Shown here piece after piece: positions 1-37,479 of a stretch of 37,479 bases of DNA. Source of the stretch: Acidobacteriota bacterium (GTDB taxonomy: Bacteria; Acidobacteriota; Thermoanaerobaculia; Multivoradales; J023); contig RFGL01000045.1 in the NCBI GenBank assembly GCA_003697015.1, forward strand, positions 1-37,479, read 5' to 3'. How positions within the stretch are numbered: position 1 is the first letter of the stretch; every line of letters starts with the position of its first letter. Below the pieces are notes generated by a model that searched no databases, was not told the DNA's origin, and saw only the letters and a list, made by a program, of their open reading frames with translations. The position numbers were made by a program, and so were the translations under genes.

Positions 1-27
1 CCTTCCGAGCGCCTTCCGGGCGACTCT

Positions 28-774
28 CTACTCGGTCGCGTCGTCGGGATCGCGGGTCAGGGTGAGGGGGAGGGTGCCTCCGCCCTGGTGCCAGTCGCCG
101 GTGATGGTGGTGCCGTCCTCGTTGAGGGTGCCCTCGAAGCGGGCGTTCAGGTAGTCGAGGTTGACGGTGACCTTCCGGCCGTCGCGTTCGAGGCGGCTGA
201 CGCGCATGTCGGTATTGCCTTGATCCGGGCTGCCGAAACGGGCGTCCAGCACGCCGCCGTCGCCGACCGCGACGCGCAGCTCCAGGCGCAGGGTCTGACC
301 GGGGACGTCGAGCTGGCCGCGCCAGGTACCGGCGAGGGCGGCGAGCTCCGGCGTCGCCGTCGCCGGCGCGGCGGGCACGAAGTCGGTGTCCCCCCGGCGC
401 GCCAGGCGGAATCGAACCCTGCCGGCCCCCTGGCTGAACTCGCCTTCGATGCTCTGGCCGTCCTCCGCCAGCTGGCCGGCGAAGGCCGGCTGGCCGGCGA
501 CGCCCTCCATGCGGAAGCTCACCGAGCGGCCGTCGACCTCGACGGCGGAGAGGGGAAAGCCGTCCAGCCCCTGGGCCGGGATCGTGATCTGCCCGCCCCA
601 GGCGCCGCCGTCGCCTGCCGCCAGGTCGACGATCACCTCCAGGGCGTTGCCCGGCAGCTCGATCTCGCCCTGCCATCGGCCTGCGGCTCCAGGTTCTTCG
701 CCGCCGCCGGCGGCGTTGCCCAGCAGCAGCAGCGCCAGCAAGGCGAGAGAAGGTCGTGCGATGCGTGTGCTCAT
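28..774 (-). CDS. Secreted two-repeat lipocalin-like protein
   Basis: A 248-residue protein that starts with MSTRIARPS and a clear signal peptide (hydrophobic run LALLALLLLGNAAG), so it is probably exported. The mature part is two copies of one ~95-residue beta-rich domain. Each opens with G-x-W-x-G-x-(I/L)-x-(L/V)-P-G, has a middle stretch like SPDQG, and closes with a G-x-(L/F)-x-x-(D/E)-G-x-x-I-x-G-x-(W/F)-x-Q-G motif. From family knowledge, this domain commonly sits at the N-terminus of secreted alpha/beta hydrolases in Acidobacteria; here it stands alone and duplicated, without the hydrolase. Function is not known; ligand binding is a guess. It is the last gene of the minus-strand run from the carbamoyltransferase, 131 nt after the SGNH hydrolase. 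An AGAGGA lies about 10 nt before the start. Confidence 0.8.
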   Translation of the reverse strand: MSTRIARPSLALLALLLLGNAAGGGEEPGAAGRWQGEIELPGNALEVIVDLAAGDGGAWGGQITIPAQGLDGFPLSAVEVDGRSVSFRMEGVAGQPAFAGQLAEDGQSIEGEFSQGAGRVRFRLARRGDTDFVPAAPATATPELAALAGTWRGQLDVPGQTLRLELRVAVGDGGVLDARFGSPDQGNTDMRVSRLERDGRKVTVNLDYLNARFEGTLNEDGTTITGDWHQGGGTLPLTLTRDPDDATE

Positions 775-905
775 GTCGTCGGTCCTCTCGTCGGTTGGTG
801 GGCCTGCCCTCAAGCCTATCCCGACCCGGGAGCGCACGGCCGCCCGGCGCCTCGTGCGGGGCGTCTCGCCGCCGGCAGCGCCGCCGGCGGGCGCTCGCGG
901 CGCCC

Positions 906-3023
906 TCAACCGGCGTAGCGCGCGAGGAGGGAGAAGACCTCGCCGAAGGTGGGATGGATCTCCGCTTCGTAGCCCTGCTCCAGGCGGCGGAGCACCGGCT
1001 CGAGGGGCGCGGGGCCGAGGTCGCCGGGCAGGGGCCAGCGCAGGGTGAGGCGGTTGGCGCCGCGGCGCAGGAGGGTCGCCGGCACCCGCACCCGCTTCGC
1101 CTTCCAGGCGCTGCCGAGGGTGACGGAGGCGAACGGGCGACCGCCGAGCTTGAGCACCACGTCCGCCGGCGCCGACGCCGCCGGCAGACGGGCGGTGAGG
1201 CTGAGCTCGACGTCCCGGGCGCCGTCGCACGGCAGGCAGAAGCGGGTGCTCGGCCAGGGGGCGCGGCAGGTCGCCCGCGGCGGCAGGTCGACGTGCTCCA
1301 TGGCCTCGGGCAGAAAGCGCTCGACAGGCGACCACAGGTACGGCGGGCGGGCCAGCTCGCGGCCTTCCGGGGGCAGGTCGTGGTGGCGCAGGAGCTCGTC
1401 CGCCAGGCGGATGCGGACCGTCGGCTCCTCCCGCTCCAGGGCCCGGCACAGCGCTTCGAGCAGGTCGAGATCGAGGTGCGACCAGCGCCAGCCGTGCTGC
1501 AGCAGCAGGCGGTGGGGGGAATCGAGGTTGCGGCCCTGAGCGGCGGTGAGGATCGCCGGGCAGGGGGTGCAGCGCACCCGCAGCAGATCGCCCATGGTGG
1601 CGGCGATGCGGGGATCGGCTTCGAGGGCGGCGCGGCAGGCGCGCTCCAGCTCCGGCAAGGGATCGCCGACGGTGAGCTGGCGGTGGGCGGCGTGGACCGC
1701 GGCGCCGAGCCGCGCCGTGGCCTCGACCTCGGGGGCGACGGCCGGCGACGGCCGGTCGTCGAGCAGCTCCTGCCAGCTGCTGCCGCGGCCGTCGTGGGCC
1801 AGGATCTCGGCCGCCACCGCCGCCATCGCCAGCCCCATGCCGCCGGCGCTCAGGTGGCAGTAGTCGAGAAAGAGCTCCCCCCCGGGAACGCGGTCGCGGC
1901 CGGCGGCGAAGACGCGGCGCAGGTCGACCGCCCGCAGGCCGTGGCGTGACGCCTGGGCGGCGAGCAGGGTGGCGGCCAGGCTGGTGATCTGGGGCGAGCC
2001 GAGGAACGCCAGGGTGGGATAGGTGCCGCGGTCGACGGCGGCGCGGGCGGCGGCGCGCGCCGCCTTCCGCCGGCCGAGGCCGGCGAGGGCCCGCGCCAGC
2101 AGCAGGTGGCCGGTGGGGCAGACGTCGTCGAGGGCGAGGAGCGCTCGCGCGCCCGCGGCGGCGGCGGCGAAGGCGCCGCGCTCCAGCTCTTCCACCGCCT
2201 GCTCGTAGGCACGGTACCAGCGGGCGACGCCGTCGCCGGGGAGGTAGGGGACGGGCTGGCGGTTCTGCCAGCGCTCGAGGTCGACCTCCGGGATGACGAC
2301 GATCACCGGCATCCAGCGCTCCGAAGCCAGCCGGGCGATGCGTTCGAAGGCCTCCTCCACCACCCGCCGCAGGCGGCGCGCGGCGAGGCCGACCGGCCCC
2401 GCCAGCCCGGCCTGACGCAGGGCGAGGGCATAGGCCTGGCGGGCGCGCACCGACGGAGCGAAGGGGGAGATCTCCGGCGTCTCGAGCAGGTTCCAATTGT
2501 TGCCGGCGAAGATCACCAGGACGTCGGGCTCGAGCTGCTGGGCGCTCTCGGCGGTGCGCGCCAGGGTGGCGAGGCGCTCGTTGGTGCGCGCCAGGTCGAC
2601 CACTTCGTAGGCCTCCCCCGCCGCCCGCCGCAGGTGACGGTCGAGGACCATCGCCGGCGTCAGATGGGGGGCGTAGAGGTAGCCGGCGGCGACCGACTCG
2701 CCGAGCAGCACCACCCGCCGCCGGCCGGCGGGCTTGGCGGCGCGGAGCACCCGGGTGGCGGCGTAGTGATCCCCCAGCGGGTGGGGCGGCGGGCGCTCGA
2801 AGATCAGCTCGCCGTCGACCTGGCGCGGCTGCCAGATGCCGATCGCCCTCGGCTCGTCCCCGCCGGGCTCCTCCCGGTCGTCGCCGCCGGCTCCCGGCGC
2901 GCCGAGCAGGCCGAGGACCTGGAGCAAGCGGGCGGTGCGCATCCCCTCGGGCGTCGCCAGAAGCTCCGCCAGCTCGTCCGCCAGCTCGCGGCGGGCATCG
3001 CGTCCGCGGGTGTCGTTGGCCAT
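906..3023 (-). CDS. SGNH/GDSL-type hydrolase with internal helical repeats
   Basis: A 705-residue protein with a divergent SGNH (GDSL) hydrolase fold. Visible motifs are the nucleophile block LLGESVAAGYL (Ser110), the block-III-like FAGNNWN (about residue 173) and the C-terminal D-x-x-H block DYCHLS (Asp387/His390). These predict an esterase or acyl/acetyl-hydrolase, substrate unknown. Between the Asn block and the DxxH block lies a helical, TPR-like segment (about 270-345) rich in Ala/Arg. After residue ~400 come another helical region and a beta-rich C-terminal domain (about 560-690). No signal peptide is seen. It lies 73 nt downstream of the MerB-like selenoprotein, and a TATAGT hexamer sits 8 nt before its start, so it may have its own promoter. 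The neighbouring NodU-type carbamoyltransferase suggests glycan or metabolite decoration, but this is inference. Confidence 0.75.
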   Translation of the reverse strand: MANDTRGRDARRELADELAELLATPEGMRTARLLQVLGLLGAPGAGGDDREEPGGDEPRAIGIWQPRQVDGELIFERPPPHPLGDHYAATRVLRAAKPAGRRRVVLLGESVAAGYLYAPHLTPAMVLDRHLRRAAGEAYEVVDLARTNERLATLARTAESAQQLEPDVLVIFAGNNWNLLETPEISPFAPSVRARQAYALALRQAGLAGPVGLAARRLRRVVEEAFERIARLASERWMPVIVVIPEVDLERWQNRQPVPYLPGDGVARWYRAYEQAVEELERGAFAAAAAGARALLALDDVCPTGHLLLARALAGLGRRKAARAAARAAVDRGTYPTLAFLGSPQITSLAATLLAAQASRHGLRAVDLRRVFAAGRDRVPGGELFLDYCHLSAGGMGLAMAAVAAEILAHDGRGSSWQELLDDRPSPAVAPEVEATARLGAAVHAAHRQLTVGDPLPELERACRAALEADPRIAATMGDLLRVRCTPCPAILTAAQGRNLDSPHRLLLQHGWRWSHLDLDLLEALCRALEREEPTVRIRLADELLRHHDLPPEGRELARPPYLWSPVERFLPEAMEHVDLPPRATCRAPWPSTRFCLPCDGARDVELSLTARLPAASAPADVVLKLGGRPFASVTLGSAWKAKRVRVPATLLRRGANRLTLRWPLPGDLGPAPLEPVLRRLEQGYEAEIHPTFGEVFSLLARYAG

Positions 3024-3096
3024 CCCCCGGCACTATACGACGCCGGCCGGCGCGCTGCCGCACGCCGGCCGGCATCGATCGCGCCCGCGAGGACGA

Positions 3097-3969
3097 CTAG
3101 GGATCGGACTGCAGCCGCTCCAGGAATTCCTTGACCGGCAGGCGGGTGAGGCCCTCGTAGCCGCGATTGACCTTCAGCCATTCGTTGAGGTGTTCTTCCG
3201 ACCGGAAGAAGTTGTCCACCGTTCACCCGCCGCCGCGCTGGACGTAGGTGGTCGGCGGATCGATCCGGGTCAGACGGCCGTTCTCGACCTCGATGGTGAT
3301 CGGATCGCTGCAGTGGGCGCAGGAGTCGTCGATGCGGAGCTTCTTGCCGGCGTAGTCGTCGCTGTTGACCAACAGCAGAAAGTCGACCCCTCACCACACG
3401 TCGAAGGGGGCCTGCCCTTCGACCGTGACGGTGTGGAAGTTGTAGCGCAGGGGGCCGCCCCAGGTCTGCCAGCCGTCGGCCGGCGCGTAGGTCTCGCCCC
3501 GGCGCTCGAGCAGGCCGGCGCGGGCGAGGTAGGCGAGGCGGGCGGCGACCTCCTGCTGCGGCAGCTCGACGACGCGCGCGATCTCCGCCGCATCCGGCAG
3601 CCGCTCTTCGTCGCGGAAGGCGTTGATCAAGACTTTGGCGATGCGCTTCTCGTCATTCGACAAGAGGTAGTTGTTCGCCCCCCAATAGCGCAGGTTGCGC
3701 GACAGCTCGGGATGGGCGCGGAAGTGCTCGCCGATCGCGAGGCGCAGATCGTCGTCGGCCGCCATGCCGAGGGCGGTCATCGCCTTGTCGATGCTGGTCG
3801 AGCGGAACTGTTTCTGCCAGTCCGCGAGCAGGTAGTCGACCACCTTCCGGGCGGCCGGCGACAGCTCGCCGGAGTCGGCGTCGGGCCGGGTCTCGGCCGC
3901 CGGCTGGAGGGCCAGGGCGAGGCCCAGGAGCAACGCTGGTGCACGCACCAGCGCGGTCTTCGCAAGCAC
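3097..3969 (-). CDS. merB: Exported organomercurial lyase (MerB) family selenoprotein, two Sec
   Basis: Read with UGA as Sec this is one 290-residue protein with Sec193 and Sec249; read normally it breaks into three pieces. The GTG start (LAKTALVRAP) follows AAGGAG by 6 nt and leads into a signal peptide. Residues ~105-170 form a winged-helix-like segment, as in the MerB N-terminal region. The C-terminal ~105 residues match MerB. V-W-U193-G-V-D196 aligns with A-W-C96-A-L-D99, S-C217-A-H-C corresponds to S-H-C117, and U249-T-V-D-N-F-F aligns with C159-C-H-V-H-F-F. The later EGL is also kept. In MerB, C96, C159 and D99 cleave the C-Hg bond; here both catalytic Cys are Sec and Asp is retained. 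Each UGA is followed 12-14 nt later by a perfect hairpin with a GGUC loop. The gene starts 1 nt after the TlpA-like gene stops. The substrate could be an organomercurial or another organometal; that is inference. Confidence 0.85.
3193..3210 (-). promoter_or_regulatory. SECIS-like hairpin for Sec249 of MerB-like protein
   Basis: Twelve nt after the second in-frame UGA (3225-3223), the coding strand reads TTCTTCC-GGTC-GGAAGAA, a perfect 7-bp stem with the same GGUC tetraloop as the first element. The stem sequences differ completely, so the shared loop is unlikely to be a duplication artefact. Confidence 0.75.
3361..3376 (-). promoter_or_regulatory. SECIS-like hairpin for Sec193 of MerB-like protein
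   Basis: Fourteen nt after the first in-frame UGA (3393-3391), the coding strand reads GCTGTT-GGTC-AACAGC, a perfect 6-bp stem with a GGUC loop. Bacterial SECIS elements have an apical hairpin about 15-35 nt after the UGA with G at the start of the loop. The E. coli fdhF loop, as I recall it, also contains GGUC. Confidence 0.75.
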
Positions 3970-3970
3970 G

Positions 3971-4561
3971 TCATTCTCCTTTCGAAGTCGATTCGCGTGG
4001 AGGGTCCGCCGCCGATCCGCCGGCCGCCAGCAGGCGCGTCGCCGCGGCGACGACCCGGTCGTGGAGGTCGGCGAGCTCGCCGACGAAGCGCTCGGCGACG
4101 GTGCCGTCGGGGGCGAAGAGGACGTAGGTCGGCAAGCCGACGACGCCGAAGCGCGCCACCGTCTCGTCGCCGACCAGGACGATCGGATACGGCAGTGGAT
4201 CGCGCTCGGCGAGGAAGGAGCGCACGTCGTCGGCGGTGCCGGAGTAGGCCGCCGCCCCCAGCACGGTGAAGCCGCGCGGCGCCAGCTCGCGGTGCAGCTC
4301 GGCGAGGGTCGGGAAGGAGGCGATGCAGGGCACGCACCACACCGCCCAGAAATCGACCAGCACCACCTTGCCGGCCAGCGACCGGGGGTCGAAGGGCCGG
4401 CCGTCGAGGTCGCGGGCCACCAGGTCCGCGAGGGTGGGCTCGGGCTCGCCGGCGGCGCCCGCGGGCGCCGCCGGGCCGAGGACGAGGGCGAGGACGAGGG
4501 CGACGGCGAGCGCCGCTCCACGCCCGACGGATCGGTACGGTGACGTCGTCTTCGTCTTCAT
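3971..4561 (-). CDS. TlpA/ResA-like exported thioredoxin
   Basis: A 196-residue thioredoxin-fold protein of the TlpA/ResA/AhpC-TSA group. It has an N-terminal signal or membrane anchor (hydrophobic residues 16-37) and the redox motif F-W-A-V-W-C76-V-P-C79. A cis-Pro region follows (GLPTYVLF), with the usual GTVAERFVGEL ending. The protein should act as a thiol-disulfide reductase outside the cytoplasm. Its stop codon is separated by a single nt from the GTG of the MerB-like selenoprotein, so the two are very probably translated together; an obvious inferred role is to reduce the selenol/thiol centre of that partner. No Shine-Dalgarno is visible, but a TAGCAT hexamer lies 7 nt upstream of the ATG, fitting a leaderless start. 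Confidence 0.88.
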   Translation of the reverse strand: MKTKTTSPYRSVGRGAALAVALVLALVLGPAAPAGAAGEPEPTLADLVARDLDGRPFDPRSLAGKVVLVDFWAVWCVPCIASFPTLAELHRELAPRGFTVLGAAAYSGTADDVRSFLAERDPLPYPIVLVGDETVARFGVVGLPTYVLFAPDGTVAERFVGELADLHDRVVAAATRLLAAGGSAADPPRESTSKGE

Positions 4562-4568
4562 GGGGGCG

Positions 4569-4574
4569 ATGCTA
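4569..4574 (-). promoter_or_regulatory. Putative -10 element upstream of TlpA-like gene
   Basis: TAGCAT on the minus strand, 7 nt before the ATG at 4561. No -35 and no Shine-Dalgarno can be seen. It is one of a recurrent TANNNT set close to start codons in this window. Confidence 0.35.
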
Positions 4575-4621
4575 CCCCCCCGGCGCCGGCCGGCGCCTAT
4601 CGATTCTTGCGTTTTTGACCC

Positions 4622-5512
4622 TCAGCGCCGGTGCCGGCGGCGGTAGGCGCTCGGCGACGCCCCGGCCTGCCGGCGGAAGAGATTGGCGAAGGAGGTGGGG
4701 CTCTGGTAGCCGACCGCCAGGGCGACGTCGGCGATCGACCGATCGCTCGCCGCCAGCAGCTGCCGGGCGCGCTCCAGCCGGCGCCGGGTGAGATAGCCGT
4801 GCGGGGTGGTGCCGAAGGCGGCCTTGAACAGGCGCAGGAAGTGATGCGGCGCCAGGCAGGCCGCCGCCGCGATGCGCTCCAGGGTGAGGGGCTCGGCGTA
4901 GCAGCCGTCGATCAGGTCGCGGCCGCGGTGCAGGCGACGGTAGAGCTCCTCGCGGGTCGAGGGACGCACCGCCGGCAGGCGGGCGACCTCGCGGGCGACG
5001 TCGCGGTGGCGCTCGAGCAGGCGCTCGAGCAGACGCCGCAGCCGCTCCTCCAGCCAGCCGTCGTCGACCGGGCCGCGGCGCAGGCGCGAGCGCAGGTCGA
5101 GCAGCTCCGGCATCACCCGATCGTCGTAGGGATAGAGGCGCTCGTAGAACTCGACCGGCGCCGGCGCGGCAGGTGCGGGATCGTCGAGCAGGGCGTCCGC
5201 CGGCGTCGTCAGGCTGCGCTGGACCTCCTCCGCCAGGCCGGGACGGAAGAAGACCGAGAAGGTGTCGACCGGCCGCCGGGAGTGGATGGCGCTGGCGTAG
5301 CGCCGGCCCTGGTTGAGCAGCAGATACCGGCCCGGCTCGACGACGAAGCGCGCGTCGCCGGCGGCGTGCAGCTCGCTGCCGCGGAAGACGCACTTGATCG
5401 ACAGCGGTCCGGCGCGCTCCGGATACTCGAGCTCCGTACCGCTGGCGTCGACCACGAAGCTGGGCCAGCCGGGCACGGGGCAAGGGCGGGGGAAGTCGCG
5501 CAGGATCATCAT
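4622..5512 (-). CDS. AraC/XylS-family transcriptional regulator
   Basis: A protein of up to 296 residues with a C-terminal double helix-turn-helix of the AraC family (about 195-290). The first HTH is around TLERIAAAACLAPHHFLRLFK, and the second carries the family signature IADVALAVGYQSPTSFANLF followed by FRRQAGASPSAYRR. The N-terminal ~170 residues resemble a cupin-type sensing domain (EPGRYLLLNQGRRYAS). GGAGG lies only 1 nt before the first ATG, so the second ATG (residue 2) may be the real start. It sits between the carbamoyltransferase gene (92 nt upstream) and the TlpA-merB pair (60 nt downstream) on the same strand, so it is a candidate regulator of either. The ligand cannot be told from sequence. 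Confidence 0.9.
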   Translation of the reverse strand: MMILRDFPRPCPVPGWPSFVVDASGTELEYPERAGPLSIKCVFRGSELHAAGDARFVVEPGRYLLLNQGRRYASAIHSRRPVDTFSVFFRPGLAEEVQRSLTTPADALLDDPAPAAPAPVEFYERLYPYDDRVMPELLDLRSRLRRGPVDDGWLEERLRRLLERLLERHRDVAREVARLPAVRPSTREELYRRLHRGRDLIDGCYAEPLTLERIAAAACLAPHHFLRLFKAAFGTTPHGYLTRRRLERARQLLAASDRSIADVALAVGYQSPTSFANLFRRQAGASPSAYRRRHRR

Positions 5513-5604
5513 GCCTCCATACGCTCGCCGGCGCGCCGAGGTTCGCTCGTCGCGCCAGGCGCAGCGGCTGGCGCCGCGCAGCGGGAGGCTGGCCGCTCAC
5601 GCAT

Positions 5605-7368
5605 CTAGACGAAGGTGTAGAGGTGCTCGGCGATGGCGCTCCGGCGACGGGCGAAGACGCTGCGCGGCGCCCGCTCCCAGGCCGCGAGAAGCTGCCGCCA
5701 GCGGTCGACCTCGGGCGTGCGGTCGATGAGGAAGTCCTCCAGCGCCAGGCAGTCGAGGCCGGCATCGGCAAAGCAGAAGAGGGCGTCGACCGGCGAGCAG
5801 ACGATCGGCTCGCCGCGCACGTTGAGGGAGGTGTTGAGCAGCAGCGGGCAGCCGGTGCGCCGGTGGAAGGCGGCGAGCACGGCGGCGAAGCGCGGGCAGA
5901 CCTCGGGGTCGACGATCTGCGGCCGGGTGGAGCCGTCGGCGTGGGTGATCGCCGGCAGCTCGAAGGGGGAGCGCACGGCACAGGTCTCGACCATGAAGGG
6001 AGCGGGGCCGGCGAGATCCAGGTGCTCGGCGGCGTGGGCGGCGAGCACGCTGGGGGCGAAGGGGCGGAAATCCTCGCGGCGCTTGACCCGCTGATTGAGG
6101 CGTTGGCGCATCCCCGCCTCGAGGGGGCTGGCGAGGATCGAGCGGCCGCCGAGGGCACGCGGCCCGAGCTCCATGGCACCGTGGAAGAAGCCCACCACCT
6201 TGCCCGCTGCCAGGCGCTCGGCGATCGCCTCGGCCAGCGCCTCGTGACGCCCGCGGTAGTCCTCGCAGGCGACGCCGGTGGCGCGCAGCAGGGCGTCGAT
6301 CTCCTCCGCCGCGTAGCGCGGGCCGTAGAAGACGTGGCGCAGGGTCTCGCCCGGCCGCCGGCCGGTACGCGCGGCGTGGGCCAGGGCGGCGGCGCCGAGA
6401 GCAGCCCCGGCGTCCCCCGCCGCCGGCTGGACGAAGAGCCGCTCGAACGGTCCCTGGCGGCGGATGCGGCCGTTGGCCACCGCGTTCAAGGCGACGCCGC
6501 CGGCCATCGCCAGGGCGCCGGCGCCGGTCCGCTGGTGGAGGTAGCGCAGCTTCTCCAGCAGGGTCTCCTCCACCACCAGCTGCAGGCTTCGCGCCACGTC
6601 CTGATGAAAGCGGCCGATCGCCTCCCCCGGCCGCCGCGGCGGCGCGCCGAAGAGCTCGCACAGGGCCGGGGCGTACATGCGCTCGCCGCGCAGGAAGTCG
6701 AAGTAGCGCAGGTTGAGCCGATACTGGCCGTCGGGCCCCATGCCGATCAGCTGGCAGACCTGGTCGACGAAGCGCGGCTCGCCGTAGGCCGCCAGCCCCA
6801 TCACCCGCCCCTCCCCATCGTTGATCGGAAAGCCGAGGTAGGCGGTCACGGTGGCGTAGAGCAGGCCGAGGGAGTGGGGGAAGACGACCTGTTCGAAGAG
6901 CTCGAGCTGCCGCCCGGCGCCGCGGCCGTAGCTGGTCGTCGCCCAGGCGCCGACGCCGTCGGCGACCAGGATCGCCGCCTCGTCGAAGCCGGAGTAGAAG
7001 AAGGCGCTGGCGGCGTGGCAGAGGTGGTGGGGGAAAACGTCGATCGCCCCCTCCCAGCCGAGACCGCGGCGGATCGCCTGAAGCGGCCCCTCGGGATCGA
7101 GCCACGCCAGCTCGTCGTCCGCCGCCGGGCCGGCCCACAGCTGGCGGGCGAGCTTGCGCCGCGGCGGCTCGTAGTAGGCCACGGCGTCGACGCCGGTGAG
7201 ATCGAGCCCGCCCCGGCGCAGGCAGAAACGGAAGGCCTCCACCGGCAGCCGCGGGTCGTGCTTGGCGCGCGAGAAGCGCTCCTCCGACGCCGCCGCCACC
7301 AGGGTGCCGTCGCGCAGCAGGCAGCAGGTCGACTGGTGGTAGAAGGCGGAGATGCCGACGACGTTCAT
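5605..7368 (-). CDS. NodU/CmcH/TobZ-family O-carbamoyltransferase
   Basis: A 587-residue protein, the usual length for NodU/TobZ carbamoyltransferases. These enzymes make carbamoyl-adenylate from carbamoyl phosphate and ATP, then move the carbamoyl group to a hydroxyl of a sugar or natural product. The N-terminus has the family pattern VVGISAFYHQSTCCLLRDG followed by AAASEERFSRAKHD. The Kae1-like domain shows HHLCHAASAFFYSGFDEAAI and the metal/nucleotide segments MAGGVALNAVANG and ELGPRALGGRSILA. The C-terminal domain has NQRVKRREDFRPFAPSV and PLLLNTSLNVRGEPIVCSP. All expected blocks are present, so it looks intact. It leads the minus-strand run; a TAGACT hexamer lies 12 nt before the ATG and no Shine-Dalgarno is seen. 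The acceptor is unknown; no glycan or polyketide cluster is visible here. Confidence 0.92.
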   Translation of the reverse strand: MNVVGISAFYHQSTCCLLRDGTLVAAASEERFSRAKHDPRLPVEAFRFCLRRGGLDLTGVDAVAYYEPPRRKLARQLWAGPAADDELAWLDPEGPLQAIRRGLGWEGAIDVFPHHLCHAASAFFYSGFDEAAILVADGVGAWATTSYGRGAGRQLELFEQVVFPHSLGLLYATVTAYLGFPINDGEGRVMGLAAYGEPRFVDQVCQLIGMGPDGQYRLNLRYFDFLRGERMYAPALCELFGAPPRRPGEAIGRFHQDVARSLQLVVEETLLEKLRYLHQRTGAGALAMAGGVALNAVANGRIRRQGPFERLFVQPAAGDAGAALGAAALAHAARTGRRPGETLRHVFYGPRYAAEEIDALLRATGVACEDYRGRHEALAEAIAERLAAGKVVGFFHGAMELGPRALGGRSILASPLEAGMRQRLNQRVKRREDFRPFAPSVLAAHAAEHLDLAGPAPFMVETCAVRSPFELPAITHADGSTRPQIVDPEVCPRFAAVLAAFHRRTGCPLLLNTSLNVRGEPIVCSPVDALFCFADAGLDCLALEDFLIDRTPEVDRWRQLLAAWERAPRSVFARRRSAIAEHLYTFV

Positions 7369-7380
7369 CGTTCGCCGACT

Positions 7381-7386
7381 AGTCTA
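7381..7386 (-). promoter_or_regulatory. Putative -10 element upstream of carbamoyltransferase
   Basis: TAGACT on the minus strand, 12 nt before the ATG at 7368. No -35 is recognisable. It would give a very short or absent 5' leader. Confidence 0.35.
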
Positions 7387-7454
7387 CCCGCCCCGCGTAA
7401 GCCGGATCGAAAGGTCGATCGTCGAAGGTGCCCGGCCAGCGGGTCGGCCCCGCG

Positions 7455-7465
7455 TAGGATAGACT
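7455..7465 (+). promoter_or_regulatory. Putative -10 region of dodecin gene
   Basis: TAGGAT (7455-7460) overlaps TAGACT (7460-7465), about 37-42 nt before the dodecin ATG. Two overlapping TANNNT hexamers in otherwise GC-rich sequence suggest the -10; no clear -35 is visible. Confidence 0.35.
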
Positions 7466-7501
7466 CGCTTCCGATTTCGCCAACCGAACAGGAGAAATGC
7501 C

Positions 7502-7708
7502 ATGTCGTCCGTTGCCAAGGTCATCGAGATTTCCGCCTCCTCCCCGAAGAGCTTCGAAGACGCCATCGAAAGCGGCATCGCCAAAGCCGCGAAGACGGTC
7601 AAGAACATCACCGGCGCCTGGGTCAACGAGGAGAAGGTGCGGGTGGAGAACGGCCAGGTCGTCGAGTGGCGGGTCAACCTCAAGGTCTCCTTCGTCCTCG
7701 ACGAGTGA
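7502..7708 (+). CDS. Dodecin family flavin-binding protein
   Basis: A 68-residue protein, the normal dodecin length. Dodecins form hollow dodecamers that store or sequester flavins such as riboflavin, FMN or lumichrome in the cytoplasm. The sequence has the family order: KVIEISASSPKSFEDAIE, then a helix AIAKAAKTVKNITGAWV, then two strands (VRVENGQVVEWRVNLKVSFVL). The ATG follows AGGAG at a spacing of about 6 nt. It is 14 nt upstream of the vWA-FHA gene and may share its mRNA, although no functional link is obvious. Confidence 0.95.
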   Translation: MSSVAKVIEISASSPKSFEDAIESGIAKAAKTVKNITGAWVNEEKVRVENGQVVEWRVNLKVSFVLDE

Positions 7709-7722
7709 GGCCCGCGCAGGTC

Positions 7723-9048
7723 ATGTGGCGAGCCGCCGTCCTAGCCTGCGCCCTGCCCTTGACCTGCGCCGCCGGCGCGGCGGCGCAAGGCAGCGGCTCG
7801 GCTGCCGGCGGCGTGCCCCTGGTGGTGGCGGTCGACACCAGCCGCTCCCTCACCCCGGCGCAGCTGGCCGAGGTGGTGACGCGGCTCGAGGAGACGCTCC
7901 CCCTGTTGCCGGAGGAGACCGGCGCCGGCCTGCTGATCTTCGACGACGCGCCGCGCTGGCTGGTGCCGCTCGAGGCGTCGCCGGCGCGCCTCGCCGGCGC
8001 CCTCCCCGGACTCCGGCCGCAGGGCGAGCACACCCAGCTCAACGACGCCCTCTTCTTCGCCGTCCGCGCCCTCGAGGGAGGCGGCGTCGTGCTGCTGGTC
8101 ACCGACGGCCGCGACGAAGACTCCGCCACCACGGTCGACGACATCGCCCGCCGCTGCGAAGCCCAGGGGGTGCGGATCCTCGCCCTCGGCGCCGGCTCGC
8201 GGGTCGACCGGCGCTCCCTGCGACGCCTCGCCCTGCTCTCCGACGGCACCTATCTCGGCACCGTCGGCGAGGTCGCTGCGCCGGCGATCGCCGGCGCCGT
8301 CGCCGCCGCCCGGACGGCGGTCGGGGTCGAACGCGACCGCCTCCGGCCGCCGCCGCCGGCGTTGCCCGCGCCCCAAATCAGCACCCCGCCGCCGCCCCCG
8401 CCCGCCGTGGCGGAGAGCGACGGCGGTCGCCTCGAATCGCCGGAGCCCTCCTGGCGCCGGCCGGTGGTCGCCGGTGGCGGGATGCTGCTCGCCGCCGCCC
8501 TCGCCTTCCTGCTGTGGCGCCGCCGCCTCAAGGCCAGCCGGCACTGCCCGCGCTGCGGCAGCGAGCTCGACGCCGGCGGCGACTGCACCTACTGCGCCGC
8601 CGAAGAACGCCGCCGGCGGCTCGAGGAGGTGCCGGTGCTCGCCCCCGGCGAGCTGCAGGAGGTGAGCGACAAGACGGTGCTCGTCGATCGCCTGGCGCTC
8701 GATGAGCAGCTCGAAGAGACCCGCCTGCTCACCCAGCAGCTGCTGCTCGAGGTGCGCGAGCGCGGCGCCCCTCCCCGCCTCTACGCCCTCGACGACGAGC
8801 ACGCCGTCGCCATCGGCCGCAACGCCGAGGGCAATACCCTCTTCGTTCCCGACCCCGCTCTCTCCGCCCATCATCTGAAGATCGTGCCGCGGGGCGGGGG
8901 CCGCTACGAGCTGCTCGACCTCGGCTCGACCAACGGCACCTTCGTCAACGGCGAACGCCGCCAGCTCGCCACCCTCGTCGCCGGCGACGTGGTCACCGCC
9001 GGCCATCTCGAGCTCAAGCTCATCGCGAGCACCGACCCTCTACGGTAA
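7723..9048 (+). CDS. Membrane vWA-zinc ribbon-FHA protein
   Basis: A 441-residue multidomain envelope protein. A signal peptide (1-22) leads into a von Willebrand A domain (about 32-190) with an intact metal site: DTSRS, a Thr in the TQLND stretch, and VTDGRD. A Pro-rich linker (about 205-232) is followed by one membrane helix (248-264, GGGMLLAAALAFLLW) and a run of Arg/Lys. The cytoplasmic part has a zinc ribbon starting CPRCG (275) and closing CTYC, then an FHA domain (about 345-435) with the marks IGRN, SAHH and STNGTFVNG. FHA domains bind phosphothreonine peptides, so the protein could link an outside adhesion or metal-binding event to a Ser/Thr-kinase signal inside; that is inference. 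No kinase or phosphatase gene lies nearby. The chosen ATG is the first after the dodecin stop. Confidence 0.85.
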   Translation: MWRAAVLACALPLTCAAGAAAQGSGSAAGGVPLVVAVDTSRSLTPAQLAEVVTRLEETLPLLPEETGAGLLIFDDAPRWLVPLEASPARLAGALPGLRPQGEHTQLNDALFFAVRALEGGGVVLLVTDGRDEDSATTVDDIARRCEAQGVRILALGAGSRVDRRSLRRLALLSDGTYLGTVGEVAAPAIAGAVAAARTAVGVERDRLRPPPPALPAPQISTPPPPPPAVAESDGGRLESPEPSWRRPVVAGGGMLLAAALAFLLWRRRLKASRHCPRCGSELDAGGDCTYCAAEERRRRLEEVPVLAPGELQEVSDKTVLVDRLALDEQLEETRLLTQQLLLEVRERGAPPRLYALDDEHAVAIGRNAEGNTLFVPDPALSAHHLKIVPRGGGRYELLDLGSTNGTFVNGERRQLATLVAGDVVTAGHLELKLIASTDPLR

Positions 9049-9075
9049 AGCCCGCGCGGCGGCGGCTCGTCCCGG

Positions 9076-10248
9076 TCAGTCGGCGAGAGCGCGGGCCATG
9101 CGCTCGAGGCCGCGCTCGAGGTCGGGAATGGAGCTGGCGAAGGAAATGCGCAGGTGATCGTCGCTGCCGAAGGCGATGCCCGGGACCACCGCCACGCCGG
9201 CGACCTCGAGCAGGTGCTCGGCCAGGGCGACGGAGCCCCGGCGGCCGGGACGGTAGCAGGCGGAGACGTCGGGCAGAACGAAGAAGGTACCGGCGGGCGG
9301 CCTGCAGCGCACTCCGGGCATCGCCCGCAGGCGCTCGATCACCAGGTCGCGGCGGGCGCTGAAGGCGGCGATCATGGTGGCGACGTCGTCCTCCGCTTCT
9401 TCGAGGGCGGCGAGGGCGCCGCGCATGGCGAAGGAAGTCGGGTTGGAGGTCATGTGGCTCTGCAGATCCTGCACCTTGGCCATCAGCGCCGGCGGCCCGA
9501 GGACGAAGCCGACCCGCCAGCCGGTCATGGCATAGGTCTTGGAGAACGAGCCCACCAGCACCACGGTGTCGGGGAATTCCCGCGCCAGGGCGGCGGCGCT
9601 GGGGAAGATCAGGCCGTCGTAGATCACCCGGTCGTAGGTTTCGTCGCTGATCACCACCACGCCGCGGTCGGCGCAGGCTTCGACGATGCGCCGCAGGTCG
9701 TCCGCCGGCACGATGCCGCCGGTCGGATTGCACGGGGTGTTGAGCAGCACCACCCGGGTGCGCTCGCTGAGGGCTTCGATCACCGGCTCGGCGTGGATGG
9801 TGTAGCCGTCCCGCCAGTCGGTGGTCACCGTCACCACCCGGGCGCCGGCGAAGCGCGCCTGCGCCTCGAAGCTGACCCAGGCGGGAATCGGCAGCACCAT
9901 TTCGTCGCCCTCGTCGAGCAGCACCATCATCAGCTCGAAGAGCCCGGCCTTGGCGCCGACGGTGACCAGCACGTCCGACGGCGTCCACGGGGTGCGGTGG
10001 CGCTCGGCGTAGCGCGCGGCGAGAGCGCGGCGCAGCTCGCCGATGCCGGCCGCCGGGGTGTAGCGGGTAAAGCCCTCGGCCAGAGCGCGGCGCGCCGCCG
10101 CCACCGCCGACGGCGGCGAGTCGAAGTCCGGCTCGCCGACGCTGAAGCTGATCACGTCGCGCCCTGCCGCACGCAGCTCCGCCGCCCGCCGGGTGACGCG
10201 CATGGTGGCCGACTCGGCCAGGGTGTCGACGCGCCGAGCGAATCTCAT
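9076..10248 (-). CDS. Class I PLP aminotransferase (aspartate aminotransferase type)
   Basis: A 390-residue fold-type I PLP enzyme of the aspartate aminotransferase I-gamma type, expected to transfer amino groups between amino and 2-oxo acids in the cytoplasm. The PLP lysine is Lys237 in GSFSKTYAMTGWRVGF. Asn174 (NPTGG), Asp202 and Tyr205 (SDETYDRV) and the C-terminal carboxylate-binding Arg (LRISFASS) are all present. The N-terminus ISFSVGEPDFDSP and the TRYTPAAGI segment are typical. Substrate (Asp, aromatic amino acids or others) cannot be assigned. It is transcribed toward the vWA-FHA gene and away from the thioredoxin-TPR gene. No Shine-Dalgarno is seen; a TACCAT hexamer lies about 9 nt upstream. 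Confidence 0.92.
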   Translation of the reverse strand: MRFARRVDTLAESATMRVTRRAAELRAAGRDVISFSVGEPDFDSPPSAVAAARRALAEGFTRYTPAAGIGELRRALAARYAERHRTPWTPSDVLVTVGAKAGLFELMMVLLDEGDEMVLPIPAWVSFEAQARFAGARVVTVTTDWRDGYTIHAEPVIEALSERTRVVLLNTPCNPTGGIVPADDLRRIVEACADRGVVVISDETYDRVIYDGLIFPSAAALAREFPDTVVLVGSFSKTYAMTGWRVGFVLGPPALMAKVQDLQSHMTSNPTSFAMRGALAALEEAEDDVATMIAAFSARRDLVIERLRAMPGVRCRPPAGTFFVLPDVSACYRPGRRGSVALAEHLLEVAGVAVVPGIAFGSDDHLRISFASSIPDLERGLERMARALAD

Positions 10249-10324
10249 GGGCGCGGCATGGTATCATCCGCCGCGCCGGCAGGCGACGATTTTCTGCCCT
10301 GCCCGCCACGCCGAGAAGAATGCC

Positions 10325-11188
10325 ATGACCGCCCTCCTGCGCCCGCTCGTCCCGCTCCTGCTGCTCGCCTCGGTGGCGCCGGCGGCGGCGGCGCCCCAGG
10401 TCTGGTTGAACGACGTCGCCGCGGCCGAGAAGGCGGCGGCCGAGCGCGACGCCTTCATCCTCGTCGACCTCTACGCCGACTGGTGCGGTTGGTGCAAGGT
10501 GCTGGAGCGCGAGGTCTTCTCCAGCGAAGCCTTCCGTCGCTTCGCCAGCGACTTCGTGCTGCTGCGGGTGGACGTCGAGGACGGCGGCGAGGGCAGCTTG
10601 ATGCAGGCCCGCTACGGCGTCGTCGACCTCCCCACCCTGCTGATCCTCGAAGCCGGCGGGGCGCGGGTCGGCCAGGTCTCCGGCTACGCCCCGGTGGAGC
10701 GTTACCTCGCCCAGCTGCGCGCCGAGCTGAAGCGCTACGAGGAGCTTGTCGGCCACTTCGAGGCGGTGCGCCGCAGCGGCGACGCCGGCGCCCTCTCGGC
10801 CCTGGCGGAGGCCTTCCACCGCCGTCGCGACGGGGCGCGAGCAGCGGCGCTCTACGACCGGCTCGCCGCCGAGCTCAAGCCCGGCTCGCCGCAGTGGGCC
10901 GACGTGCAGGCGCGGCTCGCCGACGCCCGGCGACTGGCCGGCGACTGGGCGGGGGCGCGCCAGAGTCTGGAGCGAGCCCGCGCCGCCGCCCGCAGCCTCG
11001 ACGACCGCCGGCTGCTCGAGCAGGTCGAGCTGCTGCACGTGCAGATCGCCCAGGAAGCGGGCGACTGCGACGAGGCCGAGCGCTCCCTGGAGAGCTTCCT
11101 CCGCGATCACCCCGAGAGCCCCCTGCGCCGCGAAGCGCGGCGCGCCCTCGCCGCCCTGCGCCGCGGCGAGCCGGCGACCTGCGGCTGA
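10325..11188 (+). CDS. Exported thioredoxin-fold protein with TPR-like tail
   Basis: A 287-residue protein with a signal peptide (1-22), a thioredoxin-like domain (about 24-135) of the DsbD-gamma/thioredoxin_7 type and a helical C-terminal half. The active site is Y-A-D-W-C54-G-W-C57-K, followed by LEREVFSSEAF and the cis-Pro segment VVDLPTLLIL. CGWC is typical of DsbD-gamma-like reductases. Residues ~150-285 are Ala/Arg/Glu-rich helices with TPR spacing. It probably reduces disulfides in the periplasm. The ORF is open for 44 codons upstream, but the ATG at 10325 is preceded by GAGAAG and gives a proper signal peptide. Confidence 0.85.
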   Translation: MTALLRPLVPLLLLASVAPAAAAPQVWLNDVAAAEKAAAERDAFILVDLYADWCGWCKVLEREVFSSEAFRRFASDFVLLRVDVEDGGEGSLMQARYGVVDLPTLLILEAGGARVGQVSGYAPVERYLAQLRAELKRYEELVGHFEAVRRSGDAGALSALAEAFHRRRDGARAAALYDRLAAELKPGSPQWADVQARLADARRLAGDWAGARQSLERARAAARSLDDRRLLEQVELLHVQIAQEAGDCDEAERSLESFLRDHPESPLRREARRALAALRRGEPATCG

Positions 11189-11273
11189 GGGGCCGCGAGG
11201 CGCCACAGCGAGGCGGCCGCTGCCCGGCCCGCTCTCGTCAGGCTGCGGCCACCGCCGGGCCGACGGCAAGGGG

Positions 11274-11279
11274 TAGAAT
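11274..11279 (+). promoter_or_regulatory. Putative -10 element upstream of 11333 gene
   Basis: TAGAAT within GGGTAGAATC, 53 nt before the ATG at 11333. No -35 is recognisable. Confidence 0.3.
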
Positions 11280-11332
11280 CGTCCGCGACGGTCCGTCCAG
11301 AGAAGACGGGGGGCGTGGGGCGCACCGACGCG

Positions 11333-12370
11333 ATGGCACGATCGACCGCAGAAGACCCGATTCCCGGCTCCCCGGCGCGGCGCCGGCGGCTCAACCTCGC
11401 CCTCTTCCTGCTGCTGGTGGTGCTCGCCATCCTCTACGGCCACCTCCACCTGCGCGGCTGGGTGAACGGTCTCTACCTGGCCGGCGGCACCGTCTCCCTC
11501 GCGCTGCTGTGGCAGATCGTGGGCTGGACGGTTACCACCTTCACCGACGTCGACCTCAAGGCGCTCGCCCGCGAGCTGCTGCGCCGGCCCGGGGCCACCA
11601 GGCTGCTCGCCGCCGGCCTGCTGCTCCTCGCCCTGCTCTACGCCGTCACCTCGTCGATCTACGCCGTCTACCAGCCGGGGGCACCGGCGGCGCGCTATCG
11701 CATCGCCGTGCTGCGCCACGGGGAGAGCTACCTCGGCCCCCTCGAGGTCAGCGCCGAGCGACCGGTGGCCGGCCGGCCGTTCTTCTTCGGCGGCAGCCGC
11801 CGGCTCGAGGTTCGTCTCGAGCAGCCGGCCGACTTCCAGCCTCTGACGCGCACCGTCCGGGCGTGGAGCGCGGCGCGCATCGCGGTGCCGGGGGCTTTCA
11901 CGCCGCGCCACCTCACCGTCCTGCGGCTGGTGCCCGGGCTCACCCTGAAGAACGAGTTGCCGGCGCCGGCGGACGAGCCCGAGGTGCGCTACGAGCTGTG
12001 GGCGACGGTCGGCCACAAGCTCGCCGAGCCCCTGCGCGACCTGCGCCGCCAGACGGTCTACCTGGGGGCGCCGGCGGCGGACCTCGAGCGCCTCGCCGAG
12101 GGCCACGACCGGGACGCCTTCGAGCGCTTTCTCGACGGCTACCTGAGCGATGCCGGGGTGCCGGATGCGGCCCGCGGGGGGCTCAAGAGCCAGTGGCAGC
12201 GGGCACCGCAACTCCTGCCCACCGCCGAGGCCGGAACCGGCGACGCCGTCGAGCTCGAGCTGCGGCGCATCTACCCCGACCGCCGGGAGGAATGCGTCGC
12301 CCGCGCCACGGTGACCCTGGCCGGGGACGATAGAATCCAGTCCTACGTATTGGAGAAGGGAGGTTGTTGA
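11333..12370 (+). CDS. Three-helix membrane protein with large extracytoplasmic domain, unknown
   Basis: I do not recognise this family. The protein (345 residues from the ATG at 11333; a GTG six codons earlier at 11315 is also possible) has three membrane helices in its first ~130 residues (LALFLLLVVLAILYGHL; YLAGGTVSLALLWQIV; LLAAGLLLLALLYAVTSSIYAVY). A ~220-residue beta-rich domain follows that should lie outside the cytoplasm. No catalytic motif is seen. It ends two nt before the next gene starts, so the two are almost certainly one operon and may form an envelope complex. Confidence 0.6.
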   Translation: MARSTAEDPIPGSPARRRRLNLALFLLLVVLAILYGHLHLRGWVNGLYLAGGTVSLALLWQIVGWTVTTFTDVDLKALARELLRRPGATRLLAAGLLLLALLYAVTSSIYAVYQPGAPAARYRIAVLRHGESYLGPLEVSAERPVAGRPFFFGGSRRLEVRLEQPADFQPLTRTVRAWSAARIAVPGAFTPRHLTVLRLVPGLTLKNELPAPADEPEVRYELWATVGHKLAEPLRDLRRQTVYLGAPAADLERLAEGHDRDAFERFLDGYLSDAGVPDAARGGLKSQWQRAPQLLPTAEAGTGDAVELELRRIYPDRREECVARATVTLAGDDRIQSYVLEKGGC

Positions 12371-12372
12371 CC

Positions 12373-13314
12373 ATGGCCGCCGAGCGCGCCCCCCTCGTCG
12401 CCATCCTGCTCCTGCCCCTGGCGGTCGCCGCTGGCGCGCCGTCCTCGGCGGCGGAGCCGCTGGTGGCCACCGGCCTGAAGATCGAGGCCAGCGCCTTCGC
12501 GATCAACCTGGGCAGCGGCAAGACCGCGGTCGAGACCGCGATCGCCGACCACCTGGCGCAGCACGCCGGGCGGAACTTCCGCTTTCTGCGCTGGCCGGCG
12601 AGCGCCGAACGGACGTCGCACCCGGTCGCCGACGCCCGCCTCGGCCTCCGGCTGGTGGAGGAGGAGCGTCCCTTCGGCAAGGCGATCTTCCTGCTCTACG
12701 AGGCCGGCATCGGCGACCGGGTCCTGGCCGTCCCCGGCCTGCCGCGGCACGAGGTCTACGACGTCTTCGACGACCAGCCGACGCACAATCCCCTGCAGCT
12801 GATCATCGACCTCAAGGAGGTGATCGACGGCGACTTCGAGCGCGACGACAGTTTCCTGCAGGCGCTGGAGGAGTCCTTCCTGCGCTTCATCCCGCTCGAA
12901 GCCGAGGTCCTCGCCCACCCGCCCTTGCAGTCGGTCATCGTCACCGTGCCCTGGCAGGACCTGCGAGCCGCCACCGGCTCCGAGCTGCGGGTCGAGCTCA
13001 AGGCCCGGGCGCCGGCCGCCACCAGCGCCGCCGGCGCCACGTCGCGCTCCGCCGCCACGCCGCTGGCCGATGCGCCGTCCCAGGACGGCACCCTGCTGCT
13101 GCGACCGACCGGTGCCATCGACGACGCCCGCTGGCCGGGGATGACCCAGTGCGCCGTCGACCAACTCGACTTCCCGGGCCTCGCCTCGCCCTGGGACGAC
13201 CGTCTCGCCACCGTCCTCGAGCGCCCCAACCTGCTGGCGGCGCAGGTCTTCATGCACTGCTACGTCCTCGACCCGCGGTCCGACATGCCCGGCGGCGTCG
13301 ACGTCGTCTTCTAG
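12373..13314 (+). CDS. Exported protein of unknown function
   Basis: A 313-residue protein with a signal peptide (LVAILLLPLAVAAGAPSSAA). I do not recognise the family. The mature part is acidic and contains a segment around PLQLIIDLKEVIDGDFERDD and a Ser/Ala/Thr-rich linker (about 215-245). Two cysteines (MTQCAVDQ; FMHCYVLD) may form a disulfide. The ATG at 12373 is preceded by AGGGAGG at 10-nt spacing; a TTG at 12364 overlapping the upstream stop is a weaker alternative. It lies in an operon with the membrane protein upstream and the large TPR protein 9 nt downstream. Confidence 0.65.
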   Translation: MAAERAPLVAILLLPLAVAAGAPSSAAEPLVATGLKIEASAFAINLGSGKTAVETAIADHLAQHAGRNFRFLRWPASAERTSHPVADARLGLRLVEEERPFGKAIFLLYEAGIGDRVLAVPGLPRHEVYDVFDDQPTHNPLQLIIDLKEVIDGDFERDDSFLQALEESFLRFIPLEAEVLAHPPLQSVIVTVPWQDLRAATGSELRVELKARAPAATSAAGATSRSAATPLADAPSQDGTLLLRPTGAIDDARWPGMTQCAVDQLDFPGLASPWDDRLATVLERPNLLAAQVFMHCYVLDPRSDMPGGVDVVF

Positions 13315-13323
13315 GACTCCGCC

Positions 13324-15864
13324 ATGCACCCCAGCCGCCCGACGCCGTCCTCAGCCCCACGTCCGACCCTCGGGCCGGGCCAGGCCTCTCCACCCGCGAG
13401 CACCAGGACCCGCGGGCGCACCCTACGTCCCGACCGAACGCGGGGACTGGGCGCAGCGGCGCGAAGCGAGCCGGCGATCCACCGACCGCCGACAGGCCCC
13501 GCCTACCCGGCCACGGACGCCACAAGGCCGACCCAGGGCCAGGCCTCTGAGCGCCCGAGCACCAGGACCCGCGGGCGCACCACACCGTGGGTGCTCGGCT
13601 TGCTGCTGGTCGCGGCGGCGGCGCCGGCGGCGGCGGACGACGAGCTGGCGGCGGGCCAGCGAGCGGTACGGGAGGGGCGCTGGGGCGACGCGGTCGCCGT
13701 TCTCTCGCCCCTCTGCCCGCAGCTGGCGGAGGACGCCGCGTCGCAGGCGCGCTGCTTCTTCTACCTCGGGGTGGGGTGGCAGCAGCTCGCCGCCGCAGCC
13801 GGGTCGGAGGAGGCCGAGGGCGGCCAGAGTGGGGAGCGTCTCAGCTCCGCGGGCAAACAAGAGCTCGCCGGGGCTCTCGACGACGAACGCCGGGCGCTGC
13901 GCCGGAGAGCGGTCGACTCCTACCAGCGGGCCCTCGAGCTCGATCCGTCGGCGGCGCCGGCGCACCACAACCTGGCGAAGCTCCACGCCGAGCTCGGGGA
14001 CGCCGAGCGGGCGGCGCACCACTTCGAGCTCGCCCTCCAGCACGCCGACGGCCGGCGCCGGCCGGCCTACCTCGAAAGCTACGGCGACTTCCTGGCGGCG
14101 CGCGGCGACCGGCGGGGGGCGACGTCGCGCTACCGCCAGGCGGTGCTCCTGGCGCCGCGCAGCAGCAGCGCCCACGACAAGCTGATGGCGGTCTATCGCC
14201 GCGATCCCGAGGGGCTCGTCGCCTACCTCCGGCGGCTGGTCGACGGCGGCCAGGTACTGCGCGCCCGCCGCACCGCCCTCGACTTCCTCGCCCCCGCCCA
14301 GCCGGCGACCGACCCGGACTTCGAGAGCCCCCTGGGCCCCGCCCAGCGCCGGCAGCTCCTCACCGTCGTCGCCGCCGCCCTGAGCGGCGAGGTCTACGAC
14401 CGCCGCGCCTTCCCCGACGGCGACGTCGCCGCGCGCCTGCAATGGATCGCCGATCACGACCGGACCCTCGGCGACGGGGCGCGGGAGATCCTGCGCATGC
14501 ACCAGCGCGCCAGCTGGCGGCCCGAAGACTACCGCTGGTGGGCGGCGCGCGGCGCAGGCAACGAAACGGGCGGGGCGGAGCCGCGCGACGCCTTCCGCCG
14601 CCTGGTGCGCGCCATGGGGCGCTGGTACCAGCGGCACGGCGAGGGCGGGGTGGCGGAGAAGTGCTACCGGCTGGCGGACGAGCTGGTGGCGGAGGAGAGC
14701 GACCCCCAGGCCGCGCGCGAGCTCGCCGATCTCTACCTCGAACGCGGCGAGCGCGACAAACTGCTCGAGCTCGTCGGCCGCTACGAGAGCCGTCTGCAGG
14801 AGGCCGCCGGCGGCCGCCGGGCGAGCGAAACCCTCCTCGCCTACCGCCTCACCACCGGCCGCATGCTCGACCACCTCGGCCAGCGCGGCGACGGCACCTC
14901 GCCGGCTTCGGCCATCTACCAGCTCGAGCGCGGCTTCCAGCTCGCCAGCCGCCTCGACGCCGAAGACGCCGCCCGTCTCGGCGCCCGCTACGTCAACCTC
15001 CGTCCGCCGCGCTTCCCGCCTGCCCTGGTCGAGCGCCTGGCCGAGGGCTATCGGGCGGCGGGCCGGCTCGAGCAGGCCAACGAGGTGCGCCTGGCGGCGG
15101 TCGAGAGCTACCAGCAGAACCGTCACCTCCGCGCCGCCCAGGAAGTGCTCCGGGCCACCGACGCCGCCACCCTCACCACCGCACAGCAGGCCCGCCTCGC
15201 CGACCTCGCCCCCGCGCTTGACGACGCCACCCTCGACCTGCTCTACCAAGGCGGCGGGTCGTACCTCCAGAGCGGCGACGTGCTGAGAACGGCGCAGACC
15301 TGGGAACATCCGTTCTTCCCCGATCAGGCCGACGACGACCTCTCCCTGGCCTTGGCCTACGGCGTCCTGGGAGACTTCCGCCGCGCCCTCGACTACGCCG
15401 GCAAGGTGCTGCGCCGCGATCCCGACAACCCCTCGGCCCTGCTCCTGCGCTACGACGCCTTGCGCGCGATGGGCGACGACGAGGCCGCCGCCGAGGCCCT
15501 CATCCGACTCAAGCGCCTCCCCCCCGGCAAGCTCGCCGCCGACCCCGGGGGCGTCGATCGGCTGCGCTCCCTGCCGCCGCCGGAGCTCCAGCCGGCCGGG
15601 CCTCCCCCGGCCGACCTCGAGAGGCTGCTCGCCGCCGGCCAGCGCGGCCTCGCCGCCGGCGAGCTGGAACGCGCCAAAGACTTCCTCCAGCGCGCCCTCG
15701 AGCTGGCCCCGGACGATCCCCGGGTCCACCTCCGACTCGGCCTCGTGCTGTGGAAGAGCGGCGAGCAGGCCGAGGCCCGCCGCCACCTCGAGATCGTCCT
15801 CGAGCTCGCCCCCGGCAGCGACGAGGCGGCAACCGCCCGCCAGCTCCTCGAAAGTGGCGGCTAG
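13324..15864 (+). CDS. Large exported TPR protein with duplicated N-terminal extension
   Basis: An 846-residue protein. The hydrophobic export signal (WVLGLLLVAAAAPAAA) begins only near residue 87; before it lies an Arg/Pro/Thr-rich low-complexity stretch that contains an in-frame direct repeat (see 13377 and 13536). The start at 13324 has AGGA at 7-nt spacing, so the extension is probably translated, although a GTG inside the hydrophobic run (13590) is a possible alternative. The mature protein has TPR units: AVDSYQRALELDPSAAPAHH (~200), HFELALQHAD, RHLRAAQEVLR, ALDYAGKVLRRDPDNPSA (~690) and ERAKDFLQRALELAPDDP (~780). It is likely a scaffold for an envelope complex; nothing shows the partner. 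It is the third gene of the 11333-15864 run. Confidence 0.75.
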   Translation: MHPSRPTPSSAPRPTLGPGQASPPASTRTRGRTLRPDRTRGLGAAARSEPAIHRPPTGPAYPATDATRPTQGQASERPSTRTRGRTTPWVLGLLLVAAAAPAAADDELAAGQRAVREGRWGDAVAVLSPLCPQLAEDAASQARCFFYLGVGWQQLAAAAGSEEAEGGQSGERLSSAGKQELAGALDDERRALRRRAVDSYQRALELDPSAAPAHHNLAKLHAELGDAERAAHHFELALQHADGRRRPAYLESYGDFLAARGDRRGATSRYRQAVLLAPRSSSAHDKLMAVYRRDPEGLVAYLRRLVDGGQVLRARRTALDFLAPAQPATDPDFESPLGPAQRRQLLTVVAAALSGEVYDRRAFPDGDVAARLQWIADHDRTLGDGAREILRMHQRASWRPEDYRWWAARGAGNETGGAEPRDAFRRLVRAMGRWYQRHGEGGVAEKCYRLADELVAEESDPQAARELADLYLERGERDKLLELVGRYESRLQEAAGGRRASETLLAYRLTTGRMLDHLGQRGDGTSPASAIYQLERGFQLASRLDAEDAARLGARYVNLRPPRFPPALVERLAEGYRAAGRLEQANEVRLAAVESYQQNRHLRAAQEVLRATDAATLTTAQQARLADLAPALDDATLDLLYQGGGSYLQSGDVLRTAQTWEHPFFPDQADDDLSLALAYGVLGDFRRALDYAGKVLRRDPDNPSALLLRYDALRAMGDDEAAAEALIRLKRLPPGKLAADPGGVDRLRSLPPPELQPAGPPPADLERLLAAGQRGLAAGELERAKDFLQRALELAPDDPRVHLRLGLVLWKSGEQAEARRHLEIVLELAPGSDEAATARQLLESGG
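13377..13422 (+). repeat. 46-bp direct repeat, copy 1
   Basis: Copy 1 of a near-identical 46-bp direct repeat; it begins GGGCCAGGCCTCT and ends CCCGCGGGCGCACC. Copy 2 lies 159 bp (53 codons) downstream in the same reading frame, so both encode STRTRGRT. Confidence 0.8.
13536..13581 (+). repeat. 46-bp direct repeat, copy 2
   Basis: Copy 2 of the repeat at 13377-13422. It ends just before the hydrophobic export signal of the TPR protein. The ~113 bp between copies encode an Arg/Pro-rich stretch unlike the rest of the protein. Confidence 0.8.
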
Positions 15865-15908
15865 CGGACCTCAGCCCGGGGCAAGAATCCGGGGATCCGA
15901 CCCCGCGG

Positions 15909-15914
15909 TAGACT
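15909..15914 (+). promoter_or_regulatory. Putative -10 element of the two-component operon
   Basis: TAGACT, 11 nt before the histidine kinase ATG. There is no Shine-Dalgarno and no visible -35, which fits a leaderless or near-leaderless transcript. Confidence 0.35.
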
Positions 15915-15925
15915 GCCCGGCGACG

Positions 15926-17871
15926 ATGAGCGATCCCCCGTCCCTCGCACGCTCCGAGCGCGGCCATGCCCTGGCGATCGCCGCCGCCTTGGCGAGCGCC
16001 GGTCTCGCGGCGCTGATCGAGATCCGCTTCACGATCCCCAGCGGCGGCCTGCTGACCCTGGGGGCCACCGCCTTCGGCGCCTGGCTGCTGGTCCGCCGGC
16101 CGGTCGAGGTCTTCCCCTCCTCCCCCGCCGGCGACGACCTCCACGCCCTCCTCGACCGGCGCCGGGAGCGCCAGCAGGCGGTGCGCTGGTTCATCCACAT
16201 GCGCTGGATCGCCGCCGTCGTATCCTTCGGCCTCATCCTCTACGCCGTGCCGGTACGGCGCTTCCTCCCCCCGGCGGCCCTGCTGCTGCTCGGCGGCTGG
16301 TGGCTCGCCCTGGTGGTGGCCAATCTCGCCTTCCGCTACTGGGCCCGGCGAGCGTCGGGATTCGAGCGCCAGATCCTGGTCCAGGGCATCACCGACCTGA
16401 TCATCCTCACCGGCTTTCTCAACGCCTCGGGAGGCATCGAGAATCCCCTCTACTTCGCCTACGTCTTCCACGTCATCATCGCCGCCATCCTGCTCTCGAG
16501 ACGGGGCGCCCTGCTCCTCACCACGGCGGCGGCATTGCTCTTCCTCGCCCTGGCGGTGGGCGAGTACACCCACCTGCTGCCCCATTTCACCAACCACCTC
16601 TTCCCCCATGCCAACGCCGTCGCCAGCCCCCAGCAGGGCGGCGCCGGCCACCACCATGCCGCTGCCGGACACGCCGCCCACTCGCCGGTATTCGTCCTCG
16701 GCCAGACCCTCCCCTTCCTCGCGCTCCTGCTGCTCACCGCCTACCTCACCCGGTTGATCGTCGAGCGCCTGCGGCGACGCGAGGGCCAGCTCGAGCGGGC
16801 CGGCCGCAGCCTGATGCTCGAGCACCAGCGCCTCGAACGGGTCGTCGAGACCACCGGCGTCGGCATGATGCTGGTCGCCCGCGACCTGTCCATCCCCTGG
16901 GCAACCGAGCGCGCCGTACGCTGGATCGGCCGCTCCAGCACGCGACCGGAGGGCACCTGCCCGCTCCGCGGCACCGGCGACGGCTGCCCCACCTGCATCG
17001 CCGAGTCCACCTGGGCCAGCGGTCAACCCGGCGAGCTGGAACGCACCCACAAACCGGCAGGCGGCGGCCTGCGCTACTTCCGCCATGCCACCTCGCCGGT
17101 GCTCGACGACGCCGGCCGCATCGTCCAGGTCGTCGAGCTGATCGAAGACGTCACCGCCCGCAAGGCCCTCGAGGCCGAAGCGATCCACCAGGGCAAGCTC
17201 TCCGCCCTCGGCCAGATGGCCGCCGGCGTGGCGCACGAGATCGGCAATCCCCTGTCCTCCCTCTCCACCCGCCTCAGCCTGCTCGAGCGGCGGCCCGATC
17301 CCGACTTCGTCCGCCAGAGCGTCACGTTGCTGCGCGGCCAGATCGAGCGCATCCGCCGCATCGTCCACGGCATTTCCCTCTTCGCCCGCAGCCCCAAGCA
17401 CGAGTGGTCGCGGTGGAAGCTCAACGAGGCGGTGGGCGAGACCCTGGAGATCGCCCGCCTGTCGCCGGCGGGACGCAAGGTGCGCTTCACGACCGAGCTG
17501 CACGAGCCGTCGCCGGTGGCCCGCGGGGCGCGGGATCAGATCGTCCAGGTACTGCTCAACGTCTTCCTGAACGCCGCCGAGGCGAGCCACGAAGGGGGCG
17601 AGGTCGAGATCGCGACCGGCGAGCGCAACGGTTGGGTCGAGGTGCGGGTGCGCGATCACGGCGCCGGCATCGCACCGGAGCACCGCGGGCGGCTCTTCGA
17701 ACCCTTCTTCTCCACCAAGTCCAACGGCACCGGGCTCAGCCTGTCGATCTCCTACAGCCTGGTGAACGCCCACGGCGGTACCATCGAGGTCGACAGCGAG
17801 GAGGGACGGGGCTCCACCTTTACCGTCAAGCTGCCGGCGGCGCCGGCGGCCGGTGACGATGGGCCACCAGG

Positions 17872-17875
<4 letters not shown>
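15926..17875 (+). CDS. Membrane sensor histidine kinase (NtrB-like), His- and Cys-rich sensor
   Basis: A 649-residue hybrid-less histidine kinase. About six membrane helices occupy residues 10-290. The loop before the last helix is His-rich (GGAGHHHAAAGHAAHS, about 238-253), a likely metal-binding site. A PAS-like domain (about 305-415) contains C345, C354 and C357 in T-C-P-L-R then G-C-P-T-C, possibly a metal, Fe-S or redox switch. The phosphoacceptor is His437 in GVAHEIGNPLSSL; the ATPase domain follows with N-box VFLNAAEAS and G-boxes DHGAGIAPEHRGRLFEPFFST and GTGLSLSI. Its stop overlaps the response-regulator start (ATGA), so the pair is coupled. Given the downstream cytochrome-porin and cupredoxin, it probably senses a metal or redox condition outside the cell; that is inference. 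Confidence 0.93.
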
Positions 17876-19239
<1,364 letters not shown>

Positions 19240-19261
19240 ACGCCCCCCCTCAGGCCAGCGT

Positions 19262-19277
19262 CTTGCAGGCCTGCAAG
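19262..19277. promoter_or_regulatory. Enhancer-like palindrome 1 (candidate NtrC-type site)
   Basis: CTTGCAGGCCTGCAAG is a perfect 16-bp palindrome. It shares the half-site CTTGCAG with the second palindrome at 19295 and lies about 130 bp upstream of the sigma-54 promoter. The downstream regulator has a dimeric Fis-type HTH, which fits such a dyad. Confidence 0.75.
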
Positions 19278-19294
19278 AGCGCGCTCCCCAGCCC

Positions 19295-19310
19295 CTTGCA
19301 GCGCTGCAAG
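19295..19310. promoter_or_regulatory. Enhancer-like palindrome 2 (candidate NtrC-type site)
   Basis: CTTGCAGCGCTGCAAG is a perfect 16-bp palindrome. It is 33 bp centre-to-centre from the first, about three helical turns, so both face the same side of the DNA. An AT-rich, A-tract region (19361-19388) lies between it and the promoter and may help bending. Confidence 0.75.
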
Positions 19311-19396
19311 AGATCCCTCCCCCGGGGCCTCCCCTCGGTCCGGGATTCGTGGCGTAATTAATTGCAAAAAAACAACTTAGGTAATCTTCTTCCGGC

Positions 19397-19412
19397 TGGC
19401 ATCGGCCTTGCT
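19397..19412 (+). promoter_or_regulatory. Sigma-54 (-24/-12) promoter of the cytochrome-porin operon
   Basis: TGGCATC-GGCC-TTGCT matches the -24/-12 consensus TGGCAYR-N4-TTGCW with the exact 10-nt gap between GG and GC. Transcription should start near 19423, 16 nt before the first ATG (19439), leaving just room for the GGGAG at 19428-19432. Confidence 0.85.
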
Positions 19413-19438
19413 CATAGCCCTGGCGAAGGGAGACGACG

Positions 19439-19786
19439 ATGCGAGTTCAAGACCTTGATGCCTGGACCAAGAAGCTCGTCGCGGTGGCTCTCGAAGAACT
19501 GCGACGGGTCGATCGCGAAGCGGTTTGGAGCTCCCGCCTGATCGGCGCCCTCTCCCAGCGCCTGCGCAGCATCCTCGCTCGCGAGATCGGCACGGGCGAG
19601 CCCCGCGAGGTTCCCGAAGGGTTGGCCGACGAGCTCGCCCTGGCGGTCTATTTCACCCTCGCGGCGGACGGGCCCGGACGGGGCGCGCCGCCGCGGCTGC
19701 TCGCCTCCCTCAACCGAGGCTTGAGCCAGGCGCTGGGGTCGCTGGCTCCGGCGGGTAGAACCGATCCGACCCATGGAGGTGGAGAC
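19439..19786 (+). other. 116-codon leader ORF, in frame with the cytochrome-porin
   Basis: An ATG with GGGAG 6 nt upstream opens a frame of 116 codons that runs without a stop into the Cyc2-like gene. The encoded sequence is soluble, helical and charged (MRVQDLDAWTKKLV... LVAVALEELRRVDREAVW) and not recognised. It may be a separate small protein whose stop codon is missing here (a TAG lies one base out of frame at 19756), a real N-terminal extension, or a translated leader. The signal peptide begins only after this segment and has its own strong ribosome-binding site, so I treat the exported protein as starting at 19787. Confidence 0.5.
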
Positions 19787-21313
19787 ATGTACAGGAAGAC
19801 GATCATCGCTGCCGCCGTCTGCGCGCTCTTCGTGGCAGTGCCGGCAGCTCAAGCGACGCCCGAGTTCGCCAAGCAGTGGCAGGCGAGCTGCAGCTCCTGC
19901 CACGTCGGGGCGCCGACCGAGCTCGACGAGGAGGGCATCGCCTTCAAGCTCGCCGGCTATGACATGGACGTCGAGCCCAAGATCCGCCATCCCAAGCTCT
20001 TCCTCTCGCTGCTCACCGACCTGGCGACCTACGACACCGCCAGCGACGACATGGAGCGGCCGGACAGCGCCAGCCTCTACACCCTGCTGCGGCTGGACAA
20101 GAAAAACCGGGTCAAGATCTTCGCCATCGGCGAGCTGACCGACGAGGACGAAGGGGGGCTGAACCTCGACTTCGCCCACGGCCACGTGCAGATCAACCCC
20201 TGGACCGAGGAGCCCGAGAAGCTCAACCTGCGCATCGGCAACGTCGAGCCGACCACCCGGCTGTGGAATACCGACATGCGGCGTCCCTTCGAGACCGCGC
20301 TGTGGGGCGGCGTCAGCACCGGCAGCGGCCTGCTGGAGCATGCCGGCGGCGGCCACCACGCGCACGGCGGCGGCGGTGCGCCGGCCATCCTCCCGGGCTC
20401 CGACTGGGGTGCCGACCTCTCCGCCGTCCTGAACCGCGGCCTGCTGGTGGCCGGCGGCGTCGCCGGCGACTATGCCTACGGCGGCGTCTTCGTCAAGCGC
20501 GGCGGCCGCGGCTTCGACAACAGCACGGTGCCCGAGGACTTCGACTACGGCGCCCTCTCCGAGAAGGAGCGCGAGGCCTTCAACCGCAAGCAGATCAACC
20601 TGGCCAAGAAGTGGGAACGGTCGGTGATCTTCGGCCTCTCGGCCTACGCCGGCAACGGCAGCCAGGACGTCTTCGACGGCTCCTTCCTGGCAGCGGTGGA
20701 GGCCGATCACGATCCCCACGCGATGGAGGACGACGAGCACGGTGAGGCCGGCGACGACCACGGCGCCGAAGGCGACGACGACCACGGCGACGACGACCAC
20801 GGCGACGACGACCACGGTGACGACGACCACGGCGACGACATGGGCCACATGGACGACGACCACGCCGTGGACGACGACCACGCCGACTTCTTCCCCACCC
20901 GCGTCGTCAGCAGCACCCGGCTGGTCGGCGAGGTCAAGGCGCGCTGGGATCGCTACAGCTTCTACGCCGTCGGCGTCTACGGCGAGAACGACTACGCCCT
21001 CGGCGATCCCCTGGCCTGGGACGAAGCCGGCCTCTTCGCCCGCACCGGAGGCGAGTCGCGCTCCTTCCTCGCCTGGGCCCTCGAAGCCTCAGCCCGCTTC
21101 AAGGTCAGCCGCCAGCTCAGCGGCCGCGCCGCCCTGCGCTACGAGCAGCTGGCGCCTGAAGCCGACGCCGCCGCACGCTTCGAGCGGGTGGTGGCCAACG
21201 TCACCGTCCCGATCCGCATGATGCGGCCGGCCCTGTGGCCCTACCTCGAGCTGTCGCAGAACTTCTTCGACGACCAGCTCGAGGGCCGCGTCGGACTGCG
21301 GCTCGGGTTCTGA
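19787..21313 (+). CDS. Cyc2-like monoheme cytochrome c-outer membrane porin fusion
   Basis: A 508-residue exported protein (GGAGG 7 nt before the ATG; signal peptide 1-23). Immediately after cleavage come E-F-A-K-Q and the heme c site C35-S-S-C38-H39, then P-T-E-L, G50 and F-K-L-A-G-Y (53-58). This order, including FKLxGY, is the one I know from Cyc2, the iron-oxidising outer-membrane cytochrome of Acidithiobacillus and neutrophilic iron oxidisers. The remaining ~440 residues have alternating amphipathic strands and end in ...GLRLGF, with a C-terminal Phe typical of beta-barrels. Unusual inserts are a His/Gly loop (~184-195) and a ~60-residue Asp/His loop (~307-368), likely extracellular metal-binding. 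It is driven by the sigma-54 promoter and followed by a cupredoxin. Electron donor (Fe(II) or other) is inferred, not shown. Confidence 0.8.
   Translation: MYRKTIIAAAVCALFVAVPAAQATPEFAKQWQASCSSCHVGAPTELDEEGIAFKLAGYDMDVEPKIRHPKLFLSLLTDLATYDTASDDMERPDSASLYTLLRLDKKNRVKIFAIGELTDEDEGGLNLDFAHGHVQINPWTEEPEKLNLRIGNVEPTTRLWNTDMRRPFETALWGGVSTGSGLLEHAGGGHHAHGGGGAPAILPGSDWGADLSAVLNRGLLVAGGVAGDYAYGGVFVKRGGRGFDNSTVPEDFDYGALSEKEREAFNRKQINLAKKWERSVIFGLSAYAGNGSQDVFDGSFLAAVEADHDPHAMEDDEHGEAGDDHGAEGDDDHGDDDHGDDDHGDDDHGDDMGHMDDDHAVDDDHADFFPTRVVSSTRLVGEVKARWDRYSFYAVGVYGENDYALGDPLAWDEAGLFARTGGESRSFLAWALEASARFKVSRQLSGRAALRYEQLAPEADAAARFERVVANVTVPIRMMRPALWPYLELSQNFFDDQLEGRVGLRLGF
20771..20830 (+). repeat. 15-bp tandem repeat encoding GDDDH, four copies
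   Basis: Four in-frame units GGC GAC GAC GAC CAC (one begins GGT) encode (GDDDH)4 within the Asp/His loop of the cytochrome-porin. Copy number probably varies between strains by slippage. Confidence 0.85.
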
Positions 21314-21328
21314 AACCGGACCATCCCC

Positions 21329-21352
21329 GGGGCGGCGGCAAGCCGCCGCCCC
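21329..21352 (+). promoter_or_regulatory. Strong hairpin between cytochrome-porin and cupredoxin genes
   Basis: GGGGCGGCGG-CAAG-CCGCCGCCCC forms a perfect 10-bp all-GC stem. It has no U-tract, so it is more likely an mRNA-stability or partial-termination element than a full terminator. Confidence 0.6.
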
Positions 21353-21385
21353 GCGACGCTCACCATGAGCCGAGGAGATCGAGAA

Positions 21386-21961
21386 ATGAACGCGAACATC
21401 AAGACCGCCCTGGCATTGACGCTCTTCACCCTGGTCGCCGGCGTCGCCCCGGCGGCGACGATCCAAGGCACCGCCGCCTGCGACGACGACTGCGACGGCG
21501 TGGTCGTCTTCCTCGAGGGCGTCCCCGCCGCCGCCGCCGGCGACGACGCCACCGCCGAGCTGGACCAGGTGGACCGCACCTTCGTGCCCAAGGTGCTGGC
21601 GATCGCCGCCGGTACGACCGTGCGGATCAAGAACAGCGATCCCTTCCTCCACAACGTCCACATCTTCCGCGACAAGAAGACGGTGTTCAATTTCGCCCTG
21701 CCGTTCAAGGGCCAGACCCTCGACCAGACCTTCACCGAGCCCGGCGTCTACCAGGTACGGTGCGACGCCCATCCCGAGATGTCGGCGACCATCGTCGTCC
21801 TCGACACCCCCTATTTCGCCGTCCCCGAGGCCGACGGCAGCTTCACCATCGACGCCGTGCCGGCCGGCTCCTACACCCTGGTGACGCTCGACGTCGAGCG
21901 CGGCAAGCGGGTGGAGAAGCCCCTGACCGTCGAGGACGGGGCGGTAGCGGCGAGCTTCTAG
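21386..21961 (+). CDS. Exported type-1 copper protein (cupredoxin)
   Basis: A 191-residue protein with a signal peptide (1-24) and a plastocyanin-like domain (about 25-140). The type-1 copper ligands are all visible: His89 (FLHNVHIF), then Cys126, His129 and Met132 in V-R-C-D-A-H-P-E-M. Two further Cys (C32, C36) near the mature N-terminus may form a disulfide. Residues ~142-191 add a small beta-rich tail like a carboxypeptidase regulatory domain (DGSFTIDAVPAGSYTL). It should carry single electrons in the periplasm. Lying 73 nt after the Cyc2-like gene and before a terminator, it is the natural electron acceptor of that protein, much as rusticyanin pairs with Cyc2; this is inference. GAGGAG lies about 10 nt before the chosen ATG; an ATG at 21365 is less likely. 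Confidence 0.9.
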   Translation: MNANIKTALALTLFTLVAGVAPAATIQGTAACDDDCDGVVVFLEGVPAAAAGDDATAELDQVDRTFVPKVLAIAAGTTVRIKNSDPFLHNVHIFRDKKTVFNFALPFKGQTLDQTFTEPGVYQVRCDAHPEMSATIVVLDTPYFAVPEADGSFTIDAVPAGSYTLVTLDVERGKRVEKPLTVEDGAVAASF

Positions 21962-21992
21962 CGTGCAGCGTTGCTGCTGGCTGGCAGACGTC

Positions 21993-22022
21993 AGAGCCCG
22001 CTCCGGCGGGCTCTTCGTTTGT
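21993..22022 (+). terminator. Rho-independent terminator after the cupredoxin gene
   Basis: AGAGCCCGC-TCCG-GCGGGCTCT is a perfect 9-bp stem with a tetraloop, followed by TCGTTTGT. It lies 32 nt after the cupredoxin stop and closes the sigma-54 operon. Confidence 0.8.
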
Positions 22023-22069
22023 CCGCCGAGGGGGGCGGGACCCCGGCCGGCGGTGGTAGGATGGCGCCG

Positions 22070-22270
22070 ATGATCTTCCACGCCAGCGTCGAAGCGACCG
22101 AAGAGGGAGACTACCTCGCCAGCTGCGCCGACCCGGTGGCCAGCGCCCGCGGTCTGAGCCCGCAGAATGCGCTCGACCGGCTGCGCGGCGAGATCCGCTA
22201 CCGTCTCGAGCTCTGCCCCTGCTCCGGGGTCGACGACGACTACGTCGAGCTGGCGGTCGAGGGCCTCTAG
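22070..22270 (+). CDS. Small HicB-like protein
   Basis: A 66-residue protein (MIFHASVEATEEGDYLAS...). The pattern of a first strand with an acidic turn, then 'YLASC', then a helix with ALDRLRGEIRYRLE and a final strand resembles the partial RNase H fold of HicB-type antitoxins. No HicA toxin lies beside it, so it may be a stand-alone regulator. Two Cys (CPC) are near the end. A TAGGAT hexamer begins 13 nt before the chosen ATG; an in-frame ATG three codons earlier (22061) is also possible. It ends 3 nt before the phosphoesterase gene and is probably co-transcribed with it. Confidence 0.65.
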   Translation: MIFHASVEATEEGDYLASCADPVASARGLSPQNALDRLRGEIRYRLELCPCSGVDDDYVELAVEGL

Positions 22271-22273
22271 GCG

Positions 22274-22759
22274 ATGAAGATCGGCGTCATGGCGGACAGC
22301 CACGACAACGTGCCGCGCATCGAGCAGGCGGTGGCCCTGTTCAACCGCCGGCGGGTCGAGCTGGTGATCCACGCTGGCGACTTCGTCTCCCCCTTCGCCC
22401 TCTGGCCCTTCGCCGAGCTGCGCTGCCCGTTGCTCGGCGTCTTCGGCAACAACGACGGCGAGCGCGTCGGCCTGAGCCGCGCCTTCGACAAGCTCGGCGA
22501 GGTGCACCCCAACCTCGCCACCACCGAGCTCGCCGGCCGCCGCATCGCCGCCGTCCACTATCCCGAGCTCGCCGAGCCCCTCGCCGCCGGCGACGTCTAC
22601 GACCTGGTGATCTACGGCCATACCCACAAAGTCGACCTGCGCCCCGGCCCGCCGGTGCTGCTCAACCCCGGCGAAGCCGGCGGCTGGCTGAGCGGCAAGG
22701 CCACCGTCGCCATCGTCGACCTGCCGAGCCTCGAGGTCGAGATCGCCGAGCTGGCCTGA
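22274..22759 (+). CDS. YfcE/MJ0936-family metallophosphoesterase
   Basis: A 161-residue calcineurin-like phosphoesterase of the YfcE/MJ0936 family, complete. All metal-binding blocks are present in order: DSHDN (residue 8), HAGDFVS (~36), FGNNDGE (~58), a His in AAVHYPE (~97) and YGHTHK (~116), ending in LLNPGEAG. It should hydrolyse phosphodiesters with two bound metal ions (Mn2+ or similar) in the cytoplasm; the natural substrate is not known for most members. It forms a pair with the small HicB-like gene. Confidence 0.93.
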   Translation: MKIGVMADSHDNVPRIEQAVALFNRRRVELVIHAGDFVSPFALWPFAELRCPLLGVFGNNDGERVGLSRAFDKLGEVHPNLATTELAGRRIAAVHYPELAEPLAAGDVYDLVIYGHTHKVDLRPGPPVLLNPGEAGGWLSGKATVAIVDLPSLEVEIAELA

Positions 22760-22918
22760 CGGCCTACCCGCCGGGGTGGGCGATGGCCGGCACGCCCCAC
22801 CAGCGGGTGGGCGCCGAAGCCGTCCGGCGATCATCGGCCAACCACCCGAGAAACCGTCGCCGGCGGAGCCTCCCTCGGCCATGCTCGACCGAGGACGGCA
22901 CGTTTCGAGGACGACGCC

Positions 22919-24196
22919 ATGTTCGACAAGCACGATACCGAGGTTCTGGTGGTGGGAGCGGGGCCCGCCGGCCTGCTCGCCGCCCTGCGCCTGGCGGAGC
23001 GCGACGTCGAGGTGACCCTGATCGACTCCCAGGAGCGGCCGGCGGCGCGCAGCTACGCCCTGGCACTCCACCCCGCATCCCTCCAGCTGCTGGCCGAGGT
23101 CGGTCTGGCCGAGGAACTCGTCGCCCGCGGTCACCGGGTCGACAAGGTGGCCTTCTACGACAGCCGCGAGCGCCGGGCCGAGATCTCCTTCGGCGAGCTG
23201 CCGGGGGACTTCCCCTTCGTCCTGGTGCTGCCCCAGGAAGAGCTGGAGGCGGCGCTGGTGGCGCGCCTCGGCAGACGCGGCGTCCACGTGCGGTGGAACT
23301 GGCGTCTGGCGCGGCTCGAACCCGGCGGCAAGCGGGCGCGGGCGATGATCGAGACCCTGGCCAAGGACTCGATCGGCTACCCCATCGCCACCACCGGCTG
23401 GGTGGTGACCAAGGCCTTCGACCTCAACGCCGGCTTCGTCATCGGTGCCGACGGCTACGGCAGCACCGTCCGCCGCTACCTCGACGTCGATTTCGACGAG
23501 GTCGGACCGCGGCAGTTCTACGGCATCTTCGAGATCGCCGCCAACGGGCCGTCGCGCGACGAGATGCGGGTGGTGCTGGCGGACGGCGACGACGGCCCCA
23601 CCGCCGACGTCCTCTGGCCGCTGTCGCAGGCGCGCTGGCGGTGGAGCTTCCAGCTGTCGGACTCGTGGGAGTTCGTGCCCCAGACCCGGACCAAGCGGCG
23701 CCATCCGATCGCCATCGGCGAGGACGCCTTCCCCTACCTCGACGAAAGCCGTCTGAACGAGCTGATCGAGGCGCGGGCACCGTGGTTCGCCGCCCGCATC
23801 GACGACGTCCGCTGGTCGGTGGGGGTGCGCTTCGAGCGCCGGCTGGCGGCGCGTTTCGGCCACGACAACGCCTGGCTGGCCGGGGATGCGGCCCACCTGG
23901 CCTGCCCCATCGGGGTACAGAGCATGAACGTCGGCCTGCGCGAAGCAGCCGAGCTCGCCCGGGTGATGGCCGAGATCCTGCGCCAGGGTGCGTCGGCTGA
24001 CCTGCTGCGGGCCTACGACCACGAGCGGCGGGCGGAGTGGCGCCAGCTCCAGGGTCTCGACGGCGGCCCGCGCCCGCTCGACGACGCCGGCGAATGGGTG
24101 AAGGCGAACCGCAGACGCATCCCGCCCTGCGTGCCCGCCTCGGGGCTCGAGCTGCGCCGCCTGCTGCTCCAGCTCGGCCTCGATCTCGCCAGCTGA
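22919..24196 (+). CDS. FAD-dependent monooxygenase (PHBH fold)
   Basis: A 425-residue flavoprotein of the p-hydroxybenzoate hydroxylase fold. It shows the ADP-binding motif VVGAGPAGLLAALRLAE (11-27), the NAD(P)H/FAD DG motif VIGADGYGSTVRR (~178-190) and the third FAD motif LAGDAAHLACPIGVQSMN (~318-335). Such enzymes hydroxylate an aromatic or polyketide substrate using NAD(P)H and O2. The usual GDAAH-x-x-x-P-x-x-x-x-G-x-N pattern is slightly altered (two residues differ). The substrate is unknown. It is 33 nt upstream of the SQR-like gene, in the same direction, and the two may form a redox operon. The preceding 159 nt have no recognised feature. Confidence 0.9.
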   Translation: MFDKHDTEVLVVGAGPAGLLAALRLAERDVEVTLIDSQERPAARSYALALHPASLQLLAEVGLAEELVARGHRVDKVAFYDSRERRAEISFGELPGDFPFVLVLPQEELEAALVARLGRRGVHVRWNWRLARLEPGGKRARAMIETLAKDSIGYPIATTGWVVTKAFDLNAGFVIGADGYGSTVRRYLDVDFDEVGPRQFYGIFEIAANGPSRDEMRVVLADGDDGPTADVLWPLSQARWRWSFQLSDSWEFVPQTRTKRRHPIAIGEDAFPYLDESRLNELIEARAPWFAARIDDVRWSVGVRFERRLAARFGHDNAWLAGDAAHLACPIGVQSMNVGLREAAELARVMAEILRQGASADLLRAYDHERRAEWRQLQGLDGGPRPLDDAGEWVKANRRRIPPCVPASGLELRRLLLQLGLDLAS

Positions 24197-24229
24197 CCCG
24201 AGGGAGCCGAAGGACGGAGAGGATCGGCG

Positions 24230-25480
24230 ATGAAGCACCTGATCATCCTCGGCGCCGGCACCGGCGGCACCGTCGTCGCCAATCGCCTGCGCCGCCAGCT
24301 GCCCCGCGACTGGTCGCTGATCGTGGTCGACCCCGAGCCGCGGCACCTCTACCAGCCCGGCCTCCTCTTCCTGCCCTTCGGCGCGGGCGGCCGAGAACGA
24401 CTGCTCAGGCCGCGCCGGAAGACCCTGGGAGACGGCATCTGCTGGCTGCGCGACGCCGTCGTCCGGGTCGAGCCGGAGAGCCGCCTGGTGGTGCTCGAGG
24501 GGGGCGGGCTCCTGCGTTACGACCTGCTGGTCATCGCCAGCGGCTCACAGCTGCGGCCGCGGGCGACCGCGGGCCTCGTCGGTCCTCACTGGGGCCGTAC
24601 GGTGCACGAGTTCTACACCCTCGCCGGCGCCCGGCGGCTGCGCCAGGCCCTGGCGGGCTTCGACCGCGGTCGCCTGGTGGTGAACGTCGCCGCGCTGCCG
24701 ATCAAGTGCCCGGTGGCGCCGCTCGAATTCCTCTTCCTGGCCGACGCCTTCTTCAGCCGCCGCGGTCTGCGCCATCGCGTCGAGCTCATCTATGCCACCC
24801 CCCAGGCCGGCCCCTTCGCCCAGCCGGTGGCCGCGGCCCTGATCGGCGAGCTCCTCGAGCGCAAAGGCATCCGGCTGGAGACCGGATTCGTTGCCGCCGA
24901 GGTCGACGGCGAGGCGCGGCGGCTGCACGCCGGCGGCCGCGAGCTCGGCTTCGACCTGCTGGTCACCGTCCCCGCGCACGGCGGGGCGCCGTTCATCGAA
25001 GCCTCCGGCCTCGGCGACGAGCGCGCTTTCGTGCCCACCGCCCGGCACACCCTCCTGGCGCGCGGCTTCGACGACGTCTTCGTGCTCGGCGATGCCACCG
25101 ACCTGCCGGTCTCCAAAGCCGGCTCCGTGGCCCATTTCCAGAGCGGGGTGGTGGCCGAGAACGCCCTGCGGGCGATCCGCGGCCGCAGCCTGATCGAAGG
25201 CTTCGACGGCCACGCGAACTGCTTCGTCGAAACCGGCCACGGCCGCGCCTTGCTGATCGACTTCAACTACGACGTCGAGCCCCTGCCCGGTCGCTATCCC
25301 CTGCCCTGGGTCGGGCCCCTGACCCTGCTCGAGGAGAGCCGGCGCAACCACTGGGCCAAGCTCGCCTTTCGCTGGCTCTACTGGCATCTGCTGCTGCCCG
25401 GACGCCCCCTGCCGGTACCCGCTCGCCTATCGATGCGGGGCAAGGAAAGCCTCGGACGCGTCCTCCACGCCAGCACCTGA
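24230..25480 (+). CDS. Sulfide:quinone oxidoreductase-like flavoprotein
   Basis: A 416-residue FAD protein of the SQR/FCC-B group. The FAD site is ILGAGTGGTVVANRLRR (6-22); VIASGSQLRPR (~101-111) and DDVFVLGDATDLPVSKAGSVAH (~281-302) complete the nucleotide-binding pattern. The redox Cys160 lies in P-I-K-C-P-V-A-P-L-E-F, the SQR signature, and Cys331 (HANCFVETG) is placed where the second catalytic Cys is expected. Such enzymes oxidise sulfide to polysulfide or sulfur and pass electrons to quinone at the membrane; C-terminal hydrophobic stretches (LAFRWLYWHLLLPG) could bind the membrane. Which SQR type this is cannot be fixed here. Its last 54 nt overlap the GH2 gene on the other strand. Confidence 0.85.
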   Translation: MKHLIILGAGTGGTVVANRLRRQLPRDWSLIVVDPEPRHLYQPGLLFLPFGAGGRERLLRPRRKTLGDGICWLRDAVVRVEPESRLVVLEGGGLLRYDLLVIASGSQLRPRATAGLVGPHWGRTVHEFYTLAGARRLRQALAGFDRGRLVVNVAALPIKCPVAPLEFLFLADAFFSRRGLRHRVELIYATPQAGPFAQPVAAALIGELLERKGIRLETGFVAAEVDGEARRLHAGGRELGFDLLVTVPAHGGAPFIEASGLGDERAFVPTARHTLLARGFDDVFVLGDATDLPVSKAGSVAHFQSGVVAENALRAIRGRSLIEGFDGHANCFVETGHGRALLIDFNYDVEPLPGRYPLPWVGPLTLLEESRRNHWAKLAFRWLYWHLLLPGRPLPVPARLSMRGKESLGRVLHAST

Positions 25481-28306
25481 GCCCGGCGGCGGCTGGACGT
25501 AGAACCACACCGTGCCGCGGTAACGCCCGGCGGCGGGCGGCGTGCGGCTCTGCGGGCCGAGATCGGCCGGGGGATGGAATTTGGTGCCGATCGCCGGGAT
25601 GGCGTTGAGCAGCGACAGGCCGGCGGCGGGCAGCTCGGCGACGGCGTTTCTCGGCCGCTCGGGAAAGCGTGGCCGGAGCAGGCCGAGGTAGAGGTCGTCC
25701 GCCTCCAGGGCGAGCAGCAGGCGGCCGCCGTCGGCCAGCTCCAGCTCCGCCCAGTCGACGCCGGCATAGAAGCCCTTGAATTCCGGATACTGCCAGTCGA
25801 CGCCGGTGACGGCGTCGTTGTAGCGCCGCTGCCACAGACCGAGGCGGCCGCCGCGCCGGCGGTTGCGCCACGTCCGCCCCGGCCCCTCCCCCAGCCAGCG
25901 CATGGCGGCGACGGCGTCCGGCGGCAGGTCGAAGCCGACGCCGGCGTAGGGCTGGCGGGGTGCGGCGCGGTACTGGTAGCTGAGACGCAACCAACCGGAG
26001 GCGTCGAGGCGCCACTCGACGATCTCCAGCCGGCCGTCGAAGCGCGCGGCGAAGACCTGCGCTCCGCCCGCGGCGTAGAGACGCCCGGCGCGCAGCCGCC
26101 CGCGGTGACCGGCGAGCAGACGCGGGCCGCGGGCGATGGGCAGCCGGCGGCCGCCGAGGGCGAGGGAGACGAGCTCGCCGGTGGCGCGCTCGATCCCCGC
26201 CGCCAACTCCCCGGCGCGCAGGGTGATCACCTCGCCGTCGGCAGCGGAGGTCGCCACCGGGCGGGCCGCGGCGCGCGCTCGGGCGACCTTGCGCCGCACC
26301 CGCAGCGCCCGCCGCTCCCGGGGCACCACCCAGCGCATGCGCTCGTCGCCGGCGGCGTCGACCACCGCCAGCTCGAGGGCGTCCGGCGGCGCGCCCGGCG
26401 GCGACGGCGGCAACGGCAGCTCGGCCCGAGCGCCCGGCGGTGCGCCCGGCGCCGGCGTCTCCCCCGCCGCCAGCGTCACCACCGCGCCGCCGCCGGGAGG
26501 CGGCAGGGCGAGCCAGCGCCAGCGCAGGCGACAGCTCGACAGGTCGCGGTGATCGAAGCGGTTCTCCAGGGTGAGCGCGACGCCGGCGGGGGGCAGGAAG
26601 CGGTCGAGGAGCATCACCGGCGCGAAGACGTCGCGCAGGGCGTAGAAGCTCACCTCGCGCTGGCGGTAGGGCCCGACGACGCCGTCGGCGCCGTAGTTGC
26701 CGAAGGTGTCGAGGCGGCCGTCCTGATCCGTCCGTACCACCCCCTCGTCGAGCAGCGCCCAGAGAAAGGCGCCGGCGCCGTGCGGCGAATGGCGGATCAG
26801 CTGCCAGTAGTCTTCCAGACCGGCTCCCATGCCGCCGTCGTAGAGTCCGTGCAGCATCTCGGTGGGCATCACCAGCGGCCGCGGCAGGCCGCGCCAGCGC
26901 TGCCACCACGAGCCGGGGCCGAGGGCCGCCGCCAGTTCGTCCCAGGTCGGGTAGTGGGTGGCGTCGAAGCCGCCGAAGACCGCGTCCGGATGGAGCACCG
27001 GCCGCCGCTGCGGGTCGTGGCGGCGGAAGTCGTCGTCGAGCGCGGGATTCCAGCCGCCCTCGTTGCCGTTGGCCCACAGGATCACCGACGGATGATTGCG
27101 GTCGCGCTCGACCATCGCCTCCACCAGCGGCCGGCCGACCGCGACGTCGTAGGCATCCTTCCACCCCGGCAGCTCGGCGACCACGTAGAGGCCGAGCTCG
27201 TCGCAGGCGTCGAGGAAGGAACGGTCGGGTGGGTAGTGGGAGGTGCGTACCGCGTTCAGGTTCATCGCCCGCATCAGCTCGACGTCGCGGCGGTCGATGG
27301 CGGCCGAGAGGGTGCGGCCGGAGTCGGGCCAGAAGGCGTGGCGGTTGATGCCCTTGAGCAGCACCCGCCGGCCGTTGACGTAGAGCCCGCCGGGCCGCAC
27401 CTCGACGGTGCGGAAGCCGAAGGTCTCGCGGCGGCGGTGGAGCACCTCGCCGCCGCGCTCGAGGCTGAGCTCGAGGCGGTAGAGCTGCGGGTCTTCGGCG
27501 CTCCACGGCCGGATGCCGTCAAACCGCCCGCGCAGCTCGGCGGCCGGCCGATCCCCGGCCGCCGACAGGGTGCCGGCGAGGGGCGATCCGACCGCCTTGC
27601 CGGCGGAATCCACCACCCGGGCGACCACCCGATCCCCCGCCGCCGCACCGCGCGCCGCCAGCGCCACCACCAGACCGCCGTCGGCGCGGGCGTCGATCGC
27701 CGGCGGCTCGAGGGATGCCGGCGGATGGGCGAGGAGGTAGACCGGGCGGTAGATGCCGCCAAAGAGCCAGTAGTCGGCATCGCGCTCGGCGCGATTGACC
27801 GAATCGTCGGCGGACGCCTCCCACACCCGCACCTGCAGCAGGTTGTCGCCGCCGTAGCGCAGGAGGGAACCGACGTCGAAGGCGAAGGGCATGAAGCCCC
27901 CCTGGTGGCGGGGACCGGCGGCACGGCCGTTGATCTCCACCTCGGCGTCGGTCATCACCCCCTCGAACCACAGCTCGATCCGCCGCCCGCGCCATCTCTC
28001 CGGCACGGTGAAGCGGAGGCGGTAGCGCCCCTCGTCCGGTCGCTTGGCCGCCTCCTGGTCGCCGTAGTCGTAGTGACCGAAGCCCTCCAGCTCCCACTGC
28101 GACGGCACCGCGATGGTGGTCCAGGCGCCGCAGCCGCGGCCGGCGTCGCAGCGGAATTCCCAGCGCCGTACGTCGCCGTGCCCGCGGCCGGAGAGGTCGA
28201 GGCGCTCGCTCTCCTGAGCGACGGCACCCGCCGGCCCCACCAGCAGCAGAGCGGCGGCGAGAAGCCGCCGCCAGCGACGGGAGTCGATCGTCGGCCGCAC
28301 GTCCAC
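25427..28306 (-). CDS. Exported GH2-family beta-glycosidase (beta-galactosidase-like)
   Basis: A 959-residue glycoside hydrolase family 2 enzyme with a signal peptide (LLAAALLLVGPAGAVA). The domain order is sugar-binding jelly roll (about 45-205), immunoglobulin-like domain (~210-310), TIM barrel (~315-590), then a beta-rich C-terminal half like the beta-galactosidase small-chain region. The acid/base is Glu416 (ILWANGNEGGW) and the nucleophile Glu483 (MPTEMLHG); RTSHYPP and the GINRHAFWPD segment are family marks. It should cleave beta-linked sugars outside the cytoplasm. The GTG start follows TAGGAT by 6 nt. The 3' end overlaps the SQR-like gene by 54 nt tail to tail. An Arg/Pro-rich linker (~630-690) separates the halves. 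Confidence 0.92.
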   Translation of the reverse strand: MDVRPTIDSRRWRRLLAAALLLVGPAGAVAQESERLDLSGRGHGDVRRWEFRCDAGRGCGAWTTIAVPSQWELEGFGHYDYGDQEAAKRPDEGRYRLRFTVPERWRGRRIELWFEGVMTDAEVEINGRAAGPRHQGGFMPFAFDVGSLLRYGGDNLLQVRVWEASADDSVNRAERDADYWLFGGIYRPVYLLAHPPASLEPPAIDARADGGLVVALAARGAAAGDRVVARVVDSAGKAVGSPLAGTLSAAGDRPAAELRGRFDGIRPWSAEDPQLYRLELSLERGGEVLHRRRETFGFRTVEVRPGGLYVNGRRVLLKGINRHAFWPDSGRTLSAAIDRRDVELMRAMNLNAVRTSHYPPDRSFLDACDELGLYVVAELPGWKDAYDVAVGRPLVEAMVERDRNHPSVILWANGNEGGWNPALDDDFRRHDPQRRPVLHPDAVFGGFDATHYPTWDELAAALGPGSWWQRWRGLPRPLVMPTEMLHGLYDGGMGAGLEDYWQLIRHSPHGAGAFLWALLDEGVVRTDQDGRLDTFGNYGADGVVGPYRQREVSFYALRDVFAPVMLLDRFLPPAGVALTLENRFDHRDLSSCRLRWRWLALPPPGGGAVVTLAAGETPAPGAPPGARAELPLPPSPPGAPPDALELAVVDAAGDERMRWVVPRERRALRVRRKVARARAAARPVATSAADGEVITLRAGELAAGIERATGELVSLALGGRRLPIARGPRLLAGHRGRLRAGRLYAAGGAQVFAARFDGRLEIVEWRLDASGWLRLSYQYRAAPRQPYAGVGFDLPPDAVAAMRWLGEGPGRTWRNRRRGGRLGLWQRRYNDAVTGVDWQYPEFKGFYAGVDWAELELADGGRLLLALEADDLYLGLLRPRFPERPRNAVAELPAAGLSLLNAIPAIGTKFHPPADLGPQSRTPPAAGRYRGTVWFYVQPPPGSGAGVEDASEAFLAPHR

Positions 28307-28312
28307 CGGCGG

Positions 28313-28318
28313 ATCCTA
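28313..28318 (-). promoter_or_regulatory. Putative -10 element (or ribosome-binding site) of GH2 gene
   Basis: TAGGAT on the minus strand, 6 nt before the GTG. It may be a -10 for a leaderless mRNA, or its AGGA may serve as a ribosome-binding site; the sequence alone cannot decide. Confidence 0.3.
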
Positions 28319-28413
28319 CCGCGCCGCAGGACGCTTCGCCGGCCGCTTGTGCTAGCGTCGGCAGACGAGCAGCAAAGCGCCGCTCCGTTTGTGTCGAGGA
28401 GGAACGTGCCCCC

Positions 28414-28441
28414 GCCGGGAGGGCGCCTGCGCTCTCCCGGC
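28414..28441 (+). promoter_or_regulatory. Hairpin upstream of RibD_C-like gene
   Basis: GCCGGGAG and CTCCCGGC form an 8-bp stem around a 12-nt loop, 17 nt before the TTG start. It could mask or shape the 5' leader; no known riboswitch is recognised. Confidence 0.35.
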
Positions 28442-28458
28442 ACAGCCGTCGAGCCGTC

Positions 28459-29244
28459 TTGATCGCCGACCACGAGATCCGTGCTGTCACCAACGCCACC
28501 GGCGTCGCGGCGGCGGTGGAACGCATCTACGGCGCGCCGCTCGAGGCGATGCGCGGCGTGCTCCACGTCACCGCCGTATGGCGCGATCCCGGCGGCACCC
28601 TGATCACCCTCAACGTCAACGATCAGACGCCGCGCTGCGACCACGACGCCTTCGCCCTCGGCGTCGCCCGCGCGCGCGCCGACGCCATCGTCACCACCGG
28701 CCGCGTGCTGCGGGCCGAGCCCGCCCTGAGCCACGCGCTGCCCGGCCCGGCGAAGCTGCCCGCAGCGCTCGCCGATTGGCGGCGCAGCCTGGGCAAACGC
28801 AAGCCGCCGCTGAGCGTCATCCTCACCCGCAGCGGCGACGTCGATTTCGACCACCCCCTCTTCGGCGGCGGCCACCGGGCGGTGCTCTACACCTCCGAGG
28901 AGACGGCGGAGCGCCTGCGCTCCCGGGCCGCCGAGCGCGGCGTCGGCGTCATCGCCGACCGCTCCCCCAGCCTGCGCCAGGCGATCGCCCGCCTCGAGGG
29001 CCAGGGGATCGACGGCGTCGCCATCGAGGCCGGCCCGTCCACCGCCCGCACCCTCTACCAGGCGCCCCTGGCGGTCGACGAGCTCATGCTGTCGATCTTC
29101 GAGGCCCCCGACCTCGCCCCCGAAGTTCGCGGCGGCGCCCTCGGCACCGAGGCCATGCTCGACGCCCACCTGCCCCACCGCAGCCCGCCCTACGCCGTCG
29201 CCACCCGCGACGGCAACTGGAGCTTCTCCCGCCGCCTGCGGTGA
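28459..29244 (+). CDS. RibD_C/dihydrofolate reductase-like protein
   Basis: A 261-residue protein resembling the C-terminal reductase domain of RibD (pyrimidine reductase) and the dihydrofolate-reductase superfamily. Supporting segments are ADAIVTTGRVLRAEPAL (~76-92), the strand PLSVILTRSGDVDF, and IDGVAIEAGPSTARTLY, which corresponds to the E-G-G-P-x-x-N/A NADPH motif. It lacks a deaminase domain, so it need not work in riboflavin synthesis. The TTG at 28459 is the only ordinary start codon near the domain in this frame, although the frame is open further upstream; no good Shine-Dalgarno is seen. Confidence 0.7.
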   Translation: MIADHEIRAVTNATGVAAAVERIYGAPLEAMRGVLHVTAVWRDPGGTLITLNVNDQTPRCDHDAFALGVARARADAIVTTGRVLRAEPALSHALPGPAKLPAALADWRRSLGKRKPPLSVILTRSGDVDFDHPLFGGGHRAVLYTSEETAERLRSRAAERGVGVIADRSPSLRQAIARLEGQGIDGVAIEAGPSTARTLYQAPLAVDELMLSIFEAPDLAPEVRGGALGTEAMLDAHLPHRSPPYAVATRDGNWSFSRRLR

Positions 29245-29332
29245 TCGAGCGCCATCGATACCGCAGGGAGGCCCCGGGCGGCGTGGCCCGGTGCGCCGGC
29301 GGGTTCTGGCGCAGGTTCCGATCGGCCCGCCG

Positions 29333-29584
29333 TCATCCCGGCGGGCGGCCGCTGCCGCCGGGGTCGAAGTAGCTCATCTCGGAATCGGGGAAGACCTCGC
29401 GCACGAGCTCCTCGTCGCGGGTCCGGTCGGGCAGGTCGTCGGGGCCTTCGACCGCCAGCACCTGCTCGTCCTCCCCCAGGGGGATGGGCTCGGCGTCGTC
29501 GGATGGCCGGCAGCCCCAGTCCGCCAGGCGGGCGTCCAGGTCCTGCCGGTCGACGTCGCGGCGGAGGGTCAGGAGCCAGCGCAT
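29333..29584 (-). CDS. Small acidic propeptide-like partner of the subtilase
   Basis: An 83-residue acidic protein. Its second half (Q-V-L-A-V-E-G ... V-F-P-D-S-E-M-S-Y-F) parallels the end of the propeptide-like region in the adjacent subtilase (T-V-V-S-C-E-V ... V-W-P-N-S-E-M-A-F-F): both show a strand, a ~20-residue helix and the shared (P)-(D/N)-S-E-M-(S/A)-(Y/F)-F motif. It lies 26 nt downstream of the protease gene on the same strand. Protease propeptides act as folding chaperones and tight inhibitors, so this may be a separate immunity or inhibitor protein. That role is inferred; it may instead serve another, unseen protease. Confidence 0.65.
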   Translation of the reverse strand: MRWLLTLRRDVDRQDLDARLADWGCRPSDDAEPIPLGEDEQVLAVEGPDDLPDRTRDEELVREVFPDSEMSYFDPGGSGRPPG

Positions 29585-29610
29585 GGCATCGGCGGGGGGC
29601 GGCTGCGGGC

Positions 29611-30969
29611 TCAGCTCCGCATCAGGTTGTAGGAGGCGGCGGCGTTGATCACGCCGTGGCCGGTCTCGGCGTCCCATCCCGGCTGGCCGAGGTCGATGGC
29701 GCCGGCGATCAGGGCGGTGCGCACCTGCTCCGGGGTGAGATCGGGCACCGCCGACAGCAGCAGGGCGGCGACGCCGGCGGCGATCGGGCAGGCGGTGGAG
29801 GTGCCGCTGTCGAAACGCGACTCGTCGCCGCCGGCGGGGCGGCCGGGGCCGAAATTGGCATAGACGTGGCTGTAGGCGGCGACGTCGGGCTTCTCTTCGG
29901 CGAAGCGGCCGGGGCCTTGGGCGGAATAGCCGAGGCGCTGGTGGTGGCGGTTGACCGCCGCGACGGTGATCACTTCGGCCAGGCTGTTCGACGCCACGAT
30001 CGACTTGCCCGGCCCGATCGCCGAAGCATGGCAGCCCTGGGCCGGACAGTCGCTGCCGCAGTTGCCGGCGGCGAAGAAGGCCGTCGCCCCCGACGCCACC
30101 ACCTCGCGAACCTTGCGGTTGACCGGATGATCGACGTTCCACGCCTCGTGATTGGGCTGCGAGCTCTGCGGCGGCACGAAGGTGAAGCCGTAGCTCGAAT
30201 TGGTGACGTGGGGGGTGCCGTCGCGGCGGCGCTGGTCGAGGATGGCCTGGAACATCTGCAACGCGCCGCCGGAGCTCGGCAGGCCGAGGAAGGGATAGTC
30301 GTAGAGCCGCGCCGCCGGCGCCGCCACCAGCACGTTGGCCGCCGACATCGAGCCGTGGGTCTGGATCGACGCGGTGCCGGGCTGGCGCGAACCGGCGCGC
30401 GCGAAGCCGCCCACCACGGGGTAGACGGTGCCGTCGATCCCCTGGTCGATCACCCCGACGATGACGTTCTGGCCGCGAAATCCGTCGTTCCACACCGCCT
30501 CGACGCCGAGCATGGTGCGGATCTGGGCGATGGTCGACGGCGCCAGGTAGGGCCGGCAGTCGAGGCCGCCGCTGGAGCGCGCCAGGTCGAAGGGGTGCTC
30601 GTCGGGGAAGAAGGCCATCTCCGAGTTGGGCCACACCGTGACCCCGGGCTGCGCCGCCAGCTTGTCGAGCTTGCTGCGGTCGACCTCGCACGACACCACC
30701 GTGGTCGCCGACGGCGCGTCGTCGCTCTCCACCTCGGCGGCGAAGGCGGCGAAGCCCTCCTCGTCCTCGGCCCCCGCCACCACCTCGGGGGCGAACATCG
30801 GCACCGGCGCGACGTCGTCCAGCACCTCGAGGCCGAGCTTGGCGAGCTTGGCGAGCAACTTCTCGCCGTGGCGTACGGCGTCGTCCTCCGACTCCATCAA
30901 CGAGGCCGAGACGGCGAAGGCCTCCGGCTGGCTCTCCTCGACTTCAACCAACACCTTGACTTTGGCCAT
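29611..30969 (-). CDS. Subtilisin-like serine protease (S8) without signal peptide
   Basis: A 452-residue S8 peptidase. The catalytic triad is intact: Asp175 (GVIDQGIDG), His205 (QTHGSMSAANVL) and Ser391 (DSGTSTACPIAAG), with oxyanion Asn303 (FFAAGNCG). The first ~125 residues look like a propeptide (MAKVKVLVEVEES..., ending WPNSEMAFFPD). No signal peptide is seen, so it is probably cytoplasmic or exported by a non-Sec route. Extra cysteines (C304, C308, C313) cluster near the oxyanion site. A GGGAG precedes the ATG, and a TACAAT hexamer lies 40 nt upstream. It is co-oriented with the small propeptide-like gene, which suggests a protease-inhibitor pair. Confidence 0.93.
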   Translation of the reverse strand: MAKVKVLVEVEESQPEAFAVSASLMESEDDAVRHGEKLLAKLAKLGLEVLDDVAPVPMFAPEVVAGAEDEEGFAAFAAEVESDDAPSATTVVSCEVDRSKLDKLAAQPGVTVWPNSEMAFFPDEHPFDLARSSGGLDCRPYLAPSTIAQIRTMLGVEAVWNDGFRGQNVIVGVIDQGIDGTVYPVVGGFARAGSRQPGTASIQTHGSMSAANVLVAAPAARLYDYPFLGLPSSGGALQMFQAILDQRRRDGTPHVTNSSYGFTFVPPQSSQPNHEAWNVDHPVNRKVREVVASGATAFFAAGNCGSDCPAQGCHASAIGPGKSIVASNSLAEVITVAAVNRHHQRLGYSAQGPGRFAEEKPDVAAYSHVYANFGPGRPAGGDESRFDSGTSTACPIAAGVAALLLSAVPDLTPEQVRTALIAGAIDLGQPGWDAETGHGVINAAASYNLMRS

Positions 30970-31008
30970 CGCAGGTCTCCCGCAGATTCGACTGGCTGAG
31001 CTACGGTC

Positions 31009-31014
31009 ATTGTA
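31009..31014 (-). promoter_or_regulatory. Putative -10 element of subtilase gene
   Basis: TACAAT on the minus strand, 39 nt upstream of the ATG at 30969. The divergent gene at 31102 has its own TAAACT (31069-31074) on the plus strand, so this gap probably holds two divergent promoters. Confidence 0.4.
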
Positions 31015-31068
31015 GCACCGCCGGCCCGCCGCCGTCGCCGGCCCGAAGACGCCGCCGGCGACGTGGTG

Positions 31069-31074
31069 TAAACT
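31069..31074 (+). promoter_or_regulatory. Putative -10 element of the 31102 gene
   Basis: TAAACT, 27 nt before the GTG at 31102; the leader between them contains GGAGG. No clear -35 is seen. Confidence 0.35.
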
Positions 31075-31101
31075 AGGCTCTCCATCGTATCCGGAGGTGG
31101 C

Positions 31102-32187
31102 GTGCGTAGCATCCGATCCAGGACCAGGACGCGCCCCCAGCAGGTGATCCACCTCGCCTCCCGAGACCTCGCACTGCCCGAGGGGGTGACCGTGGCCGAG
31201 TGGGCCCTCGAGCGCCTGCGCGATCAGAATCCGCGAATCCGTGCCTTCCTGGGCTGCATCCGCCTGCTCGGCGAGGTGCTGGAGAGCAACTACGCCATCC
31301 TCCACTGCTCCCCCGACCGGCTGCGCGAGATCTGGCGCCGGGTACGGCGGGTGGCGCACCTGATGCGCACCGAGCTCGAGCCCCTGCTCGCCCGCCGCTC
31401 CCTCATCCCGCGGCTGGACGAGGCGGTCAAGAGCGCCCACGACGCCCTCCTCATGCTCGACCGCGCGGTGCTCGCCGATCTCGATCGCTTCCCCGAGACC
31501 GTGACCTACGATCAGCTGGTACCGGTGCGGAAGCTCCTCTGCGTGTCGATCGGCCAGCTGCACGCCTTCCTCCAGGACGCCTTCGGCGAGATCATGGCCA
31601 GCGACCCGCGCAGCGTCCACGACGCCGACTACTACCTGTCGCGGCGCTTTCCCCAGGACATCGACGAGGCGGAGTGGCTCTACGCCACGGTCGACAAGCT
31701 GGCGGCCTATCTGGTCACCCTCGAGGCGCAGCGCCTGGCCCTGCTGGTACCGCTGGTCGAGCACCTGGTGGATCGACGGTGGATCCCCGAGGGCGAGCCC
31801 TGGGAGTCGGCCAAGACCTTTCTCGACGAGCTCATTGGCGGCCTGACGCCGCGGCTCAAGGAGGTGCTCGCCCTGCGCGGCATCCGCTTCAACGAGATGG
31901 AGATCCTCGACCGCTATGCGGTCGAGATCCCGACCCTCTGCCGGCTGATCGTCGAGGTGCACGAGCAGGCGCGAGCACTGGAGCTGAGCGGCGCCGATGC
32001 CGAGCCGCAGCGGGCGCGGGCGCTCGCCGGCCGGCTGTCGGCCCTGATCGGCGAGGTCGACACCCATCTGCGCGATCTGATCGCCTTCGTCCCGCTGTGG
32101 ATCGACAGCATCACCAAGCGGCGGGCGTTGCTCCTGCGCCGCAGCCGCGACGACGACGAGGCACCGCCGGCCGTCGCCAGCGCCTGA
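31102..32187 (+). CDS. Helical cytoplasmic protein of unknown function
   Basis: A 361-residue protein predicted to be almost wholly alpha-helical; I do not recognise the family. It is rich in Leu, Arg, Glu and Asp with long amphipathic helices and no signal peptide, membrane segment or catalytic motif. The GTG start is preceded by GGAGG at 4-nt spacing. It is divergent from the subtilase gene and 16 nt upstream of the zinc-ribbon membrane protein, so these two are probably co-transcribed. Confidence 0.7.
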   Translation: MRSIRSRTRTRPQQVIHLASRDLALPEGVTVAEWALERLRDQNPRIRAFLGCIRLLGEVLESNYAILHCSPDRLREIWRRVRRVAHLMRTELEPLLARRSLIPRLDEAVKSAHDALLMLDRAVLADLDRFPETVTYDQLVPVRKLLCVSIGQLHAFLQDAFGEIMASDPRSVHDADYYLSRRFPQDIDEAEWLYATVDKLAAYLVTLEAQRLALLVPLVEHLVDRRWIPEGEPWESAKTFLDELIGGLTPRLKEVLALRGIRFNEMEILDRYAVEIPTLCRLIVEVHEQARALELSGADAEPQRARALAGRLSALIGEVDTHLRDLIAFVPLWIDSITKRRALLLRRSRDDDEAPPAVASA

Positions 32188-32203
32188 CCGCCCACCCCCC
32201 GAG

Positions 32204-33805
32204 ATGAAAGTCAGGGTGATCCAACCGTCCTTGGCGACGGCATCGCCGGCGCGCAAGCCGATGGCGATCGAGCGCCTGCGCGCCGCCGGCGGCGGCGTCG
32301 AGCTGCAGCCCCCCGCCCTCGGCCGACTGCCTTTCGACGCCCTGCGCTTCGCCGCCGTCTTCCGCCACGGCGACCCCCAACGGACCGTGCTGCTGTTCTT
32401 CGTCGACGGCCATCCGAGCCCCCTGTGGACGGTGCCGGCGCGGGTCGACTTCGGCTCCTTCGACCTGCCGACCGCGACCAGCGAGCTGGAGGAGCTGCGC
32501 CACCTGCTGCGCCTGTTCTGCCGCCGCGCCCCGCACCTTCGCCTCGACCGCTCCACCTTCGACTTCCTGGCCGGCGCCGCGCCGGCGCCGTTGCCCGGAC
32601 CGCTGCTCGCCTTCGCGACCGGCGTCGCCGCCATCCTCGGCCGGCTGGAGGGGGCGCCGCCGGCCGCCGAACGCATCGACGCCGCCGAGATCTTCGACCT
32701 GGCGGCGGACGGACCGGCCCTCGAGCGGCCGCCGTCGCGCACCGTCGCGGTCCGCACGCCGCCGGCAGCCGCCGCCGAGCCGCCGCCAGCCGCCGCCGAA
32801 AGGGCGGCGGAGGAGATCGCCTGCCATCATTGCGGCCACCGCCAGCCGCCGGCGCCGCGCTGCGCGCGATGCGGCGCCGTCTTCCTGGCCTACCGCCGGC
32901 AACCGGAAAGCCGGCTGGCGGCGCCGGTCGCCGGCGACCTGGCAGCGGGGACGGTGGAGTCGCCGTCGCGCTGGGGCCTGACCTTCCTCGCCGGCGAGAG
33001 CCTGGCGAGTCTGGTGCTGGCCCAGCTCGGCCAGCACGCCTCGGCGCTGCTGGCCATCGCCGTCACCCCGTGGCTGGCGGCGGTCGGAGGGATCGCCATC
33101 CTCGCTCTCCTGACGTCCCTGCCGTCGACCGCCGCCGGCGGCGCCGTCTTCTCCCTCGCCGCCTACAGCCTGAGCGTGACGGCGGTGGCGATCTTCGTCG
33201 ACCGCAACCTCGAGGGCAGGCCGCCGACCGTCGGCCAGGCCCTGGGCAGCGCCCTGCGCGTCCTGCCGGCGGTGCTCGCCAGCCGGCTCCTCGCCACCCT
33301 GCGCATCCTGCTGGGGCTCGCCGCCCTGATCGTGCCGGGCCTGATCTACGCCCAGCGCGCCGCCTTCATCGAGATCCTCGCCGCCTGCCAGCCCGAAGGC
33401 CGGCCGGACGTCTCCCGCGGTCAGATGAGCCGCAACCTGGTCGACGGCTACGAGGCGTCGGTGCTCGCCTACCTGCTGCTCGCCGCCCTCGCCGGCTTCG
33501 CCCTGATCGGCCTGCCGGCCTACGCCGCCGTCCTCCTCGACTTCCTCGGCCTGGAATGGCTGGTGCCCCTCGACTCGCCGCCCTTTCTCGCTCTCGGCGT
33601 CCTGATCGCCCTGGGGCTGGCGGCCCTCGCCCTCACCGGCTGGGCGGTCCTGCTCTACTTCCTCTACCGCGAGCTCGCCGACCAGCAGGGGATGGCCCTC
33701 TACCGCGGCGCCGAGGGGCTCGATCTGCTGGCCCGTTTCGTCCTCATCACCGACCTGATCCTGCTGCTGCTCGCGGTCTACCGCACCTCGGGGCTGGTAG
33801 GCTGA
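32204..33805 (+). CDS. Zinc-ribbon membrane protein, unknown
   Basis: A 533-residue protein of unknown family. Residues 1-200 are soluble and end in a Pro/Ala-rich linker. A zinc ribbon follows (C-H-H-C-G then C-A-R-C-G, about 207-226), then about six membrane helices (roughly 260-530; for example LLAIAVTPWLAAVGGIAILALL, FALIGLPAYAAVLLDFL, FLALGVLIALGLAALALTGWAVLLYFLY). A short zinc ribbon before a membrane domain often mediates assembly or nucleic-acid/protein contact, but no specific role can be named. It lies between the helical unknown protein and the CDGSH protein, same strand, with short gaps. Confidence 0.7.
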   Translation: MKVRVIQPSLATASPARKPMAIERLRAAGGGVELQPPALGRLPFDALRFAAVFRHGDPQRTVLLFFVDGHPSPLWTVPARVDFGSFDLPTATSELEELRHLLRLFCRRAPHLRLDRSTFDFLAGAAPAPLPGPLLAFATGVAAILGRLEGAPPAAERIDAAEIFDLAADGPALERPPSRTVAVRTPPAAAAEPPPAAAERAAEEIACHHCGHRQPPAPRCARCGAVFLAYRRQPESRLAAPVAGDLAAGTVESPSRWGLTFLAGESLASLVLAQLGQHASALLAIAVTPWLAAVGGIAILALLTSLPSTAAGGAVFSLAAYSLSVTAVAIFVDRNLEGRPPTVGQALGSALRVLPAVLASRLLATLRILLGLAALIVPGLIYAQRAAFIEILAACQPEGRPDVSRGQMSRNLVDGYEASVLAYLLLAALAGFALIGLPAYAAVLLDFLGLEWLVPLDSPPFLALGVLIALGLAALALTGWAVLLYFLYRELADQQGMALYRGAEGLDLLARFVLITDLILLLLAVYRTSGLVG

Positions 33806-33821
33806 CGGCGAGGAGGTGACG

Positions 33822-34457
33822 ATGAGCGCCCGACCGACGATCAAGCCGCTGCCCGACGGCCCCTACCTGGTCAAGGGGCTCGACCATCTGTCGAACCGCA
33901 AGGGGACGATCCCCTGCCGCGACGCCGTGGCCCTCTGCCGCTGCGGCGGCTCGGCGAAGAAGCCTTTCTGCGACGGCACCCACGCCCGCATCGGCTTCTC
34001 GTCCGCCAAGCTGCCGGACCGCGTCCCCGACCGCCGGCAGAGCTACGCCGGACGGCGCATCACCATCCACGACAACCGCGGCATCTGCGCCCACGCCGGG
34101 CACTGTACCGACGGCCTGCCGGCGGTCTTCCGCCTGCGCCAGGAACCGTGGATCGATCCCGATGGCGCGACGCCGGAAGAGATCGCCGCCACCATCCGCC
34201 AGTGTCCTTCCGGCGCTCTGTCCTACTCCATCGACGGGGTCGAACGCCGCGACCCGGAGGAGCCCCGGCCGCCGGCGATCTTCGTCGCTCCGAACGGTCC
34301 CTACGCCGTCACCGGCGGGCCCGAGCTCGCCGACTGCGAATTCGGCGATGGGGCGTCGCGGGAGCACTACACCCTGTGCCGTTGCGGCGGTTCGAAGAAC
34401 AAGCCCTTCTGCGACGGCAGTCACTGGCACAACGGCTTCCGCGACGACGACAACTGA
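33822..34457 (+). CDS. CDGSH-ferredoxin-CDGSH iron-sulfur protein
   Basis: A 211-residue protein made of three Fe-S modules. CDGSH domain 1 has C39-R-C41-G-G-S-A-K-K-P-F-C50-D-G-T-H54. A divergent ferredoxin-like (Fer4_19-type) segment follows with C89, C95 and C128 (I-C-A-H-A-G-H-C ... Q-C-P-S-G-A-L). CDGSH domain 2 has C186-R-C188-G-G-S-K-N-K-P-F-C197-D-G-S-H201. Each CDGSH domain binds a [2Fe-2S] cluster through three Cys and one His, as in mitoNEET; the His ligand makes the clusters redox- and pH-labile. It may store or transfer clusters or electrons. AGGAGG precedes the ATG. The Fe-S content fits a redox-oriented neighbourhood, but no direct partner is visible. Confidence 0.92.
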   Translation: MSARPTIKPLPDGPYLVKGLDHLSNRKGTIPCRDAVALCRCGGSAKKPFCDGTHARIGFSSAKLPDRVPDRRQSYAGRRITIHDNRGICAHAGHCTDGLPAVFRLRQEPWIDPDGATPEEIAATIRQCPSGALSYSIDGVERRDPEEPRPPAIFVAPNGPYAVTGGPELADCEFGDGASREHYTLCRCGGSKNKPFCDGSHWHNGFRDDDN

Positions 34458-34476
34458 GCGCGCGCGGCGCGCTCAG
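34454..34476. terminator. Shared hairpin spanning both convergent stop codons
   Basis: CTGAGCGCG-CGCGG-CGCGCTCAG is a perfect 9-bp stem between the convergent CDGSH and cyclodeaminase genes. It contains both TGA stop codons. U-tracts are absent on either side, so it is a bidirectional barrier or weak terminator rather than a classical one. Confidence 0.5.
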
Positions 34477-35462
34477 TCGCCCAGGGAGACGGCGATGCCG
34501 CGGCCGGCGTCGCGGGCGCGGCGGTAGACGTGCCAGCCGGCGGCCAGGTCCTCGACGCCGATGCCGAGGGACTCGAAGAGGGTGATCTCCTCCGCCGCCG
34601 TGCGGCCGGCGACGCGGCCGGTGAGCAGGTCGCCGAGCTCGCCGGCGACGTGATCGTCGCCGATGGCGCCTTCGTCGCGGGCCAGGATCAGGTCCCCGGC
34701 CTCGTTCTCCGCCGACTCCCGGCGGTCGACGAAGACCCGGGCGCGGGCGACGGCGGCGCCGTCGAGCTCGCGGCTGGTCTTGGTGCAGGCGCCGACGGCG
34801 TTGACGTGACAGCCGGGAGCGAGCCACTCGCCTTCGACGATCGGCCGGCGGGCCCCGGTCAGGGTGCAGACCACGTCGGCCCCCGCCACCGCCTGCCGCG
34901 CCGAGTCCACCGCCACCACCTCGAGGCCGCTTTCCGCCGCCGCCCGATCGGCGAAGCGGCGGGCGTGCTCCAGCGTACGGCTCCACACCCGCACCCGGCG
35001 GATCGGCCGCACCGCCCGCATCGCCTCGAGGTGGCTGCGGGCCTGCACGCCGCTGCCGAGAAGCGCCAGCTCGGCCGCGTCGTCGCGCGCCAGGAGGCGG
35101 GTCGCCAGGCCGGAGGCGGCGGCGGTGCGGATCTCGGTGATCGAGGCGGCGTCGAGGATGGCCAACGGCCGCCCCTCGTCGACGTCGAAGAGCTGCACCG
35201 TGCCCTGATGGCTGTCGAGGCCGCGGGCGTGGTTGCCGGGCATGACGGTGATCACCTTGACGCCGGCCACCGGCGGGGTAGCGAGCTGCGCCGGCATCAC
35301 CCCCAACAACCCCTTGCCGTTGGTCAGCCCCAGGGCCTGGCGCAGGGGCTGGACGGCCTCCCCCTCGGCCAGGGTCCGCAGGGCGCCGGCCATCAGCTCG
35401 ATGCAGGTCGCCATCGGCAAGAGCGCCCGCACGTCGTCGCCGGAAAGAATGAGGACGGACAT
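34473..35462 (-). CDS. Ornithine cyclodeaminase/mu-crystallin family protein
   Basis: A 329-residue NAD(P)-binding enzyme of the ornithine cyclodeaminase/mu-crystallin/ketimine reductase family. It shows GVKVITVMPGNHARGLDSHQGTV (~67-89), the strand ILDAASITEIRTAAASGLA (~102-120) with the substrate Arg, the Rossmann motif LALLGSGVQARSHLEAM (~132-148) and the HVNAVGACTKTSREL region (~220-234) with the conserved Asp-containing tail. Members convert ornithine to proline, reduce cyclic ketimines or make opine-like compounds; which applies here is unknown. A TAGGAT lies 10 nt before the ATG. Confidence 0.93.
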   Translation of the reverse strand: MSVLILSGDDVRALLPMATCIELMAGALRTLAEGEAVQPLRQALGLTNGKGLLGVMPAQLATPPVAGVKVITVMPGNHARGLDSHQGTVQLFDVDEGRPLAILDAASITEIRTAAASGLATRLLARDDAAELALLGSGVQARSHLEAMRAVRPIRRVRVWSRTLEHARRFADRAAAESGLEVVAVDSARQAVAGADVVCTLTGARRPIVEGEWLAPGCHVNAVGACTKTSRELDGAAVARARVFVDRRESAENEAGDLILARDEGAIGDDHVAGELGDLLTGRVAGRTAAEEITLFESLGIGVEDLAAGWHVYRRARDAGRGIAVSLGD

Positions 35463-35582
35463 CGCGCACCCGATCCTATCCGATCCCCCCGCCCTCCGTC
35501 GCCGGCGCCTGACGCACGGCGTCTCGCCCTGCCCCGATGCCGATCGCCCGCCGTCGCCGGCGCCGCCGGCAAGCTGCTAACC

Positions 35583-35618
35583 CATTCATTCCATTGATCT
35601 TGCGAAAAGGGTGGCAGC
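35583..35618 (+). repeat. Diverged copy of the GGGTGGCA repeat
   Basis: A 36-nt stretch ending AAAAGGGTGGCAGC matches 30 of 36 positions with 37303-37338. It sits about 95 bp before the selenoprotein start. Both copies contain TCATTCCAT and then CTTG before the A-tract. Confidence 0.7.
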
Positions 35619-35672
35619 TGATCGGATCAACGCCTGCTGCCGCTGCCGGTGCGTCTCCCGGCGGATGCGCGC

Positions 35673-35678
35673 TAGAAT
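35673..35678 (+). promoter_or_regulatory. Putative -10 element of the UxxC selenoprotein gene
   Basis: TAGAAT in GCTAGAATCG, 32 nt before the GTG at 35711. No -35 is recognisable; the leader carries GGGAGG. Confidence 0.35.
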
Positions 35679-35710
35679 CGACGGGCGCGAAACGATAGGG
35701 AGGTGCGACC

Positions 35711-37120
35711 GTGGTCAGCGGCATCAGCATGGCGTCCGTCCTGGCGTTGCTCGCAGCGGCGAGCGGCGCCGCTTCCCCCACCGGCCCGCTGGCGGTCGGC
35801 CGGCCGGTGCCCGATCTGGTGCTGCCCGATGCCGGCGGCGGCGCCCCCCGCTCCCTCGCCGAATGGCGCGGCCGGCGCTACGTGCTGCACGTCTTCGCCT
35901 CCTGGTGAGCGGGCTGCCGGCGGCACGTGCCCGGGTGGCACGAGGCGACCAAGGCGCTGCGGGAGAGCGGCGAGCTGGCGACGGTCGGCATCGTCCAGGA
36001 GCAGCATCCGGACCGTGCCCGCCTCTTCATGCAGTGGCAGCGAATGGACTGGCCGATCCTGGTCGACCCGCTCAATCTGCTCGCCGTCTCGGTGGTGCCG
36101 ATCACCGCCCTGGTCGACGAGCACGGCATCGTCCGCGTCCTCGGGCCGCGCGACCCGGCGGTGGTGAACGACTTTCTCGCCGCCTCCTACGAGCCGCCGC
36201 CGGACCTGCCGACGCCGACGCCGCCCCGCGCCCCCGACCTCGCCGGCCTCGCCGAGCGTCGCGACGGCGGCGCCGCGGCCGAGCGCGCCTACGGTCAGGC
36301 CCTCCTGCTGTGGGGCGGCGAGGACCGCCTCGACGACGCCGTCGCCGCCTTCGCCCGCGCCGCCGAGCTCGAGCCCGACGACGGCCCGGGGCAGTTTCAG
36401 CTCGGCGTCGCCCATCGTGCCCGTTACGATTCGCCGCGGCGCCGCGAAGACGACTTCCAGCGCGCCGCCGACCACTGGACCCGCGCCCTGGCGCTCGATC
36501 CCAACCAGTACATCTGGCGCCGTCGCATCCAGCAATACGGCCCGCGGCTGGCCAAGCCCTACCCGTTCTACAACTGGATCGACGAAGCGCGGCGGGCGAT
36601 CGCGGCGCGCGGCGAGACGCCGATCCCCCTCGCCGTCGAGCCGAGCGAGACCGAGCGCCTCGACCCGCGCGCCACCGTCGCCGCCGCGGATGGCGCCGTC
36701 CCCCCGGCCGATCCCGAGGGCCGCATCCTGCGCGACGACGGCCGCTTCATCCGCCTGGAGACCGCGGTGGTGCCCGCCGCCGTCGCTCCCGGCGACGTCG
36801 CCCGGGCGCACCTCGTCTTCCGCCCCAACGAGGCGATCAAGGCGCATTGGAACAACGAGGCCGAGGGCATGAGCCTGTGGCTCGAGCCGCCACCGGGCTG
36901 GCACGCCGACCGGCCCGCCCAACACGTCCCCGGCCCGCCGCAGGCGGTGAGCCGCGAGGTCCGTCATCTGGAGCTCGAGCTGAAGAGCCCGGAGGACGCC
37001 GCCCCCGGCAAGGTCCGGGTGCCCGGCTATGCCCTCTACTACGTCTGCGAAGACGTCGGCGGAACCTGCCTCTACCGCCGCCAGGACCTGGAGCTCGAGG
37101 TGGCGATCCGGAGCCGCTGA
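35711..37120 (+). CDS. Exported UxxC thioredoxin-TPR-DsbD-alpha-like selenoprotein
   Basis: Read through an in-frame UGA (35906-35908), this is one 469-residue protein with Sec66. Without readthrough it splits into 65 and ~400 codons in the same frame. A signal peptide (SMASVLALLAAASGAAS) precedes a TlpA/AhpC-like thioredoxin domain. The active site reads H-V-F-A-S-W-U66-A-G-C69-R-R, where TlpA-like proteins have W-C-x-x-C-R, so Sec replaces the first Cys. The fold continues with the cis-Pro-like VVPITALVDEHG. Residues ~190-300 carry TPR-like helices (AFARAAELEPDD; RALALDPNQ). The last ~120 residues are beta-rich and end Y-Y-V-C-E-D-V-G-G-T-C-L-Y, like the redox Cys pair of DsbD-alpha. It should act as an exported selenol-disulfide reductase or peroxidase with a built-in relay. 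The GTG has GGGAGG 7 nt upstream. Confidence 0.85.
35926..35942 (+). promoter_or_regulatory. SECIS-like hairpin for Sec66 of the UxxC protein
   Basis: Seventeen nt after the UGA, CGTGCC-CGGGT-GGCACG forms a perfect 6-bp stem with a 5-nt loop whose second base is G. Distance and loop type fit a bacterial SECIS. Confidence 0.7.
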
Positions 37121-37479
37121 GGTCTCGCTCAGCGACCAGGCGCCGAAGAGTGGACGATCCAGCGCCGGCCGCCGCTGCCGACTGCGGCACGCCTACGAGC
37201 TGCGCCGCTTCGCCCGTTCGCCGTCCTCCCCGCAGAGAGTCTCGACGTCCGAAAAAAGGGTGGCACCTGGCCGTCCGAAAAAAGGGTGGCACCTGGCCAA
37301 GTCACTCATTCCATGGAACTTGTAAAAAGGGTGGCACCGTGAAGCAGACGATCCAGCGCCGGCCGCCGCTGCCGACTGCGGCACGCCTACGAGCTACGCC
37401 GCTTCGCCCGTTCGCCGTCCTCCCCGCAGAGAGTCTCGACGTCCGAAAAAAGGGTGGCACCTGGCCAAGCCACTCATTC
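37121..37479 (+). repeat. Tandem intergenic repeat array running off the window end
   Basis: No gene is supported in this 359-nt region. A ~120-bp block (37153-37272) recurs at 37347-37466 with a 194-bp period and a single mismatch seen (GCTGCGCC versus GCTACGCC). Inside it, a 26-bp unit containing AAAAAAGGGTGGCACC is immediately duplicated at 37247-37272 and 37273-37298 but appears once in the second block. A related 36-nt element follows at 37303-37338, and its next copy begins at the window edge. These look like REP-type, extragenic structures that probably continue beyond the window. Confidence 0.85.
37247..37298 (+). repeat. 26-bp unit duplicated head to tail
   Basis: Two identical 26-bp units beginning GTCCGAAAAAAGGGTGGCAC, back to back. 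A third copy lies at 37441-37466. Slippage or unequal crossover within the array would explain the extra unit. Confidence 0.85.

Follow-up and report, generated by a model that had tools for sequence, protein, structure and literature searches.

A putative exported MerB-superfamily protein with selenocysteine predicted at both mercury-ligand positions in an Acidobacteriota bacterium

The window analysed here, by which we mean the whole stretch of 37,479 nt of contig RFGL01000045.1 (assembly GCA_003697015.1) from an Acidobacteriota bacterium (Thermoanaerobaculia; Multivoradales; J023), carries a MerB-like gene preceded on the same strand by a gene for a TlpA/redoxin-like protein and one for an AraC-type regulator (Table 1). 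When TGA was translated as U, the 290-codon frame running from 3969 to 3097 on the minus strand contained exactly two UGA codons and no further stop until the TAG at 3099–3097, and retranslation placed both UGAs exactly where the first-pass annotation had put them (3393–3391 and 3225–3223). From its N terminus the predicted protein comprises a signal-peptide-like segment, an extra helical region in which no family scored above its cut-off, a winged-helix-like stretch and then the MerB core. The export proposed earlier agrees with this N terminus, which was read by eye, and with the hydrophobic N termini of the homologues.

Table 1. Positions of the features in the window and in related loci (rows that carry an L handle refer to that locus)
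Feature	Location	Strand	Remarks
Double-selenocysteine MerB-family gene (predicted)	3097–3969	−	290 aa, GTG start, TAG stop
In-frame UGA1, codon 193 (Sec193)	3391–3393	−	Column of MerB Cys96; context DVW-U-GVDFLLLV
In-frame UGA2, codon 249 (Sec249)	3223–3225	−	Column of MerB Cys159; context RGGG-U-TVDNFFRSEEH
Asp196 codon	3382–3384	−	Equivalent of MerB Asp99 (proton donor)
Cys217 codon	3319–3321	−	Equivalent of MerB Cys117; invariant in seven aligned sequences
MerB core domain, residues 179–271	3157–3435	−	Pfam match; MerB entries rank highest in the PDB fold comparison
Signal-peptide-like N terminus, about residues 1–26	3892–3969	−	End approximate; read by eye; homologues with hydrophobic N termini
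Ribosome-binding-site-like AAAGGAG	3976–3982	−	Ahead of the GTG start
SECIS-like hairpin 1	3361–3376	−	6-bp stem; GGUC loop starting 20 nt past UGA1
SECIS-like hairpin 2	3193–3210	−	7-bp stem; GGUC loop starting 19 nt past UGA2
TlpA/redoxin-like gene, exported thioredoxin fold, WCVPC	3971–4561	−	Ends 1 nt before the start codon of the MerB-like gene
AraC-type regulator	4622–5512	−	Upstream of tlpA in the window; not among the conserved neighbours of relatives
Small secreted protein, ECF sigma factor and zinc-finger anti-sigma factor	L026 3175–5409		Equivalents in L024 and L027
Cys-type MerB next to or near the double-Sec gene	L024 6865–7632	−	
Cys-type MerB next to or near the double-Sec gene	L026 6888–7559	−	
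Cys-type MerB next to or near the double-Sec gene	L027 9599–10258	+	
One-Sec group members	L051–L053, L059, L062, L063, L068, L070, L076–L084, L086, L087, L089, L092		
Second double-UGA group members	L045, L064, L093–L096, L107		AAUAEDA ... YUxKSxFFWSEEH

Scored with C substituted for U, residues 179–271 matched the Pfam MerB family (PF03243) with an E-value of 4.7e-7 and 30.3 bits, above the gathering score of 27. Alignment through the family profile to the MerB structures 1s6l and 3f0o put U193 at Cys96, D196 at Asp99, C217 at Cys117 and U249 at Cys159 in the established MerB numbering. The same columns agreed with MerB2 (5c17) except for the Asp, which MerB2 lacks, and the equivalents of D196 and C217 were invariant in seven aligned sequences. 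A MerB-like frame with exact active-site spacing had been claimed for this gene, as had the retention of the third MerB Cys, and both claims hold. When the structure model of the protein (mean pLDDT 75) was compared with the PDB using Foldseek, the best 11 matches were all MerB, with E-values from 2e-6 to 2e-4 and low global TM-scores (0.2–0.36). None of the NCBIfam models scored above its cut-off for the MerB-like gene: the MerB equivalogs NF033555 and NF009710 gave 23.2 and 18.6 bits, against cut-offs of 200 and 193, and the SaoL model (NF040728), which was the best-scoring NCBIfam model for one homologue (L022), gave 22 bits against a cut-off of 140. Taken together, the protein very probably belongs to the MerB superfamily and, on this evidence, would be a MerB-superfamily selenoprotein that is neither SaoL nor a MerB equivalog.

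A protein search of 197 genomes recovered three relatives from the same phylum, 51–52% identical to the window protein and each with two internal TGAs. An independent collection yielded six loci, from three Acidobacteriota MAGs, two Neomarinimicrobiota and one MAG labelled Bacteroidota, the three Acidobacteriota loci lying on the same contigs as the three relatives from the first search; a survey of MerB proteins added three double-UGA loci of the same group (in genomes G692, G771 and G772). UGA was present at both columns in all ten loci, that is, in the window and in nine homologous loci from three phyla, indicating that the in-frame UGAs are real and not errors, since relatives in three phyla keep both replacements. 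In a codon-by-codon alignment of seven sequences no stop was found besides the two UGAs, and the codon-position differences between the UGAs and after UGA2 were highest at third positions (0.47 and 0.53, compared with 0.16–0.27 at first and second positions), which argues for translation of, and selection on, the parts downstream of the UGAs.

Downstream of either UGA lies a hairpin that resembles bacterial SECIS elements and has a loop of the form G-G/U-U-C. All pairs (six at site 1 and seven at site 2) were formed in the seven sequences counted, and at each site two pairs had changed on both sides in a compensatory manner. A search of the 522 TGAs on both strands of the window for a hairpin with a GGTC loop and 6 bp or more, located 15–25 nt downstream, returned two, UGA1 and UGA2 only, while in randomised sequence such a hairpin occurred at a rate of 1.7e-4 per TGA. 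At site 1 about 0.1% of synonymous recodings folded equally well; at site 2 the corresponding figure was 0 of 20,000 for FSSEE variants and about 9–12% for FWSEE and FRSEE, so that in the latter the amino-acid sequence by its nature promotes hairpin formation. The SECIS-like hairpin (3193–3210 in the window and the same region in other Sec-MerB sequences) overlaps the segment encoding the conserved F-[W/R]-S-E-E, and the protein sequence may therefore have been moulded by an RNA element. Single-sequence folding energies after the two UGAs were unremarkable (z of −0.63 and 0.68), and Rfam at gathering scores gave no match in the whole window; the SECIS signal comes from this particular hairpin and the covariation of its pairs rather than from folding energy.

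The genome from which the window derives (5.34 Mb, 96% complete) contains selA, selB and selC, the last as a tRNA-Sec with a UCA anticodon (73.9 bits), and its SelD is itself a selenoprotein with an in-frame UGA (KTCG-U-AAKLSP; L032, G000:C412) at the classical Sec position. A tRNA-Sec match was obtained in all six relatives tested, over the family cut-off in five. SelA scored above its cut-off in 48 of the 53 genomes tested, among them most Sec-MerB genomes but also Cys-only ones and some that lacked any MerB match, and the contrast in SelA between Sec-MerB and Cys-MerB genomes therefore says little. Two of the genomes with a double-Sec gene, both draft assemblies (G771 and G499), gave no SelA over the cut-off, and G499 carries a tRNA-Sec match of 65.7 bits.

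Two in-frame stops in one gene could in principle reflect a pseudogene, a sequencing error or readthrough without selenocysteine. This is very improbable given that the same UGA positions recur in ten loci, that the seven sequences checked have no other stop, and that SECIS-like hairpins with compensatory changes are accompanied by a complete Sec machinery. That this genome reads UGA as a different residue, for instance Trp, a reading for which the open frame alone would speak, is less probable still and practically negligible: tRNA-Sec, SelA, SelB and SelD are all present, and the TlpA gene just upstream ends in UGA. We accordingly rejected a pseudogene, a sequencing error and a reassigned code on the conserved UGAs, the SECIS-like elements and the Sec machinery. 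The first-pass annotation had claimed Sec at both catalytic Cys positions, and this stands: close relatives showed neither random stops nor frameshifts and keep the UGAs, homologues have Cys or Sec at both columns, and selA, selB, selC and selD were all found in the genome of the window. From the sequence evidence, we consider Sec to be incorporated at both sites almost certainly.

Reading the cores of Pfam MerB matches in three phyla for Cys and UGA at these columns identified a wider set of Sec-MerB groups, which makes the finding stronger than first stated. One group of 21 sequences keeps Cys96 and has UGA at the C159 column (FTU-K/S-TMLLFRSEEH). A second double-UGA group consists of seven sequences of cytosolic type, without an evident signal peptide, carrying AAU-AEDA and YU-xxS-x-FFWSEEH. 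The second-site hairpin was present, at a constant loop distance of 19 nt from the UGA, in 38 Sec-MerB sequences from all three Sec groups. In the tree, the group of the window and the second double-Sec group each formed one clade (100/100) and were not joined; the placement of the window's group was weakly supported (80/14), and Sec at C96 may therefore have had one origin or two. The one-Sec group, whose SECIS-like hairpin lies 19 nt downstream, is common in Acidobacteriota and was also observed in two other phyla. Inside its clade, two sequences (L088 and L091) have Cys at the Asp99 column (CLWCA/CMWCA) and Cys at the Sec column, and another (L090) has Trp at the Sec column. The second double-UGA group has a first-site hairpin of its own, CCCUU-CGUGC-AAGGG, with the loop about 26 nt after the UGA. 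At one locus (L106, about 3739–8260, minus strand) a double-UGA MerB of this second kind lies beside selA and a selD-like gene, in a genome (G331) that carries a second selA elsewhere; the region is possibly a co-inherited selenium cassette.

A 2026 review of 119 prokaryotic selenoprotein families (PMC13188914) has SaoL as its sole MerB-like entry and gives it a single Sec within a CU motif; a 2022 review has the same SaoL representative sequence (PMC9312934). The 2026 review lists SaoL as a MerB-like organometallic lyase (NF040728; PMC13188914, crediting Haft and Gwadz 2023). Literature searches for MerB or alkylmercury lyase together with selenocysteine or selenoprotein gave nothing beyond SaoL, the Haft papers being represented by the reviews that cite them. 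The earlier suggestion that an exported double-Sec MerB-like protein is unusual stands in part: such a protein is absent from the 119-family catalogue, while Sec in a MerB-like protein was already known from SaoL (PMC13188914). The one-Sec and the cytosolic-type double-Sec groups are apparently uncatalogued as well, being absent from PMC13188914. As SaoL is described in these listings, the window protein resembles it in being a MerB-like selenoprotein with a presumed part in organometal chemistry; in contrast to the single Sec and CU motif listed for SaoL in PMC13188914, it has two predicted Sec residues (WUGVD and GGGUTVD), neither of them Cys-adjacent, and appears to be exported. Two Sec in a single protein and a metal-related name also characterise MbdU (NF045648, a metal-binding double selenoprotein) and further double-Sec families listed in PMC13188914. 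MbdU is a different family, and the window protein gave no match to NF045648. The likeness to MerB (PF03243; 1s6l, 3f0o and 5c17) extends over the core domain, the winged-helix-like stretch that precedes it and the C96/D99/C117/C159 columns, filled here by Sec, Asp, Cys and Sec. Unlike MerB, the window protein has Sec in place of both Hg-ligand cysteines, bears a signal-peptide-like N terminus and an extra helical N-terminal region, falls below the NCBIfam equivalog cut-offs, and is encoded with a TlpA partner, no mer operon being seen in the flanks.

The TlpA-like gene was found upstream on the same strand in all ten loci, mostly within about 125 bp, with one extra gene separating it from the MerB-like gene in G771 and G772. 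In three Acidobacteriota relatives, the tlpA-merB pair is preceded by genes for a small secreted protein, an ECF sigma factor and an anti-sigma factor of the zinc-finger type, and these neighbours could possibly place it under stress- or metal-responsive control. Two relatives have a Cys-type MerB gene as convergent downstream neighbour, at a distance of about 100 bp, and in a third such a gene lies about 3 kb away. A simple motif scan, confined to the flanks, revealed no merA-, merT-, merP- or merR-like genes in the group of the window.

Considering the full set of catalytic columns including the Asp, the upstream TlpA, the nearby Cys-type MerB and the UGA at C159 in two other MerB groups, the protein would most likely serve in the envelope as a lyase or scavenger of organometals (organomercurials), with TlpA as the partner that keeps it reduced, and we infer an Hg or organometal substrate. 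That this exported double-Sec protein acts as an organometal lyase together with TlpA in the envelope seems, on the sequence comparisons, moderately probable. In the proposed mechanism, the two selenolates would capture an organometallic cation, most likely R-Hg+, Asp196 would protonate the carbon so that R-H leaves, and the metal ion would remain bound to Se/Se, perhaps also to S, before being handed on. Keeping Sec193 and Sec249 reduced in an oxidising envelope without bulk thiols would fall to the TlpA-like partner, which may also aid metal release. With Sec, the site would bind metal more tightly and its nucleophile would not become protonated at low pH. Against the lyase, we counted the lack of mer genes in the flanks by motif scan, the distant homology to true MerB, and the structure model, whose confidence is moderate and whose global TM-scores are low; turnover could also suffer if Hg is bound very tightly by Se. 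MerB is, furthermore, normally cytosolic.

The main rival is a selenium redox enzyme built on the MerB scaffold, in which Sec193 and Sec249 would cycle between diselenide and diselenol with TlpA as electron donor and with peroxides, sulfur compounds or disulfides as substrates. The two Sec residues should be close to each other, as are the two Hg ligands in MerB, and a WCxxC-bearing TlpA-like protein encoded upstream in every locus, flanks without mer gene motifs and the view that most bacterial selenoproteins are redox enzymes (PMC13188914) would all suit this role. However, it needs no protonating Asp, whereas the equivalents of Asp99 and Cys117 are invariant in the seven aligned sequences, and two relatives have a Cys-type MerB adjoining the gene, a third one in its vicinity; we regard the redox reading as rather unlikely. 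Ranked third, and judged improbable, is a non-catalytic periplasmic protein that, as scavenger or chaperone, would use Se/Se/S to hold Hg(II), As(III), Cd or Cu and would leave carbon-metal bonds intact. The conserved Se/Se/S ligand set and the exported nature of the protein fit such a role, as do the ECF sigma factor, zinc-finger anti-sigma factor and small secreted protein, which in three relatives suggest a stress-controlled operon, but the full MerB catalytic set is kept, including an Asp that a scavenger would not need.

Returning to the organometal lyase, we tentatively propose, as a possibility we consider somewhat doubtful in its full extent, that a double-Sec MerB and a dedicated TlpA reductase constitute an undescribed extracytoplasmic organometal-cleaving system found across Acidobacteriota, Neomarinimicrobiota and a third phylum. 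As part of the wider Sec-MerB set, it would imply that selenium-based cleavage of C-Hg or C-metal bonds is widespread in environmental bacteria and has been missed by standard annotation. Gene callers that read UGA as a stop cut Sec-MerB genes, and gene surveys of mercury demethylation would therefore miss or truncate these groups. MerB is the best-studied methylmercury-cleaving enzyme, and Hg-Se chemistry has a central place in the toxicity of mercury. With a natural, extracytoplasmic relative of MerB that has Se as both ligands, one could test directly whether C-Hg cleavage is accelerated by selenolates, and also how the cell frees mercury from such a site.
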